This document shows, one piece after another, positions 1-64,000 of a DNA stretch of 64,000 bases (positions within the stretch are counted from its first letter, which is position 1; each line of letters begins with the position of its first letter). A program made the position numbers and the translations under genes. A model generated the notes under the pieces. It was not told the origin of the DNA. It made no database searches and saw only the letters and a program-made list of their open reading frames with translations. This DNA comes from Nostoc sp. FACHB-152 (GTDB lineage: Bacteria; Cyanobacteriota; Cyanobacteriia; Cyanobacteriales; Nostocaceae), in the NCBI RefSeq assembly GCF_014697475.1, contig NZ_JACJRV010000002.1, forward strand, positions 247,515 through 311,514, in the 5' to 3' direction.

Positions 1-1255
1 CAATGAGGCGGACTGGATTACCTTCTTCATCCCAGATAGCTTTTGCCCGTGAGCGAAACCAACCATAACTGCCATCTTGGCGACGCAGCCGATATTCAGC
101 ATGATAATCTGGAGCTTGTCTCGACAGATAAGCCTCTTGTTGTGCTATGACACTTTCTAAGTCTTCAGGATGAATGCGGATGCTCCATTCATCATCACTA
201 TTGCTCAGTTCGTGGCGTTGATATCCTAACATCTCATACCAACGATCAGACCGGAAGGTTTGATTAGTCGATATATCCCAATCCCAAATGGCTTCATCTG
301 TACCGGCGATCGCTAATTGCCAACGTTCTTCATTGCGCTGCAAGGTTTCTTCTGCTTGAATGCGATCGCGTAGCGCAGCTTGCTGTTCAGTGATATCAAC
401 ACTAGTACCTGTAACAATCCAGCAGTTAGCTTGTGCATCATAGCGAGAGGCATAGGTAGCACCAATCCAACGCCAGGAGTTATCTTTGTGAGCAAATCGA
501 TACTCGACTTTGATTGTGCGTCCAGCAAAAATATCGGTAAATAATGGCTTGATTACTGTTTCCATATCCTGTGGATGCACGCGCGACATCCACAAGTTTG
601 TATCGGACATAATTTCTTTGGGTGTATAGCCAAAGAGAGTCTCACTGCCGACAGATTGATAAATATACTCTGCATGACGATTAGGGAACAGTCGAAAACT
701 AACAATTGATGTAGCGATCGCACTGTTGAGAATATCATTTAACGTAGTTTCCCTTTCTAACAGCAATTTCGTCATTTCCTGACACAGAGAGACTTCTCGT
801 TCTATCTCTGCGGTTTTAGCATCAATCGTTTGCTGGAGATTTTCAACCACAGTAGACAATTCAATGGCGTTGATGATCCCTAATGCATTAGGTGTGATCA
901 CATCTAGCACTTGTCCTTGATTGTCGATTACAGGTAAGTGGCGAATGCAATGCTGGTGAAATAGTTGCCGAATAGACGAAAAATTCTCTGCCTCTTCTTG
1001 ACTGACTGTGATTACAGGTTGAGACATGAGTTGAGCAATTGCCATGTCCGCAAAAGATATATTATTAGCAAGCGATCGCACAACATCTCGTTCTGTGAAA
1101 ATGCCAACTAATTTCTCTTGCTGAAAAACCAGCGCATAGCTAGTTTGCGCTTGATTCATCAGCTGGATGACATCAAATACAGATGTATTATGGGAAACTT
1201 TTAGCAATAACTGTTGATAGTTTTCATCCAAGAGACACAGTTCAGCAATATCCAT
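1..1255 (-). CDS. CBS-CBS-PAS-PAS signalling protein, N-terminal part (runs off window)
   Basis: The minus-strand frame is open from an ATG at 1255 to the window edge (418 codons). A stop lies five codons upstream of that ATG, so this is the likely start. Residues about 15-130 form a pair of CBS domains, which usually bind adenosyl nucleotides; GIFTERDVV is visible in the first. A helical linker at about 135-170 follows. Then come two PAS/PAC units of the PAS_3 type: about 175-300, ending in VTGTSVDITEQQA, and about 315 onward, with IWDWDISTNQTFRSDRWYEM and the PAC-like AEYRLRRQDGSYGWFR. The output domain lies outside the window. In Nostocales such proteins usually end in more PAS/GAF units and a histidine kinase or a GGDEF domain, so the output cannot be stated. 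No ribosome binding site is obvious. Confidence 0.85.
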   Translation of the reverse strand, partial: MDIAELCLLDENYQQLLLKVSHNTSVFDVIQLMNQAQTSYALVFQQEKLVGIFTERDVVRSLANNISFADMAIAQLMSQPVITVSQEEAENFSSIRQLFHQHCIRHLPVIDNQGQVLDVITPNALGIINAIELSTVVENLQQTIDAKTAEIEREVSLCQEMTKLLLERETTLNDILNSAIATSIVSFRLFPNRHAEYIYQSVGSETLFGYTPKEIMSDTNLWMSRVHPQDMETVIKPLFTDIFAGRTIKVEYRFAHKDNSWRWIGATYASRYDAQANCWIVTGTSVDITEQQAALRDRIQAEETLQRNEERWQLAIAGTDEAIWDWDISTNQTFRSDRWYEMLGYQRHELSNSDDEWSIRIHPEDLESVIAQQEAYLSRQAPDYHAEYRLRRQDGSYGWFRSRAKAIWDEEGNPVRLI

Positions 1256-1674
1256 CTCAATCAGTGGTTATTGGGCAACAGAAGTCAATCTTAAGGAAGA
1301 TTAGGCGTTTATGCCACTTATGTTAACTTGATGGGTTTTGTACTTGGATGTGAAAATTTGAAAACTTAACCCTCTGCGGGAGAGGGAATAGGCTAGGACT
1401 TACGCACTGAAGCCTGAAACCTAGATCCCCCCTACCTTTTCAAGGGGGGAATTTTTCTTCAAGTCCCCCTTTTTAAGGGCAGCCAGCGCCGTGGGCGGGT
1501 TTCCCGACTTGAGGCGACTGGCGTGGATTTAGGGGGATCAGAGGATTTGTGTGTACACGGTAGCTTTACAAGGGAAGGGTTAGGGTGGGGCGATCGCACC
1601 ACATCCTCAAAAAGAAAACAGATGGATAAAATTTACCCATCTGTAGCTAGTAAGCGGAGGTATAAACTTGTGTA
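1256..1674. other. Gene-free spacer with dispersed repeats
   Basis: No coding potential is seen. The stretch holds CCCCCT/AGGGGG-rich repeat modules (about 1424-1475 and 1525-1540) and a GC-rich palindromic module at about 1480-1530 (GGGCGGGTTTCCCGACTTG). At 1543-1563 a segment contains TTGTGTGTACACGGTAG, one mismatch from the right terminal inverted repeat of the MITE at 57269-57502. No matching left end is visible here, so this looks like a solo or decayed end. Confidence 0.6.
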
Positions 1675-2241
1675 TTAATTAGCGTGTGCTAGTTGTGGAG
1701 ATTCAATCGCAGAAAATTTCACAGCTTTGACGAATTCTTGCAGCACATCTTTCAGCCGTTGTTCGAGTTCTTCATCTAGCTGGACGCTATCATCAGGTTG
1801 CTTTTGAATTTGTTTGTCTACTGCATACACGGTGGCGAGAATATGCCTTGCACCTAACTCCCCAAGGATGGGTTTCAGGGCATATTCAATAGCTAACAAA
1901 TGGGCAATTGTGCCACCAGTCGCCAGAGGTAACACAACTTTTCCGGTCAATGATTTTTGCGGGAGTAGGTCTAAAAATGCTTTAAGTACGCCTGTGTAAG
2001 CAGCTTTGTAGATTGGGGTGGCAATAATTACACCGTCTGCTTGGGCTAATAAAGCTTTGGGTTGTTCTAAGGCAGGGCTGTCATACTTGCCAAACACTAA
2101 ATCTTCCGCAGGTAAATCGCGCACAGAAATAATGTCTATATGCAAGCCTTCTGTTTCTAAGATTTTGGCGGCATATTCCAAAATACCGTAGGTTCTTGAA
2201 GGATGGGAAGGACTACCAGCGATCGCTAGAATCCGAGTCAT
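1675..2241 (-). CDS. ssuE: NADPH-dependent FMN reductase (SsuE family)
   Basis: This 188-residue flavodoxin-fold protein supplies reduced FMN to a partner monooxygenase. The FMN phosphate-binding loop GSPSHPSRTYG is at residues 9-19, and the family segment ATPIYKAAYTGVLKAFLD at about 74-91 contains the conserved P-I-Y. Length is normal for SsuE. It is the last gene of a minus-strand run ssuD, beta-CA-like, ssuE with gaps of about 30 nt, so co-transcription is likely. SsuE would reduce FMN with NAD(P)H and pass FMNH2 to SsuD, releasing sulfite from alkanesulfonates during sulfur limitation. No sulfonate ABC transporter genes are in the window. Family assignment is firm; the sulfonate role rests on the neighbouring ssuD. 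Confidence 0.9.
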   Translation of the reverse strand: MTRILAIAGSPSHPSRTYGILEYAAKILETEGLHIDIISVRDLPAEDLVFGKYDSPALEQPKALLAQADGVIIATPIYKAAYTGVLKAFLDLLPQKSLTGKVVLPLATGGTIAHLLAIEYALKPILGELGARHILATVYAVDKQIQKQPDDSVQLDEELEQRLKDVLQEFVKAVKFSAIESPQLAHAN

Positions 2242-2271
2242 GTAATTAAACTCCTAATTTATACAATTAAT

Positions 2272-2877
2272 TCACGGTGATTTTGTCTTGTTGGTCTGCA
2301 TAGCCTCGGCTGTGTTGACCTTCTCACTCAGTCGTTCGTAGGGACGGCGTAAACTCATAGTCTCGACTTCCCAGATGTAGCCATGAATCACCACATCATC
2401 GGGAATCAAGGGAGATTTACGTAGTAATTCCACCTGCTGTTTGCAGATTTCGTCCACATCGGTAAACGTTTTAATCCATCTAGAAAAAACGCCTTTTGGT
2501 AGTTTCAACTCTGGTAAGGCGGGATCGACTGCAACTTCATCCACATCAATACCTCGGCTGCGTAAAATCTCACTCAACAAGTCTCCGGAAGCTGTCATCA
2601 TGCCGCACTCGGTATGGTTAATCACAATAATTTCTTTGCTGTTAAAAAACTGTGTGGTTAACATCGCTGACCGAATGGCATCATCTGTAACTAACCCGCC
2701 AGCATTGCGGAAAATATGTGCATCTCCTTCCGCAATGCCTAAGGCTTTTTCGACTGGTAAACGTTCATCCATGCAGGCTAATACCCACAAGCGTTTATTG
2801 TTGGGTATGCCTAACTGCCGCCGCAATGCCCAAGCTTCTTTTTGGGCAAGTTTTTCGTCAATTTGTTGATGCAACAT
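2272..2877 (-). CDS. Beta-carbonic-anhydrase-like zinc enzyme inside ssu operon
   Basis: A 201-residue beta-class carbonic anhydrase family protein. The zinc and active-site residues are present: C35-x-D37-x-R39 in ACMDER, then RNAGG at 57-61 and H88-x-x-C91 in HTECGMM. The pattern ACMDxR, RNAG, VTDD, HHT/NHTxCGM resembles the small clade that, from family knowledge, includes mycobacterial Rv1284-type enzymes and carbonyl sulfide/CS2 hydrolases, rather than carboxysomal CcaA. It sits between ssuD (28-nt gap) and ssuE (30-nt gap) on the same strand. CO2 hydration is the default prediction. COS or CS2 hydrolysis is an alternative raised by the sulfur context and is inference. Confidence 0.85.
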   Translation of the reverse strand: MLHQQIDEKLAQKEAWALRRQLGIPNNKRLWVLACMDERLPVEKALGIAEGDAHIFRNAGGLVTDDAIRSAMLTTQFFNSKEIIVINHTECGMMTASGDLLSEILRSRGIDVDEVAVDPALPELKLPKGVFSRWIKTFTDVDEICKQQVELLRKSPLIPDDVVIHGYIWEVETMSLRRPYERLSEKVNTAEAMQTNKTKSP

Positions 2878-2905
2878 AGCGGCTAATCTCCCATTCCTTT
2901 ATTCA

Positions 2906-4066
2906 TTAGGATATGGACGCAGCTTTTGGCTGACGCTGCTGCTTAAGGAATTCTTCATTAGCGACAATCTCGCCAAAGGGACTTAAGACGTGTTGTTCCT
3001 CGACTTTGGGCAAGTTCTCTAACGGTAAACGCCCAAATAATAATTCAGCAACGCGATAGGCTTCTTCTAAATGCGGATAGCCGGAAAGAATAAAAGTATC
3101 AATACCCAAGTCTGCATATTCCAACATTCTGGCGGCGACTGTATCGGGATCGCCTACTAAAGCTGTACCTGCACCACCCCGGACTAATCCCACACCAGCC
3201 CACAAATTCGGACTAATTTCTAAAGCTTCCCGACTGCCTTTGTGTAACTGACTCATGCGGCGTTGCCCTTCAGAATCCATCCTCGCATAAACTGTTTGGG
3301 CTTTGGAAATGGCTTCATCATCTACATAGCGAATCAATTGATTGGCTGCGTCCCAAGCTTCACTCTCGGTTTCGCGCACAATTACGTGCAGACGAATGCC
3401 AAACCGCAAACTTCTACCTTCAATCTTTGCAAGTCTGCGAACTGCGGCAATCTTCTCGGCAACTTGCGCGGGAGGTTCACCCCAAGTTAAGTAAACATCG
3501 ACGTGCTTGGCGGCGATTTTTTGGGCAATAGCCGAGGAACCACCAAACCACAATGGCGGATAGGGTTTCTGCACAGGTGGAAACAGAATTTTGCCATCTT
3601 GAATATCTAGGTAGTCACCTTTGAGGTTAACTGTTTCGCTATTGACAAGCGATCGCCATACCGTCAAAAATTCATCTGTTAATTCATAACGCGCATCATG
3701 GCTCAAATGCAAGCCATCTCCGGCCGCTTCCACAGGATCGCCACCAGTCACAACATTAATCAACAACCTGCCCCCAGAAAGGCGGTCAAAAGTCGCCGCC
3801 ATTCTTGCGGCTAAAGTTGGCGACATCAACCCCGGACGTATCGCCACTAAAAAACGCATCCGTTGGGTTAAAGATACTAAAGTTGATGCCACAACCCAGG
3901 CATCTTCGCAAGACTTACCCGTTGGTAACAAAGCCCCTGTATAACCCAGGTCATCCACTGCCTGTGCAATTTGTCGAAAGTATGGAAAGCTAACAGACCT
4001 GCCGCCTGTGGCTGTTCCTAAGTAACGCCCATCGCCGTGGGTAGGGATGAACCATAGTAGCTGCAT
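2906..4066 (-). CDS. ssuD: FMNH2-dependent alkanesulfonate monooxygenase
   Basis: This 386-residue protein has the bacterial luciferase-like TIM-barrel fold. It starts with [17 protein letters not shown], typical of SsuD, and contains [21 protein letters not shown]-type, NVVTGGDP and [10 protein letters not shown] segments seen across the SsuD family. It cleaves the C-S bond of alkanesulfonates using FMNH2 and O2, giving an aldehyde and sulfite. It is first in the run ssuD, beta-CA-like, ssuE, and the reductase partner is two genes downstream. The C-terminal tail after about residue 360 is longer than the roughly 381-residue E. coli enzyme by only a few residues. The 133-nt upstream gap to the cyclase-family gene is room for its own promoter, but no regulator site was recognised. 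Confidence 0.95.
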
Positions 4067-4199
4067 GAATCCTATCCTTATTAAAAGCGGTATCTCTATC
4101 GAATTACCGTATTTTATCTTGGATAAGAGTATTGCATATCCTACTTAGGTAAGCAAGAGATTTTTGAAAATAGGGGCTAGGGGTTAGGAATTATAAAAG

Positions 4200-4901
4200 T
4201 TAAGGCACAAAAGCCAACACGCCCACAGGAGAACCAGAACCACCACGTAGTCTTAGAGGTGCGATCGCTAATGTAGTACCCTTGGGTGGTAGTTGGTCTA
4301 AATTGGAGAGATTTTCTAGGACAATACCAGACTGTGCCAATACCAGACGGTTAGTAGCAAAACTACTATCATGTCCAGGGTCTACTCCATGAGTATCAAT
4401 TCCCACGCCGACAATTTGCCGTTGGTTGAGTAAAAACTGCGTAGCATCGCTGCTAAACCCTGGAAAGTGCATCATCCCTTGACTATCCTGGTTAAAGAAT
4501 GCGCGTCTATCTCCCCACTTGTGTTGCCAGCCAGTGTAAAGTAACACTAGACTACCGCTGGCGATTTCGCCATGTTCTGCTTCCCAAGCCAAAATATCGG
4601 CAATAGTTAAAGCGTAATCAGAATTTTTAGCTGCGGCTATGCAGATATCGATAACAACCGTCGGCACAATCAACGATTCAGCAGAGTATTTGTCTATACT
4701 TGCACCATCAGCGAAAAAACTATTGGCGGCATTAATATGAGTCGCGCTATGTTCCCCCAAAGAAAAACGCCGCAAATAATAACCATCATCAGGAATTTCG
4801 GCAACAGTCGTAAATTCTACTGGCGGGTCGCCTGGCCATTGAGGGATATTTCTGTCAATGACATGGCTAAGGTGGATAACTCGTGAGTAGGTAATGTGCA
4901 T
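4200..4901 (-). CDS. Cyclase-family (kynurenine-formamidase-like) metal hydrolase
   Basis: A 233-residue member of the putative cyclase family (PF04199 type). Family landmarks are HLSHVIDRNIPQWPGDPP near the N terminus, GEHSATHINAANSFF where the usual metal motif HxGTHxDxPxHF is expected, and GVDTHGVDPGHDSSF-like residues further on. The metal motif is degenerate here: G is replaced by S-A and the Asp by Asn, so hydrolase activity is uncertain. It lies upstream of ssuD on the same strand but 133 nt away, so membership of that operon is doubtful. The upstream flank carries the short repeat TGGTCATTTG/TGGTCAATGG common in spacers here. The substrate cannot be predicted. Confidence 0.8.
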   Translation of the reverse strand: MHITYSRVIHLSHVIDRNIPQWPGDPPVEFTTVAEIPDDGYYLRRFSLGEHSATHINAANSFFADGASIDKYSAESLIVPTVVIDICIAAAKNSDYALTIADILAWEAEHGEIASGSLVLLYTGWQHKWGDRRAFFNQDSQGMMHFPGFSSDATQFLLNQRQIVGVGIDTHGVDPGHDSSFATNRLVLAQSGIVLENLSNLDQLPPKGTTLAIAPLRLRGGSGSPVGVLAFVP

Positions 4902-4976
4902 AAATGGTCAATGGTCATTTGTCCTTTGTCATGTATGATTTATCTTTCTTACTTATCACTTCTACGCCCTTTCTTA

Positions 4977-7967
4977 TCACTGACTAGGTGCGGTTGCATC
5001 TTCAAAAGGACGCACAATAGGCGGTGTGGGTGTAATTTTTGGTTGGAAGATGCCTTGTAATGCTTGTTCTAGAGTTTGCGCCATCACAATACGGTTTTCA
5101 TAAGCCACAACTACCCGCACTAAGGTGGGCAAACTGTTTTGTGTGGCTTCTAAGTAAATAGGCTCAACATACAATAAAGATTGCTCGATGGGAATGACTA
5201 ATAAATTGCCTTGAATTGCCCTAGACCCCTGGCGGTTCCATAAAGAAATTTGCTGCGAAATTACTGGGTCTTGGTTAATGCGTGCCTCAATTTGTTCTGT
5301 CCCGTAAACGAGGCGTTCTTTAGGAAATATATATAACATGAGCTTACCGTAATTGTCACCATCCGATCGCGCTGCTAACCAAGCAATTAAATTTGTGCGT
5401 TGCCTGGGGGTGTAAGGTAACAGTAAAAGAAATTCTTCAAAAGGTACGGTAGGTAAGCTGGTGATTAAATAATATGCTTCGACTGGGCGCGCTTGGTTGC
5501 CATAGATTTCGTTGGGGATTTGCCACTGGTCTTCCCGGTTGTAAAATACTTGGGGGTCAGTCATGTGATAAGTTATCAACTGCTCGGCTTGGATTTGGAA
5601 AAAGTCAACCGGGTAGCGGACATGACTGCGGAGAGTGGCTGGCATCGCACTCAGGGGCTTAAACATCTGAGGAAGGATGCTGGCCCATGTATTAATGATT
5701 GGATCTTTGGGGTCAGCAATATAAAAATTAACAGTGCCGTTGTAAGCATCAATCACTACTTTGACGGAGTTGCGAATGTAATTAATGCTATTTTTGCCAG
5801 GGTCAGAATAAGGATAGCGATCGCTGGTAGTATAAGCATCAATAATCCAGTACAAATTATTTTTGATCCTGGGAAAATCAGAGTTAGCATCGGCAGCGAC
5901 TAGATAAGGGTCACTATCAAATTTCAGAAAAGGTGCGATCGCTCGAATCCGTTGATTGATATTGCGTCGAAACAACACTTTTGTATCAGGCAAAAAGTCG
6001 CGGGTGAACAGCATTTGCCAATCTTTCAAATACATGGCAAATAACCAGCGTCGCCACCCAGTTCCAATCGAAACGCCACCTAGCCCATCATAGATGTTGT
6101 AAGCATTATCGCTGCCACTGGGATAATCTAATTCCCTGGCTCTGGTGCCAGTCATTACATATGTATTCGTAATCTCACCGTAATAAATTCGCGGTAGTCC
6201 AATTGGAATGCTGTTCCGAATACCTTCACTAGAGGTTGTAAGTGCGCTATCTTCATTACTAGCAATATCTTTGACAAAGTATTCTGGTAATCCACCCGGC
6301 CCGACTGTATTCACAGGACTAACTGTGAATCCGTAGCCATGTGTATAAATTAGATGCTGGTTTACCCATGTCTGCGCCTGCTGCGGTACAGCAGTATAGT
6401 CTAATTCCCTTGCAGCAATTAATACTTGTCGTTTTTCTGCTGAGGTTGATGTTGCTTCAGGTGCTATTGATCTGTCTGAAGTTGCATCAGTTGCTAGAGT
6501 ATACCGATCAATATCAGCATCAGGAAAGCGGTAGTAGGGGCGGATTTGTTGCAATTGGCGGTTAGTATCTAATAGGGGTCGCTGATCCCACAGACGAATA
6601 TTCCGAATTGTCAAGGCATTAGCTTGGATATCAGCTTCAGTTAAAGTTCCTTGAGGGTTAAAGGTTCTAGCATCAATAATCTCTAAATCAAATGCTTGGC
6701 GAGTTAAGGCAATAGTACGTTGAATGTAAGGTTCTTCTCGCTGTAATTCGTTAGGCAAGACGATTAAATATTGCACTACAGTTGGTAAGACTACGCCAGC
6801 AGCCACACCAACTACCAAATAAATGCCTAAGCCATAAACTACCAAGTAACGATAACGAGATGTAAATCGCCAAAAAACTGTGCGCCATAGGAGGTAAAAG
6901 GCGATCGCAACTGCCAGAACACACAAAACGGTGTAGGCTGGTAACTGAGCATTGACATCGCTATAACTAGCACCATAACTCACGCCCTGTCTGGAATACA
7001 CTAACTCATAACAACTCAGCCAATAACTCAAGGCTACCAACAACATCAATAAGCCACCCATACCATACAAATGACGCTGCTGCTGGGAGGAAAACCCTAG
7101 AAAAATCCCTTGGCTTAAGCTGTCTGCTGAGAGTAGGTAAGTAAGGCTAACGGCTACAAAACCAAATAGAAATAAACCCATCAACCAGAGTTCGAGTAAT
7201 TCCCAGGCTGGTAGAGAAAAGATATAGAAGCTAATATCATGTCCAAATAAAGGCTCAGAATAGTTAAAAGCAGTAGGATGAAAATATTGCAGGACTTTTG
7301 CCCAGTTATGGGCAACTATCCAACCAAATAGGAGACTGAATACACAGGCGATCGCTGTCAGTAAAAGTCGGGGATAAATTAAAATAGCGATCGCTACTCC
7401 TGCAACCAAGCCAATAGATAAAACTTGACTAGAAATCTGCGTTCCTAACTGCCAAATTGTTTCTAGCCGGAATACAGACAAAACAGGTAGCTCAACTTTT
7501 TTGACAGAAGCTTGCCAATATACCACAGCAATCTGACCGTAGTGAGCCAGCATTAACCCTACCAACAAGCTCAATATCAAAACTAGAGTTAGTAACCACC
7601 GCAAATTTAAAGGCAGGGTGTGTGTATAAGTGATGTGGCGATCGTGAATTTTTGCATATTGAGGACTGAGGAAGTTTTTTAGTTCAGCCTTCAGCCCTCC
7701 TTCTTCAAAAACAATTTCTTCTGTTTTCAAAGTGGGAGAATATTTCAGCCGTTGGGCTAAAAATAAATTGCCAAACAAGTAGGCTGCACTGATACCAGTT
7801 ACTACCAACCATAAAGCAACCTTAGTTACCACCCTCAATAAGAATACTTGCAGATAGCCGACTTCTTGGAACCAAAAAATTTCCGCTCCTAGACGGGAAC
7901 CTAAATCGAACAAGAACCACAGCCCTAGGAGGACTATTATGATTCGCCAGCACCATTTTTTTAACAT
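4977..7967 (-). CDS. UPF0182 family large membrane protein
   Basis: A 996-residue protein of the UPF0182/COG1615 family. The N-terminal third (about 1-400) holds about seven to nine hydrophobic membrane segments, starting with [15 protein letters not shown]. The long remainder is soluble and predicted extracytoplasmic, with family stretches such as [21 protein letters not shown] and [21 protein letters not shown]. The C terminus is proline-rich. Length matches family members (about 900-1000 residues). The molecular function is unknown. It appears to be monocistronic: the upstream GNAT gene ends 94 nt before it and the downstream cyclase-family gene starts 76 nt after. Confidence 0.9.
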
Positions 7968-8060
7968 CTTTCGGTAGCTAACCTATCTGCACAGGACATC
8001 TTACAGCAGGGAATAGGGAACAGGGAAGAATTTTACTTATCATCTGTCACCTGTAACCTG

Positions 8061-8546
8061 TTACCTGTCACCTAAATCATTCGGAACCCATCTTAAAAAA
8101 CAACGATTACCTTCCTGTTGTGTGATTTCTGCACCCAGACGATGGTAAAAGTTTAGTCCCCGAATATTGCGCGCATCAGCATTCCAAGCTAGGTGAGTAC
8201 AATCATTTTCAGCAGCAATTTGAGCTAGTCGCATCATTAATGCGATTCCTGCGCCTTGACTTCTCATTTCTGCATCGACATACAAATCATCAAGCCAAAT
8301 GCTAGGTTGTCCTGCAAAGGATGAGTAGCGAAATCCATATAAAGCAAACCCAACCTCACACAGGGAAGTTTCGGCGAACAAAACGTAAGCAAAAGGAATT
8401 GCGCCAAACAGGGTTTTGTGTATTTTTCCTTCTGATACTTGCAATTCGCCAGTGAAAGCACCAATGTTGCGATCAAACTCTGCTTTTTTCTGGATAAATG
8501 AGAAAATTAGCGATACATCATCGGGAGTAGCTGTTCTGATTTTCAT
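8061..8546 (-). CDS. GNAT-family N-acetyltransferase
   Basis: A 161-residue single-domain acetyltransferase. It begins with the typical beta-1 MKIRTATPDDVSLIFSFIQ and carries the acetyl-CoA pyrophosphate loop RSQGAGIALM at about 95-104, preceded by LDDLYVDAEM. The order and length fit the diamine/spermidine acetyltransferase-like subgroup, but the substrate is unknown. It is on the minus strand with a cyclic-nucleotide-binding gene divergent upstream (about 150 nt shared promoter region). Just upstream of its start lies a small repeat with AACGCAGAGTTACGCAAAG and a following GCGCAGAG, related to the sequence that has invaded putA. Confidence 0.85.
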   Translation of the reverse strand: MKIRTATPDDVSLIFSFIQKKAEFDRNIGAFTGELQVSEGKIHKTLFGAIPFAYVLFAETSLCEVGFALYGFRYSSFAGQPSIWLDDLYVDAEMRSQGAGIALMMRLAQIAAENDCTHLAWNADARNIRGLNFYHRLGAEITQQEGNRCFLRWVPNDLGDR

Positions 8547-8700
8547 AATTTAAACGCAGAGTTACGCAAAGTTAGGCGCAGAGTATTTATTTGGAGAATT
8601 AGTTACTTAGTTATAATCTTTATCGGTTAATATGGCGATCGCATACTCAAGATACCAAAATTGCCTGATATTTTTAAGGTGTGAGACTTAACTCTAAATT

Positions 8701-9135
8701 ATGCTCAGTAGTGTTGACCGTTTGTTATTTGTGCGACGAGTCCCGATTTTTAAGGAATTACGGGATGATTTTATTGTGCGCCTGACTTCAGTGATGCATG
8801 AGTTGTCATTTCCGGCTAACTATACCATTTTTAGACAGGGTGAAGAAGGGCGATCGCTTTACATTGTGGTATCAGGTAGAGTTAAAGTTCATATTGGCAA
8901 TAAACTTTTGGCAGAAGTTGAACAGGGTAAATACTTTGGTGAAATGGCAGTATTTGATACTCAAACCCGTTCTGCTACCGCCACCACCCTAGAACCTTGT
9001 GAATGTCTAGAATTGACCCAAGAACAACTCTATGATGCTATTGAAGAAACTCCTGAAATAGCTGTCAATATTATTCGTGAACTATCGCGTCTAATTCGTA
9101 AATTGAATGACAGTATCGACGTGAATCATTCATAA
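8701..9135 (+). CDS. Single-domain cyclic-nucleotide-binding protein
   Basis: A 144-residue protein made almost entirely of one cNMP-binding (CAP effector) domain. It begins FVRRVPIFKELRDDFI, has the beta-roll FRQGEEGRSLYIVVSGRVKV, and the phosphate-binding cassette FGEMAVFDTQTRSATATT at about residues 80-97. The conserved Gly-Glu and the Arg that contact the cyclic phosphate are present, so ligand binding is plausible. There is no DNA-binding HTH and no other output domain, so it is not a CRP-type regulator by itself; it may act on a protein partner. It is convergent with the decayed DUF4058 tail and cobB. A nucleotide cyclase is encoded at 62.1 kb, but no link is shown. Confidence 0.88.
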   Translation: MLSSVDRLLFVRRVPIFKELRDDFIVRLTSVMHELSFPANYTIFRQGEEGRSLYIVVSGRVKVHIGNKLLAEVEQGKYFGEMAVFDTQTRSATATTLEPCECLELTQEQLYDAIEETPEIAVNIIRELSRLIRKLNDSIDVNHS

Positions 9136-9144
9136 AATCATAAT

Positions 9145-9327
9145 TTAATTGATCAAACTTTGCAGCCAAGTTTCATCTTCTGGAGATAACTTAGGAATAC
9201 AAGGTTGAGTGTAGTTAATAGCCAGTTCCAACCTAGCACAGTCATACACCCGATTTAATAAAGGTTGTAATTCTAACAATGGTTCTGGTTCTCCCTTACG
9301 CAGAGGAATGAGATATTGGTTAAAATC
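9145..9327 (-). pseudogene. Decayed C-terminal remnant of a DUF4058 gene
   Basis: Directly after the cobB stop (TGA at 9328-9330), and in the same frame, 60 sense codons continue to a TAA at 9145-9147. The translation includes YLIPLRKGEPEPLLELQPLL, NRVYDCARLELAINYTQP and LSPEDETWLQSLIN. This matches my knowledge of the C terminus of cyanobacterial DUF4058 proteins (PLxxGDPxPxLDLQxLLDRVYDRARYDLxIDY, then LSPEDxxW). No start codon or upstream part of that gene is present, so it is a fragment abutting the cobB 3' end. Read-through fusion to CobB is possible but unsupported. Confidence 0.7.
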
Positions 9328-10722
9328 TCAGCAATTTTTTTGACATTGCTGAATAAATCGCTGGGGAATTTCGACACTCGCCCCCCAATGTAAATGCACA
9401 TAAGAAGCATGAATATTAACAGGTATATTCCATCCTTCATATCCCATGTTTTCTTCGCAATCATAGCGATAAGTTTCAAACAAAGGCTGATAGGAATTTA
9501 ATTCTAAGCTGGAACGATGAAACTCATGTCCGTAAACAGTTGTACCTGCGTCTACTAACAGACTATCTTGTAAAGCTACTGCTCGACGATAACCTAAAGT
9601 TAAACGTTTATCCATGTAAGCAGAGGTTGGTATTACTCCCACCATTGGGTAAGAATTACCAGCAAAATCGATAATTTTTTCACACAAATACATTAAGCCA
9701 CCACACTCAGCAATTGTCGCCATACCTTGCAAAATCGCTGTTTTTACTGATTCACGGGCGGTGCTATTTGTTGCTAATTTTTGGGCAAAAACTTCGGGAA
9801 AGCCACCACCAAAATATATTCCTTGCACACCTTGGGGTAAATCATCCTCTAGTGGACTCCAGAAAACTAACTCTGCACCTAATTGTTGCAATAAATCAAG
9901 ATTGTCTTGGTAATAAAAATTAAAAGCGCGATCGCGTGCAACTGCAATCCTCACTACAGGAGAAGTTATAGCAGATAAGACCTGATTTTCCCTATTATCC
10001 CCATTCTTCAACAAAGGTAATAAACGTTGCCAATCGAAGCAAGTATCCCCTAAATCAGCCAAGCGTTCTATCACCGCATCTAATTCGCTGAGTTCTGCTG
10101 TGGGGACTAAACCCAGATGACGGTCAGGAATTGTGATATCATCTTGACGACGCAATACACCAAGAATAGGTAATTGTAGAGATTTTAAAGAATCTTTGAG
10201 TAACGAGAGATGGCGATCGCTTCCAACGCGATTGAGGACTAAACCAGCTATTTTGATTCTAGGGTCAAACGAACAATAACCGTGAGCGATCGCAGCCACA
10301 GAACCCGACAAGCGACTGCAATCAATTACCAAGACTACAGGTAAATCCAGTAACCGCGCAATATGCGCCGTACTAGCAAAAGTAAATGGGTATTGAGGAA
10401 ATTCTTTCCCACTCCCTACTCCCCACTCTCCACTTCCCATTACACCATCAAACAACCCCATCACCCCTTCCACCAAAGCATATTCACTAGCTTGGCTGTG
10501 ATTAGCAAAACATTTCTGAACGTAAGCTTCCGAAGTCAACACTGGGTCTAAGTTACGACAAGCACGACCTGTGACATACTGATGAAACATTGGGTCAATG
10601 TAGTCTGGCCCTACCTTAAAAGATTGCACCTTACCACCACGACGACATAAAGATGCTAAAAGGGTGAGTGTAACTGTTGTCTTACCCACCCCACTACGTT
10701 CTCCTGCAATTACTAAAGCCAT
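9328..10722 (-). CDS. cobB: Cobyrinic acid a,c-diamide synthase
   Basis: A 464-residue ATP- and glutamine-dependent amidating enzyme of cobalamin (or pseudocobalamin) synthesis. The P-loop-like MALVIAGERSGVGKTTVTL is at the N terminus and the glutamine amidotransferase-like ECGGLMYL with its nucleophile Cys is in the C-terminal half. The C terminus HLHWGASVEIPQRF is typical, so the protein looks complete. Oddly, after VEGVMGLFDG the family normally goes straight to GSTAHxARLL, whereas here about 23 extra residues (about 96-118) are encoded by a GGGAGTG-type tandem repeat. B12 supply matters locally because nrdJ at 19-22 kb is a B12-dependent enzyme. No B12 riboswitch was recognised upstream. 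Confidence 0.93.
   Translation of the reverse strand: MALVIAGERSGVGKTTVTLTLLASLCRRGGKVQSFKVGPDYIDPMFHQYVTGRACRNLDPVLTSEAYVQKCFANHSQASEYALVEGVMGLFDGVMGSGEWGVGSGKEFPQYPFTFASTAHIARLLDLPVVLVIDCSRLSGSVAAIAHGYCSFDPRIKIAGLVLNRVGSDRHLSLLKDSLKSLQLPILGVLRRQDDITIPDRHLGLVPTAELSELDAVIERLADLGDTCFDWQRLLPLLKNGDNRENQVLSAITSPVVRIAVARDRAFNFYYQDNLDLLQQLGAELVFWSPLEDDLPQGVQGIYFGGGFPEVFAQKLATNSTARESVKTAILQGMATIAECGGLMYLCEKIIDFAGNSYPMVGVIPTSAYMDKRLTLGYRRAVALQDSLLVDAGTTVYGHEFHRSSLELNSYQPLFETYRYDCEENMGYEGWNIPVNIHASYVHLHWGASVEIPQRFIQQCQKNC
10407..10440. repeat. STRR-type heptamer repeat inside cobB
   Basis: Degenerate tandem copies of ACTCCCC/ACTCCCT (minus strand GGGAGTG, GGGAGTA), the short tandem repeat family common in Nostocales spacers. 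Here it lies within the cobB reading frame and encodes GSGEWGVGSGK without breaking it. Confidence 0.75.
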
Positions 10723-10932
10723 AAGAAGGTTAAGAGGTTGTGACTAGCTTAAATCTTAAAAGATTAGTATACCGTCACCGTGAAAATACGCTGTGTAGGA
10801 AGGAATAGTGAAAGCGATCGCATTTTTCCTGAAGCTACTCCATACCTTGTTCAGCACCGTTCATTAGGTGCGTGTAAACCCAGGAATTATAGAGGCGATC
10901 GCCAAAATCTATCTTTAGTTATGTGGTGAAAG

Positions 10933-11787
10933 TTAAACTACACACTTTCTTTTGAGTAAATAACCTGCACCAATCACACCAAACCATAAAATACCTAATG
11001 TAGCAGTTGGTTCAGGAATATTTGCTAAACCTCTTGGAGTCAGCCCACCCAAAGAAACTGTATACTCACGAGTATTTTCATTGAATGAAATATTATAATT
11101 GGTTGGGTAATAAGCATCTGTTGGATACGACTGCGGTAGTTTGAGATTTTCAGTAAAACTTTGTTTACTTTCCAAAAATGCTTTTGTAATCATCGGTTCT
11201 AAAAAGGAATATTTTCCGTCATAAAAACCGTAGATAAAAGTTTTACTAAAACCCTTCCCTTGGAATTCATCTGAACCAGGATAAATCCAATGTGCGCCTT
11301 GTCCTTCTTCTCCACTACCTGGTGCAAGAACATAATCTTCTGGGACAATTTCTGGTGCAGGAGTTTTATAAACTATAGCTTCATTTGCACCTGTGACGGT
11401 AATCTCTTCTCTTTGTTCAGGTGTGATGGTGTAAAAGTGAAAGTCGAAATGAGGAACGTTGTATATTCCTGTTGGCCCATGTCCTTGGGGGTTCCAGCCG
11501 AAACCAATATGGTTAATGGCAGTCTCAGAAGCCTGTCCTGGTAAAGAAAATTCGTACTCAATGTTCTCTGTTGGTAAACCTAACAGAGCATCTTCAGATA
11601 TAGTAAGTCCAATTTCTGAAGGCTTATTATTATCATCCACATTCACATAAGCACTAACAGTACCTTGTCCTACTGCTTGTGAAACACTTCTAAAAGTTGC
11701 AGCCTGAACTACACCACTCATTCCTAAACTAACTATTGTTGTTACCAAAGAAGCCAGGGATAAATTCTTCATGCTTGTTATGTTCAT
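10933..11787 (-). CDS. Secreted PEP-CTERM sorting domain protein
   Basis: A 284-residue exported protein. The N terminus has a signal peptide (MKNLSLASLVTTIVSLGMSG, cleavage near VQAATF). An alternative start at the second Met (MKNLSL, five codons in) gives a shorter, more typical signal peptide. The C terminus is a PEP-CTERM tripartite signal: IPEPTATLG, a hydrophobic stretch, then LKRKCVV, which in other bacteria is processed by an exosortase. The body (about 30-255) is beta-rich with HFDFHFYTIT, EDYVLAPGSG and GAHWIYPG, a pattern I associate with a family of uncharacterised PEP-CTERM proteins. Function is unknown. It stands alone, with about 380 nt of repeat-bearing spacer upstream. Confidence 0.85.
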   Translation of the reverse strand: MNITSMKNLSLASLVTTIVSLGMSGVVQAATFRSVSQAVGQGTVSAYVNVDDNNKPSEIGLTISEDALLGLPTENIEYEFSLPGQASETAINHIGFGWNPQGHGPTGIYNVPHFDFHFYTITPEQREEITVTGANEAIVYKTPAPEIVPEDYVLAPGSGEEGQGAHWIYPGSDEFQGKGFSKTFIYGFYDGKYSFLEPMITKAFLESKQSFTENLKLPQSYPTDAYYPTNYNISFNENTREYTVSLGGLTPRGLANIPEPTATLGILWFGVIGAGYLLKRKCVV

Positions 11788-12106
11788 AGCTGCTTATTAG
11801 CTGTTTTATCATTGGTAATTTTTCAAAATAGAGGCTGTCTTAAATATTTAGTAATAGATTCTTGTTAATTACTAGCCTCTATTCAAAACTGATTTTCTTC
11901 AAAATCTATGGCAGATAATATCATACGCAGAAACACGTAATTTAAGTAGGTCGTTGTGAATATTTACCGTCAGGATAAGGCAGGAGGCAGAAGGCAGGAG
12001 GGAAGAAGCTTTGAGCTTAGTTAATCTTTCGTAACATAGTTAGTTTTTTCTCACCGACTTATTTATATAAAAATAGAAAGCATCAATGAAGTAGTATAAT
12101 GAACGC
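11788..12106. other. Spacer between opcA terminator and PEP-CTERM gene
   Basis: No gene is seen. AT-rich sequence presumably contains the promoter of the PEP-CTERM gene. At about 11977-12006 there is a GCAGGAG/GGCAGAA heptamer tract of the STRR type. Confidence 0.5.
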
Positions 12107-12145
12107 AAAAAACCTCCCAATTTCCACAATAGGGAGGCTTTTTTG
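12107..12145 (-). terminator. Rho-independent terminator after opcA
   Basis: CCTCCC (12113-12118) pairs with GGGAGG (12132-12137) across a 13-nt loop, with an A-run on the left and a T-run on the right, so it could act in both directions. It begins 21 nt past the opcA stop and is the natural end of the fbp-tal-zwf-opcA transcript. Confidence 0.85.
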
Positions 12146-12165
12146 AAAAATTGACTCAGTTGAAT

Positions 12166-13530
12166 CTAACTCTTCGCTGCCAATTTCAGAGTTTGAGCGA
12201 TAACTCCTAAGCTATCTTCAAACAGAGTTTCGCGTCCCCAACGTTGTACTTGCTGACTCAGCAGTGCTTCCGCTTTTTGTTCTGACAGTGAACTTACTTG
12301 TTGGTACAAACCAGCAGACTGAGCGCCGCCTTGGGTTTCCATCCGCATACAACCGCCAGTTTCTGTGCAAATTACAGTGCTACAGTCTGCCTTGGGATTA
12401 GTGGAACTCAGACGCAAAGCAATTAAGTCACCCGCTACATCGCCGACATCAGCCACGGGAACGCCAGCTAACTCGACTTCGATTTGTTTTTGGTCTTGGG
12501 CAACAAAGCGAATACGAGTGATATCGTAATCATCGCTTTCCTTTTGGTAGGAAATGGGCATCCATTCTAAGCGGCTGGCCAACCAACCAATAAACAAAAG
12601 TGCTTGGGTAGAGTTGCCTTTTTCATAATCAAGCATTACACGGTCAATTTCTGTGAGTGCGTCACGACGATGGGGTGGGTCGTAAGCTTCCGCAGTCAAT
12701 TCTTGCCATGCAGCCAAACGCCGCCAATTGAGGTCAGCTAAAGGTACACTGTTTTCTATCAACTCTTGTAAGCTGAGTAAATCATTTTCTGGCTCGTTGA
12801 AGTTGCAAGAATCAACTATCACGTTGTTGCAAACTGCTGCCAATCGCTTAAATAATGTGTTGTTGGGGTCGGGAGTTGCTTTCCACCACAAGAACTTAGG
12901 TAGACCACCAATTAATAGTGCCGGAATCATCCCACCAACTCTTTCTAAAGCCGAGGTCGTACCAGAGAGAGTGATGTATTCGCAACAAACAAGGGTACTG
13001 GAAGTCTGCTTTTGGATGGGACAGTAAGCAGAAACTTGGGCTTTTACACCTTCATCTTCACCTGCGATCGGACACAGGGCAATAATGCGGCAAGGGTTAC
13101 GTAGAGCAATTTCATCAGCAATTGTGGGGCTGGTGGTATTGAGGCTATACGCACCATTACTGTTGACAACTCCATTACCTTGGCGTTTAGCATATTCTTC
13201 TCGCAATTTCGCCAAAGTTTCTGGTGTTGCAGTGCCAGTTTCTAGCAGTTGATATTTCTTTTGTGCTTCCCGTAGGGCTGTGTCTGTCTGCGGCCCTAAA
13301 ATGCCATCAATGGGGCCGTTATAAAATCCCAGAGATGCTAATAGATATTGAGTTTCTTCGGGTTCGTAAACCACTAAGGTAAAAGTTGTAGCACGAGTGG
13401 CAGCAGGTAGTGCGCCATCTTCACCAGTGATGCCATAACTTTGCCAAATTTGATTCAATTCCGCTTCGATTTCATTAAGCGAAACATCTTTAGGGGCTTG
13501 AAGTGAAAATATGGTAGGAGCTTGGGTCAT
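12166..13530 (-). CDS. opcA: Glucose-6-phosphate dehydrogenase assembly/activator protein OpcA
   Basis: A 454-residue OpcA. In cyanobacteria it allosterically activates G6PDH and helps its assembly, needed for the oxidative pentose phosphate pathway in the dark and in heterocysts. The N-terminal part contains a peptidoglycan-binding-like repeat unit (about 55-95: LLASLGFYNGPIDGILGPQT), a known feature of cyanobacterial OpcA. The OpcA domain follows, with PCRIIALCPI, GGLPKFLWWKATPDP and DSCNFNEPENDL. Several Cys residues (for example in CPIQKQTSSTLVCCEYITL) are candidates for the redox control reported for the protein. It is last in the minus-strand group fbp, tal, zwf, opcA, 87 nt after zwf, and ends in a strong terminator. 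Confidence 0.95.
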   Translation of the reverse strand: MTQAPTIFSLQAPKDVSLNEIEAELNQIWQSYGITGEDGALPAATRATTFTLVVYEPEETQYLLASLGFYNGPIDGILGPQTDTALREAQKKYQLLETGTATPETLAKLREEYAKRQGNGVVNSNGAYSLNTTSPTIADEIALRNPCRIIALCPIAGEDEGVKAQVSAYCPIQKQTSSTLVCCEYITLSGTTSALERVGGMIPALLIGGLPKFLWWKATPDPNNTLFKRLAAVCNNVIVDSCNFNEPENDLLSLQELIENSVPLADLNWRRLAAWQELTAEAYDPPHRRDALTEIDRVMLDYEKGNSTQALLFIGWLASRLEWMPISYQKESDDYDITRIRFVAQDQKQIEVELAGVPVADVGDVAGDLIALRLSSTNPKADCSTVICTETGGCMRMETQGGAQSAGLYQQVSSLSEQKAEALLSQQVQRWGRETLFEDSLGVIAQTLKLAAKS

Positions 13531-13617
13531 AGCTATTTAAGTATGAAGTGTGAAATATGAAATATGAAGTGTGAAGGCTGTAATTTTTTCATACTTTAGC
13601 CTTCAGCTTTCATACTT

Positions 13618-15147
13618 TTAAAGTCTGCGCCAGCGACGGCCATCTTGGTTAATCAACAGTTCTGCTTCTGCGGGTTCCCAAGTGCCAGCTTCATACTGAG
13701 GAATAGTGGCTGGGTCTGCGGGCGCGTCCCAAACAGAAAGGGCAGGGGTAACTACTTGCCAAGCTGCTTCCACTTCGTCAGCCCTGGTGAACAATGTTTG
13801 GTCGCCCATCATACAATCAAGAAATAGGCGATCGTAGGCATCAGAGGTGGCTTCGATACCGAAAGAACCGTAGCTAAAATCCATATCTACGGAACGAGTA
13901 CGGAATTCTGCCCCTGGCATTTTCACATCAAAGCGTAATGAAATTCCTTCATTAGGTTGAATCCGCATTGCCAAAATGTTGGCATTTCTCTGTTGGGCGG
14001 CGGACTGGAACATAGTTGAAGGAACTTCGCGGAAATGGATGGAGATTTCGCTGACTTTTTTCGGCATCCGTTTGCCAGTCCGGAGGTAGAAAGGCACACC
14101 TTGCCAACGCCAGTTATCTACCAAAAATTTCATCGCTACATAAGTAGGTGTACTAGAGTTAGGTGCAACTCCTGGTTCTTCTCGATACCCTGGTACTTGT
14201 TGCCCTTTCATCCAACCTGCACTGTATTGCCCACGAATAGCTGCACGAGACAAATTATGAACATCAGCCAAGCGAGTAGCTTGTAGCACCTTAACTTTTT
14301 CTGTACGGATACTATTAGCATCCATTGAGTTGGGTGCTTCCATTGCTGTCAAGCAGTACAGTTGCATCAAGTGATTTTGCAACATATCCCGCAGTGCGCC
14401 AGCTTTTTCGTAGTAACCTGCCCGGTCTTCTACACCTACGGTTTCCGCAACGGTAATTTGTACGTGGTCAACAAACCTACGGTTCCACAATGGTTCAAAA
14501 ATCGCGTTGGCAAAGCGAAACACGAGCAAGTTCTGTACGGTTTCTTTACCTAAGTAGTGGTCAATGCGGTAGACTTGGTTTTCTTTACAATACTTCTGTA
14601 CAACAACATTGAGGCTTTGGGCAGAAGCTAAGTCTCGACCGAAGGGTTTTTCAATTACCAAACGATGCTTGTAGGGGTCTTCTAGCATTCCGGCTCCGCC
14701 TAATTGCCGGATGGCTTCGGGGAAGAAGTTGGGAGCGACGGAGAGGTAGAACATCCGGTTGCCACGTGTTCCCCGTTTTTCGTCTAATTCGCCCAGTAGA
14801 TCTTTTAGTTTGTGATAACTTTCGGGGTTGTCTATGTCACCGGGACAGTAAAACAAACCTTGCGAAAAATCTTGCCAAAGTTCTTCGGGGTCAACACCAC
14901 CGTGTGCTTCCTCCATACCTTTCCGCATTTGCTCACGGAAGTATTCATGACTCCATTCCCGACGCGCAACACCGACAATGGTAGTTTCTGGGGGAATGCG
15001 CCGTTCTTTCCGTAGTTTGTATAATGCTGGAACTAGTTTACGCCAGGTTAAATCACCAGACGCGCCAAAGATAACTATAATTTGGGGTTCGGGCATCCCT
15101 TGTTGTTGTAAGCCAACGCGCAAGGGATTTTCTAGCAGACTGACCAT
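13618..15147 (-). CDS. zwf: Glucose-6-phosphate 1-dehydrogenase
   Basis: A 509-residue enzyme oxidising glucose 6-phosphate to 6-phosphogluconolactone with NADP+, the entry step of the oxidative pentose phosphate pathway and a main source of reductant for nitrogenase in heterocysts. The Rossmann motif [11 protein letters not shown] is at 28-38, EKPFGRDL at about 166-173, and the active-site signature RIDHYLGKE at 194-202. Length is standard. It lies between tal (90-nt gap) and opcA (87-nt gap) on one strand. The upstream and downstream spacers carry the short repeat GTATGAAGT, so intercistronic regions have been remodelled without breaking the gene order. Confidence 0.97.
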
Positions 15148-15237
15148 AACAATTTCGGATGTTAGTTTGGGAAGTTTGGATAGGAGGGAAGTATGAAGTA
15201 TGAAATTTCAGACTTTACACTTCATACTTCTTAGTCC

Positions 15238-16383
15238 TTATACAGGTGACAATAGCTTGACTTTATTTTCTAAAGAGTTCATCAAGGACTTGAAAGGTTG
15301 AACGAACTTATCAATACCTTCAACTAATAGTTCATCCATTACGGCATCAATATCAATATTGATGTCAGGGTCTTTCAAGCTTTCGATAAGTTGATAAGCC
15401 TCTTCAACGTTTGTTTCTACACGATCGCCTACGTCGCAGTGGTCGGCACAAGCTGCTATTGTCGAGGGTGGTAAGGTGTTAACGGTATCGTGACCAATTA
15501 ACTCATCGACGTACATGACATCGCTGTAGTGGGGGTCTTTGGTGCTGGTACTAGCCCAAAGTAATCGTTGAACTTTTGCTCCTTTAGCGGCTATTGCTTG
15601 CCAACGCTCGCCATTGATAATTTTCTTGTATTCTTGATAAGCTATTTTGGCATTAGCGATCGCTACTTTACCTTTGACGGCTCGCAGTCTGGCTTCTAAG
15701 TTAATATCATCCGCGCCACGCGCCAATTTGGCATCGATTTTACCGTCAATGTTGCTATCAATCCGACTGAGGAAAAAGCTAGCTACAGAAGCAATTTTGC
15801 TAACGTCTTTCCCCTCGGCTGCACGTTTTTCTAAACCTCCAATATAAGCCCAAGCTGAATTTATGTAGCTTTGTACAGAAAATAACAAAGTAACATTAAC
15901 GTTGATGCCATCAGCTATTACTGCTTCTACGGCGGGTAAACCGGATTCTGTACCAGGAATTTTAATCATGACATTTTCCCGGCCAATTTCTTGGTAATAG
16001 CGACGGGCTTCGTTGATGGTGGCTTGAGTATCATGAGCAATAGTTGGTGGTACTTCGATACTCACATAACCATCAAGTCCATTCGAGGCTTCATATACGG
16101 GGCGTAAAATATCACAAGCATTGCGGATATCTGCAAAAACTAAAGATTCGTAAATTTTATCGATTGGTAATCCCGCACGTACTCCCGCTTCTATATCAGC
16201 ATCATAAATTGCATTACCGGCGATCGCCTTTTCAAAAATAGCTGGGTTGGAGGTAATTCCCGCGATTCCTTGATTTTCTACTAAATTCTTGAGTTCCCCC
16301 GATTGAATAAGGTCACGGGTCAAATTATCCATCCAGATACTTTGACCATATTGTTTAATCTCTTGTAGATGATTAGTGGTCAT
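15238..16383 (-). CDS. tal: Transaldolase
   Basis: A transaldolase of 381 residues from the ATG at 16383, exchanging a dihydroxyacetone unit between sugar phosphates in the non-oxidative pentose phosphate branch. Motifs include GITSNPAIFEKAI at the N terminus, VSIEVPP, the Schiff-base lysine segment ENVMIKIPGTESGLPA, and NVTLLFSVQSY. A longer frame opens at 16416, but the ATG at 16383 has an excellent Shine-Dalgarno (CGGAGGAAG at 16391-16399) and yields the usual N terminus MTTNHLQEIKQYGQ. It is second in fbp, tal, zwf, opcA. The roughly 250-nt gap to fbp is the widest in the cluster and may contain an internal promoter. Confidence 0.95.
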   Translation of the reverse strand: MTTNHLQEIKQYGQSIWMDNLTRDLIQSGELKNLVENQGIAGITSNPAIFEKAIAGNAIYDADIEAGVRAGLPIDKIYESLVFADIRNACDILRPVYEASNGLDGYVSIEVPPTIAHDTQATINEARRYYQEIGRENVMIKIPGTESGLPAVEAVIADGINVNVTLLFSVQSYINSAWAYIGGLEKRAAEGKDVSKIASVASFFLSRIDSNIDGKIDAKLARGADDINLEARLRAVKGKVAIANAKIAYQEYKKIINGERWQAIAAKGAKVQRLLWASTSTKDPHYSDVMYVDELIGHDTVNTLPPSTIAACADHCDVGDRVETNVEEAYQLIESLKDPDINIDIDAVMDELLVEGIDKFVQPFKSLMNSLENKVKLLSPV

Positions 16384-16390
16384 AGCTATA

Positions 16391-16399
16391 CTTCCTCCG
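16391..16399 (-). promoter_or_regulatory. Shine-Dalgarno that fixes the tal start
   Basis: CGGAGGAAG on the minus strand, 7 nt upstream of the ATG at 16383. It lies inside the longer open frame and decides against the start at 16416. Confidence 0.85.
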
Positions 16400-16633
16400 T
16401 TTAATGATGTTTCCAAGCGAACTTGGCAAATCCATCAGTGTGATAGTGACTTTTGCATTGTGGCTTTGCCCATCACTTATTACATCGACCTGCTGAGATA
16501 ATCTCTACTTCTTTTGTTGTAAGTAGCGATATTTCTCAGACCTCATCCCAAGTGAAGATTAACTGAGTCATTGGTCATTGGTCATTGGTCAATAGTCAAG
16601 AGTGATTCTCCCTTGCCTATTTTTTTGCCAAAC

Positions 16634-17683
16634 CTAGTGACCGTTTTGAATAAAAGACTCAACTTTAGCAACTGACTCTTTGCTACCAATAATCAGAGGT
16701 GTGCGCTGGTGTAATTTTTTCGGCACGACATCTAAGATATCTACTAATCCTGTGGTAGCGCGACCGCCTGCTTGTTCAATTAAAAACGCTAGAGGAGCAG
16801 ATTCATATAACAAGCGTAATTTACCTTCTGGCTTTTGAATTGTGCCTGGATAAAGGAACACACCACCTTGAACTAAAATTCTATGAATATCACTTACCAT
16901 CGCGCCGCTATAACGAGCTGTGTAACCCTCTGTACGGTGAACATAGCGAACATATTCCCGAATTGACTCTTCCCACTGCCAGAAATTACCTTCATTGACA
17001 CTATAAACAGAACCGTGGTTAGGAATGCGGATATTTTCTTCGGTCAGAATAAACTCACCTAGGCTAGGATCGAGAACAAAAGAATGAACCCCTTTACCGA
17101 TACTATAAACCAGCATGGTGCTAGGCCCATACAGGATGTATCCGGCAGCAATTTGCTTGCGGCCACTAGCTAATAAATCGGTAGCTAAACCATCCGTATC
17201 AGTACCTTCTTGTTGGCGAATGGCAAAAATTGAACCCAAACTGAGATTAGTATCAGTATTAGAAGAACCATCTATTGGGTCATAAAGCAAGGTATAACGA
17301 CCTATAGGGCAGTTTTCAGGGATATAATAGGGGTTTTCCATCTCTTCGGAAGCAAGGCGGCAAACTAAGCCACTTTGCTTAAACACCGAGATAAATACAT
17401 CGTTGGCATAGACATCCATCTTTTTGACGGACTCGCCTTGAACATTCACATCCCCAGTAAAACCGAGAACGCCTTCCATTAAACCTGCGTGGCTAAGACG
17501 ACGGGCAATTAATTTACCTGCTAAGGCAATGCGATTCATCAGTGCGCTTAAGTCTTGGGCATCAGGCCCAAAGCTCTGAAGTTGCTGGAGTACGTGACGA
17601 GATAAGGTTGTACAATCGCGATCTAGAGCTTTGTCCGTATTATGCTCGATTGACAACTCCAGAGATTCTGGCGCTTGAGCCAT
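16634..17683 (-). CDS. fbp: Class I fructose-1,6-bisphosphatase
   Basis: A 349-residue class I FBPase converting fructose 1,6-bisphosphate to fructose 6-phosphate. The metal and substrate motifs are clear: [15 protein letters not shown] at about 77-91, SEEME at 112-116, and [20 protein letters not shown] at 134-153. It is the first gene of the fbp-tal-zwf-opcA group. In heterocysts, where the Calvin cycle is off, this arrangement is thought to recycle triose phosphates back into the oxidative pathway. I looked for a canonical NtcA box (GTA-N8-TAC) upstream and did not find a convincing one. Confidence 0.96.
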
Positions 17684-18026
17684 GTTTGTTTCTCCCTAGT
17701 GATTAGCTAAATAGTTGGGTTGAAAAAATAGTCCGTAGCAACTGATAGCTGCTGCTTCTATCTTAGAAAGGTAATTAGATAACCTGGATATGACTTTAGA
17801 TAAACTAAAGAAATGGATAAATTTTGGCTGAGTTTTCCAAAGCAAAAAAGTAAAGTTGCGTCTTGAAGCGTAGACGCACATAGGACTTACATTATGTCCG
17901 GCTAATCAGTTGTAATTTGATACATCTGTGCAGAAATAGTACAACTTTCTCCCCTACCCCCTTGCAGTCTTAATGACAAGTCTTTCACCGGACACGATAT
18001 TACGCACCCAAATCACACCCATGCGG
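17684..18026. other. Spacer upstream of fbp
   Basis: No convincing gene. A 61-codon frame at 17696-17881 lacks family features. TGTCCGG (17895-17901) and CCGGACA (17988-17994) form an imperfectly conserved inverted repeat around 86 nt. The fbp promoter must lie here, but no boxes can be assigned with confidence. Confidence 0.5.
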
Positions 18027-18074
18027 AAAAAACCGACTAGCCATGAGATCAGTTTTTTACTCAAAACCAGTCGG
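18027..18074 (-). terminator. Rho-independent terminator after the RRM gene
   Basis: On the minus strand CCGACT (from 18074 down) pairs with AGTCGG (18038-18033) and is followed by TTTTTT. It lies about 135 nt past the RRM stop, implying a long 3' UTR. Confidence 0.75.
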
Positions 18075-18209
18075 GTGTCGTTATTATTGCTTAATACTTA
18101 CAGCAGTTTTTCACTAATTAAGCCTGCTGCCATGAGTTCTAGTTAACTCCAGCAAATAAAGTTCTTGCGTAACTAGAAGACAATTTGTTATTATTAGCAT
18201 CCAGCTTGT

Positions 18210-18509
18210 TTAAATTTCTTGTTTTTTCGCCCAGTCACCTCGTCGGTTATCATCTCTTCGGTTGTCTTCTCGCGGTTTGGCTTTGTTCACTCTAAGTTGA
18301 CGGCCCATCCATTCTGCACCATCTAACTCAGTAATAGCTGCATCTTCTTGAGCGTCTTCTTCCATTTCCACAAAAGCAAAGCCTCGCATCCGCCCTGTTT
18401 CACGATCGGTAGGCAAGACTACTCTTTTGACCTCGCCGTAGTCTGCAAAGACTGCTTTTAAATCTGCTTCAGTAGCACGGTAGGAGAGATTACCAACGTA
18501 AATAGTCAT
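18210..18509 (-). CDS. RRM-type RNA-binding protein (cyanobacterial Rbp family)
   Basis: A 99-residue protein with one RNA recognition motif: RNP2 IYVGNL at residues 3-8 and RNP1 RGFAFVEM at 42-49. An Arg/Asp-rich tail (about 79-95) follows. The start was set at the ATG at 18509 because MTIYVGNLSY is the conserved N terminus; a GTG three codons upstream is the alternative. Members of this family bind single-stranded RNA, and several are cold-inducible in Anabaena, with regulation through a long 5' UTR. Here about 460 nt of gene-free sequence precede the start. No partner gene is in the same transcript. Confidence 0.92.
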   Translation of the reverse strand: MTIYVGNLSYRATEADLKAVFADYGEVKRVVLPTDRETGRMRGFAFVEMEEDAQEDAAITELDGAEWMGRQLRVNKAKPREDNRRDDNRRGDWAKKQEI

Positions 18510-18880
18510 GTGGATCACGTAATTTTCAACAAACAGCGATTAGTTCAGCGAGAAAACAGATCTAAACAAACTGCAAATCTTGCATCGTCGCTTCTGATTC
18601 ATTGATGGCGAATGTTGTAGGGCAGCAGTCGTGGTGCTGGCATAACTTCAACTAAACTGTCCATGCGGCTGAACTTACGCTTACGCTCATATGATAACTG
18701 ATTGTGACATTTTTCAAAGTATGGGATATTACAATCCTCAATAACATAAAATAAGCCAATCTTATATATTTTTTTAAATAGAGATTTTATGTTAAGATAC
18801 TTTGTTAATTTAGATTATTTTTAATAGGATTTAAGATTAAAAATAGCTATTTATAAATACTGGTATTTTCTAGAAAACAC
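18510..18880. other. Long leader region upstream of the RRM gene
   Basis: No gene is seen. The stretch becomes strongly AT-rich at about 18735-18880. It is consistent with promoter plus long 5' UTR of the RRM gene, as described for cyanobacterial rbp genes. I cannot define a structure by eye. Confidence 0.45.
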
Positions 18881-18931
18881 AAAAAAATTACCTGCAACTC
18901 CCCTTAACCTAAGAGAAAAGAAGTTGCAGGT
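18881..18931 (-). terminator. Terminator of the 73-residue gene
   Basis: ACCTGCAACT (18890-18899) and AGTTGCAGGT (18922-18931) form a perfect 10-bp stem. On the minus strand it is followed by AATTTTTTT. It lies 37 nt past the stop of the gene at 18968. Confidence 0.9.
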
Positions 18932-18967
18932 TTTAATTAGCAATGAGAATTGAAATTAGCAATAAAT

Positions 18968-19189
18968 TTACTCAATGGAAATGCTTTGTGGGCCAGTAGC
19001 TCTACCGTTAGCACCTCCAGTTGTTGTAGTGGTGGTAAGGCTAGTCACGCCTCTCTGTTGATCTAGCCAACTTTTGACGGGATCGTCTTTAAGGTTGAGT
19101 CGCAGAACACCAGAGGCAAAGCCACCTAAGAATGAGGCTGGGTGCTGAATGAATTCTTTAAAGATGGGTGATAATTCATCAAGAAACAT
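18968..19189 (-). CDS. Small conserved-looking hypothetical protein
   Basis: A 73-residue protein, MFLDELSPIFKEFIQHPASF followed by a Gly-rich helix, LKDDPVKSWLDQQRG and a low-complexity Thr tail (TTTTTT) ending in QSISIE. A good Shine-Dalgarno (AGGAG, 7 nt before the ATG) and a strong terminator just past the stop argue that it is real and monocistronic. The N-terminal half could form an amphipathic helix with the hydrophobic segment FLGGFASGVLRL. I do not recognise the family and assign no function. Confidence 0.7.
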   Translation of the reverse strand: MFLDELSPIFKEFIQHPASFLGGFASGVLRLNLKDDPVKSWLDQQRGVTSLTTTTTTGGANGRATGPQSISIE

Positions 19190-19321
19190 TAAAAATCTCC
19201 TGGCACTGCCATAAAAATTATTACTTTTTTATCAATCGTAACGTAGGGAAGGGGAATAGGGAGTAGGCAGTAGGGAATAGGGTAATTTCTACTACTCCCA
19301 CTCACCACCCCCACTCCCTAA

Positions 19322-20395
19322 TTAAGAAGTTGGTTGTTGATCTGGGAACATACACTTATCAGAATCGCAACCACTGGGGCCGGCTTCTGTTAACTCGCCG
19401 GAATCGTAGCGACTGAGTACAGCACAGAAATCATCAGTTTTGCGTCGCGCTAGCACTTCTTGAGATAAACGCTCATAAGTTGCTTTGTCTATTGGCTCAA
19501 ATGGCAAGCGGGGAAATGATTGTAAATCGTCAAATCGTGCTAACAGTGCGGCGGAAATATAGCCCTCATCATTTTGGATGACTTCGTAAATTCGCGCTCC
19601 CAAAGGTTCAACTTCATCAGCACGTAGTTCTAGGGTAGCTGATGTGTTGTGGGTGACGTAATGACGCTGAACTTGCATAACAAAATCAAATTGAGCTAAG
19701 ACAGAAAACTTAGAAACATCAATTTGATCAGCACCAGGTAAATCAGCCCAAGGTACGGCGACAGGAATTTCTACTAACCATTCACTGACGCGGGGATCGA
19801 AGGGATCATTTAATAAATTTCCCTGTTCATCCTTGTCAGATTGGGAGGGAATGACATGATACCCATAGTCAATACAAGCTAAGGCTACTGGGTCATTTTT
19901 GCGGAAAGTGATCCGGCGAATAAATCTTTGAGCTTTGGGTGGATGCCAACCAGAACTAGCACCAGATAACAGAGATTTAGTTCCACTGGGTTGGACTGTA
20001 GTACAACGATTAGGACGTTTGAGATGATGGCGATCGCAATAATCCCACACTGCCTTATGTACTACTTCTTTCCAAAAGCTGAGATATTTTTCTTCTTGGT
20101 GCTTAAATGCTAACCCTTGGGGAGTTGCAGGTCTACCTTCTGCCCACCAGCGCAACCAGTCCACACCAAAAGCATGGACAAAGAAATCAAATAAACCAGT
20201 AAAAGAAACTCCCACAATTGGGTCTAATTCTCGACTGTATTGATAGCGCGGTTCTAAAAATTTATGATTCAAAAGTGTGGCTACAGATAACGCCCCAGCA
20301 GTGAAAGCTTCCTCTTGTTCTTTATAGTTAAATGGGTCAATTTGATTGAGATGAATCTCTGAAAGATTACAGTGAAAATTGCTACCAATAATTTC
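19322..20395 (-). CDS. nrdJ: B12-dependent ribonucleotide reductase, exon 2 (C-terminal part)
   Basis: Exon 2 of nrdJ encodes 357 residues starting EIIGSNFHCNLSEIHLNQ. A frame with an ATG at 20398 exists, but that ATG is the last triplet of the intron and not a genuine start. Joining to exon 1 restores NPCG|EIIGSNFHC, the invariant active-site motif. Visible features are the second reducible Cys in NFHC, PSGTKSLLSGASSGWHPP, the phosphate-binding TTVQPSGTKS region, and a C-terminal CDSDKC pair that should shuttle electrons from thioredoxin. The spliced protein would be 768 residues, the size of cyanobacterial class II enzymes. It reduces ribonucleotides using adenosylcobalamin. Confidence 0.93.
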   Translation of the reverse strand, partial: EIIGSNFHCNLSEIHLNQIDPFNYKEQEEAFTAGALSVATLLNHKFLEPRYQYSRELDPIVGVSFTGLFDFFVHAFGVDWLRWWAEGRPATPQGLAFKHQEEKYLSFWKEVVHKAVWDYCDRHHLKRPNRCTTVQPSGTKSLLSGASSGWHPPKAQRFIRRITFRKNDPVALACIDYGYHVIPSQSDKDEQGNLLNDPFDPRVSEWLVEIPVAVPWADLPGADQIDVSKFSVLAQFDFVMQVQRHYVTHNTSATLELRADEVEPLGARIYEVIQNDEGYISAALLARFDDLQSFPRLPFEPIDKATYERLSQEVLARRKTDDFCAVLSRYDSGELTEAGPSGCDSDKCMFPDQQPTS

Positions 20396-20683
20396 CATTT
20401 TTGTTAACCCAGAGGCTCTTTATCCTCTAGTTCTACGAGTTCTTTATTCCTCGTAGATCCGACTATATTTTCTACTAAAAATTTAGTAGCCGGAGACTCG
20501 TGGAGCCGTTTTTAGAACGGAGGTAAAACCTAGATTATATTCTTTTTAAACCACGGGCTTAAAAAGTTTCACTCTCTAGTCTGTACAGTATCTAAGGCTT
20601 TTTAGTTCCTTTGATTACCTCGGTATTCCCAATCGCAGGGTTCACCGATTTTCCCCGGTGTTTAACGTGAGGCAAAATTACTT
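20396..20683 (-). ncRNA. Group I self-splicing intron in nrdJ (288 nt, no ORF)
   Basis: It interrupts nrdJ in phase 0 just after the active-site NPCG codons. The preceding exon ends in U and the intron ends in G, the group I rule. P1: exon CGUGUGGU pairs with intron GCCUCACG, including the U-G wobble at the splice site and one U-U mismatch. P10: intron AAUUUU, directly before that strand, pairs with 3' exon GAAAUU. P4 (CGGU/ACCG) encloses a P5 hairpin (CCC/GGG), and AATACCGAGGTAA resembles the Q element. P7 is CAGACTA with AATATAGTC (S element). P8 is CTTTTTAA/TTTAAAAAG. P9 is CTACGAG/CTCGTAG, followed by an AGAGG/CCTCT hairpin. No homing endonuclease is present. Confidence 0.92.
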
Positions 20684-21916
20684 ACCACACGGATTTAAAC
20701 CAAAACGAGCTAAACGATGTTCTAATTCATTAGCATCAATTTCTGGATAGCGTTGTTGTAACCAATCTTTAGCTTTTCCTTGCTCGTAAGCTTGTAAAAA
20801 CTCTTTTTTCAATGCTTGGGTAGAAAGCAAATCAATGTTAGCTCTCGCTACAGCTTCCCCAGCCCATTGAATCGCACCTTCGCCACTATAATATTGTTTC
20901 TGAACAGCTGCGATCGATTCTTCTAAGGTTGGCTTGCGGTGAAATACTCTGGTATGATTCGCCATCCGTAAAGCATCACGCTCAGGATCAATGCGCCAGT
21001 TACCGTTTTCATCTTGCTGCCAGAGGTTATCTTTGGCTGTAGCTCCTAATTGATCTTCAGCAGTAAACTGACGCATACCAGCTGATCGCCGGATGTTACC
21101 TGCAACAATTGTTACAGCAGCTTGATCAATTAATAAGCAGCATTCAACAGAATTTAATTGTCTGCCTAAAGCTTTGTTTAAGATGTCAGCACAACGCTGA
21201 TAAAGTCCCGGTAATTTCACAGGATTGGCAACACCGCCAAAACCGTTAAGGGTTTCGCCAGCTTGACGGACATCGCTCAGATCAATAAATACTTCTACTT
21301 CACCAGTAAATCTTTCATCCGTGGAAAGCTCTAAGAGGGTTTGATAAGATGCAACCCAACCTTCCCGGCTATCGCCAACATGAATGGTAACGCGGTTGCC
21401 TTCTATATCGGTTTGTGTAAATTCACGACGTAAGTTTTTCGGAGTGCTGCCGATTTCGCCTTGTACAGTGACATTGAGGTGATTACGGATGGCAGGCAGT
21501 TGATCAATATACTGTGGTTCGATGATGGTTCCTGTGCCGCAGCCCATCATGGCCAAGTCCATCATCAAACCGAAGGCTTTCCAGTCTTGGAGATTGGTGG
21601 AGGTGCAATTATATCCGCCGGAGAAATTCTTGGGTTTGGTGATCCAATCTGTACCTCCTACCCACAACCAACGGCCACTAGGTAAAGCTTTGAGTTGGCG
21701 TTGTGTCTTTTCTAGAAGGGCTACTTCTTCAGGGCTAAGTTTACCTAATTCGATTAAGCCTTGGATGGTGCGATCGCACACCTCATCCCAAGATTCTCTC
21801 AGACCTGCCGCAGTTCGGCGGCTATAAGTCCTAAAAAATACAGGATTCGCTGCTGGCGCGGTTTCGGGAAACGTTGCACCCTGACGTTTTTTTTCAAGCT
21901 CTCGAACCATAATCAA
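20684..21916 (-). CDS. nrdJ: B12-dependent ribonucleotide reductase, exon 1 (N-terminal part)
   Basis: Exon 1 encodes 411 residues and ends at the codon for Gly411 of the NPCGE motif; unspliced reading would add one Lys and hit TAA at 20678-20680. It contains the N-terminal disulfide-partner region SGGYNCTSTNLQDWKAFG, MGCGTGT and, at the very end, the catalytic thiyl-radical cysteine (Cys410). The intron therefore sits between the radical Cys and its neighbouring redox Cys, so both are lost unless splicing occurs. The product has the ATG at 21916 and is monocistronic. The reductase needs adenosylcobalamin, consistent with cobB in the window. Assignment as class II (NrdJ) follows from NPCG plus the C-terminal Cys pair in exon 2. 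Confidence 0.93.
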
Positions 21917-22030
21917 GTCTTGTTGGTTTTGAACAGATTACGACTATACGCCAAGTAGGTTGAGGATAAAAGATTGCAAAATTTTCCACTTTGCGCTAGG
22001 TCTGTAGCTGTACCAATTGCAACGCACACA

Positions 22031-22609
22031 ATGTCTCTTGCTCCTTGGCGAGGTGCGATCGCTCGCGCTCTGCATCGCAACCGTAGTCTTGTATACGCTC
22101 GTTACCTACAATTGGCTACAGTCCGGGCAGATAATCGTCCTGCTAATCGAACTGTTGTCTTTCGTGACTTTCTCAAAGATACCAATCAGCTAAAATTTAT
22201 CACTGATACGCGTAGCGATAAAATTGACCAAATAAAAACCCAACATTGGGCGGAAGCCTGCTGGTATTTCCCCAACTCGCGCGAACAGTTTCGTATTGCA
22301 GGCCGCTTGACTTTGGTAGATAGTGATAACGATGTACTACAATCAGCCCGCCTCACTACTTGGCAAGAATTAAGTGATGCGGCTAGGTTACAATTTGCTT
22401 GGCCTCATCCTGGTAAACCTAGGGACGCAGCACCAGAAGCTTTTACACCACCAGCACCCGACCCTTTGCAACCAGTATCAAACTTTTGCTTACTATTACT
22501 TGATCCCGTGCAGGTTGATCATTTAGAGTTGCGGGGCGAACCACAAAATAGAAGCATTTATCAGCTTGATGAAAATCAACAATGGTTTTGTGAGGAGGTT
22601 AATCCTTAA
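22031..22609 (+). CDS. FMN-binding split-barrel protein (pyridoxamine-phosphate-oxidase-like, Alr4036 type)
   Basis: A 192-residue split-barrel flavoprotein-fold protein. From MSLAPWRGAIARALHRNRSL it follows the Alr4036 (PF12766-like) pattern, with LATVRADNRPANRTVVFRDF, FITDTRSDKIDQI and EACWYFPNSREQFRIAGRL. The C terminus has the PNPOx-like DHLELRGEPQNRSIYQLD. The start was set at the ATG at 22031; the frame runs further upstream but only from an ATT. These proteins probably bind FMN; the substrate is unknown, and true PdxH activity should not be assumed. It is divergent from nrdJ. Confidence 0.85.
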   Translation: MSLAPWRGAIARALHRNRSLVYARYLQLATVRADNRPANRTVVFRDFLKDTNQLKFITDTRSDKIDQIKTQHWAEACWYFPNSREQFRIAGRLTLVDSDNDVLQSARLTTWQELSDAARLQFAWPHPGKPRDAAPEAFTPPAPDPLQPVSNFCLLLLDPVQVDHLELRGEPQNRSIYQLDENQQWFCEEVNP

Positions 22610-22780
22610 GAAGGGGCTAGGGAAGCAGAGGAGCAGGGGGGCAGGGGAGCTTTTTAGTTAACTCTAGAATTGACATAAACCACTATTGTAAGTTTTCTCT
22701 GCCAACTTCTGTGTATTGAAAAACACAGGACTTTTCCAGTGATACAAAAAATCATGTTTTAAAGCAAGGGGTTTAGGCGT

Positions 22781-23545
22781 TTAAATACCTGCACCATCAA
22801 GAAATTCTTGTATAGCTTTATCTCTGAGGCTACATAAAGGAGCTTCTTGTTTTGGTTCTGGTTCATTGTCAGCAAAAGCACCAACTAAAACAGGTGTTTT
22901 CGCAGCAGGTTGTCGGCTTTGTATAGTTTGAATTTGTTGTTCTAATGCTTCAATGCGATCGACTAAAGCGCGAATGACTTCGGCTTCTGAGTCAGGTAAG
23001 TTGTTGTGTTCAAGAGGCGCAACCCTGACTCCAGAACGATAGACAATCCGCCCAGGAATGCCCACAACAGTACAATCAGAAGGCACATCTCTGAGAACGA
23101 CTGACCCCGCGCCAATGCGGACGTTATTACCAATGTGAATATTGCCCAGTACCTTTGCACCAGCACCGACTACAACATTTTCACCGACTGTAGGGTGACG
23201 TTTACCGCTTTGTTTACCAGTACCCCCTAAAGTCACACCTTGATAAATCAAAGCATAATCCCCAACGATCGCAGTTTCACCAATAACTACACCCATCCCG
23301 TGGTCAATAAATACGCCTTGCCCAATTGTTGCGCCTGGGTGAATTTCAATACCCGTCAAAAACCGCGATAGGTGGGAAATGAAACGGGGAATAAAAGGCA
23401 AACCAAGATGATGTAGCCAGTGCGCCAGCCGATGAAAAAGCAAGGCTTGCAAACCAGGGTAACAAACCAATACTTCTAACCAGTTACGGGCGGCTGGGTC
23501 ACGTTCAAAGATAATGCGGAAATCAGCACGTAGTGTAGATAGCAC
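22781..23545 (-). CDS. cysE: Serine O-acetyltransferase
   Basis: A 254-residue enzyme making O-acetylserine from serine and acetyl-CoA, the first step of cysteine synthesis. The N-terminal helical domain ([20 protein letters not shown]) is followed by the left-handed beta-helix of hexapeptide repeats: [54 protein letters not shown]. The catalytic His is in IDHG, and the C-terminal tail (about 190-254) is longer than in the minimal enzyme. It appears monocistronic. Together with the ssu operon this is the window's second sulfur-assimilation locus, but no shared regulation is visible. Confidence 0.95.
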
Positions 23546-23719
23546 GAAATAGTACCCTCGGAAAGCAAAACGAGTACCATACCATATTATCTTTTTCAGT
23601 GCTATTTAGATTTTCTTGCTTTATGTCTCAAGAAACAAGGCAGGAGGCAGGAGGGAAAAGGGTTTGAGTAGTTTGTTTCCTTCGTCGTGGGCTTGTGCGG
23701 TTGTTCGTAATTCACCCGT

Positions 23720-24211
23720 TTATTTCTTGTAAACTCTAATTAACGGTGTCAGCTTTGGTTGATTGGGATTAGTTAGGTCTAATTTATAAGCTGTGTTTAA
23801 TATATCTTCTGTTTTCTTGCCTTTGACTGTAATTATAAAATTTGCTGTTTGAAGGTTCTCCCTTCCAACTTTTTCAATCACCTTGTCTTGAATAATCGAC
23901 ACATTTTTTAATCTTTCTGGTAGCCGTTTATTGGGCTTCCAGAGGCATAAAACATTTGTAGAGTTGGGAAATTTTAGTAGTTGGAGAGTGTATTTTTGAT
24001 TATTAACTTTAAAATGAGACGACTGTAAGATTACAGCTTGATTTTGTGGTAGGATTTTGCGAAATACTTCTGGCGTTCTTTCATGACGGTTGCAGTTTCT
24101 ATCGATAATTGGTTCTCCAGCAAATGCAGGCTTTAATAAGATTGATACACTTGCAGTGTAGAAACTGAAACTTGTTAAAGTAAAAGCAATAAATTTAGAG
24201 TAATTAAGCAT
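23720..24211 (-). CDS. Secreted hypothetical protein
   Basis: About 163 residues from the ATG at 24211; a frame nine codons longer opens at 24238, but the shorter start gives a clean signal peptide (MLNYSKFIAFTLTSF, cleaved near KPAFAGEP). The mature part has two Cys (RNCNRH and VLCLWKP) that could form a disulfide in the periplasm, and no recognised domain. It lies between cysE and recJ on the same strand, with 40-170 nt gaps. No function is proposed. Confidence 0.6.
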   Translation of the reverse strand: MLNYSKFIAFTLTSFSFYTASVSILLKPAFAGEPIIDRNCNRHERTPEVFRKILPQNQAVILQSSHFKVNNQKYTLQLLKFPNSTNVLCLWKPNKRLPERLKNVSIIQDKVIEKVGRENLQTANFIITVKGKKTEDILNTAYKLDLTNPNQPKLTPLIRVYKK

Positions 24212-24278
24212 AACTTTAATTATTAGTATTGCCATCAACGACGAAACGACAATTTAGGTTGTTCCTCAAACGTAATAA

Positions 24279-26615
24279 CTAATAGTCATTAACCATAGCG
24301 ACAACAGTAGATAAAGGTACTTCGGCAAAGTACTGTTGTTGAAATTGTTCTTCGCTGATGGTGGCTAAAAATTGGGCAATGGCTGTATCAGCATCAGTTT
24401 GAGAAACATTGCTGGTATTGCTGGTGATTTGTAAAGAACGGTCGTTTCTGATAACTATGAATCCACAATATTTTAAAGCTTTGATGCCTAAAAGTAAGGA
24501 GCGATCGCTTATCTTTAGTTTGTCTAAAAGTTGGCTGCGGGTAACTGGTTGGTTTGTGCGACTAAAATATTTAGCAATTCCTACAAGAGTGACCCAAATT
24601 TCTTGTGGTGGTTGGTGGATAGGTTTAGACCAAGCAAGGACTAATTGTTGATTATTATAGAGCGTTCTTTGCCACCAAGCACGCAAATTATCCCAACTAG
24701 TGGGGCATTCTTCTAAGATGAATGTGGGAGTGGGGAGTGGCGAGTAGGGAGTGGGTAAATGGCGATAATCTAAGATTTGTGCTGAGTGTTGTTTTTGGAG
24801 TTCTAATTCCTCACTAGGACGGACGGCAATTAATCGAATTTCGTAGCGTTTTTTGAAACTGTTGTAATCTAATTCTGCAATGCAGTCACATCGACCAGGA
24901 GGTAATTCATCTTTGTAATGACCCCACCACACACCAGGAAAAGGGCTTCTCGTTGATTCATCCCGAATATCAAATTCGGCTTTAATATACTGTACCTTTT
25001 TACCTTGCCAATCTTGTTGATTGCGATGCCAAGCATTTTCAAACCAACAGTTTTGAATGATTAATTTTGGTACAGGATTTCCCATACCACATGGTTCTAA
25101 TAGTTTGAGTTCTAAAAATAATTCTTTGCCTAAATCTGCTACAGTTACTTTTAAATCTGCTTGGACTGTGGGCATTAAATTTGTACTACCCAAAGATTGC
25201 CGCAATTGCTGATTTATTGCCTGTGTAAATAAGGGTATATTTTCCACTGGTAAACTCAAACCAGCAGCAAAGGGATGCCCACCAAAGCGATGCAATAAAT
25301 ATGCTTGGTCTTTGACTAATTGGTATAAATCAACAGAATTAATAGAACGGGCGGAACCTCTGGCTAGGGGAGTTGGGAGTTGGGAGTTGGGAGTTGGGAG
25401 TGTTTCTAAGCCGCCATTCCCTTCTGTACTTAGTAGGATAGTCGGTCTGCCTGTTTCTTGGGCAACTTGTCCTGCGACTAGACCTAAAACACCTGCTGGC
25501 CACTGAGAATCTTCCAGAACGATGACGCTGGTGGTGGATAAGTCTAGTTGATTCAGCTTTTGGGCGACTTGGGTTTGTACATCTTTTTGTAAAGACTTGC
25601 GGCGGGTGTTGGCGAGTTCTGTTGCTTCTGCTAGTTCATTGCAACGTTTAGTATCCCGACTAGTTAACAATTCAACACAAAAACTTGCATCGCCTTGAAT
25701 CCGGCTGACGGCGTTAATGCGTGGCCCTAAACCGAAAGAAATATCTGTGGGGCGATCGCCACTTTTTTGGCACAATTCTAATAATCGTCCTACCCCTGGC
25801 CTTCTTCTGGCTGATGCTGGTTGTTTAAAATCTGCTTGCAGTCGTTGAATTCCCAACTGTGCCAAATATCGACAATCACCTTTTAACTGCACTAAATCAG
25901 CAATTAACCCAACTGCAACTAAATCTAATAAATTCTCCAATGGGTCTTTGGGAATATGCGGCAGAGTTTGATAAAGTGCTTCTACTAATTTGTAGGCAAC
26001 CGCTACCCCAGAAAGGTTAAATAAAGGATGTTCGCCCTGTAAATAGCGCGGATTAATAATTGCTGTAACTGGTGGGCGTTGGGCTGGTAATGTGTGATGA
26101 TCTGTGACTATCACATCTATACCTAATTGTTTGGCATAAATAATTTCATCAATATTTGTGCTACCCGTGTCACAAGTAACTATTAATGTAAAGCCTTGTT
26201 TTGCTAAATTATCTATTCCTTGATTATTGAGTCCGTGAGATTCTCTGAGGCGGTTAGGAATGTAATAAGTTAACCCAACATTTTGCTGAAAAAACTGCCC
26301 TAAACCATCCCACAAAACAGCACTAGAAGTAATACCATCAGCATCAAAATCTCCCCAAATTGCCACTTTTTCACCAGCATTGCGCGCTTGTTGTAGTCTT
26401 TTTACTGCCAAGTGCATTTCTTCTCCAAATTCAAAAGGAGAAGCTGGTTGATAAGTTTGATAGTTAACAAAAGCGGCTAATTGTTGAGTATCTTTAATTC
26501 CCCGTTGCCATAATAATTGCGCTGCATAAATACCACTTGATGCAGGCGTATACTCTTTTACTGCTTGAATAAACCAATCTGGTGGTTGTTCAGTTGTTGC
26601 AAGAATCCATTGCAT
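24279..26615 (-). CDS. recJ: Single-stranded-DNA-specific exonuclease RecJ
   Basis: About 778 residues from ATG 26615. A frame with ATG 26630 exists, but that ATG is inside a TGACCAATGAC spacer repeat. RecJ degrades 5' ends of single-stranded DNA in recombination and mismatch repair. DHH-family motifs are clear: VAIWGDFDADGITS (motif I), TCDTGSTN, VTDHHTLP (motif III) and the DHHA1 segment HRFGGHPFAAGLSLP. The C-terminal extension (after about 560) is typical of cyanobacterial RecJ. Two heptamer-repeat tracts lie within the coding sequence at about residues 405-417 and 620-632, encoding LPTPNSQLPTP and LPTPYSPLPTP. They keep the frame and fall between conserved motifs. Confidence 0.94.
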   Translation of the reverse strand: MQWILATTEQPPDWFIQAVKEYTPASSGIYAAQLLWQRGIKDTQQLAAFVNYQTYQPASPFEFGEEMHLAVKRLQQARNAGEKVAIWGDFDADGITSSAVLWDGLGQFFQQNVGLTYYIPNRLRESHGLNNQGIDNLAKQGFTLIVTCDTGSTNIDEIIYAKQLGIDVIVTDHHTLPAQRPPVTAIINPRYLQGEHPLFNLSGVAVAYKLVEALYQTLPHIPKDPLENLLDLVAVGLIADLVQLKGDCRYLAQLGIQRLQADFKQPASARRRPGVGRLLELCQKSGDRPTDISFGLGPRINAVSRIQGDASFCVELLTSRDTKRCNELAEATELANTRRKSLQKDVQTQVAQKLNQLDLSTTSVIVLEDSQWPAGVLGLVAGQVAQETGRPTILLSTEGNGGLETLPTPNSQLPTPLARGSARSINSVDLYQLVKDQAYLLHRFGGHPFAAGLSLPVENIPLFTQAINQQLRQSLGSTNLMPTVQADLKVTVADLGKELFLELKLLEPCGMGNPVPKLIIQNCWFENAWHRNQQDWQGKKVQYIKAEFDIRDESTRSPFPGVWWGHYKDELPPGRCDCIAELDYNSFKKRYEIRLIAVRPSEELELQKQHSAQILDYRHLPTPYSPLPTPTFILEECPTSWDNLRAWWQRTLYNNQQLVLAWSKPIHQPPQEIWVTLVGIAKYFSRTNQPVTRSQLLDKLKISDRSLLLGIKALKYCGFIVIRNDRSLQITSNTSNVSQTDADTAIAQFLATISEEQFQQQYFAEVPLSTVVAMVNDY
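24724..24755. repeat. STRR-type heptamer repeat inside recJ (C-terminal part)
   Basis: GGGAGTG/GCGAGTA/GGGAGTG units in the recJ frame, read on the minus strand as LPTPYSPLPTP. Confidence 0.75.
25368..25402. repeat. Five tandem GGGAGTT heptamers inside recJ
   Basis: Four exact copies of GGGAGTT and a fifth GGGAGTG (35 bp). The number of units is not a multiple of three, so neighbouring bases must have been gained or lost with it to keep the frame. It encodes LPTPNSQLPTP. Confidence 0.88.
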
Positions 26616-26669
26616 TTTGTCATTGGTCATTGGTCATTGGTTATTTGCTCACTCTCTAACCTCTAGCCC

Positions 26670-27299
26670 CTAATCTTCACTGATTTGCTGTTCACTTACT
26701 AAGGGATTTAACACTACTTCATTGATCACACCTTCAACTTTCCGAGCGCGAATTGCCGGACGCGATCGCCTATAACCTGCTCTTTCTGCTTTTTGGTGTT
26801 CGTAATCTATTAGTCTGCCATAATATGGGTGCTTGCTTAAATTCATCGACAAAAAAATATGCTGGCGGATATTACCAAAACCTTTGCGATTAAAAAATTT
26901 AACTGCTGGTACATTTGTGGGATCAGTATCTACTAACATAAATCTTGCCCCATCTTCAATCATCCGGGCAACAACTTTATCAACTAGTTTGTCAGCCACC
27001 CCTTGTCTTTGAAATTTGGGGCTAACACCTAGCCACACAATATAACCATAAGTCCAGGATGCTTTGGTAATAATAGTTCCTAAAATAAATCCTGCGATTT
27101 CTCCGTTAGTTTCAGCAACTAAGCAATATTCTGGGTCTGTGTTATAAAGTCCAATTACTTCCCATTCATCCCAAGTTCGATATAGATATGGATATAAATC
27201 GCTGGTAAATAATTCTTCTCCTAAATGGTAGACGGGAGCGATATCATCAATTCCTAATTCGCGGACATAAACTGCATCGCTGTCATCAAAGTTAGTCAT
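26670..27299 (-). CDS. GNAT-family N-acetyltransferase (RimI-like)
   Basis: A 209-residue acetyltransferase: VYVRELGIDDIAPVYHLGEE (beta-1), YIVWLGVSPKFQRQGVADKL with the acetyl-CoA loop RQGVAD at about 115-120, and FNRKGFGNIRQHIFLSMNL (motif B). The C-terminal tail after about 165 is rich in Arg/Lys (RAGYRRSRPAIRARK). It follows the SDR gene by only 17 nt, and this whole spacer is made of a dispersed-repeat fragment (27298-27321) that also supplies the first two bases of its ATG. The substrate is unknown; the RimI label reflects similarity only. Confidence 0.85.
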   Translation of the reverse strand: MTNFDDSDAVYVRELGIDDIAPVYHLGEELFTSDLYPYLYRTWDEWEVIGLYNTDPEYCLVAETNGEIAGFILGTIITKASWTYGYIVWLGVSPKFQRQGVADKLVDKVVARMIEDGARFMLVDTDPTNVPAVKFFNRKGFGNIRQHIFLSMNLSKHPYYGRLIDYEHQKAERAGYRRSRPAIRARKVEGVINEVVLNPLVSEQQISED

Positions 27300-27321
27300 A
27301 TAGGAATCCGGTTTGATTACT
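27298..27321 (-). repeat. Partial copy (24 bp) of the 39-bp dispersed repeat
   Basis: On the minus strand it reads AGTAATCAAACC then GGATTCCTATAT, identical to the 3' 24 bp of the copy at 63763-63801. It contains the TAA stop of the SDR gene and overlaps the ATG of the GNAT gene. Confidence 0.85.
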
Positions 27322-27997
27322 CATCCAAACTAAATTCGGTAAATTCGGGTTTTCCAAACAGCATATTTTTATCTACTGCTGACAATATTTTATTATTGGT
27401 GCGAGTGTTATTTAAACAGCGACAAACTAAATGGGCGACATCTGCACGGTGGATGCTACCAATTATACGTGTATCTTCTGTTAACACACCGTTGTTTGTT
27501 GCTGGTTCTGATTTTAATCCACCAGGACGGATAATTGTGTAAATCAGCCCGCTAGTAATTAAATGTTGTTCGGCTTTGTCTTTTTCTAATAGAACTAATT
27601 GTAGCGCAGCCAATACTTGCGGAGACAATGCAGCAACACTATTACCAGTACCAATGGAAGTTACGAGAATAAACTTTTGTACCCCTGCTTTGACTGCGAC
27701 ATCTATCAGATTTTTATTTGCAGGATAATCGGGTCTTTCTGTATCTGTGGGTAACCCGCCAATAGTACTGATAACCGCGTCGATAGGTTCATCTGTCAGC
27801 ATTGCTTTTTCGACATCACTGACATTCATCGCATCGCCTACAACTACATCAACACCTGAGGCTGTTAATTCCGCAGCAGTAGATTCACTCCTCAGGAGTG
27901 CTTTCACTTTCAGTTTTTGTGCTGTTAGACATTTGGCAATTTCTCTACCAACACCCCGACTTGCTCCTGCTAAAAAAATACTAGATGCACTTGTCAT
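27317..27997 (-). CDS. NAD(P)-binding SDR/NmrA-like oxidoreductase
   Basis: A 226-residue atypical short-chain dehydrogenase. The dinucleotide-binding motif GASRGVGREIAK is at about residues 10-21, then VVVGDAMNVSDVEKAM, AVISTIGG, and KFILVTSIGTGNS with the Ser of the active-site region. The usual YxxxK is not obvious (DKAEQHLITSGLIYTIIRPGGL is in that position), as in NmrA/SDR_a5 proteins that bind cofactor without typical catalysis. It is the upstream partner of the GNAT gene, 17 nt apart, likely one transcript. The substrate is unknown. Confidence 0.85.
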   Translation of the reverse strand: MTSASSIFLAGASRGVGREIAKCLTAQKLKVKALLRSESTAAELTASGVDVVVGDAMNVSDVEKAMLTDEPIDAVISTIGGLPTDTERPDYPANKNLIDVAVKAGVQKFILVTSIGTGNSVAALSPQVLAALQLVLLEKDKAEQHLITSGLIYTIIRPGGLKSEPATNNGVLTEDTRIIGSIHRADVAHLVCRCLNNTRTNNKILSAVDKNMLFGKPEFTEFSLDE

Positions 27998-28086
27998 AAT
28001 TAATTACTGAACTACTGGTTACTTTCGCTCCAGGGATTTTATCAGAATTTCATAGTTGTTGCAGTTCCCTGTACCCTATTCTCTTA

Positions 28087-28125
28087 TACACAAGTATGTT
28101 CAGTAATTAAACCGGATTCCTATAT
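28087..28125 (+). repeat. 39-bp dispersed repeat, copy 1
   Basis: Begins TACACAAGTATGTTCAG and ends ACCGGATTCCTATAT. It differs from the copy at 63763 by one base. It lies downstream of the tyrosinase gene, in the same orientation as the copy at 30061. Confidence 0.9.
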
Positions 28126-28134
28126 CTTTTAGCA

Positions 28135-28164
28135 GTGATAGCAAAATTTACACTCTGCTATCAC
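28135..28164 (-). terminator. Putative terminator after the tyrosinase gene
   Basis: GTGATAGCA (28135-28143) and TGCTATCAC (28156-28164) form a perfect 9-bp stem about 40 nt past the tyrosinase stop. The following tract on the minus strand (TGCTAAAAG) is only weakly U-rich, so efficiency is uncertain. Confidence 0.6.
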
Positions 28165-28205
28165 CTCTTTCTTAAAATGCTTTGTCCGCTATCAAAAGCT
28201 TTTAG

Positions 28206-29120
28206 CTAAACGTAAGTACAGCCGAGTTGACTAAGATTGAGAACGTCTACAGGTCTAGCTGTGAGGCTGGTGGTGGTTCCGTCCCAAGGATACATTAGGT
28301 CGTAAAGATTATGTCCTGAGGGGCCTCCACCAGTAGGTGCATATTGTTGAGCCGGGTTTTTGGCTTGCCATATTGCCCAAAGCCTGTCTACATTAGCATG
28401 GTGTATAAAGAAAACAGGATCATTTGGCGAAATATGGGGACTACTCATATCACCACCAATCCAAGCGTGTACTTGGTTGTGTAATTGTCGTTTACCAAAG
28501 ACACCTTGTGCATTCAGATAGCCTTCTGTGCGATTCCGATAACTAGGGCTACTGCCTGCATTCCACGGAGCTTTATCGTAAGGAATTTCACCAAGTGATA
28601 TATTTACATCTGTCTGAGTTGGTAAGGTAGGAGCAGAGGTAGACTGACCAAGCCGACGTTGTAAACCTCCTTTTGGGTTGCCATTCAGATTAATAGTTAC
28701 CCATTGACCAGCAGCAAAAGGCCCCGTCTTGACTACGTTATTTGCCAGAGGATCACCAGTACCACCCATGAAATCAGCAGCCCAAATTGGTGAGTTCAAA
28801 GGATCGTTTGTATCTTGAGTCCAATCCCAATAAGGAATTGTTACACCTGGCACGACTTGTTGCAATTGTTTTTCAAATCTCAAAAGGTAATAACGATGCC
28901 AAGCAAGAAACGCAGGCCCGCCATGTGCAGTATTGCGTAATCCTCTACTATCACTGGGATCACTACGCTGAGTTGCGTTAATATGCCAAAGCACATATTC
29001 ATCATAGATACTACGACCAGTAATAGGACTAATTTTGGTTTTTAGTCCTTTGATTGCCTGGATGAAGCATTGTTTTTCAAAACTAGTTAAATCTCTAACA
29101 TTTTTACGAATATTTGTCAT
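28206..29120 (-). CDS. Tyrosinase (type 3 dicopper phenol oxidase)
   Basis: A 304-residue tyrosinase common-central-domain protein. CuA ligands are H46 (LWHINA), H66 (AHGGPAF) and H75 (AWHRYYLLRFE). CuB ligands are H214 and H218 (HNQVHAWIGG) and H240/H241 (FFIHHANVDRLWAIW). It would oxidise mono- and diphenols to quinones. It has no signal peptide of its own. The gene directly upstream on the same strand (59-nt gap) encodes a twin-arginine-signal protein, recalling the melC1-melC2 layout of Streptomyces, where the Tat protein carries the signal-less tyrosinase out and loads copper. The start ATG is preceded by AGGA. The pair is flanked by direct copies of a 39-bp repeat. Confidence 0.93.
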   Translation of the reverse strand: MTNIRKNVRDLTSFEKQCFIQAIKGLKTKISPITGRSIYDEYVLWHINATQRSDPSDSRGLRNTAHGGPAFLAWHRYYLLRFEKQLQQVVPGVTIPYWDWTQDTNDPLNSPIWAADFMGGTGDPLANNVVKTGPFAAGQWVTINLNGNPKGGLQRRLGQSTSAPTLPTQTDVNISLGEIPYDKAPWNAGSSPSYRNRTEGYLNAQGVFGKRQLHNQVHAWIGGDMSSPHISPNDPVFFIHHANVDRLWAIWQAKNPAQQYAPTGGGPSGHNLYDLMYPWDGTTTSLTARPVDVLNLSQLGCTYV

Positions 29121-29179
29121 ATTTTCCTAATGTTAATAACACGAATTCGTTGGCAGATTTAAGTGCTTATATTAATTTT

Positions 29180-29587
29180 TTAATCAAGAGTAGGATCTGT
29201 TTTTACTTCTTGATCAGGAAAAACTAAGTTTAAATCTATTATGGCTTTAGCAATATCTTCAGGCTTGTCAAAATCACAAAAGAAAAGAGGCGTTACATAT
29301 TTTTTACTTTTCTTATGTCGAAGAATTTTAATTACTTTTTTATCAATAAGTAATTCTGTAGATGCATCAAATATATCGTCTATTAATCCTTCTTTCCAAA
29401 GCTGGAACTGGGATTTGGTGATGATCTTATATTTTCTGAGTTTATATAACTTATCTGGTATTTCCTGAGCTTGGGCTTTCCTAATGAAAAAATTGTTCAT
29501 AAAAGGAAAACTGCTGGTCACTGCTGCTCCAGCAACTGTAAAGCTAATTAAACTGATAATTTGCCGACGAGAAAATCTAGAAAACAT
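29180..29587 (-). CDS. Twin-arginine-signal protein upstream of tyrosinase
   Basis: A 135-residue protein with a Tat signal: FSRRQIISLIS, a hydrophobic segment (TVAGAAVTSSFPF), and AQAQE as likely cleavage site. The mature part (about 42-135) is Lys-rich (LYKLRKYKIITKSQFQLW, LRHKKSKKYV) with one His and one Cys, and matches no family I know. Gene order and spacing suggest it is a secretion or copper partner of the tyrosinase, as MelC1 is in Streptomyces. I see no clear sequence similarity to MelC1, so this is inference from context. Confidence 0.75.
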   Translation of the reverse strand: MFSRFSRRQIISLISFTVAGAAVTSSFPFMNNFFIRKAQAQEIPDKLYKLRKYKIITKSQFQLWKEGLIDDIFDASTELLIDKKVIKILRHKKSKKYVTPLFFCDFDKPEDIAKAIIDLNLVFPDQEVKTDPTLD

Positions 29588-29815
29588 AATTTTTTTCCAT
29601 TGGATTTAATTGAGTTTGAAGATAGTTTCTAGTTGAAACATTCTAAAGTCAAATTAATTTAAAAGGATAATATTGTAAATTATCCTAATAAGATTTTTAT
29701 AATTTAATCCTTTTAGTAAATTTCTCTATAAAATATCTATAAAAATAAGATTGAGTTGGAATAATTCGGTATATTTATGCGTCCCCTATTTGCTATTTAT
29801 TGTCCTACCCTAGCC

Positions 29816-29972
29816 TGTGGCAAACCGCTACGTGTCTACGGGAACGCTTTCAGATCGCTAATGTCAGTCGCTCAGAAGCTATTATGTTGTTGGCGTAGCG
29901 TCTCCGCTGGGAAGAATATCGCTGCGCTAACCTCGCGGCAAACTTGTCCACTGCATTGGAAGGGTTTCCCTG
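29816..29972. repeat. Cluster of GC-rich dispersed palindromic modules
   Basis: Holds GGCGTAGCGTCTCCGCTGGG, GCTACGTGTCTACGGGAACG and TGGAAGGGTTTCCCTG, modules also seen at 37114-37160 (GCGTAGCGTCTC, GGGTTTCCCGC). It is markedly GC-richer than the flanks. Frames over it are artefacts of the repeat. Confidence 0.6.
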
Positions 29973-30060
29973 TTTATAGTTGCACTCTGCGCCGTTTCTT
30001 GCAGAGTAGTAAGTACTGTCCAAGAAGGAGGCTGACATTCTCTGTTGCCTGTTCCTTCCC

Positions 30061-30099
30061 TACACAAGTGTGTTCAGTCATCAAACCGGATTCATATAT
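30061..30099 (+). repeat. 39-bp dispersed repeat, copy 2
   Basis: Begins TACACAAGTGTGTTCAG and ends ACCGGATTCATATAT; four differences from copy 1 at 28087, same orientation and length. Confidence 0.88.
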
Positions 30100-30200
30100 G
30101 TAGTAATTTTGCTTCACATTGATACTCTCTTCAGCATCTGCTCAACTAATGATCAACCTAGGAGAGTAAATTTTTGCATTTATATTAATAGACACATAAA

Positions 30201-30376
30201 GATTTCCCTAACGAGCTGATGATATATACCAGCGAAGGTAAATCATACAGCATAAGGGATAACAGCACTGATAGCAATTTACACAAACAATTTTCCCTGG
30301 TAAACTTATGATACATACCATTGGCGGTAAATCATACAGTATGGGGATAACGGTACTAGCAACAATTTATACTGAT
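30201..30376. repeat. Two degenerate tandem copies of an 89-bp unit
   Basis: Unit 1 (30201-30289) and unit 2 (30290-30376) share TTTCCCT near the start, GGTAAATCATACAG in the middle, then GGGATAAC and TAGCAA further on. No coding or known RNA signature was recognised. Confidence 0.7.
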
Positions 30377-31073
30377 TTTCAGGTAAATCACAGAGATTGA
30401 AGATTTATTTGAAACACAGGCTTATGTTGATTTAGAAAAATTTAAAATCAAAATTTAAGCTGCACTATTGAAATTGTGAATAAATGACTTAAACCCTCTC
30501 CTCTGCCCCTCTGCTCACGGCAGTCGCTACAACGGGGAGAACCCCCGCAACGCGCTGCCTTTCCTGCACAAGAGCGGTCTAAACTGCTCTCTTAGGTGCT
30601 TAACAGCTTATCATTTTTGGTGGGATAACTTTTAGAGCGTAGGTTCTAAAAATTAGCAAAAATAGTTAACATTAGCCTTAATTTGAGCAATCTTGCTAAT
30701 AAACTGCAAGCTTCTCTTAAATCATACTCTTGTTTACAAATATTACTGTTTCTGGAGCAACAGTATCTCCGACTCTAGTTTAGTTAGAATTGTTTAACAT
30801 CATTTAATTCTAAATACCTCATACCAATTGTAGATTTGAAATTTTAGGTTAAAAGTCTAGCCTAAAGAATACTTCACAATCTCACGACAGGCTTATGTTA
30901 GTCTCGTTTGGTATCAATTAGTTGCAAGCAGAATTTTGTGTGATGTTCACGGGTATACAATTCACAAACGTAAATTTACAAATGTGTTCTGTTAGACTGC
31001 GAAGATCACCGAATTTCTAATTTACTAGAGGTTATAAACTTGAGTAATTACGTTGGTATAGCTTACCGTAGGT

Positions 31074-32876
31074 ATGCAACATTGTGCCGCAGAAATGCAG
31101 ATGGATTGGATTAGCTTACTAAAAGCGCAGCAAGCTGATTTCCTTCAACGTGTTAAAAAACCTAAAACTTACGACTTATCTTTGCTAGACAGTCAAGTTA
31201 AAGGTTGCCACAGCGAAATTATGGCATTTTGGGGTGAACCATTGGCAAAAATCCGCGAATTTTCGCGCCAAAAAGCCGAAGTTCTTGCCAAAAATCCGCC
31301 ACCCATGCCGCCAGAATATCCCGAACCGCCAGACTGGGTGATTCCATTTCCCAAACACTTCCAACAGCAAGCAGAAGATTACCTTTTGCGAGAGCAAATT
31401 GTTGAGCAAGTGATGGTTGAACGTTTGGGTAAATTGGTGAAAAAATTGCCCCAAGACACCATACAAAATATGGTTTTAGATGATGAGGGCAATTTACGTG
31501 GTGAGAGTAAATTTACATACTTACTAACAGATAACCCAAAGTTAAGTATTCAAGTTTATGCAGCAGATGGAGAAAGTTTTAATGGTATAAAGAAAGATAA
31601 AATTAAGTGGTCAGTTACCCAAGATGATTTACGTAACCACCAAGTATTAATATTTTTGTGTCTATTTTATCCATCTAATGGTAAATTGGGTTACGAAAAA
31701 CACGCGGTAATTGCTGGTTTTTTACCTAGTAATCAAGTCGAATTTAGTGAAACAAAATCTTATGTAACTCCCAGTAACTTGTTATATGCGGGAGGTTTAA
31801 GTTGGTATTTAGATTTCCTAACTGCTAAAAAGAATCCTAAAAAGGATACATTGCCAGCAGTTGAAGAACAAGCGATCGCGGAAATTATTCAAATAGTCTC
31901 ATCAGACCATCCCCGAAAGGAAATTATTGGTGATTGGGAATGTTGGCAGACATTAAAAGGACACACTAAAGGTATTTATTGCCTAAGTTTTGCTTCGCGT
32001 TGCCATAATGGTTACATTACACCAATTTTGGCTAGTGGCAGTCGTGGTGAAACCAAACTTTGGGATTTAAGCAAAGGCGAATTAATTGATACTTTATCCG
32101 AGTATCCTTGGATAGTTTCTGGTTTAGTAGATGATGTCAATTCTATCGCCTTTAGTCCTGATGGGCATACTTTAGTCAGTGTTGGCGCAGACTCGAAAGT
32201 TAAAATTTGGCACGTAGGCGCATTAGAACTGCTCGATATTTTACACAAGCATAATGGTGCAGTGCGGTGTGTTGCCTTCACCCCTGACGGTCGTATGGTA
32301 GCCACTGGTGGGGATGATAGAAAAGTGTTGTTTTGGGATTTGATGGAACGTCAGGTAGCGATCGCGCTATCGTTAGATGATACAGCTGCCCATTGCCTAG
32401 CTTTAAGTCGAGACGGTAAAACTCTCGTAACTGGTAGTTACCGCAAAATCAAAGTTTGGCACACAGAACAATTCAGCGAATGTAAAACCCTCCAAGAAAT
32501 AGAACCACTACACAGCTTGACTGGACATTCTCACATTGTGCGTTCCTTAACAATTAGTGATGATGGGCAATGGCTAATTAGTGGTAGCTGGGATCATACA
32601 ATTAAAATTTGGCACTTAGAGACAGGAAAATTAGTTCGCACCTTTAAAGGCCATACTGATAGAGTATATGCGATCGCTCTTAGTCCAGACGAGCAAATCA
32701 TCGCCAGTGGTAGTGCTGATAAAACTATCAAGTTGTGGCATTTAAATACAGGAGAATTGCTAGGCACATTTACAGGTCATAGCAATATAGTTACAGCCTT
32801 AGCCTTTACAACTTCGGGCGATATGTTGGTCAGTGCCAGCTTAGATAAAACCATTAAAATTTGGCAGCGTAGTTAA
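31074..32876 (+). CDS. WD40-repeat protein with unique N-terminal half
   Basis: A 600-residue protein. The first half (about 1-285) has no domain I recognise; it is rich in charged and proline residues (NPPPMPPEYPEPPDWVIPFP). The second half (about 286-600) contains about seven WD40 repeats ending in WD-like dipeptides (LASGSRGETKLWD, LVSVGADSKVKIWH, VATGGDDRKVLFWD, LISGSWDHTIKIWH, IASGSADKTIKLWH, LVSASLDKTIKIWQ), enough for one beta-propeller. Such proteins are protein-interaction scaffolds. The last repeats are more alike than the first ones, suggesting recent duplication. The start at 31074 is not supported by a Shine-Dalgarno; ATG at 31095 or 31101 is possible. Confidence 0.9.
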   Translation: MQHCAAEMQMDWISLLKAQQADFLQRVKKPKTYDLSLLDSQVKGCHSEIMAFWGEPLAKIREFSRQKAEVLAKNPPPMPPEYPEPPDWVIPFPKHFQQQAEDYLLREQIVEQVMVERLGKLVKKLPQDTIQNMVLDDEGNLRGESKFTYLLTDNPKLSIQVYAADGESFNGIKKDKIKWSVTQDDLRNHQVLIFLCLFYPSNGKLGYEKHAVIAGFLPSNQVEFSETKSYVTPSNLLYAGGLSWYLDFLTAKKNPKKDTLPAVEEQAIAEIIQIVSSDHPRKEIIGDWECWQTLKGHTKGIYCLSFASRCHNGYITPILASGSRGETKLWDLSKGELIDTLSEYPWIVSGLVDDVNSIAFSPDGHTLVSVGADSKVKIWHVGALELLDILHKHNGAVRCVAFTPDGRMVATGGDDRKVLFWDLMERQVAIALSLDDTAAHCLALSRDGKTLVTGSYRKIKVWHTEQFSECKTLQEIEPLHSLTGHSHIVRSLTISDDGQWLISGSWDHTIKIWHLETGKLVRTFKGHTDRVYAIALSPDEQIIASGSADKTIKLWHLNTGELLGTFTGHSNIVTALAFTTSGDMLVSASLDKTIKIWQRS

Positions 32877-33090
32877 TATATTAGGAGGCAGGAGGTAAAA
32901 CATGACTATTTCTGGCATTTACAGCATTTTTCATCTGGATGAGATCCATTTTTCTAGTCTCTAGTCTCTAGCCTCTCTCCCTTTGAAATGTGTACTGCAC
33001 AAAACTGAGAAACGCTATACTCTCTCAAAATGTCCTAATTTATGTGACTACAGCCATAAGTGCAATATATTTTTAAGCCAAAACGCAAAA

Positions 33091-33140
33091 TCTCGACTAT
33101 TTCCTCAAGTCAAGTCATGATTGAGTCGAGCTAGTCGAGA
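33091..33140 (+). promoter_or_regulatory. Palindromic hairpin immediately upstream of the DUF2157-like start
   Basis: TCTCGACTA (33091-33099) and TAGTCGAGA (33132-33140) form a perfect 9-bp stem with a nested CTCAA/TTGAG pairing. Its right arm ends 8 nt before the ATG at 33149 and covers the only purine-rich candidate for a ribosome binding site (GAGA). It could be an operator or a translation-control structure. Confidence 0.5.
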
Positions 33141-33148
33141 TAAATGGT

Positions 33149-34189
33149 ATGAAAATTTACCCTGAAGATTTAGACTGGGCGGTTTCCCAAGGCTTAATTA
33201 CCGCAGAACAAGCCAGCGCGTTATGGAATGCACTATCTGAGCGTAACAGCGATCGCCCGCAATTTAATTTTGTCAATGTTAGTTTTTACTTTGGGGCCTT
33301 AATAGTCATCTCAGCCATGACTTGGTTCATGACATTAGCCTGGGAATCAGTTGGTGGTGGTGGGATTTTTTGGTTAGCCATTATTTATGCCTTCTGCTTT
33401 GTACTTGCAGGTAGCAATCTTTGGCAGCAACGAGACATGAAAATTCCAGGAGGGTTGCTATTTACAATTGCAGTTTCGTTAACCCCTTTGGCAATTTACG
33501 GGCTGCAACGCGCTACAGGATTTTGGACTCAAGGCGATCCTGGTACATATCGAGATTTTTATATCTGGATTAAAGGCAGTTGGTTTTTGATGGAATTGGG
33601 AACTATCATTACAGGTTTAATTGCCCTGATGTTTGTGCGTTTTCCCTTTTTAACTGCTCCCATCGCCTTTTCGCTATACTTCATGTCGATGGATATCACA
33701 CCATTATTGTTTGGTGAAAAAACGTACAATTGGCAACTAAGACTATTAGTTTCCTTGTGGTTTGGAATCGCTTGTATTGTCGTCGCTTATTTAGTAGATA
33801 TCCGCATTCGTAGACGCAATGGCGATTTTGCTTTTTGGTTATATCTGTTTGGGTTACTCGCCTTTTGGTTTGGTCTAACTTTAATGGGAGACAGCAATGA
33901 ATTCCAAAAATTTATCTATTGTTTAATTAATGTAGGGTTAATCTTACTATCGGTATTGTTAAAACGCAAAGTTTTTATTGTTTTTGGCGCGTTGGGAGTT
34001 TTTGCTTATCTAGGACACCTTGCTTACAGCATCTTCCAGAATGCAATTTTATTTCCGATCGCGCTCACAGTTTTGGGAATATTCATTATTTATTTAGGAA
34101 CTGTATATCAACGCAACAGTACTAATATTGAGCTTTTCTTAGAACGTTTATTACCAGATACTGTGAAACGCCTCTTACCCAGAGAGTAA
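33149..34189 (+). CDS. DUF2157-like multi-pass membrane protein
   Basis: A 346-residue integral membrane protein. The N-terminal cytoplasmic helix-turn (MKIYPEDLDWAVSQGLITAE, then QASALWNAL) is typical of DUF2157 proteins. About nine hydrophobic segments follow, beginning with VSFYFGALIVISAMTWFM. The C terminus (LFLERLLPDTVKRLL) is amphipathic. Function is unknown. The nearest upstream gene (WD40) is 272 nt away on the same strand; the downstream RTX gene is convergent. Confidence 0.85.
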   Translation: MKIYPEDLDWAVSQGLITAEQASALWNALSERNSDRPQFNFVNVSFYFGALIVISAMTWFMTLAWESVGGGGIFWLAIIYAFCFVLAGSNLWQQRDMKIPGGLLFTIAVSLTPLAIYGLQRATGFWTQGDPGTYRDFYIWIKGSWFLMELGTIITGLIALMFVRFPFLTAPIAFSLYFMSMDITPLLFGEKTYNWQLRLLVSLWFGIACIVVAYLVDIRIRRRNGDFAFWLYLFGLLAFWFGLTLMGDSNEFQKFIYCLINVGLILLSVLLKRKVFIVFGALGVFAYLGHLAYSIFQNAILFPIALTVLGIFIIYLGTVYQRNSTNIELFLERLLPDTVKRLLPRE

Positions 34190-34377
34190 GGTTGTCAAAA
34201 AGAAGGGTGTAGGGTGTAGGGAAAATCAGTAGGGGCTTCCCTTTGTGAAGGGAGTAGATTGTGTATCCCAACGACATGATTTTCCTTTTCTCCCTAACCC
34301 CACTCAGCCACCCCCTACACCCTAATTTTGGTCATTAGTGATATTGTGTTCGGCTGATCGTCCTATTAACTGTGTCT

Positions 34378-36915
34378 TTAGACTACAGTGACTCCTAGCG
34401 TATAAGAACCAGGATTAAAAGAGCCAGCAGAGAAAGTCCCGCCATTTTGAGGGAAGTAATCATAATCACTTACTGAAATGGAGTAAGTACCTGCTCCTAG
34501 TGAAGCGGTGATTGATGTATTGCCAGAACTCAGTAGGTTCCCGGCACTATTAAATATGCCGAGAACGGGATAGATATTGCTATAACTGCCTGTGTTGATA
34601 GTTACAGTTCCTGAATTGGCTAAAGAAAATGTGAAAAAGTCGAAATCAGGATTGTTCCCTGGAAGTGTTGCCAGTTGAGCAGAGGTATTAACTTCTGAAC
34701 CTGATGTTAAAGTACCTAGCTTCTCAGCAGTGGCTAATGTGTTATTTGTCCCTTGTCGAGCATTTTCTTTTTCGTAGAACAGGAAGTCGTCACTATCAAG
34801 CCTCAGAGACGAAGCTTGCACAACACCAATTAGTTCATCTAGCTCTCCCCCTGAGTTGTCCAGAAATACCCTTGTATCGGCTCCAACCGTCTGCAAGCGA
34901 TAGTCTCCCAGTGTTCCTTTGAGCTGGATTGTATCCTCGTTGGAATTGAAGCCACTGATAGTAGCGTAGTCTGTCAAACCACTAGTTGCACTGTTGTTAT
35001 CGTCATAGAAGACATTAGTAGCGTCTCCAAGTAAGAACTGATCTTCTCCAGGCCCCCCAGTTAGGATATCAATCTCCCCTAATCCAGGAGAACCAGAACC
35101 TTGAGTATCAACGCCTATGAGAACATCGTTTCCAGGCCCGCCAAGGAGAGTGTCATTGCCGACCCCGCCATTGAGGGTATCATCGCCTTCCCCTCCTTCA
35201 ACTCGGTCATTGCCAGCCCCGCCAAACAGGCTGTCATTCCCATTTTCACCGAATACGAGGTCATTACCTTCCTGACCATCAAGAAAGTCATTGTTACCCC
35301 CACCAAGCAAGGTGTCATTGCCGCCTCTGCCAAAGAGGGTATCACGGCCGACTCCTCCAATCAGGGAGTCGTTAAAACTAGAACCAAAGACTTGCTCGAT
35401 ATTGAACAGGACATCATTCCCGGCTCCTCCACTGGCAGTTCCAGTGCTAAGGTCAACGGTAACTCCGGCAGTGGCATTTGAATAATCAGCAGTATCAGTG
35501 CCAGTCCCACCAAAGAGTTGATCATCCCCGCTTCCGCCTTCAAGTATGTCATTCTCACTGCCACCAAGCAGGGTGTCATTGCCAGCCCCACCAAGTAGGG
35601 TGTCATTGCCTTCTCTACTGATGAGAGTATCACTCCCGTCCCCACCATCAAGAAAGTCATTGCCAGCCCCACCAAGCAGGGTGTCGATGCCACTGCCGCC
35701 TAGCAGGGAGTCATTGCCGTTATCGCCATTTATAAAGTCGTCGTTAGCCCCGCCAAGAATGGTGTCATTGCCGTTATCGCCAAAGAGCCGGTCATTGCCA
35801 GCACCACCATTAACAGAGTCATTACCATCCCCACCACTGAGGAAGAAGTCACTGCCAGCCCCGCCCAAGATGGTGTCATTGAACCTAGAACCAACGATTC
35901 TTTCAATGCCTAACAGGACATCATTCCTACCTTCTCCAGTAGCGGTTCCAGTGCCAATGTTGATCGTAACTCCGGCAGTAGCACTGAAATAATCAGCAGT
36001 ATCAACGCCAGCTCCACCTTCGAGTCGGTTATTGCCAGTCCCACCACGCAAGGTGTCATTGCCAGCCCCACCACTGATAATATCGTTGCCTTCCTCGCCA
36101 TCAAGCAGGTCATTGCCAACTCCACCATCGAGGGTGTCATTGCCACCTCTACCAAAGAGGGTGTCATTACCGCGCCCGCCAGTTAGGGAGTCGTTGAAAC
36201 CAGAACCAAAGACTTGTTCGATATTAAACAGGACATCATTGCCAGCCCCTCCACTGACTTTTCCAGTTGCTAGGTTGACGGTGACACCGGCAGTGGTATT
36301 TGAATAGTCAGCAGTATCAATGCCAGTCCCACCAAAGATTTGGTCATCTCCGTCTCCGCCTTCGAGTAGGTCATCGCCAGCCCCACCAAGCAGGGTGTCG
36401 TCACCAGCCTGACCAATCAAGCTGTCATTGCCATTCTCGCCATCGATCTGGTCATTGCCAGCCCCGCCATTGAGGGTGTCAAACCCTTCTCCGCCAAAGA
36501 GTTGGTCGTCACCGTCTTCTCCTGAGAGTCGGTCACTTCCTTCATTGCCTTCGAGAAGGTCATTATTGGCTCCACCAAGAAGAGTATCACTACCGTACCC
36601 ACCAAGCAGGGTGTCGTCACCGCCCCTGCCAAGGAGTTGATCGTCATCGTACCCGCCATCAAGTTGGTCATCGCCGAACCCACCAAGCAAGGTATCATCG
36701 CCGAACCCACCAAGCAGGGTGTCTTCGCCGTCTTCACCATTGAGAAGGTCATTGCCGTCCTCGCCCTCAAGCGAGTCATTGCCTGTGCCACCCAAGATGT
36801 CATCATTGCCGCCCCGACCAAAGAGATTATCATCACCGCCCTGACCAAGGATAGCGTCATTCTCAAAGGTACCAATTAGAGTGTTATTCCTGTTGTCTCC
36901 AATAAGGTCTGCCAT
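34378..36915 (-). CDS. RTX calcium-binding repeat protein with C-terminal pre-peptidase-type domain
   Basis: An 845-residue protein made largely (about 5-610) of hemolysin-type nonapeptide repeats GGxGxDxLx, for example GGAGNDTLLGG and GGFGDDTLLGG. They fold into Ca2+-binding parallel beta-rolls outside the cell and are interrupted by three copies of a DTADYSNATAGVTVDL-type module. After about 610 comes a DILTGGPGEDQF transition. The last part, about 720-845, resembles a bacterial pre-peptidase C-terminal (PPC) domain (FDFFTFSLANSGTVTINTG, YSISVSDYDYF). There is no N-terminal signal, as expected for type I secretion. The DNA repeats are so regular that long open frames appear in other frames, and these are not genes. 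No ABC exporter is nearby. Confidence 0.92.
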   Translation of the reverse strand: MADLIGDNRNNTLIGTFENDAILGQGGDDNLFGRGGNDDILGGTGNDSLEGEDGNDLLNGEDGEDTLLGGFGDDTLLGGFGDDQLDGGYDDDQLLGRGGDDTLLGGYGSDTLLGGANNDLLEGNEGSDRLSGEDGDDQLFGGEGFDTLNGGAGNDQIDGENGNDSLIGQAGDDTLLGGAGDDLLEGGDGDDQIFGGTGIDTADYSNTTAGVTVNLATGKVSGGAGNDVLFNIEQVFGSGFNDSLTGGRGNDTLFGRGGNDTLDGGVGNDLLDGEEGNDIISGGAGNDTLRGGTGNNRLEGGAGVDTADYFSATAGVTINIGTGTATGEGRNDVLLGIERIVGSRFNDTILGGAGSDFFLSGGDGNDSVNGGAGNDRLFGDNGNDTILGGANDDFINGDNGNDSLLGGSGIDTLLGGAGNDFLDGGDGSDTLISREGNDTLLGGAGNDTLLGGSENDILEGGSGDDQLFGGTGTDTADYSNATAGVTVDLSTGTASGGAGNDVLFNIEQVFGSSFNDSLIGGVGRDTLFGRGGNDTLLGGGNNDFLDGQEGNDLVFGENGNDSLFGGAGNDRVEGGEGDDTLNGGVGNDTLLGGPGNDVLIGVDTQGSGSPGLGEIDILTGGPGEDQFLLGDATNVFYDDNNSATSGLTDYATISGFNSNEDTIQLKGTLGDYRLQTVGADTRVFLDNSGGELDELIGVVQASSLRLDSDDFLFYEKENARQGTNNTLATAEKLGTLTSGSEVNTSAQLATLPGNNPDFDFFTFSLANSGTVTINTGSYSNIYPVLGIFNSAGNLLSSGNTSITASLGAGTYSISVSDYDYFPQNGGTFSAGSFNPGSYTLGVTVV

Positions 36916-37113
36916 ATCATTCCCCTCGGTTATAAGTTTGGTTCAGAGATATTCGCTGGCAGAGGTGTCCTCTATGAGTAGCCCTGCCAGTAGAAGAAAC
37001 CTTAGATAAGTGGTTTAAATAAATACAGCATCTACTCAGACTGGTTCCTTAGTCTAGGCACTGACTAAACAACAGACTCATACCATTTTGGATTTTAGAT
37101 TTTGCGAAAAGTT

Positions 37114-37160
37114 GAGACACTGCGTTGCGCGGGTTTCCCGCGTTGTTCGCGTAGCGTCTC
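37114..37160. repeat. Dispersed palindromic repeat
   Basis: GAGAC at the left and GTCTC at the right enclose GCGGGTTTCCCGC. The family is seen again at 29816-29972 and in part at about 1490-1515. Confidence 0.7.
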
Positions 37161-37753
37161 CAATTAGGAGAAGCAAGTGGCTCGACTTGAGCAAACTTTT
37201 CAAGACGGATTTTGGATTGTAAAACATTTGTTGTATGACCGTTTGAGCTATCCATCTGTCGCAATCATTTTTCAAATTGGTATCAGTTGTAGGCTCACCT
37301 TTCTAAGTAGGTAGACATTTTTAAATAAACACACCTATCTAAAGAGATTCAAACTTACTTCCACTTCGCTATGTTATTATTTCGGAAATATTGTTAAAAC
37401 TTTACATAAAAGAACTACTATCTACTAGCAAAAAAAGAATATAACAGTTATACGGTCAACATCTGCTACTCAGTAATCACTGAATTTTACACGCAGTATA
37501 TGCAACAAAAAATTCAAAATTTTTTAATCATTAGGTTATGCTGAACTTAAAATTTGGCAAAACAAAGATTAAGAGTTACTAACACAAAATTATTTAAATA
37601 ATTAGCTAAATAGGTAATTTTAAACCCTACCATTGCCAAAATAAGAATATGAAGAGGTATGGCGTTTAGTAGTAAAGTTATGCATCTAAATATTGACAAA
37701 GTAGTACATATAAACCAATACGGTTCAGTTAGTGCCACAAACCTTAAACTACT

Positions 37754-37825
37754 TAGGTTGGGTTGAGGAACGAAACCCAAAATTCAGGATGTTTTGTTGG
37801 GTTACACTTCGTTCCACCCAACCTA
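37754..37825. repeat. Hairpin-forming repeat (MITE-like)
   Basis: TAGGTTGGGT at the left end pairs with ACCCAACCTA at the right, then GGAACGAA/TTCGTTCC and ACCCAA/TTGGGT inside. A 72-bp imperfect palindrome, the GTTGGGTTTCGTTCC type frequent in cyanobacterial spacers. Confidence 0.8.
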
Positions 37826-37917
37826 CAGTTATGTTTAACTAAACTGTATTGACATATAAACTATAAATTAAGCAAGGGAGCGATCGCACTTTGGTAAGAG
37901 TAAGTAATTAAGCTTTG

Positions 37918-39006
37918 ATGGTAAAGTCCAATGAGAAAGAAGTCCAACAGGCAGTAGCAGATACATCTATGATGAACCAACTCCAAGAGTACAACCCTAG
38001 CGGTGTAGGTGAGATTAATGGCAACCTCTTTGGCTTGCCGTTTGATTATGAGTCGGCAAACTTAATTGTGTTTGCTGTACCTTGGGAAGTTACTGTTTCT
38101 TACGGTGCAGGTACAGCTAACGGGCCGCAAAGGATTCTTGATGCTTCTATTCAATTAGATTTATTTGATTTTGATAACCCCGATGGTTGGAAACAAGGAA
38201 TTTTCTTAGTAGAAATTCCGCAAGATATTTTAGATAAAAATAATTACTATCGCACTTTAGCAGCACAAATTATTGAAAGGCAGGCACAAGGTAAAGCCTT
38301 AACAGATGCGCCAGATTTAACACCTGTCCTGAATGAAATTAATCAAGCTTCTCAACAAGTAAATCAATGGTTATTTACACAATCTCAAGAAGCCATAAAT
38401 AAAGGTAAGCGAGTTGCCGTTATTGGTGGCGACCATAGTTCACCATTAGGTTATTTGCAAGCATTAGCAACTAAATATAATAATTACGGCATTTTACATT
38501 TTGATGCCCACGCAGATTTACGCGTTGCCTATGAGGAATTTGAATTTTCCCACGCATCTATTATGTATAATGCCTTAAAACTACCGCAAATCTCGAAGTT
38601 AGTGCAGGTAGGGTTACGCGACATTAGCCATGATGAAGTGCAAATGATTAATGAATCTCATGGTCGCATTGTCGCTTATTACGACCCAGCGATTAAGCAA
38701 AAGCTATATTCTGGAACTACCTGGATTGATATCTGCCGGGAAATAGTTAATCATTTACCAGAAAACGTTTATATTAGCTTTGATACCGATGGTTTAGATC
38801 CGAAACTCTGCCCAAATACAGGTACACCTGTTGCTGGAGGGCTGGAATTAGAACAAGCTTATTGTTTGGTGCGGGAATTAGTGAATAGTGGCAGAAAAAT
38901 TATTGGCTTTGATTTGTGTGAAGTTGGTGATGCGGAGTGGGATGGTAATGTTGGGGCGCGAATTGTTTACAAACTAGCGAATTTCATGGATTTATCTCAA
39001 AGATAA
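37918..39006 (+). CDS. Ureohydrolase (agmatinase/arginase family)
   Basis: A 362-residue binuclear-metal ureohydrolase with the usual signatures: GGDHSSPLG at about 170-178, DAHADLR at 196-202 and SFDTDGLDP further on. These supply the His and Asp metal ligands. The N-terminal extension of about 60 residues is longer than in SpeB of E. coli. Candidate reactions are agmatine to putrescine plus urea, arginine to ornithine plus urea, or guanidine to ammonia plus urea (the GdmH class, long annotated as agmatinase in cyanobacteria). No hypA/hypB-like nickel accessory genes adjoin it. The start was taken at the ATG at 37918; a TTG precedes it by one codon. Confidence 0.88.
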   Translation: MVKSNEKEVQQAVADTSMMNQLQEYNPSGVGEINGNLFGLPFDYESANLIVFAVPWEVTVSYGAGTANGPQRILDASIQLDLFDFDNPDGWKQGIFLVEIPQDILDKNNYYRTLAAQIIERQAQGKALTDAPDLTPVLNEINQASQQVNQWLFTQSQEAINKGKRVAVIGGDHSSPLGYLQALATKYNNYGILHFDAHADLRVAYEEFEFSHASIMYNALKLPQISKLVQVGLRDISHDEVQMINESHGRIVAYYDPAIKQKLYSGTTWIDICREIVNHLPENVYISFDTDGLDPKLCPNTGTPVAGGLELEQAYCLVRELVNSGRKIIGFDLCEVGDAEWDGNVGARIVYKLANFMDLSQR

Positions 39007-39188
39007 TCACAGGCGATCGCATTCTGCCATAAACCCCAGGGCGAACGCAGAGGATGTCTGAAACCCTTACTAGGTCAGGATATTGACGAAAAAAGAGGAT
39101 AAATCATAAAACGCGGAAACCCTTGTTATTAAAGGATTCTTATACTTTAGATGCGTTTGCCCTGCCATAAACCCACAGCTAAAACAAA

Positions 39189-39461
39189 CTAAGGTAATTT
39201 GGGTTGATAGCACAAAGATAATTTTAACCCTGAGCAGTAGCAACTCTCAGCCATAATTTGATGTGTTTGGTCAGCTATCCAATCATAAATTTGGGCAGCT
39301 TTTGCTAATGCCGCCTGTTCAGAACGATAAAGTCGAGGACTGGGACAAACAACTGCGCCATTGATGTGTACGGCAGCAATTTGCCAATAATCGCTGCCTT
39401 CACCCTCCGGTATAATTTCTAGAAATCCGCTATTATAAGGCTCAATTCTTCCGATGTTCAT
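39189..39461 (-). CDS. Hypothetical protein, 90 residues
   Basis: A small soluble protein, starting MNIGRIEPYNSGFLEIIPEG, with AQIYDWIADQTHQI in the middle and a C-terminal CYCSG. I do not recognise its family. It is transcribed toward the ureohydrolase and divergently from the giant kinase gene. Normal codon pattern, so probably real. Confidence 0.6.
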   Translation of the reverse strand: MNIGRIEPYNSGFLEIIPEGEGSDYWQIAAVHINGAVVCPSPRLYRSEQAALAKAAQIYDWIADQTHQIMAESCYCSGLKLSLCYQPKLP

Positions 39462-39605
39462 GTGCTAGACCGAACTCTAAACCTATACTACATCTGATGA
39501 TGTGTAGTCTTAGCCCGCCGCAGGCATAGCTATTAATCAAGAATTTTCGATACAAATTCCCATGATTCGGGAACACTAACTCCAGGTTAGTAAGAGATTG
39601 CAGCT

Positions 39606-42600
39606 ATGGTCAGCACATTTGAGGTTCAACTCCCTGGTTATATTATTCAAGACAAAATTTACTCAGGTACACGAACACTAGTTTACCGAGGCATTAGGGA
39701 GCAAGATCAAAAACCTGTGGTGATTAAGCTGATGCGTTTAGAATACCCCAGCTTTCACGAACTTCTACAATTTCGTAACCAGTACGTCATTGCTAAAAAT
39801 CTCGAAATACCTGGTATAGTTAAACCCTACAGCTTAGAAACTTACCATAACGGTTATGCTTTAGTTATGGAAGATTTTGGCGGAATATCTCTAAAAGAAT
39901 GGGGAATAGAACAGAGAAATACGCTTTCCATCAAAAATTTCTTACAAGTTGCAATTCCTATTGCAGATATCTTAAACCAACTACATAGCGATGCCTGCGG
40001 TGGGCTACGCTTACGTGTCATTCATAAAGATATTAAACCAGCCAATATTTTAATTAATCCAGAAACCCATCAAGTAAAACTGATAGATTTTAGTATTGCC
40101 TCGCCCTTACCGCGAGAAGTGCAAGAAATCCAAAGTATCAATGTTTTAGAAGGAACTCTTGCCTATTTATCTCCTGAACAAACTGGACGTATGAACAGAG
40201 GAGTTGATTATCGTACAGATTTTTACTCTCTTGGTGTAACTTTCTATGAAATATTAACTGGACAATTACCGTTCCATTCAGATGACCCGATGGAGTTAGT
40301 TCACGCCCATCTTGCAAAACTACCTACACCACCTCATCAAATTAATCCTGAGATTGCAGTGGTAATTTCGCAAATTATTACTAAACTAATGGCGAAAAAT
40401 GCTGAGGAACGCTATCAAAGTGCTTTAGGCTTAAAATATGATTTAGAAACTTGCTTACATAGCTTAAAAGAAACCGGGGAAATCTCAGTTTTTGAGATTG
40501 GTAAAAGAGATATTCAAGACCGTTTTATTATTCCAGAAAAGCTTTATGGTCGAGAGCAAGAAGTTGAAATATTACTAGACGCTTTTGCGCGAGTTGCAGA
40601 TGGCACATCAGAATTAATGCTAGTAGCAGGCTTTTCAGGAATTGGCAAAACTGCTGTTGTTAACGAAGTCCAAAAACCCATAGTCAAACAGCGTGGCTAC
40701 TTTATCAAAGGGAAATTCGACCAATTCAATCGCAATATTCCTTTCTCGGCATTTGTACAAGCATTCCGCAATTTGATGGGGCAGTTATTAACAGAACCAG
40801 ATGCGGTAATTCAAGAATGGAAAACCAAAATTATCGAAGCTCTAGGTGAAAACGGTCAGGTAATTATTGAAGTTATTCCCGAATTAGAAATAATTATTGG
40901 TCAGCAACCACCAGTTTCAGAATTATCTGGGAATGCTGCTCAAAATCGCTTTAATTTATTATTGCAGAAGTTCATTCAAGTATTTACTACCAAAGAGCAT
41001 CCATTAGTGATATTTTTGGACGATTTGCAATGGGCTGATTCTGCTTCATTGCAACTTATAAAATTATTAATTGGCAATAATAAAAATACCTATTTATTTT
41101 TAATTGGAGCTTATAGAGATAATGAAGTCAACCCAACTCATCCTTTAATATTAACTTTAAACGAAATTCACAATATAGGTACAACTATTAATACAATTAC
41201 TCTGCAAAACCTCAGCTATTTAAAACTAAATCAGTTAGTAGCGGATACATTGGGTTGTGCAGAAGAGTTTGGCTGGTCTCTTTCACAACTAATTTATCAA
41301 AAAACTCAAGGCAACCCATTTTTTACAACTCAGTTCCTCAAAGCATTACACCACGATAAATTGATTGAGTTCAATTTATTAGAGAGATGTTGGCAATGCG
41401 ACATCACAAAAATTAATCAGCAAGCCTTGACAGATGATGTGGTAGAGTTCATGGCATTTCAATTGCGAAAGCTACCTCAATCAACCCAACAAGTTCTGAG
41501 ACTAGCTGCTTGCATTGGCAATCAATTTGATTTAAAAATACTCGCTATTGTTTCTGAACAATCAGAAATAGAGACTGCCACTTATTTATGGAATGCTTTA
41601 CAAGAAGGATTAATTTTACCTCAAAGTGATGTTTATAAGTTTTATGTTGGTGAGGGAAATCAAACAGTTTGTCAAGAAAATTCTGAAATTGTTGCATATA
41701 AATTCCTGCACGATCGCGTTCAACAAGCCGCTTATTCTTTGATTCCTGACGAACAGAAGCAAAGTACTCACTTAAAGATTGGGAAATTACTTTTAGATAA
41801 CACATCCTCGGCAGCACTAGAAGCTAATATTTTTGAGATTGTTAGTCAATTGAATCAAGGAATTGATATCATTACTCAAGAATCAGAAAAGTACAATCTA
41901 GCGCAATTGAATCTGATAGCAGGGAAGAAAGCCAAGGCTTCTACTGCATATAAGGGAGCCGTTAAATACTTGGCATCAGGTAGAGAATTGCTGTCAGAAA
42001 ATAGTTGGGATAGCCACTATCCACTGACATTTGGATTGTATCGAGAACTTGCTGAGTGTGAGTATTTAACTGGCAATTTAAATCAAGCTGAAAAACTGTT
42101 TGATTTGGCGTTAGATCATGCTCAAGATAAATTTGATAAAGCAGATATTTATGCTATTCAAATGTATCTGAAAATGACTCAAGGTGAAAATATTCAAGCT
42201 GCTTGTGAGGCGGGATTGCAAGGTTTGAGTATCTTGGGGATGCAATTACCACTTACTGTTGCAGAACAACAAGCCGCGATCGCAACCCAACTAGAAGAGT
42301 TAAAAACTAAACTTGCAACAGTTCATCCAGCAGATTTATTTAATCTACCTGAAATGACAGACCCCGTTAAGAAGGTCTGTATGAGTCTTTTAGCTGACCT
42401 TTGGGCTGCTACTTATATGGCAGGGCTTCAATACCTTGCTGTGCTAAGTTCTTTACTGATGATTAATTTATCGTTGAAATATGGCAATGCCCAAGCTTCT
42501 GGTTTTGCGTACTGTCTTTATGGTATGAGTTTAGCAAATCAAGGAGATTATCAAACAGCTTATGAGTTCGGCACATTAGCTTTAAAACTCGATCGCCATT

Positions 42601-45476
42601 TTAATAGCACTAAGTTTATTTACAAAACGAATAATATTTTTGCACACACGATTAATCCCTATAATCGGCATTTGAAAACGAATTTAGCCGTGTCAGAACA
42701 ATCGTTTCAAACCAGCCGGGAAGCCGGAGATGTGGTGTTTGGTGTCTGGGCGGTTTCGTTTCTGATTTGGGCGATGTTAGTCAAAGGCGATCGCCTAGCC
42801 GATGTTTATGCAGAAACAGAAAAATATCTCAGTTATGTCCAGCAAGTGAACGATGTAAATATGCTGTATGCCTTTACATTACAGCGACAGTTCCTCCTCA
42901 ACTTGCAAGACTCCTCTCACACAACAGATTTATTGCGCGATCGCCACAACCAAGAAGTTGCATATATAGATGTTTGGCGGCAAAAGCAGAACTTTGAACA
43001 TGGAATTAATTGGTACTGCTTTCTTAAGCTACAACTTTCTTACCTTTATGAACGTTATGCAGAGGGCGTAGCCGCAGCCGCCGAAGCACAGAAGACACTG
43101 CCAGCCAACGCTGGATTTTTCCCAATTATTCAATACCATTTCTATTACCCTCTCTGTTTGGCAGCACTCTATGGCACTGCAACACCAGAGGAACAACAGC
43201 AGTATTGGAACCTTCTGCAACAACATCAGCAAATTATTCAAACATGGGCGGATAATTGCCCAGCCAACTTTCAACATCGATATCTGTTGCTATCTGCGGA
43301 AATGCTCAAAATTTCTGGTAGAAGCATAGACGCAATCGATTTGTACGATCGCGCCATTGCAGAGGCCAAAATCAACGAATATATCCAAGAAGAAGCGATC
43401 GCTAATGAACTCGCTGCCAAATTTTACCTAGAATGGGGTAAAGAAAAAGTAGCCGCAGGCTATATGCAAGAAGCTTACTACTGCTACGCCCGATGGGGAG
43501 CATTAACTAAAATTGATGACTTAGAAAAACGTTATCCCCAACTATTGCAACCAATTCTGCAACAGCGACAACTCAGCCTGAATCCCTTGGAAACTATTGC
43601 CAATATCGGCTTGACTCGTAATTCTTCATCCACTCGCTCGAATAGTAGTAGCAGCAACAGTATTTCTGATGCTCTCGATTTTACCTCGATCCTCAAGGCT
43701 GCCCAAGCCATTTCCAGTGCTATCGAGTTAGATCAACTAATCGTCAGTCTCACTCGCATCATTTTAGAAAACTCTGGTGCTAAAAAAATTGTCTTAATTT
43801 TGCCCCAAGAAGATACTTGGCAAGTACGAGCAATTACTTATATCAATCACGAAGCAAATTCTGGGTGTGAAATACAAACTATCCTGGAAACACAACCAGT
43901 AGATACTTGCCCAGACATCCCCAGACAATTGATCAATTACGTTAAAAATACTCAAGAAACAGTAGTAATTGACAACTTAAGAACTGATATTTCTGGCTTG
44001 ATTGGGGAATATATGCACTTTGTCCAACCCAAGAGTGCGTTATGTATGCCGATTCTTAATCAAGGGCATATGGTAGGTATTCTTTATCTGGAAAATAAAC
44101 TGACTCAAGGAGTATTTACAAGCGATCGCCTACTTATTTTAAACTTCCTCTGCACTCAAGCCGGGATTGCTTTAGAAAATGCTCAACTTTATACCGATTT
44201 ACAAGCAAGTAAAGCTATGTTGCACAAGCTTGCTAATAATATTCCTGGAGTTATTTACCAACTCTGCATCAGTGCGGATGGTGCTGCTTCTATCCCATAC
44301 ATCAGTTCTGGTTGTTACAAACTGTACGGAGTAACAGCAGAGGAATTGATGTCTCAAAACCAAAGCTTACGTGGTTTAGAACATCCTGATGATGTTGCAA
44401 AAATTGAGCAGATGATGTGGGAATCAGGGCAAAATCTCACGCCTTTTCAACATGAATGGCGGATTATTACACCAACAGGCCAATTGAAATGGATTCAAGC
44501 TGTATCTCAACCCGAAGCGCAAGAGGATGGCTCTCTTTTATGGGATGGAGTAGTTCTAGATATTACTGAACGCAAACAAGCAGAAGCTGCTGTGAAGCAA
44601 AAATCTGACGAGTTAGAACAAGCATTACAAAACTTGCAGCAAGCACAACTAAAAATTGTTCAAAGCGAAAAAATGTCCGCTTTAGGTAATCTTGTGGCGG
44701 GTGTTGCTCACGAAATTAATAACCCTGTTGGCTTTATTAATGGCAATATTCAACCAGCATATGAAGGTGTGCAAGATTTATTTAATTTGCTCGACCTTTA
44801 TCAAGAAAACTTTCCTAACCCAGGTGAAGAAATTGAGTCAGAAATCGAAAACCTTGATTTAGAATATCTGCGAGAAGATTTACCAAAATTGATTTCTTCA
44901 ATGAAAGAAGGGGTGCAACGCATCTGTGAAATTAGTAATAGCTTGCGTACATTCTCGCGCGCTGATTCGGAATATAAAGTTCCTTTCAATATTCACGACG
45001 GCTTAGATAGTACGCTATTGATTCTCAAACACCGACTCAAAGCTAACGAAACTCATCCAGCCATTGAAGTCATAAAAAATTATGGGAATTTACCGCCAAT
45101 AAAATGTTTTCCTGGACAGTTAAATCAGGTGTTTATGAATTTATTAGCTAATGCCATTGATGCACTGGAAGAATCAAATATTGGGCGTAGCTATACTAAT
45201 ATTCAAGCTAACCCGAACTTGATGACTATTACTACTAAGCTGAGTGAAGATGGCAAACAAGTCAATATTAGTATTAAAGATAATGGTATGGGAATAACTC
45301 AAGAAGTCAAAGACAAAATCTTTGACCATCTTTATACTACTAAAATGGTTGGCAAAGGTACAGGGTTAGGATTGGCGATCGCCCAGCAAATTGTGGTTGA
45401 AAAGCACGGTGGTACTCTCGAAGTTAATTCTGCACCAATGCAAGGAGCAGAGTTTGTCATTAGCCTCCCAAGGTAA
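39606..45476 (+). CDS. Giant Ser/Thr kinase-AAA-GAF-PAS-histidine kinase
   Basis: A 1956-residue signalling protein of the type found in Nostocales (HstK-like). In order: a Ser/Thr kinase domain (about 10-270) with active-site IHKDIKPANIL and DFS in place of DFG; an AAA/STAND-type ATPase (about 310-600) with P-loop GFSGIGKTAVV and Walker B VIFLDDLQWAD; a long helical TPR-like region (about 600-1310); a GAF domain (about 1345-1500); a PAS/PAC pair (about 1525-1650, ending VVLDITERKQAE); and a histidine kinase with H-box AGVAHEINNPVGF (His1702) and ATPase motifs NLLANAIDAL and GKGTGLGLAIAQQIV. No transmembrane segment and no receiver are seen. The DFG change and the input signal are unexplored. 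Confidence 0.95.
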   Translation: MVSTFEVQLPGYIIQDKIYSGTRTLVYRGIREQDQKPVVIKLMRLEYPSFHELLQFRNQYVIAKNLEIPGIVKPYSLETYHNGYALVMEDFGGISLKEWGIEQRNTLSIKNFLQVAIPIADILNQLHSDACGGLRLRVIHKDIKPANILINPETHQVKLIDFSIASPLPREVQEIQSINVLEGTLAYLSPEQTGRMNRGVDYRTDFYSLGVTFYEILTGQLPFHSDDPMELVHAHLAKLPTPPHQINPEIAVVISQIITKLMAKNAEERYQSALGLKYDLETCLHSLKETGEISVFEIGKRDIQDRFIIPEKLYGREQEVEILLDAFARVADGTSELMLVAGFSGIGKTAVVNEVQKPIVKQRGYFIKGKFDQFNRNIPFSAFVQAFRNLMGQLLTEPDAVIQEWKTKIIEALGENGQVIIEVIPELEIIIGQQPPVSELSGNAAQNRFNLLLQKFIQVFTTKEHPLVIFLDDLQWADSASLQLIKLLIGNNKNTYLFLIGAYRDNEVNPTHPLILTLNEIHNIGTTINTITLQNLSYLKLNQLVADTLGCAEEFGWSLSQLIYQKTQGNPFFTTQFLKALHHDKLIEFNLLERCWQCDITKINQQALTDDVVEFMAFQLRKLPQSTQQVLRLAACIGNQFDLKILAIVSEQSEIETATYLWNALQEGLILPQSDVYKFYVGEGNQTVCQENSEIVAYKFLHDRVQQAAYSLIPDEQKQSTHLKIGKLLLDNTSSAALEANIFEIVSQLNQGIDIITQESEKYNLAQLNLIAGKKAKASTAYKGAVKYLASGRELLSENSWDSHYPLTFGLYRELAECEYLTGNLNQAEKLFDLALDHAQDKFDKADIYAIQMYLKMTQGENIQAACEAGLQGLSILGMQLPLTVAEQQAAIATQLEELKTKLATVHPADLFNLPEMTDPVKKVCMSLLADLWAATYMAGLQYLAVLSSLLMINLSLKYGNAQASGFAYCLYGMSLANQGDYQTAYEFGTLALKLDRHFNSTKFIYKTNNIFAHTINPYNRHLKTNLAVSEQSFQTSREAGDVVFGVWAVSFLIWAMLVKGDRLADVYAETEKYLSYVQQVNDVNMLYAFTLQRQFLLNLQDSSHTTDLLRDRHNQEVAYIDVWRQKQNFEHGINWYCFLKLQLSYLYERYAEGVAAAAEAQKTLPANAGFFPIIQYHFYYPLCLAALYGTATPEEQQQYWNLLQQHQQIIQTWADNCPANFQHRYLLLSAEMLKISGRSIDAIDLYDRAIAEAKINEYIQEEAIANELAAKFYLEWGKEKVAAGYMQEAYYCYARWGALTKIDDLEKRYPQLLQPILQQRQLSLNPLETIANIGLTRNSSSTRSNSSSSNSISDALDFTSILKAAQAISSAIELDQLIVSLTRIILENSGAKKIVLILPQEDTWQVRAITYINHEANSGCEIQTILETQPVDTCPDIPRQLINYVKNTQETVVIDNLRTDISGLIGEYMHFVQPKSALCMPILNQGHMVGILYLENKLTQGVFTSDRLLILNFLCTQAGIALENAQLYTDLQASKAMLHKLANNIPGVIYQLCISADGAASIPYISSGCYKLYGVTAEELMSQNQSLRGLEHPDDVAKIEQMMWESGQNLTPFQHEWRIITPTGQLKWIQAVSQPEAQEDGSLLWDGVVLDITERKQAEAAVKQKSDELEQALQNLQQAQLKIVQSEKMSALGNLVAGVAHEINNPVGFINGNIQPAYEGVQDLFNLLDLYQENFPNPGEEIESEIENLDLEYLREDLPKLISSMKEGVQRICEISNSLRTFSRADSEYKVPFNIHDGLDSTLLILKHRLKANETHPAIEVIKNYGNLPPIKCFPGQLNQVFMNLLANAIDALEESNIGRSYTNIQANPNLMTITTKLSEDGKQVNISIKDNGMGITQEVKDKIFDHLYTTKMVGKGTGLGLAIAQQIVVEKHGGTLEVNSAPMQGAEFVISLPR

Positions 45477-45885
45477 ATGATAGAGTATTGAGTGTTAACC
45501 ACCAGCAGCCAACACTCAACACACAACGAAGCTCATGAGTGATTGTGTCATTATTAAGACCTAATAGCTGAGTTTTTTCCTGATGCGCTTCTACCGAGAG
45601 TACGAAAAGCTAGATAAGATCATAATCTTGCTTTAATTGTGGTTTTCCGTAATATAAAGTCGTGGAAGCTCGATATGTCACATCGATTGAATTTACGCTA
45701 TGATTAATCGTATGTGAAAAGCATCTAGCAAAGTAACTTTGATGACGGTGTATAGAAAGAAACTACTAAATTTTAAACACTATTTAATTGCCGTCTCGGT
45801 TTGATTACCTGAGTTAGATAAACTTTCATTCACAGCAGCAATTCTCTCAGCTATTCAAAATATCTTCACCGGAGGATAAATTAAA
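45477..45885. other. Spacer upstream of the 136-residue gene
   Basis: No gene. TTGAGTGTT (45488-45496) and AACACTCAA (45511-45519) form a perfect 9-bp stem just past the giant kinase stop but without a U-tract. CACATCGATT/AATCGTATGTG forms a weak inverted repeat at about 45677-45717. GGAGG at 45871-45875 is the ribosome binding site of the next gene. Confidence 0.5.
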
Positions 45886-46296
45886 TTGACCTCTAACACA
45901 CTTTTCCAACGCATCAATCAACATCAATACTTGCGTGATTTGCGCAATAAATTGCTGAATCTTCACCGGATGTTATTGGAGACAGAACGCATCACCTATG
46001 AACAAGTTCGCGGACGAGTAACTAATGGAGAACTTCTGAAACTTGTCATCGCCGATGAACAATTTGCTTGGTTACATAAAATTTCTCACTTAATTGTACA
46101 AATTGATGAAACGCTTTCATCCGATCAACCTATATTGCCAGAAGATGTGCAGAATTTGATTGCGAATGCGCGGGATTTAATTGTACCTTCAGATGTTGGT
46201 AATGAGTTTGCCAGAAAATATTACGCTGCACTCCAGCGTGAACCTAGCGTTGTGTTGGCACACGCTGATGTTTCAAGTTTTCTAGCCACCAAGTAA
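45886..46296 (+). CDS. Hypothetical helical protein, 136 residues (TTG start)
   Basis: A soluble, mostly helical protein with no recognised domain. The start is TTG at 45886, 10 nt after a clear GGAGG; no ATG lies nearby in frame. Features include LRDLRNKLLNLHRMLLETER, ITYEQVRGRVTNGELL and DEQFAWLHKISHLIVQID. The pattern is that of a conserved cyanobacterial protein of unknown function. It is followed by a good terminator at 46316-46351, so it is monocistronic. Confidence 0.7.
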   Translation: MTSNTLFQRINQHQYLRDLRNKLLNLHRMLLETERITYEQVRGRVTNGELLKLVIADEQFAWLHKISHLIVQIDETLSSDQPILPEDVQNLIANARDLIVPSDVGNEFARKYYAALQREPSVVLAHADVSSFLATK

Positions 46297-46315
46297 TTTA
46301 GACAAAGCCAAGTGT

Positions 46316-46351
46316 ATGCACTCTCAAGTATTTGAGGGTGCATATTTTTTT
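46316..46351 (+). terminator. Rho-independent terminator
   Basis: ATGCACTCTCAA and TTGAGGGTGCAT form a 12-bp stem with one mismatch-type pair, followed by a run of T (46345-46351), 20 nt past the 136-residue gene. Confidence 0.88.
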
Positions 46352-46398
46352 GAACGGCAATCGGAATTCATTGATTCATCTATCTGACGCACGATAAA

Positions 46399-46554
46399 AT
46401 CAAGCAAAGACTTTCAAAGTCTAGCAAATTGTATTTGGAAGTTCCATTAGATATTTACAAGCGGTTTTTTAAGTATCTATTCATTCAAACTGTAGTTAGT
46501 CCGTTATTAGTATACGACGTAGAAAAGCAGGAGGTTGCCCAATGGATAAATTAA
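46399..46554 (+). pseudogene. xisH remnant (C-terminal part)
   Basis: An open stretch without a start that translates to a XisH-like C terminus: SKSSKLYLEVPLDIYKRFF, then YLFIQTVVSPLLVYDVEKQ and EVAQWIN before TAA. XisH, with XisI, controls excision of the fdxN element in Anabaena, and homologous pairs are widespread in Nostocales. Only about 50 of about 138 codons remain, and some residues around SP appear to be deleted. The stop overlaps the ATG of the xisI remnant by the usual few bases, which supports the identification. Confidence 0.7.
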
Positions 46555-46652
46555 ATTTGTATCGTCAACTAATTCAGGATTCATTATTAGCTGAATTAAC
46601 CTTGCCTCAGAGGATGTTTGAAAAGTCAGTAGTAATGTATCAAATACTTTGA
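46542..46652 (+). pseudogene. xisI remnant (N-terminal part)
   Basis: A 36-residue frame beginning MDKLNLYRQLIQDSLLAELT, matching the start of XisI (MDKLxxYRxxIQ). A strong AGGAGG at 46529-46534 lies 7 nt before the ATG. The match fades after about residue 18 and the frame ends at TGA as the dispersed CCCCCTAAATCCCCC repeat begins, so the rest of the gene has been lost. The ribosome binding site is intact, so a short peptide may still be made. Confidence 0.65.
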
Positions 46653-46700
46653 GATCCCCCTAAATCCCCCTTTTTAAGGGGGATTTTAATTCATTTTCCC

Positions 46701-46894
46701 CCCTAAAAAAGGGGGGCTAGCAGGGTGGTTTCATACAAGCAGAGAAAAATGACAACTGTATTTCAAAGCCTCTCTCCCCGTGGGGGAGAGGTTTGGAGAG
46801 GGGTCAAAATCTGGGCTACAAAACGAGAAATCAGGACTTATAGATTTTTATTTTTTCGTATGAAACCACCCTGTCCCTAAAAAAGGGGGGCTAG
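46701..46894. mobile_element. MITE-like element (154 bp) with 16-bp perfect inverted ends and 20-bp flanking direct repeats
   Basis: The core runs 46721-46874, with CAGGGTGGTTTCATAC at the left (46721-46736) and its exact reverse complement at the right (46858-46873). Direct repeats CCCTAAAAAAGGGGGGCTAG lie at 46701-46720 and 46875-46894. The interior has no ORF but has an own palindrome (CCTCTCCCC...GGGGAGAGG). Nested in the repeat that cuts off xisI. Confidence 0.8.
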
Positions 46895-47050
46895 GGGGGA
46901 TCAATGAGTGCTACAAGACACATATAAATACTTTTAAAACAACCTCTCAGAGAAGTTTTTCCTTGTTAGGGGTGAATGATGTTTGGGTACTCTAGATGAG
47001 AACTGCTACTCAAGAAAATGTAGCCTTGAGTCTATGAATGAGGCGTTAAA

Positions 47051-47365
47051 GTGAATCGCATAAAATCTAATCCAACTGGAATGTTTGCCAGAGTTACTAT
47101 TATTATTCTCTTAATTTCGGTTCTAGGTGCTGTTCTCTTCGGTTGGCCAGATAACATCAAAAAAGCACTAATAGCTTTTTGGGTTGTTGTTCCTCCCCTT
47201 TGGTTGTGGTTTGAGTTTTGTTACTTATACGATCGCGGTATTACTCCGTTTCCTAAAGATTTCGAGAAGTATAAATATAGTCAGGAACTCTCAAAGAACC
47301 TATGGTTAGCTATCTCAGCAATTTTGTTATTTATTTATTTTGGGAAGTTGCCAGGTTTTGAGTGA
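47051..47365 (+). CDS. Small membrane protein, 104 residues (GTG start)
   Basis: A hypothetical protein with three hydrophobic segments (TIIILLISVLGAVLFGWP, IAFWVVVPPLWLWFEFCYLY, LWLAISAILLFIYFG). The start is GTG at 47051 after GAGGCG. No family was recognised. The gene converges with metK. It lies just past the MITE-rich spacer, so its promoter region is recent in origin. Confidence 0.65.
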   Translation: MNRIKSNPTGMFARVTIIILLISVLGAVLFGWPDNIKKALIAFWVVVPPLWLWFEFCYLYDRGITPFPKDFEKYKYSQELSKNLWLAISAILLFIYFGKLPGFE

Positions 47366-47440
47366 TATAGGGTTTGATATATCTGTGTTGAATCTGCCCT
47401 TTAGCTGTCAGTGGGAACACAACCGAAAGATGATTTCATC

Positions 47441-48625
47441 TCAAAATACGCTAACTTTATCTGTTTTTTCCCACGGTAAATCTATATCACTTCTGCCTAC
47501 ATGGCCATAAACTGCTAGATGGCGATAAAAACCGTTTTTATGAATTGTTGGCAATTGTCTTAAATTAAATTGTTTAACAATTCCTGCCAAGCGGAAATCA
47601 AAATGCTTTTCTAACAATGTAGTAATTTCTTCATCTGATATTTTACCTGTGCCAAAAGTTTCGACTTGCACACTCACAGGACGAGATAAACCAATTGAAT
47701 AACTTAGCTGTACTTCGCATTCTTGGGCAAGTTCGGCAGCGACTACATTTTTAGCTGCATAACGAGCTACATAAGCTCCAACTCTATCTATTCTAATGGG
47801 GTCTTTGCCACTCAAAGCTGAACCACTATGTTTAGAATATTCACCATAGGTATCTATGGCGTTTTTTCTGCCAGTTAAGCCAGAATGTACTGCCGGGCCA
47901 CCTTTAATAAATGCCCCATCAGGATTAATAAATATTCTGGTTTTGGCATCTGGGCGAATTTCTTCATTCTCAAAAACAGGTTTAATTACTGTTTCTCGAA
48001 TGTCATCTTGTAATTGCTGTAAATCAGGTTTACCGGCTTTGTTTTGGCTGGCAATTACGGTAATACTATGTATTCTATAGGGACGGCGATCGCGGTATTC
48101 TACTCCGACTTGAGTTTTGCCATCAGGAGTGAGATACGGCAGAATATTTTTTTGTCTGACTTGGGTTAATTTTCTCGCCAGTTTATGCGCCAACCATATC
48201 GGCAAGGGCATGAGAGTAGATGTTTGATTACAGGCAAAACCAAAGACTGTAACTTGATTGGTTACAGTAATTTTTTCTATTTCCTCATCAGATAGATTAT
48301 GTTCATCAAATAAGTGAGATTCTCCCTTAGGTAACTCTCGTAAACTAGTTAAAATGCTACAGGTTTTGCTATTAAATTGTTTTTGTTCGTAACCTACCTG
48401 TTCTATTACTTGTCTGGCTATATTTGTAAAGTCTACATTAGCATTCGGTTCAAATCGGGCTGCAATAAATAAAATGCCTGTTGAGGCTGCACATTCGGTA
48501 ATAACTCTGGCGTAAGGGTCTTGTTGTAAAAAACGGTCTACTATGGCATCGCTGATTTGATCACACAATTTATCAGGATGACCTTCGGTGACTGATTCGG
48601 ATGTGAACATGAAGTCTTTTTTCAT
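47441..48625 (-). CDS. metK: S-adenosylmethionine synthetase paralogue
   Basis: A 394-residue MetK making SAM from methionine and ATP. N-terminal FTSESVTEGHPDKLCDQISDA is canonical. The loop usually reading GGPxGDAGLTGRK is GGPAVHSGLTGRK here, and the usual GGGAFSGKD is SGSALSGKD, so it differs from the housekeeping cyanobacterial enzyme (about 420 residues, GGGAFSGKD). The divergence recalls a MetK subgroup found outside cyanobacteria, suggesting transfer or a specialised paralogue. It follows the P-type ATPase gene by 36 nt on the same strand and is probably co-transcribed. Catalytic His and Lys residues of the N-terminal motif are present, so activity is likely. Confidence 0.9.
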   Translation of the reverse strand: MKKDFMFTSESVTEGHPDKLCDQISDAIVDRFLQQDPYARVITECAASTGILFIAARFEPNANVDFTNIARQVIEQVGYEQKQFNSKTCSILTSLRELPKGESHLFDEHNLSDEEIEKITVTNQVTVFGFACNQTSTLMPLPIWLAHKLARKLTQVRQKNILPYLTPDGKTQVGVEYRDRRPYRIHSITVIASQNKAGKPDLQQLQDDIRETVIKPVFENEEIRPDAKTRIFINPDGAFIKGGPAVHSGLTGRKNAIDTYGEYSKHSGSALSGKDPIRIDRVGAYVARYAAKNVVAAELAQECEVQLSYSIGLSRPVSVQVETFGTGKISDEEITTLLEKHFDFRLAGIVKQFNLRQLPTIHKNGFYRHLAVYGHVGRSDIDLPWEKTDKVSVF

Positions 48626-48661
48626 AATTACGAACCGCAGAGACGCAGAGGGAAGAAATGC

Positions 48662-51600
48662 TTAATTTAATTGTGTTGTGTTGTCTGGAGGAAGTAAGGA
48701 TACAGTATTGGGATTTAGCTGAATATTTTTGGTAGATTCATTCAGCAGGAGAGGCCACAATGCGCTACCAATAATGACGGCAGTATCAACAAAGTTAACG
48801 GGTGAAATCTTTAACAGACTTCTCAATTGGGGAACTGCGATCGCTAAAATCTGAATAGCAAAGGAACCGACAATGGCAGCATTTAAATAGGAGTTGCGTG
48901 GCAGTTTCTCCTTACTCAATAAGCTGTGATGTTCAGAACGGCAGCTAAGTGTATGCAGCAGTTGGGCTGAGGTTAGGGTAAAAAACGCAACGGTACTCGC
49001 TTGGGGGCCAAAACCATATCTGCGGATGGCGTAGGCGTAAGCTGTTAGGGTACTTACAGATAGGGTGGCAGACTCAAACACAATCCTACCAAAGTCTGAT
49101 TTTTTAATGATGGGTTCGTCGGGGTTGCGCGGTGGTTGACTCAAAACTTCTGGTTCTGGGGCTTCCATCGCTAATGACAAACCAGGAAAGATGTCGGTAA
49201 CTAAATTCAGCCAGAGTAGTTGAATGGCATTTAAGGGTTCGCCAATACCAACGGCGGTAGCAACCGTCATCACCATGATTTCGCTGAGGTTGGTGGCGAG
49301 GAGGAAATGTACAGATTTTCGGATGTTGTTATATATTGTCCTACCTCGACTGACTGCAACAATCATCGTTTCGAGTCGGTCGTCTTCTAGGACGATATCT
49401 GCAACTTCTCTAGCGACATCAGTACCACCTTTACCCATCGCTACACCAACTTGTGCGGCTTTTAAGGCGGGTGCGTCGTTAATACCATCACCTGTCATCG
49501 CCACGACTTTCCCGGCTGCTTGTAAGGCTTGGACTATTTGTAGTTTATTGCTGGGGCTGATACGGGCAAATACATCTACTTTGTCGCTGAGGGCGGTTAA
49601 GGCTTCCGGGGTCAGGTTATTGATATTAGTGGAATCGAGGATTTCTAATTGTGGTTCTCGACTTAATTCTAATTCTTTAGCGATCGCATAGGCTGTTGGG
49701 CTTTGATCTCCGGTAATCATGACGGTGGCGATCCCCGCTTGATGAAAGTCTGCAATTAGTTGTTTCGCACCTTTGCGGATGGGGTCTGCCATACCGACTA
49801 AACCTAACCAAATCAGGTCTGATTCATGATGATTGTTTTCCCCCTCAATATGGTTGTATGCTACTCCTAATACTCGTAAGGCTTTACCTGCCATGCGATC
49901 ATTTTCAATAGCGATCGCTCGTTTATCTTCCTGGGTTAATTCTACTATTTGCCCATCTTTTATCCATGTTTGGCAAAGTTCTGCAACTTCGGTAGGGCTT
50001 CCTTTGACTGCAACCAAATTTTGTCCATCATGAGTTTCATGAATTGTACTCATGAGGTTACGATTTTCTGATCGCAAATTGGTTTGCACTAGGGGATACT
50101 TCTCTCTGAGGTCGATAATATCTACCCCAGAACTAATAGCCATGTAAATCAGTGCGTTTTCGGTTGCTGAACCGATGACTTCATATTTACCATTTCCCTC
50201 ACGACTCACTTGGCTTTCGTTGCAGAGAACTGAGACATGAATTAGCTTTAACAGTTCATCGTTGTTGTAGGGATTAATTTTTGCTTCGCCTTTGATAAAT
50301 TCCCCGTCAGCAACTTTGATGTGGTGCGTGTTGTTTTGAATTTCGACAACTGACATTTTGTTTTCTGTCAGCGTCCCGGTTTTGTCCATGCATATCGTCT
50401 GGACGGAACCTAAGGCTTCAACTGCACTCAAACTACGCACTAGGACGCGGTTGCGGCGCATATCGCGGATACCGAGGGCGAGGGTAGTTGTCGCCACGGT
50501 GGGCAAACCTTCAGGAACCGCCGCCACAGCTAGAGATATGGATGATTTCAGCATTTGGACTAAACCATATCCCCGCCACACACCCAAACCAAAAACTAAA
50601 CCACAAATACCCATGCTGATTAATACTAGCTGGCTACCCACTTGGTCTAGTTGTTTGGCTAAGGGCGTTTCCACTGCATTAGCTTCACCCACCAGTTGTT
50701 GGATATGACCCATTTCGGTGTTTTTGCCTGTGGCGACTACTACCGCCAGCCCTTGACCACCTGTAACAAAAGTTCCTTTATAGGCCATGTTCAAGCGATC
50801 GCCTAATGGTATATCCTCACCCATAAGGTAATCATTAATTTTACTCACAGGGAGACTCTCACCAGTCAGGGCAGATTCATCAATACTCAGGTTATCTGCC
50901 TCAATTAGTCGTGCATCTGCTGCTACATAACTGCCGGGTTTGAGAGTTAAGATATCTCCTACAACTACATTTTCTGTAGGAATTTCTCTGGGGTTGCCGT
51001 CTCTTATTACCCAGGTTGATGCTGGTTCTCGATTTTTTAGGGAGTGAATAATTTTTTCTGATTGGCTTTCTGTGGTGTAACCAATTGCCGCATTGAGAAC
51101 TACAACGCCTAAAATTACTGCTGCGTCTATTACTCCACCCGTGAACAGAGAAACGACCGCCGCAACTCCTAATAATGCCACTGGTAGAGATTTAAATTGC
51201 TCAATAATTATGCTTAAATTTGAGCGCGTTTGGGTTTGGGAGAGGACATTCAGCCCATATTTATCTAGATTTGCTGCCGCTAACTCACTAGACAACCCTA
51301 AGGTTTGAGAGGTATCTAATTTGTGGATAACTTTATCTGCTGACAGTAAATACCAGTTTTCTTGTGTTTGTTGCTGAGAATTTGTCACGGCTAACTTATT
51401 TGATTTTGATTTCTTTTCGCTTTTCTTTGCTGTAACCAAATTGCTCTTTTTCTTAAAGGTTAATAAAATATTTTCGATGATTGCTGCTATATCCTTATAG
51501 CTTTTTTCTTTGGGGAAGTGAACCAAAATTTTGCTAGTTAACGGATTCGCAGAAACAAAATTTATTTCTGGATAATTTAAGAGCGATCGCTCTAAATATG

Positions 51601-51727
51601 TTTGGACTTCTGGTGAGTTATAAAGTTCTGTTACCTTATATCTAGCTCTACCTTTAACTTGAATATGTACTGCTTGAATCACTGCAATTTTTGCCCCCGT
51701 ACTTCTCTCGCAAAACTGCAACCACAA
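48662..51727 (-). CDS. P-type (P2A-like) cation-transporting ATPase with N-terminal HMA-like domain
   Basis: About 1021 residues. Residues about 17-95 form an HMA-like ferredoxin fold (IQAVHIQVKGRARYKVTELY) lacking the CxxC metal site. The usual P2 core follows: cation ATPase N domain (DTSQTLGLSSELAAANLDKY), actuator motif LTGESLPVS, phosphorylation site D448KTGTLTENKMS, P-domain MTGDGINDAPALK, and ten predicted membrane helices with the P2A cation-site segment in AVPEGLPTVATT and LWLNLVTDIFPG. Ca2+ or Mn2+ export is the family default; the ion is not determined. The start may be TTG 51727 or GTG 51682, which would remove 15 residues. The upstream partner of metK. Confidence 0.92.
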   Translation of the reverse strand: MWLQFCERSTGAKIAVIQAVHIQVKGRARYKVTELYNSPEVQTYLERSLLNYPEINFVSANPLTSKILVHFPKEKSYKDIAAIIENILLTFKKKSNLVTAKKSEKKSKSNKLAVTNSQQQTQENWYLLSADKVIHKLDTSQTLGLSSELAAANLDKYGLNVLSQTQTRSNLSIIIEQFKSLPVALLGVAAVVSLFTGGVIDAAVILGVVVLNAAIGYTTESQSEKIIHSLKNREPASTWVIRDGNPREIPTENVVVGDILTLKPGSYVAADARLIEADNLSIDESALTGESLPVSKINDYLMGEDIPLGDRLNMAYKGTFVTGGQGLAVVVATGKNTEMGHIQQLVGEANAVETPLAKQLDQVGSQLVLISMGICGLVFGLGVWRGYGLVQMLKSSISLAVAAVPEGLPTVATTTLALGIRDMRRNRVLVRSLSAVEALGSVQTICMDKTGTLTENKMSVVEIQNNTHHIKVADGEFIKGEAKINPYNNDELLKLIHVSVLCNESQVSREGNGKYEVIGSATENALIYMAISSGVDIIDLREKYPLVQTNLRSENRNLMSTIHETHDGQNLVAVKGSPTEVAELCQTWIKDGQIVELTQEDKRAIAIENDRMAGKALRVLGVAYNHIEGENNHHESDLIWLGLVGMADPIRKGAKQLIADFHQAGIATVMITGDQSPTAYAIAKELELSREPQLEILDSTNINNLTPEALTALSDKVDVFARISPSNKLQIVQALQAAGKVVAMTGDGINDAPALKAAQVGVAMGKGGTDVAREVADIVLEDDRLETMIVAVSRGRTIYNNIRKSVHFLLATNLSEIMVMTVATAVGIGEPLNAIQLLWLNLVTDIFPGLSLAMEAPEPEVLSQPPRNPDEPIIKKSDFGRIVFESATLSVSTLTAYAYAIRRYGFGPQASTVAFFTLTSAQLLHTLSCRSEHHSLLSKEKLPRNSYLNAAIVGSFAIQILAIAVPQLRSLLKISPVNFVDTAVIIGSALWPLLLNESTKNIQLNPNTVSLLPPDNTTQLN

Positions 51728-52274
51728 AAATTCATCTTCATTTGAAAATTATAGTAGATGTTGTTGAGATTGTTGTTGTTAGCAATGTTAAGTCTTTCAA
51801 AGTCTATAACCAGATTTATCTGATTGGCTGGCTAATTTTTATCTATGTTTATCTTTAACATTAAGTTTCATGAATCTGTCGAAGTTAAACCCAGCAAATA
51901 TAAGAATCCGATTTGATTACTGAACATACCTATGTAGTCAGCCAACAGGCAACCGAAAAGAAGGCAAGTAACAATGTACTGATTTTTTTAAAGTCAAATA
52001 CTAGTCTTATATGTACCAAGGTAGATCATCAGAAGCTTAATGAAATGATTGCCTATTTCCATCAGCCAAAAGTTACAGAGATTATGCAATTTTCTTTCCT
52101 TACCAAGGATTAAATCTTCAAATACTGTAATTTTCAGAGAAGCTGGGAATTTCAGCCTCTAGACTCACGTAATTAGTAAATATGAATGTTAAGAATAAAA
52201 AATAGGTTAGACCAATTGTAAATATTGGTTGTAATCAAATTGATCTAAAAAAAATAATAGAGAAAAGTAAGACA
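51728..52274. other. Spacer upstream of the P-type ATPase
   Basis: Divergent promoters of the ATPase and the FMN-binding gene must lie here. It carries an inverted copy of the 39-bp repeat (51898-51936). A 66-codon frame at 51913-52113 starts within that repeat and has no family features, so it is not called. Confidence 0.5.
51898..51936 (-). repeat. 39-bp dispersed repeat, copy 3 (inverted, diverged)
   Basis: On the minus strand it begins TACATAGGTATGTTCAG and ends ATCGGATTCTTATAT. Similarity to the copy at 63763 also continues on its 5' side (GTTGCCTGTTGG/GTTGCCTATTG). Confidence 0.82.
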
Positions 52275-52721
52275 ATGACAACTTCCACTGATAACCGTCA
52301 AATTCAACAACTGCGATCGCTCATTGAAGGTATTGACTATGGTATGTTAACCACAGTTAATGATGATGGCAGCTTACACAGTTGCCCTATGTACTACAAC
52401 AATGAAGTAGATGCAGATGCTACACTCTGGTTTTTCACTTCTACCAATTCCCACAGAGTGAGTGAAATTGAACATAATCAGCAAGTGAACGTGAATTTTA
52501 CATCATCCCAACAGCAGCGTTATGTTTCCATTTCTGGCACAGCGCAGCTGATACAAGATCGGAATAAAATGGAAGAATTATGGAAACCAGAATTACAAAC
52601 TTGGTTTTCTCAAGGTTTAGATGAACCAAATCTGGCTTTACTCAAAGTGAGTATTAAACGGGTAGATTATTGGGATAGCCGTTCTAGTTATCATCCGCAA
52701 ACTATCGAGTTCTCCTCATAA
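52275..52721 (+). CDS. FMN-binding general-stress-type protein (split barrel)
   Basis: A 148-residue pyridoxamine-phosphate-oxidase-like protein of the GSP26 type: LIEGIDYGMLTTVNDDGSLH, CPMYYNNEVDADATLWFFTS, VNVNFTSSQQQRYVSISGTA. Such proteins bind FMN or related flavins and are induced by stress in other bacteria. It may pair functionally with the next gene, chaB (75-nt gap, same strand), but nothing in the sequence proves a common transcript. Confidence 0.88.
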   Translation: MTTSTDNRQIQQLRSLIEGIDYGMLTTVNDDGSLHSCPMYYNNEVDADATLWFFTSTNSHRVSEIEHNQQVNVNFTSSQQQRYVSISGTAQLIQDRNKMEELWKPELQTWFSQGLDEPNLALLKVSIKRVDYWDSRSSYHPQTIEFSS

Positions 52722-52796
52722 TCTCGTCTTGTAATTAGCAGAAAGTAATTCCAATCTAAAATCTCAAATCCAAAATTTTATCAGGGGGTAGATTTT

Positions 52797-53003
52797 ATGC
52801 CCTATCCAAAGATTGATGATTTGCCAGATTCTGTAAAACAACACTTGCCTAAACACGCCCAAGAAATTTTTCGGGCTGCATTTAACAATGCCCTAGAAGA
52901 ATATGAAAACGAAGAAAGTGCTTTTCGTGTAGCTTGGAGTGCAGTTAAGCGCGATTATGAGAAAGGCGAAGATGGGCAGTGGCACAAAAAGCCAGATAAC
53001 TAA
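52797..53003 (+). CDS. chaB: ChaB family protein
   Basis: A 68-residue ChaB-fold protein: MPYPKIDDLPDSVKQHLPKH, AQEIFRAAFNNALEEYEN and AFRVAWSAVKRDYEKGEDG, with the usual C-terminal WHKK. The family name comes from a putative regulator of the ChaA cation exchanger in E. coli; no chaA is nearby and the true role is unclear. A ribosome binding site GGGGG lies 10-14 nt upstream of the ATG. Confidence 0.9.
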   Translation: MPYPKIDDLPDSVKQHLPKHAQEIFRAAFNNALEEYENEESAFRVAWSAVKRDYEKGEDGQWHKKPDN

Positions 53004-53215
53004 CTTTGTGTTAAATTCTACTGCTAGTAGGATGAAAACCAAAAAGTTATTTCTTTAGTTAGACGCTATGAAAAATAATAAACGGTATTTTTCTTACTGG
53101 CAGTAGTAGTAAACATCCGCCCTGGGGATTTCACAAAACAAAGGTAAGTGTCTTAGTCATTCAGACCTGATCACTAAAATTTTGTGAATATTCCCAGGTT
53201 ATTTCTTCTTCACCC

Positions 53216-53437
53216 CTACTCCTTTGGAGAATTCATTTCAGTCTCGCCTTGGGGATGAGCATTTTCGATATGCTTAATTAAGCTTTCAGCCATCTCTACA
53301 GATGCAATAATCAATTGCTGTTCTATCTGCCCATAACCACCCTCATCGCTGACTTGGGGGTAAAGATGGGGGTTAGATAGCATCGCTGCTAGTAATTGCG
53401 TTGCAGTTTCTTTTAGTTCATAGATTTGTAAACTCAC
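53216..53437 (-). CDS. Hypothetical protein, 73 residues (GTG start)
   Basis: A small acidic helical protein, starting MSLQIYELKETATQLLAAML then HLYPQVSDEGGYGQIEQQLI and AESLIKHIENAHPQ. The GTG start at 53437 follows GGAGG by 10 nt. No family was recognised. It is convergent with chaB. Confidence 0.6.
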   Translation of the reverse strand: MSLQIYELKETATQLLAAMLSNPHLYPQVSDEGGYGQIEQQLIIASVEMAESLIKHIENAHPQGETEMNSPKE

Positions 53438-53801
53438 ACGCTGCCTACCTCCGGTTTATGGCTTGTCTAGTAATAATTTACAGATTGCTTCATTTAAGAC
53501 TTTGGTAATTTCAATCCTAAAAACCTAAAAATTACCTGTCCTCTGACTAATGGGGCGACATCACCAATTTACATATCTATCGCAAAGATGATGCGCTTTT
53601 TTTAGTCTCTGACTAAAAATCTGCGACTAGGCAAACGCACCCAATACCTTTTGGTTAAGGGGGAAAGGGGAAGAGGAAAAAGTAGAAGAAAACCTTTAAC
53701 CCTTACCCTTTAACCTTTTCCCAAAACCAGATTACAAGTTAAAAATGCTTAACCGAACAGTATTGCAAACGCACCTACCTAGATAAGCTGATAATAGATA
53801 T
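53438..53801. other. Spacer upstream of msrB
   Basis: No gene. GCAAACGCACC occurs twice (about 53632 and 53766) as a direct repeat around a purine/pyrimidine-rich tract that folds on itself (GGTTAAGGGGGAAAGG with CCTTTAACC). The msrB promoter is presumably here. Confidence 0.5.
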
Positions 53802-54296
53802 ATGAATAAACGCTATTTTTTAGAGGCTAGTGCTGTATTAGTCGGTACAGCCTTGTTCTCATACTTAATTGATCAGAGGTCAAGAATTGTGGCAAGTTCT
53901 AACACTGAATTTGAAATTACTAAGTCTGAAGAAGAATGGCGTAAAACTTTAACGCCAGAACAGTTTCATGTTTTGCGTAAGCATGGAACCGAGCGTGCTT
54001 TCACCAGTCCACTCGATAAGCAATATACTCAGGGAACTTATGTGTGTGCTGGTTGTGAATTACCGCTATTTACATCAGACACCAAGTTTAATAGTGGTAC
54101 TGGCTGGCCTAGCTTTTTTGCACCAATTGAAGGTGCGATCGCAACTACTACAGATCGGTCGTTTTTTATGACTCGTGTGGAAGTGCATTGCAGCCGTTGT
54201 GGTGGACATTTAGGCCATGTATTTAATGATGGCCCTGCACCCACTGGTCAACGATACTGTATGAACGGTGTGGCGTTGAAGTTTAATCCTGCTTAA
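53802..54296 (+). CDS. msrB: Peptide-methionine (R)-S-oxide reductase
   Basis: A 164-residue MsrB reducing methionine-R-sulfoxide in proteins. The N-terminal 24 residues (YFLEASAVLVGTALFSYLI) form a signal or membrane anchor, so the enzyme probably works at the membrane or periplasm/lumen side. The zinc site is C82/C85 (CAGC) and C130/C133 (HCSRCGGHLGHVF), and the catalytic Cys153 is in RYCMNGVAL. Length fits MsrB plus a leader. It is monocistronic and followed by a strong hairpin shared with the convergent MBL-like gene. Confidence 0.93.
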   Translation: MNKRYFLEASAVLVGTALFSYLIDQRSRIVASSNTEFEITKSEEEWRKTLTPEQFHVLRKHGTERAFTSPLDKQYTQGTYVCAGCELPLFTSDTKFNSGTGWPSFFAPIEGAIATTTDRSFFMTRVEVHCSRCGGHLGHVFNDGPAPTGQRYCMNGVALKFNPA

Positions 54297-54311
54297 CAAA
54301 TCGGGCAGTTT

Positions 54312-54344
54312 AGATCCCCGACTTCTTCAAGAAGTCGGGGATCT
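54312..54344. terminator. Bidirectional hairpin between msrB and the MBL-like gene
   Basis: AGATCCCCGACTTCTT and its exact reverse complement (16-bp arms, 1-nt spacer). The same palindrome recurs at 55079 and 63590. Its place between convergent genes suggests it ends both transcripts. Confidence 0.8.
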
Positions 54345-54350
54345 TGTTAT

Positions 54351-54950
54351 TTACAATGTTGCTGCTAATTCTTTTAAACGCAAGTGTCCATCCCAAAATA
54401 CTGACCAGCCATCCCCTACCAACACAGTTTCCACATTACTCAACTGCGCTAGTCTGCGTACAGAAGCAAATGCTGCCTCTGGATTTAAGAGCTTTTCTTG
54501 TGCCAGAATATTCAAAGTCCCGGCCCGGTGCGCCCGAATTAAATCTCCAGTAATTAAGGTGGTTTCTTCTATTAGTAACGCTAGTTCTCCGGGAGTTTTA
54601 GAACCTTGGAGTTCTATTGTCTTTAATCCTGGTACTAACTCATCACCATCCGACAACCAGCGATCGCAACCTATCGGAAAAGTTTCTTTCTCTGCTACTG
54701 GCCCTGCTATTTTGGCATAGGTTTGACTCGCAATTTCCTTCGCTGATCGAATATGTTCAGAATTCGTCAGCACAATCCAAGCTACCCCCCCCAAAGATTC
54801 CAGGTGATTCCAATCATGGTTTGATAAGGCTACTGGGTCAATTAAGATATTGCCATCTGGACGAATCCAGGCAATCCCATTGAAATCTATGTTTCTTGCA
54901 GGATTGAAACAAGACCAAGTATAGAGATCGGGACGGTGCAGGCATTTCAT
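54351..54950 (-). CDS. Metallo-beta-lactamase-fold protein with degenerate metal motif
   Basis: A 199-residue protein resembling small MBL-fold hydrolases: INPxR-like NPARNIDFNGIAWIRPDGN, DPVALSNHDW, VLTNSEHIRSAKEIA, GLKTIELQGSKTPGELALLI, LITGDLIRAHRAGTLNIL and VLVGDGWSVFWDG. The core HxHxDH signature is replaced by TNSEHIRSA, so one metal site at most is likely. A catalytic role is doubtful; a binding or scaffold role is possible. It converges with msrB. Confidence 0.78.
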   Translation of the reverse strand: MKCLHRPDLYTWSCFNPARNIDFNGIAWIRPDGNILIDPVALSNHDWNHLESLGGVAWIVLTNSEHIRSAKEIASQTYAKIAGPVAEKETFPIGCDRWLSDGDELVPGLKTIELQGSKTPGELALLIEETTLITGDLIRAHRAGTLNILAQEKLLNPEAAFASVRRLAQLSNVETVLVGDGWSVFWDGHLRLKELAATL

Positions 54951-55545
54951 GATGATTCTGGTTCTGTACCTTCAAGGAATCGTGGTTTAAGAGAGATGCA
55001 TCAATAATGTATCAGTAATTTAGCCTGTCGTCCAAAGCTTGCACGAGATTTGCCTCTTTCTTGGCACAGTTTAGAATCAGATCCTTGACTTCTTAAAGAA
55101 GTCAGGGATCTAAACTTCTCCAAAATTAAATTAATTGATTATTAAACTACTTTCGTAAGTTTCTATCTTTAGGTAAATGATTTTTTATTAAAAACTGCTT
55201 TATACAACTTTAATAATATTATTTTATTCCTCTATTTGTTAAAGAATTATTACATTGTCTGCTGACATATATAGCTCTAAATTGAAATTTCTAGATGTGA
55301 ATTTGAGTATTTTCATCAAACTCTACTGTTTAACTAGGGTTTGAAAAGCTTTAACAGCAATATTTTTCAGAGAAACCTCATGACTTTATGGGTAATTATG
55401 AAATAAATTCCGGTAATTTTATCGAGATTCATTGATTTAAAAACTATCTAAATAGCCATATTGACCGCTAAAAAATCTCATATTAATGTTGTAATTAGTC
55501 CAGCCAAGGACAAGTAAAAAGCATCAAAAAATAGGAGATATTCTT
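54951..55545. other. Spacer upstream of the copper-storage-like gene
   Basis: AT-rich and gene-free. The palindrome copy at 55079-55111 is its only clear feature. The promoter of the Met/Cys-rich gene should be near the right end; AGGAG at about 55531 is its ribosome binding site. Confidence 0.55.
55079..55111. repeat. Palindrome AGATCCTTGACTTCTT, second copy
   Basis: Inverted repeat AGATCCTTGACTTCTT/AAGAAGTCAGGGATCT with near-complete pairing (one G-T-type position), 33 bp. Related to the hairpins at 54312 and 63590. It does not follow a gene end here. Confidence 0.8.
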
Positions 55546-55908
55546 ATGATGATGATGATGGCTGAATCCATGACAATGGAAATGCAAACCTGCATGAACG
55601 CTTGCATGGAATGTCACAAAATGTGTATGGAAACTATGGCTTACTGCATGAGCAAAGGTAGTAACCATATGGATATGAGCATGATGGGCATGATGCGCGA
55701 CTGCTCGGAAATGTGCATGATGTGTATGAATATGATGATGGGCGGTTCTGAATTTATGGGACGCACTTGTATGCTGTGTGCAGAAATGTGCGATCGCTGT
55801 GCCATGAATTGCGAACAAATGAGCGAAGATTCCAAGATGATGGAATGTGCTGCTGCTTGCCGTAAATGTGCAGAAGCCTGCCGCTCTATGCAAATGATGC
55901 CTGCTTAA
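55546..55908 (+). CDS. Met/Cys-rich four-helix-bundle copper-binding protein (Csp-like)
   Basis: A 120-residue protein of the DUF326/Csp type. It has 17 Cys, many in helical CxxxC spacing (CMNACMECHKMC, CMMCMNMMM, CAEMCDRCAMNC, CAAACRKCAEAC), and about 37 Met, both far above average. Csp proteins store Cu(I) through rows of Cys inside a four-helix bundle. No signal peptide is present, so a cytosolic (Csp3-like) role is likely. The MMMMM start is ATG repeated five times, and AGGAG lies 9 nt before the first. The excess Met suggests additional Cu(I) thioether sites. Tyrosinase at 28 kb is another copper protein, but not a neighbour. Confidence 0.9.
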   Translation: MMMMMAESMTMEMQTCMNACMECHKMCMETMAYCMSKGSNHMDMSMMGMMRDCSEMCMMCMNMMMGGSEFMGRTCMLCAEMCDRCAMNCEQMSEDSKMMECAAACRKCAEACRSMQMMPA

Positions 55909-56087
55909 TTTAATTAACTACTTCGCAGAAGTTTCTCTGCAACCTATGATTCAAGCGCCTAGACTTTAACAGTCTGGGCGCTTGAAGTTTTGTAAATAGT
56001 TGAGTAGGGAGTAGGGAATGGGGAGTGGTGAGTAGGGAGAAGAATAAATAATAAGCTATTACCGCTTGAGAGACTATTTTTGAAGAA

Positions 56088-56268
56088 GAATTCAGGAGTC
56101 AGAATCAATTAGTGGGGGATTCAGACCCGCCACTAATTGTTCGGCGATAGCCGTTACCGTAGGGTAGACCACCAAATTTTCAATTTAGCGGGGGTGCAAA
56201 AACGCCGCTTATTCATCCGCCAGTCGTTCAGAATTCCTTCCCAATTCTGACTCCTGACTCCTGAATTC
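56088..56268. repeat. Inverted-repeat element with GACTCCT ends
   Basis: GAATTCAGGAGTCAGAAT (56088-56105) and ATTCTGACTCCTGACTCC-type right end (56244-56268), which carries one extra heptamer. The interior has a CCGCCACTAATT module and no ORF. Confidence 0.7.
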
Positions 56269-56291
56269 TATTTAGATAAAGTAAATCTTAA

Positions 56292-56406
56292 GTAGGGTGT
56301 GTTAAGGCGATAGCCTAACGCACCTTGTTATTTAGCGGTGGGTTAGGTGATTAAGTTATCTTTTTCGTGAGACATCATATCGAAATTAGCACCTAACACA
56401 CCCTAC
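56292..56406. repeat. 115-bp element with 13-bp perfect inverted ends
   Basis: GTAGGGTGTGTTA (56292-56304) and TAACACACCCTAC (56394-56406), with internal TAACGCACC. A widespread cyanobacterial spacer palindrome family. No target-site duplication was seen. Confidence 0.72.
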
Positions 56407-56465
56407 AGCAATTTTATTTTTACTAGCCCCTAACCTCTAGTCCCTAGCCTCTATTTCCAAGCCTG

Positions 56466-57263
56466 ATGAAACACTTAAAATCCCGTTCGCAAGATTTGCG
56501 GAGTTTGTTTGAGAACAATATCACAATTGAGTATGTGGCAGAACCGCTAAAATCTGTGTCAGCGCAAGCAGACGTAGCAGAGGTTTTGCAATGGATGCGA
56601 TCGCAAGATTTTGATGTTGTGGGTATTGAAACGGAAGATAATATCATTGGCTATATTGAACGCTCTAGTTTAATGCAAGCTAAATCGGGTAAGTGCGGTG
56701 ACTATCAGCGAGTGTTTCATTCTCAAGAATTAATTGCAATTTCTACGCCACTGATTAAGTTACTGCCAATTTTGCGACAAACTCCCCGATTATTTGTCTT
56801 AGACTGCAATCAGGTAAGTGGGATTGTGACTTGTGGAGACTTGCAAAAAGCACCTGTAAGAATGCTACTGTTTGGCTTGGTGACGCTGCTAGAAATGAAT
56901 CTTCTGCGACTAGTAAGGCTTTACTATCCCCAAGATTCTTGGCAAAAATGCCTGAAACCAGAACGCTTAGAAATTGCCAAACGTCTGTGGCGCGAGAGTC
57001 AAGAAAGAAATGAAGCCACAGATTTATTAGACTACCTCCAGTTTTGTGACAAACGAGAGTTGGTTTTAAATCAACCAGAACTGCTTGAGCAACTAGAATT
57101 AAAATCAAAACGGTTTGGGGAAAAGTTTTTAAAATCTGCTGAACAGTTGCGTAACCGATTAGCTCATGCTCAAAATTTAGTTACTGGTTCTTCTTGGAAA
57201 GATTTAATTTCTCTAGCAGAAGCGATGGAAACACTGTTAATCCGTTGTGAAGAAATCGAGTAA
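56466..57263 (+). CDS. CBS-domain protein with HEPN-like C-terminal domain
   Basis: A 265-residue protein. The N-terminal half (about 25-130) is a CBS pair, with VLQWMRSQDFDVVGIE then IIGYIERSSLM, and LFVLDCNQVSGIVTCGDLQK in the second. The C-terminal half (about 135-265) is helical and contains RNRLAH at 229-234, matching the RxxxxH motif of HEPN domains, which are often ribonucleases or nucleic-acid sensors. The pairing suggests a nucleotide-controlled RNA-binding or cleaving protein, but no cognate MNT antitoxin adjoins it. The stop codon lies in the target-site duplication of the MITE that follows (57259-57268), so the insertion just missed the gene. Confidence 0.8.
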   Translation: MKHLKSRSQDLRSLFENNITIEYVAEPLKSVSAQADVAEVLQWMRSQDFDVVGIETEDNIIGYIERSSLMQAKSGKCGDYQRVFHSQELIAISTPLIKLLPILRQTPRLFVLDCNQVSGIVTCGDLQKAPVRMLLFGLVTLLEMNLLRLVRLYYPQDSWQKCLKPERLEIAKRLWRESQERNEATDLLDYLQFCDKRELVLNQPELLEQLELKSKRFGEKFLKSAEQLRNRLAHAQNLVTGSSWKDLISLAEAMETLLIRCEEIE

Positions 57264-57268
57264 GAAGG

Positions 57269-57502
57269 CTACGGTGTACACACAAGTGGTATCTGCGCGG
57301 GTTTCAGGCGTTATGGACTCCTTAAATTGTCATTACGAGCGCAGTGATAACGGAGCGAAGTAATCGCATAATCCCGTAATTTTGGCGATTGCTTTGTCGT
57401 TCCTCCTCGCAATGACAGACTTTCAGAGCGATCGCAAAACCGAAAGCTAGAAGACAAAACCAAACGATAGGTAGGATTTCAAGACTTGTGTGTACACCGT
57501 AG
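57269..57502. mobile_element. MITE (234 bp) with 18-bp perfect inverted ends and 10-bp target-site duplication
   Basis: CTACGGTGTACACACAAG (57269-57286) and its exact reverse complement (57485-57502) bound the element. AGTAAGAAGG occurs immediately on both sides (57259-57268 and 57503-57512), a clear duplication. The interior contains a second dispersed palindrome (CATTACGAGCGCAGTGAT at one side, CCTCCTCGCAATGAC at the other), so one repeat is nested in another. No ORF of note. Confidence 0.92.
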
Positions 57503-57713
57503 AGTAAGAAGGGGAGAGGCAATAGGCAATAGGGATAATGCCTGCGGTGCGTTTGGGGTTAGTGCTGGTTAAATTTCGCAGTTTGCAAGGTAAGAAATCA
57601 ACCGCAGAGAACACGGCAGAATCAAGAGTTAAGATTTTCTTGTGGGATGGGTGTCCGCACCCGTCCTATATTTAAGGCGGGCAAGATGCCCACCCCACAA
57701 GATGAAATTAGCC

Positions 57714-60695
57714 TTACTCCGCACCTTCGATGGGTGCAAAACCTTGGCGTTGAATGTTTTCTGTAATTGTGCGCGGTTCGAGGAACTGTAGCAAGTAGTC
57801 AGGGCCGCCTGCTTTAGAACCAACACCAGAAAGTTTGAAGCCGCCGAAGGGTTGTCGAGCCACGATCGCCCCTGTAATATTGCGGTTAATGTACAAGTTG
57901 CCGACTTCAAATTCTTCTTGGGCTTGCTGAATATGGGAAGGTGTACGCGAATACAACCCGCCAGTTAAAGCGTAATCTGTGCCGTTAGCCACTTTTAATG
58001 CTGCGGCAAAATCTCTTACTTTAATTACAGCTAACACAGGCCCAAATATTTCTTGTTGTGCAACTATGCCATCGGGTGGTACTTCACTAAAAATAACTGG
58101 GCCGATAAAATATCCTTGTTCTGGTGCGGCTAACTCTAGGGCTAACTTTGCTTCTGCCTTACCCTTTTCAATATACTCGCGGATGCGATCGCGGGCATTA
58201 GCATCAATCACAGGCCCTACTTGCGTACTAGGTAAGTCAGCCTCGCCAATATTCAAGGATTTTGTCGCCTCAACCAACCTCGCAACAAAAGTATCATAGA
58301 TTGATTCAACAACTATCACCCGCGAACAAGCCGAGCATTTCTGCCCACTGTAACCAAAGGCTGACTGCACAACGCCCACAACTGCTTGGTCTAAATCAGC
58401 ACTTTCATCCACAATGATGGCATTCTTCCCACCCATTTCTGCAATAACTCGCTTCATGTGCCTTTGCATAGGCTTTAGAGTTGCCGCCTCTGAATAAATG
58501 CGACAGCCCACCTCCTGAGAACCAGTAAAAGCAATCACATGAGTATCAGGGTGACTTACCAAATATGCCCCAACTTGCGAACCCTTACCAGGGACGTATT
58601 GAAAAACACCTTGAGGAATTCCCGCCTCAACCAAAATCTCTGTGAGTTTAGCAGTAATAATCGAAGATGTTTCCGCAGGTTTCAGCAGCGTACAGTTACC
58701 CGTAACCAAAGCAGCTACAGTCATCCCACAAGCGATCGCCAACGGAAAATTCCAAGGCGAAATCACCACCGCCACGCCTTTAGCTCGGTAGATATAACGG
58801 TTTGTCTCTCCAGGTACGTCATAATTAACACCTTGTTCAATCCGTTCCATCTCATCAGCGTAGTAGCGGCAAAAATCTATCGCCTCCGAAACCTCTGCGT
58901 CAGCCTCCTTAACAGGCTTACCAACCTCTAAAACTATCCAAGCCGCCATTTCTGCACGGCGTTGTTCCATCAAATCCGCCGCCTTGCGTAAAATATCAGC
59001 GCGTTGCTTCACAGGCGTTTTCCGCCACCCAGGAAACGCCGCCTTCGCCGCTTGCATCGCCTGTTCCGCCTGTTCCACACTAATCAATCCAACCTTGCCA
59101 ATCACCTGACTAAAATTAGAAGGATTAACCGAATCAATCACATCCTGAGTCTTAACATACTCCCCATTAATCAACGGCAAATAAGTCTTCCCAAACTCCC
59201 GACGCACACCCTCAAAAGCCTGCTCCGCCTTCCTCCTTCTCTCCTCCTCAGCATAATCAGTATCCGTCGCCCCCACAAAACTCCCCTCTTCCTCTCCGCG
59301 TCTCCGCGCCTCTGCGTGAGAATTCAAAACCGGAGGTGCAAGCAGTTCCTCAACCGGCTTATTCTCCAAATTCTGCCGTAAAAACGAACTATTAGCCGTA
59401 TTTTCCAACAACCGCCGAATTAAATACGCCATCCCCGGTAACAATTCACCGTAAGGACAATAAACTCTAACTCGATAACCCTTATCAACCAAAGCCTTAG
59501 CTAACTTATCCCCCATCCCGTACAAAACTTGCATTTCAAAACAACGGCGGGGAACCTTTAAACTTTCTGCTATAGCAATTGCCCGTGCTTGCGATCGCAC
59601 ATTATGACTACCAATAGCAGCATATACATATTGATGATTTTCCAGCAACAACTGGGTTATCGCTTCAAAATTTGCATCTGTCGCCACTTTGTCATTGTAA
59701 ACAGGCTGAGGCCAATGCTTCTGTGCCGCTTTGATAGTTTCCTGATCCCAATAAGCGCCCTTCACTAACCGAATAGTTAGCGGATATCCGCGCTGCTTCA
59801 ACCAAGCAATTACATTTCTGGCATCTTGTTCACTATCACGCAAGTATGCTTGGATTGTGATCCCTATATCTGTACGTTGACGAAACTCATCTTCTAACAA
59901 TAACTTTTGCAAAATATTCAGAGTTAAATCTTTATACGCATACTGTTCCATATCAAAATGGATAGCTGCACCTAACTCTTTGGCATAACGTAATAAATTA
60001 CGAATGCGATCGCTAACTCTTTCTTCACTACCTTTAGCATCTAGAGGGTCAAATTGTGAATAAAAAGCCGTTAATTTCACAGAAACTTGGACTTTTGGTA
60101 GCTTTTCACCGTCTGCTTCATCAATAGCCGGAATATGATTCCAATTTTTCGATGCTTCGACTAATTGGGCAATTAATTCTTGATAACGTTCTAAATAAGA
60201 CTGCGCCTCTACTTCTGTAATCACAGCTTCACCAAGTAAATCAATAGTGAAAGCCATTTTTTCCTTCCGCAGGCGTTCAACTGTTTTGATAACTTGTTTA
60301 ATATTTTCGCCAGAAATATATTTATGTGCTAAGGTTTCAACCGCAGTCGAGACTGTTGTTGCAGCCACTTGTCCCGGCATCGAATCGGGGTTAGCAAAAT
60401 TTAACATCCCCTTGAGGGCGGCTGGCAATTCGACAGTTTCATCGCCTAAATATTCTTGTAAATGGGCGGCAATTTCTGGCTTACTGCGTAACGCTGGCAG
60501 AGTATCAATAAAGCGAAAAAGTTGCACCCGCAAACCAGGATTACTCATTGCCCAAGCTAGTAATTTATCATCCCAGCGCATTTGGTCGCGCAAGGAAGCT
60601 AAAAACGAGCGATTTTCTTGAGTAGCTGTTAATAGTTGTTTAGCAATTTCCTGGGTTTTAGGTTCGTAGATGCTTGTTTGTACTTGTAATACCAC
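57714..60695 (-). CDS. putA: Bifunctional proline dehydrogenase/P5C dehydrogenase
   Basis: A 993-residue enzyme oxidising proline to glutamate. The N-terminal PRODH barrel (about 80-440) shows DLLGEAVITEVEAQSYLERY, VSVKLTAFYSQF, RLVKGAYWDQE and QVLYGMGDKLAKALV. The C-terminal aldehyde dehydrogenase (about 505-985) shows VVISPWNFPLAIACGMTVAA, the Glu-bearing VIAEMGGKNAIIVDESADLD and the catalytic Cys in GYSGQKCSACSRVIVV. No DNA-binding RHH domain is present, as usual outside enterobacteria. The start is GTG 60695 after GGAG. The linker (about 445-500) carries a dispersed-repeat insertion read as NSHAEARRRGEEE. The upstream and downstream spacers hold MITEs and STRRs. Confidence 0.95.
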   Translation of the reverse strand: MVLQVQTSIYEPKTQEIAKQLLTATQENRSFLASLRDQMRWDDKLLAWAMSNPGLRVQLFRFIDTLPALRSKPEIAAHLQEYLGDETVELPAALKGMLNFANPDSMPGQVAATTVSTAVETLAHKYISGENIKQVIKTVERLRKEKMAFTIDLLGEAVITEVEAQSYLERYQELIAQLVEASKNWNHIPAIDEADGEKLPKVQVSVKLTAFYSQFDPLDAKGSEERVSDRIRNLLRYAKELGAAIHFDMEQYAYKDLTLNILQKLLLEDEFRQRTDIGITIQAYLRDSEQDARNVIAWLKQRGYPLTIRLVKGAYWDQETIKAAQKHWPQPVYNDKVATDANFEAITQLLLENHQYVYAAIGSHNVRSQARAIAIAESLKVPRRCFEMQVLYGMGDKLAKALVDKGYRVRVYCPYGELLPGMAYLIRRLLENTANSSFLRQNLENKPVEELLAPPVLNSHAEARRRGEEEGSFVGATDTDYAEEERRRKAEQAFEGVRREFGKTYLPLINGEYVKTQDVIDSVNPSNFSQVIGKVGLISVEQAEQAMQAAKAAFPGWRKTPVKQRADILRKAADLMEQRRAEMAAWIVLEVGKPVKEADAEVSEAIDFCRYYADEMERIEQGVNYDVPGETNRYIYRAKGVAVVISPWNFPLAIACGMTVAALVTGNCTLLKPAETSSIITAKLTEILVEAGIPQGVFQYVPGKGSQVGAYLVSHPDTHVIAFTGSQEVGCRIYSEAATLKPMQRHMKRVIAEMGGKNAIIVDESADLDQAVVGVVQSAFGYSGQKCSACSRVIVVESIYDTFVARLVEATKSLNIGEADLPSTQVGPVIDANARDRIREYIEKGKAEAKLALELAAPEQGYFIGPVIFSEVPPDGIVAQQEIFGPVLAVIKVRDFAAALKVANGTDYALTGGLYSRTPSHIQQAQEEFEVGNLYINRNITGAIVARQPFGGFKLSGVGSKAGGPDYLLQFLEPRTITENIQRQGFAPIEGAE
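59289..59324. repeat. Dispersed repeat inserted in frame in the putA linker
   Basis: Minus strand TTCTCACGCAGAGGCGCGG followed by AGACGCGGAGAGG, a spacer repeat type common in Nostocales. In putA it encodes SHAEARRRGEE at about residues 458-468, between the PRODH and P5CDH domains. Confidence 0.75.
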
Positions 60696-61123
60696 AGATA
60701 GTAATCTCCTTAACAGTTATCAGTTATCAGTAAAGAATGAGGTGTTTATCTTTGGTGAAACACCACACCAATTGGTAGTAGGCGTTGGTGGTGGGTAACA
60801 GCCCCGCACCATCCGCCGTGATCACTGTTTACTGTTCACTGTTTTAATTTAAGACATAACTGATTGTGTCCAGTCTGCCTCTTCTATTGTGACTCTTGGA
60901 TTTTGCTGCTACCAGTTTTAGAGGGGCTAGAGGTTAGAGAGTGTAAAACAGTATTACGGCGGAGGGAGTAGGGGTGAGAGGTTAGGGACTAGAGGCTAGT
61001 ATTGTTTATTCACAGTATTTGCAAGATAGCTAATCATGAGAAAAACGTGCAATCAAACATAAAAAATTCTCTTCTCTCACACCTAACCTCTCACCCCTAG
61101 CCCCTAACCTCTATTCTTAATAA
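60696..61123. other. Spacer upstream of putA with STRR and inverted repeat
   Basis: No gene. Divergent promoters for putA and the lipoprotein gene. TTATCAGTTATCAGT next to the putA start is a short tandem. GGGGTGAGAGGTTAGG (60971-60986) and its exact reverse complement (61082-61097) bracket 95 nt just before the lipoprotein ATG. Confidence 0.6.
60971..61097. repeat. Inverted repeat, 16-bp perfect arms
   Basis: GGGGTGAGAGGTTAGG and CCTAACCTCTCACCCC flank 95 nt. The arms belong to the CTAGCCCCTAACCTC repeat type found in several spacers here, so the pairing may be chance of repeat insertion rather than one element. Confidence 0.6.
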
Positions 61124-62131
61124 ATGTGGAAAAATTTAGCTTTAACACCTTTAACCATCGCAATTATTTGTCAGGGAGGTTGCACAAACCAGCCAACAGA
61201 TAAACAACTGGAAGTATGGCGCACTGAAGCGATCGCACGCAATGCGGAAATTGTGGCAGATAACGCCAAAAAAGCACAGCAAAGTCAGTGGAATTTAGTT
61301 ATTCAAGGTGAAACGCCAACTGGCAAATCTCTCAAGTTAAATTGGCAACAGTTACAAGCTTTAGCAACCAACCACGTAAAAACAACCGATCCTTTAGATA
61401 TACAGCATTCTAGCGATCTTTTTGATTTCCGTGGTGTGCCTGTGTCGGCACTGCTGGAACAGTTTACCGTAGCTAATCATGTGACGGATGTTACCTTTGT
61501 TTCCTTTGATTCTTACCAAACAACCCTCAACCTAAAAGATTTATGGAGATATCCAATTACTCTAGCGATCGCTAAAAATGATAAACCAATTCCCCGCGCT
61601 CAAGGTGGTCCACTTTATTTAGTCTTTCCTTATACTCAGTACCCACAACTAAAACAAAAGTATAATGCTACTAATTGGGCGTTTTATGTTAGTCACATCG
61701 TAGTCGGGACTGAACCAGCCAAACTACGGGTTGGTCAACATGAAGTTAACTTGGCTACCTTAGATAAATTACCACAAGTCACCTTAGAGCAGACAGTCGG
61801 CTATAGAATTTCTTGGCCCAGTGGCAAAGTCAAACTCTATGGAGTCAGGCTGCGTGATGTTTTCAATACCCTCAAAGAACCACTACCTCAACAGGGAGGC
61901 GTAATAATTCGTGGTAAAGCACCGTTTTATGATGATGCTCCGGTGCGATTTTCTACCAAAGATTTAAGTGAGTGCGATATTTTATTAGTCACTCGCTGGG
62001 GTGAAAGCCGCGAATTAATTCCGGCGAAGATGGGAGGCCCGGTAACTTTAGCTTTCAGTTCTCAATGTCCTGCGAAAATTAGCCAGTCGCGCTGGGTAAC
62101 ATTTGTAGAAGAATTAACCACTACGCCATGA
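61124..62131 (+). CDS. Putative lipoprotein with sulfite-oxidase-type molybdopterin fold
   Basis: A 335-residue exported protein. The N-terminal hydrophobic segment ends in QGGC, an imperfect lipobox, so lipoprotein status is probable. The rest (about 55-335) resembles the molybdopterin-binding fold of sulfite-oxidase-like proteins in two related parts: FDFRGVPVSALLEQF, VTFVSFDSYQTTLNL, AQGGPLYLVFPYTQYPQLKQ and VKLYGVRLRDVFNTL, VTRWGESRELIPAKMGGPVT. The Cys that ligates molybdenum was not found, so a redox function is doubtful and a ligand-sensing role is possible. It overlaps the downstream cyclase gene by 4 bp (ATGA), so the two are translationally coupled and may act together at the membrane. 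Confidence 0.85.
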   Translation: MWKNLALTPLTIAIICQGGCTNQPTDKQLEVWRTEAIARNAEIVADNAKKAQQSQWNLVIQGETPTGKSLKLNWQQLQALATNHVKTTDPLDIQHSSDLFDFRGVPVSALLEQFTVANHVTDVTFVSFDSYQTTLNLKDLWRYPITLAIAKNDKPIPRAQGGPLYLVFPYTQYPQLKQKYNATNWAFYVSHIVVGTEPAKLRVGQHEVNLATLDKLPQVTLEQTVGYRISWPSGKVKLYGVRLRDVFNTLKEPLPQQGGVIIRGKAPFYDDAPVRFSTKDLSECDILLVTRWGESRELIPAKMGGPVTLAFSSQCPAKISQSRWVTFVEELTTTP

Positions 62132-63582
62132 AATTATTTAGTTTCCGTTCGATTCGTACCCGAATCATGACTGCGACGACACTATTAAGTGTGGCGTTAG
62201 TGGGTTCAGTTGTTTTGGTATGGGCAAAAACTGAAAGTACTCTTTATCGAGAACAGAAATTAAATGAAGCCAGATTCTTATCTAGAGTGTTAGGAACCTC
62301 CACCTTTGCTAATCACCTGGATGAACGCAACTGGAGTCAAGTCCGCCTCAACTTGAATGCAATGCTACGGGAAAACGAAGACTTTGTGTATATTTTGGTT
62401 ACTGATGCACGTTTAGGAAATCAGATTATTGCGGCTTCTCCTGAGTATTTACAAGGACAATACATTCCCGATATTGTGCCAGTGACCGTGAGCAATGCAG
62501 CGCAGAAAGTGTCGCAAAAGTCTAGTTCTATTGAAACGTTTGCATTGGCAGATATCCACTTTGCCAATCATATCAGGGCTAAACGTGGCGATCGCATCAT
62601 CGAAGTAGCTACATCTATTCAAAGGCTATCCGGTGAAAAAATCGGTACTTTGCGGTTAGGTGTGTCTCTACATCAGGTTAACCGGGCTGTAGCTCATGCA
62701 GTCAATCAAGCATTAATAGTTGGTGCTATCGGACTGTTGATTAGTTGGGTATTCGCTTATATTCTGGCTAGACGCTTGAGTAAACCTATTCGTCGCTTGC
62801 AAACGAGTGCTGCTCAAATTGCGGCGGGAGATTTACAACACCGCGCAGAAGTTACCAATACAGATGAAATTGGTGCGTTAGCAAATTCGTTTAATGAAAT
62901 GTCTGCTGCATTGCAAAATTCATTTAGTAAATTACAAAGAACTTTAGACTCATTTAAATTGTTTGTGCCAAATAAATTTATTTTAGCGATCGCACCCCAA
63001 GGAATTGAAAATATTGAAGTAGGTATCGCTGTCACACGCCACATCACAATCTTATTTTGTGACATTCGCGGTTACACCTCCATGTCAGAGATGATGACAC
63101 CAATAGAGATATTTACATTCCTCAATGACTACCTAGCTTGTATTGGACAAGTAATTGATCAAGCCGGTGGTTTTATTGATAAATATATCGGCGATGCCGT
63201 GATGGCGTTGTTTGATGATGAAAACACTGATGGCGCACTTAAAGCAGCAATTTTAATGCACCAGTCACTAGATAAATTTAATAAAGAACGTATCGAAAAA
63301 AATCTACCCAGAATTAACATTGGCATTGGGCTACATCGTGGTGAAGTAGTCATGGGTACAGTCGGATTTACCTGCCGCATTGATTCTACAGTCATTGGTG
63401 ATGCAGTTAATATCGCTTCTCGAATTGAAGGGCTGACAAAACAATATGGTTGTAAAACTTTGGTAACGGAGTCGATAGTTAAGAGTTTAGCTCAACCCGA
63501 ATTATTTTCGTTGAAATTGATAGATAAAGCTGTAAAGTTAAAAGGCAAAGATGAAGCGATCGCTGTTTATCAACTTCTTTAA
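62128..63582 (+). CDS. Membrane-bound adenylate/guanylate cyclase with HAMP domain
   Basis: A 484-residue class III cyclase. TM1 (about 13-32), an extracytoplasmic sensor segment (about 33-190), TM2 (about 193-213: VNQALIVGAIGLLISWVFAY), HAMP (about 214-268: LARRLSKPIRRLQTSAAQIA), then the catalytic domain (about 300-480) with FCDIRGYTSMSEMMTP (metal Asp), GGFIDKYIGDAVMALFDDE, HRGEVVMGTVGF and IGDAVNIASRIEGLTKQYG. The domain set equals the CyaA/CyaB-type cyclases of Anabaena. It is coupled by a 4-bp overlap to the molybdopterin-fold lipoprotein, a plausible periplasmic signal partner. The cAMP/cGMP choice cannot be read from the sequence. Confidence 0.95.
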   Translation: MKLFSFRSIRTRIMTATTLLSVALVGSVVLVWAKTESTLYREQKLNEARFLSRVLGTSTFANHLDERNWSQVRLNLNAMLRENEDFVYILVTDARLGNQIIAASPEYLQGQYIPDIVPVTVSNAAQKVSQKSSSIETFALADIHFANHIRAKRGDRIIEVATSIQRLSGEKIGTLRLGVSLHQVNRAVAHAVNQALIVGAIGLLISWVFAYILARRLSKPIRRLQTSAAQIAAGDLQHRAEVTNTDEIGALANSFNEMSAALQNSFSKLQRTLDSFKLFVPNKFILAIAPQGIENIEVGIAVTRHITILFCDIRGYTSMSEMMTPIEIFTFLNDYLACIGQVIDQAGGFIDKYIGDAVMALFDDENTDGALKAAILMHQSLDKFNKERIEKNLPRINIGIGLHRGEVVMGTVGFTCRIDSTVIGDAVNIASRIEGLTKQYGCKTLVTESIVKSLAQPELFSLKLIDKAVKLKGKDEAIAVYQLL

Positions 63583-63589
63583 GAAACTA

Positions 63590-63622
63590 AGATCCCCGAC
63601 TTCTTAAAGAAGTCGGGGATCT
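63590..63622 (+). terminator. Hairpin after the cyclase gene (third palindrome copy)
   Basis: AGATCCCCGACTTCTT with its exact reverse complement and 1-nt spacer, starting 7 nt after the cyclase stop. The following T-content is modest. It acts as a terminator-like element and belongs to the family at 54312 and 55079. Confidence 0.78.
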
Positions 63623-63762
63623 GTTTGTTCAGTAGATATGCAAATTGCAATAAATATAGCAACCCTAAATAAGCTTTAAACAAATCTATAGGACTAGTAT
63701 TTGATTTTTTCAAAAATCAGTACATTGTTACTTGGCTTCTTTTGGGTTGCCTATTGCCTGAC

Positions 63763-63801
63763 TACACAAGTATGTTCAGTAATCAAACCGGATTCCTATA
63801 T
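63763..63801 (+). repeat. 39-bp dispersed repeat, copy 4
   Basis: Begins TACACAAGTATGTTCAG, ends ACCGGATTCCTATAT. It lies 5 nt from the stop codon of the partial gene at the window end. Confidence 0.9.
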
Positions 63802-63806
63802 TAGGA

Positions 63807-64000
63807 TTACAACACATTGATCCTGCCATCATCCTGAATATATACCGAGCGATCGCCGGGAACGCGTGCAGTGGGACGCAGTTCTACCCGCAAGGTAGCT
63901 AAATTAGGTTTAGAGAGATTAGCTTGTATTGATCTACCTGTTTCATCCCAAAATATTAAAGATGTGTTTGGTTCAGTACCTTCTATCTGTTCCAATTTTA
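63807..64000 (-). CDS. Partial hypothetical protein (C-terminal end; gene runs off the window)
   Basis: Frame open from the window edge to TAA at 63807-63809. The residues read IEGTEPNTSLIFWDETGRSI, LSKPNLATLRVELRPTARVP, GDRSVYIQDDGRINVL. A TTG at 63995 could start a 62-residue protein, but the frame continues to the edge, so this may be the tail of a longer protein. No family was recognised. Confidence 0.5.
   Translation of the reverse strand, partial: KLEQIEGTEPNTSLIFWDETGRSIQANLSKPNLATLRVELRPTARVPGDRSVYIQDDGRINVL

Follow-up and report, generated by a model that had tools for sequence, protein, structure and literature searches.

By reading frame alone, the nrdJ gene of Nostoc sp. FACHB-152 reads as two fragments: on the minus strand of the window (the whole 64,000-nt stretch of DNA that was analyzed, to which all coordinates refer unless a contig or another locus is named), a 288-nt insert at 20683..20396 separates the codons for NPCG from those for EIIGSN. 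The question raised by this locus is whether the gene is broken, expressed in pieces, or made whole by removal of the insert from its RNA. The first-pass annotation, made from the DNA letters, had proposed the last of these, with a compact group I intron as the agent and, as a consequence, dependence of a B12-dependent reductase on RNA catalysis. The length it gave for the insert is exact to the base, and there is no ORF inside, the longest stop-to-stop frame being 35 aa; a U precedes the 5' site and a G is the last base of the insert, both as described. The 5' exon ends with ...AAT CCG TGT GGT at 20684 and the 3' exon begins with GAA ATT ATT GGT at 20395, and the sequence that splicing was expected to restore, NPCGEIIGSNFHC, can be read directly from these flanks. 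The gene and its surroundings, which are ordinary (window 16634-26630), are as follows.

16634-17683 (−), fructose bisphosphatase
18210-18518 (−), RRM protein
19322..20395 (−), nrdJ exon 2 (EIIGSNFHC... to the stop); TIGR02505 positions 379-723, E = 5e-118
20684..21910 (−), nrdJ exon 1, from ATG 21910, 409 codons, ending ...GLNPCG; TIGR02505 positions 16-378, E = 8e-104
21916 (−), possible alternative nrdJ start (TTG), upstream of ATG 21910
21974-22609 (+), pyridoxamine phosphate oxidase-like
22781-23545 (−), hexapeptide transferase, probably serine acetyltransferase
24279-26630 (−), RecJ-like

Because the two exons align to neighboring segments of the RTPR profile TIGR02505, on which they are contiguous, we assign them to a single gene for an adenosylcobalamin (B12)-dependent, class II ribonucleotide reductase (RNR). 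Both exons are full length and conserved, and the spliced protein, counted from ATG 21910, would comprise 766 aa. In sequence searches, the only PDB relative common to the two exons was 1L1L, presumably the Lactobacillus leichmannii enzyme, with alignments that do not reach the NPCGE motif; the cysteine of this motif is the one that we take to be the thiyl-radical cysteine.

The genome comprises 8.6 Mb, with a listed completeness of 100% and contamination of 1.28%. It gave no match to the models of class I alpha (PF02867), class I beta (PF00268), or class III (PF13597) enzymes, each of which matches between 6 and 11 of the 14 genomes used as controls, and TIGR02505 matched in two places only, namely, the two nrdJ exons. 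PF02867 is blind to the class II enzyme itself, and the class II search was made with TIGR02505 as its single model. Since no other RNR was found with the four family models, dNTP synthesis in this organism appears to need splicing of nrdJ, in line with the dependence on RNA catalysis proposed at the outset, and one spliced 766-aa enzyme is a better model of the locus than two fragments.

Anatomy of the insert

The structure of the insert was drawn by hand from the window RNA and counted on an alignment of 26 homologous introns with their exon ends. Its elements are listed below in the order of the transcript; the in-frame UAA and the P7.1/P7.2 helices go beyond what had been annotated earlier.

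20396..20683 (−), predicted group I intron (288 nt, ORF-less, subgroup IA type)
20678..20680 (−), in-frame stop UAA, the second intron codon (intron positions 4-6)
20674..20680 (−), P10 strand UAAUUUU (intron 4-10); partner, 3' exon GAAAUUA (20395..20389)
20666..20673 (−), P1 guide sequence GCCUCACG (intron 11-18); partner, 5' exon CGUGUGGU (20691..20684)
20652..20658 (−), P3 5' strand CCGGGGA; partner, 20490..20496; two-sided changes in 5 of 7 pairs
20620..20648 (−), P4-P5 (P4, 20648..20643 with 20625..20620; P5, 20640..20638 with 20630..20628); two-sided changes in 6 of 9 pairs
20587..20619 (−), P6 and P6a, from the alignment count and RNAalifold
20577..20581 (−), P7 5' strand GACUA
20503..20576 (−), P7.1 and P7.2, alignment columns 143-147 and 153-157 with their partners
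20576..20572 with 20533..20532 and 20505..20503 (−), P7.1, interrupted by an extra hairpin
20566..20542 (−), P7.2
20490..20496 (−), P3 3' strand UCUCCGG
20472..20489 (−), P8 hairpin; two-sided changes in 7 of 7 pairs of the main stem
20461..20465 (−), P7 3' strand UAGUC
20432..20457 (−), P9 hairpin
20409..20430 (−), P9.1 hairpin CUAGAGG/CCUCUGG, from RNAalifold
20396 (−), omega G, the last intron base, which is a G in all 73 loci, the 3' boundary being set by protein alignment

Across the 26 homologues, 95.3% of the 1701 cells of the drawn structure are paired, compared with 80.6% in shuffles, and two-sided changes occur in 37 of the 66 drawn pairs; none of 500 shuffles reached any of the five measures, and sliding the partner strand by 1-3 columns lowered pairing to 37-44%. 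Pairing is nearly complete in the P3/P7 pseudoknot core (99.5% of cells in P3 and 100% in P7), and both helices show two-sided changes, with GCGUA/UACGC taking the place of GACUA/UAGUC in the P7 of relatives. Three of the 66 pairs are not supported: the innermost of P6 (2/26), the outermost of P9 (11/26), and the innermost, eighth pair of P8 (41%), which is misaligned. The helices named in the first-pass annotation are all present, and most are backed by compensatory changes, P1 being so nearly invariant that covariation speaks neither for nor against it. The splice-site U-G wobble of P1 is kept in all 26 aligned introns; the window P1 contains one U x U mismatch at position -4. RNAalifold, run blind to the drawn structure, recovered the same P1, P3, P4-P6, P8, P9, and P9.1 and added P7.1 and P7.2, the pseudoknotted P7 being beyond what this program can draw. 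Folding of the intron RNA together with 12 nt of each exon gave a z score of -4.65, and none of 100 shuffles was as stable.

The earlier call of a P10 was also sound, with seven pairs formed in the window between intron 4-10 and the 3' exon. The seven positions are paired in 73, 73, 72, 65, 65, 65, and 64 of 73 loci, with UAAUUUU facing GAAAUUA in 26 loci and UGAUUUU facing GAAAUCA in 29, whereas three loci mix the partners. In a shuffle test over 15 distinct combinations (76 pairs vs. 72.9 expected), 377 of 10,000 shuffles scored as high. P10 pairs slightly better than chance, and its covariation is weak.

The covariance search gave a divided answer. At the gathering score of 50, the Rfam model Intron_gpI (RF00028) matched nothing in the whole window, and default Rfam thresholds consequently miss the intron, but a focused search of 481 nt gave a match to positions 1-253 with 30.9 bits (E = 4e-6). 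The gathering score is a curators' cut-off rather than a defining biological feature, and none of 20 intron-bearing loci tried reached it; the miss at default thresholds was, accordingly, rejected as a refutation. Because of the covariation and the Rfam match, we predict with high confidence that the insert is a self-splicing group I intron. It is taken as a member of subgroup IA by virtue of P7.1/P7.2, helices lying between the P7 5' strand and the P3 3' strand that presumably mark this subgroup, with no finer placement in IA1 or IA2 implied.

Distribution and movement of the intron

Of 388 genomes of the order, 86 contain DNA similar to the intron by BLAST, and 93 are matched by a covariance model of its 5' part (R1), 79 of them at 67 bits or more; in the same 388 genomes, TIGR02505 has some match in 345 and a match over its cut-off in 212. 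Run on 386 genomes sampled from the phylum, some of them shared with the order sample, R1 gave 31 matches, of which only two, both weak (G453 and G553), lie outside the order. All 25 strong R1 matches that were fetched (a subset of the strong matches, 12 of them from genomes already among L001-L030) begin 0-4 nt from the end of exon 1, and none of eight weaker ones lies in nrdJ. A genome of the same genus (G324) yielded no intron match with either BLAST or R1.

That the insertion site might be shared had been suggested beforehand, and it is: among 80 nrdJ loci chosen by exon-2 similarity, 43 carry an intron at the bond NPCG|E, 22 are empty, and 15 contain an intein no more than eight codons away. 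Eight of these inteins are at NP|C (L094 has one also at FH|C) and seven at FH|C; they were called from open frames that begin with Cys and in which the next Cys is preceded by His-Asn or Gly-Asn, and of three examples searched against Pfam, LAGLIDADG_3 exceeded its cut-off in all and Intein_splicing in two. Three further loci (L021, L023, and L024) combine the intron with an insert at FH|C, 24 nt past the intron end, in which an intein ORF was read in L021 and L023. Related nrdJ genes with an intron, an intein, or nothing at one catalytic motif amount to a natural experiment.

Overall, 73 of 110 loci have the intron at this bond, although 30 of the 110 were picked for intron presence and the sample is biased for a tree of intron states. 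On a quick exon tree from which the junction codons were left out, the intron state changes 21 times, with 18 of the changes forced by starred branches, whereas shuffled labels need 31 changes on average and none of 500 shuffles needed as few as 21; the distribution among filamentous cyanobacteria, as mapped on this tree, is therefore clustered yet patchy. The intron of Scytonema hyalinum (L100) is 90% identical to that of the window over ungapped columns, the exons being only 75% alike, and the nearest exon relatives of L100 in the comparison (86-87%) have introns that are 66-68% alike. Across 1891 pairs, intron and exon identities correlate (Spearman 0.46), which implies that much of the descent is vertical or local. 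Vertical inheritance alone was nevertheless rejected in view of the at least 18 state changes and the mismatch in L100, the same two observations from which we conclude, by sequence comparison, that the nrdJ intron moves.

The probable route of spread is past homing. Of the 73 intron-bearing loci, six have an endonuclease-like ORF inside the intron. In L022, L025, L026, L076, and L092, the sister introns, which occupy the same bond, share one ORF, for which the best indication (Pfam, L022) is PF05367, phage endonuclease I (E = 1e-4, 22.2 bits vs. a cut-off of 29.1), with NUMOD3 also under its cut-off, such that it may tentatively be described as PD-(D/E)XK-like; a remnant in L081 seemingly derives from it. 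The sister intron of L084 encodes instead a GIY-YIG ORF (E = 2e-10). The window intron, by contrast, holds no homing endonuclease gene in an ORF search, and BLAST found no second copy of it in the genome. A phage or plasmid origin was considered and rejected, with partial matches only in 10 phage records, one plasmid match of 38 bases, and no source found. The streptococcal and gut phage records (H5-H8) are 77-80% identical over 62-80 core bases (intron 45-124), and most of the window intron is unaligned in the phage records.

Introns of this kind are already known from Nostoc, and that of the window is a further instance. Excerpts of three papers (PMC12702839, PMC1995217, and PMC3984707) mention a group I intron in the RIR gene of Nostoc punctiforme (Meng 2007) and group I introns in "some cyanobacterial nrdE genes," and, according to a passage of PMC2795772, over 100 group I introns in RNR genes have been curated in RNRdb. 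The window intron resembles that of N. punctiforme PCC 73102 in being a group I intron of a cyanobacterial ribonucleotide reductase gene. The PCC 73102 intron reportedly carries an insertion sequence, to go by the title of Meng, Zhang and Liu 2007, J Bacteriol 189:2150, and in this respect the two, likened by description, differ, the window intron having no ORF. In another strain, N. punctiforme NIES-2108 (L045), there is an intron at exactly the bond NPCG|E, albeit of a sequence type other than that of the window, which has the P7 GACUA. Among the matches listed, the open-licence literature contained no survey of the nrdJ site across cyanobacteria.

Codon footprint, early stop, and competing explanations

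Presence of the intron is reflected in the host gene. Pro-Cys-Gly is encoded by CCG TGT GGT in all 73 intron-bearing loci (68 distinct), and the 5' exon CCGTGTGGT occurs in 73 of 73 intron loci, or 68 of 68 distinct ones, compared with 6 of 29 loci without intron, a set from which eight loci with the NP|C intein were left out. The choice is an unusual one, CCG making up only 6-9% of the Pro codons in the nrdJ exons. The Asn codon before this stretch and the codons after it vary, so that the constraint ends where P1 ends. In 16 tree-independent pairs, the difference runs, on average, the same way in 13, the opposite way in none, and is equal in three (median p 0.0002 in a sign test). The pattern is explained by base pairing to the guide sequence, although endonuclease target choice or short co-conversion may also be a source of the footprint. 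The Cys codon is always TGT, even though T and C would be alike mismatched with the guide U.

The second regularity concerns the start of the intron. In the window, AAG UAA follows straight after GGU, and an unspliced message would encode a truncated product, as the first-pass annotation had it. Of the 73 loci, 72 have their first in-frame stop at the second or third intron codon, with TAA, TGA, and TAG all used, whereas shuffling of the P1 loops predicts a stop within the first four codons in 24 loci and at most 40 (2000 trials, kinship ignored). The family hence has, beside a measurable codon footprint matching the guide sequence, a near-universal early stop codon. An excerpt of PMC3984707 presents in-frame intron stops as letting ribosomes stall so that the intron folds, and the UAA of the window may likewise keep ribosomes out of the folding core. 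The coupling of translation and group I splicing in chromosomal bacterial genes becomes testable in this family.

Taken together with the anatomy, these features suggest the following course of events. Once the transcript is made and the intron folds, the guide sequence would pair with the last bases of the 5' exon to form P1, and a guanosine held in P7, which we take to be the guanosine-binding helix, would attack the bond that follows the U of GGU, the Gly codon. The 5' exon thus released would then attack behind the terminal G, while P10 keeps GAAAUUA in position, and exon joining would restore NPCG-EIIGSN. Ribosomes meeting the stop codon in the P1 loop of an unspliced message would make the N-terminal half only. 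The window intron, itself ORF-less, would be related to introns that dispersed over the nrdJ genes of cyanobacteria, with homing as the probable means, and would persist because splicing removes it from an essential gene.

How firmly the locus points to splicing depends on what else could account for it. Inteins and a group II intron are present elsewhere in the nrdJ genes of relatives, so another splicing element might be considered, but the insert begins with AAGUAA and not GUGYG, gives no group II match whereas L108 does elsewhere in nrdJ, lacks an open frame, and has a P3-P7 pseudoknot with covariation; we regard a group II intron or intein as practically negligible. Hardly more credible is a decayed, non-splicing remnant in a dying nrdJ copy, a notion to which the missing ORF and the single U x U mismatch in P1 lend some color, because the core is intact, the exons are conserved, and the genome, for which a completeness of 100% is listed, yielded no other RNR. 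Somewhat greater, but still very low, is the probability that nrdJ functions as a gene in pieces, with no splicing, exon 2 translated on its own from the ATG formed by the last intron bases, and the two chains assembling into a working reductase. Exon 2 with the last intron codon does form an ATG-initiated ORF of 358 aa, and a phage ribonucleotide reductase divided by an endonuclease gene reportedly remains functional, to judge by the title of Friedrich 2007 (cited in PMC2814812). The break would, however, adjoin the motif cysteine; the U-G at the splice site and the helices of the core are conserved; and the exon codons track intron presence. The ATG as a start codon was itself rejected, the final intron triplet being ATG in only 22 of 70 introns (CTG in 27, AAG in 11, TTG in 9, and TAG in 1).

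A different proposition accepts the group I intron and makes of it a regulated switch, in which NrdJ and the dNTP supply are adjusted to the state of the cell through splicing that depends on GTP and is perhaps coupled to translation. The position of nrdJ as the sole RNR found in the genome and the early in-frame stop in three different forms would suit such a role, but 22 of the 80 relatives are empty at the bond and 15 have nearby inteins, from which we deduce that there is no common regulatory need. The early stop may, moreover, be a by-product of P10 pairing with the Ile codons, although it is retained in seven of the eight loci in which P10 is down to three contiguous pairs (the exception is L011). 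We consider the switch unlikely. The self-splicing group IA intron accordingly remains our preferred reading, and to it we add, tentatively and in the awareness that the combination is somewhat less probable than its negation, a wider proposal: P1 fixes the rare CCG together with TGT and GGT, selection keeps the early stop so that ribosomes halt before the ribozyme folds, and the sole RNR found depends on a translation-gated ribozyme at a stretch contested by inteins and introns.

Other insertions in nrdJ and elsewhere

A second group I-like intron was observed in the same genome outside the window (G000:C136, about 71764-72814; L147, about 3265-4315). It interrupts the RNA-splicing ligase gene rtcB at LGGG|NHFIE, with PF01139 on either side, contains a 273-aa LAGLIDADG ORF (PF14528, E = 2e-7), and has, by eye, a U-G pair in P1. 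R1 gives it 44 bits and RF00028 does not list it; as a candidate second copy of the nrdJ type, this match was rejected, being a different intron in a different gene. Seven more regions (L148-L151 and L153-L155) resemble the rtcB intron by eye, L150 showing no such ORF, and no title on a group I intron in rtcB was present among the literature matches listed.

Additional insertions were seen in nrdJ itself. Three loci (L036 2378-3598, L042 2378-3598, and L109 2099-3274) have in-frame inserts of 392-407 aa after exon-1 residue 277, which start with Cys, end with His-Asn in two of three cases, and probably represent another intein site. Inserts of ~2.4-2.5 kb occur after exon-1 residues 126 and 87 (L061 370-2860, L069 711-3145, L047 227-2740, and L108 360-2858); those of L061, L069, and L047 start with GUGYG and have ORFs that by eye resemble reverse transcriptases, and for L108 the Rfam search called a group II intron. 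Elsewhere in the home genome, RF00028 has a strong match of 86 bits (G000:C112:35277-35508; L111), around which ARAGORN reported no tRNA and which is presumably the tRNA-Leu intron known from cyanobacteria. Two weak matches of the intron model, in L141 (from 1501) and L152 (minus strand, about 2358-2471), have tRNA-like 3' halves (GGTCGGTGGTTCAAATCC) downstream and therefore resemble group I introns that interrupt tRNA genes.
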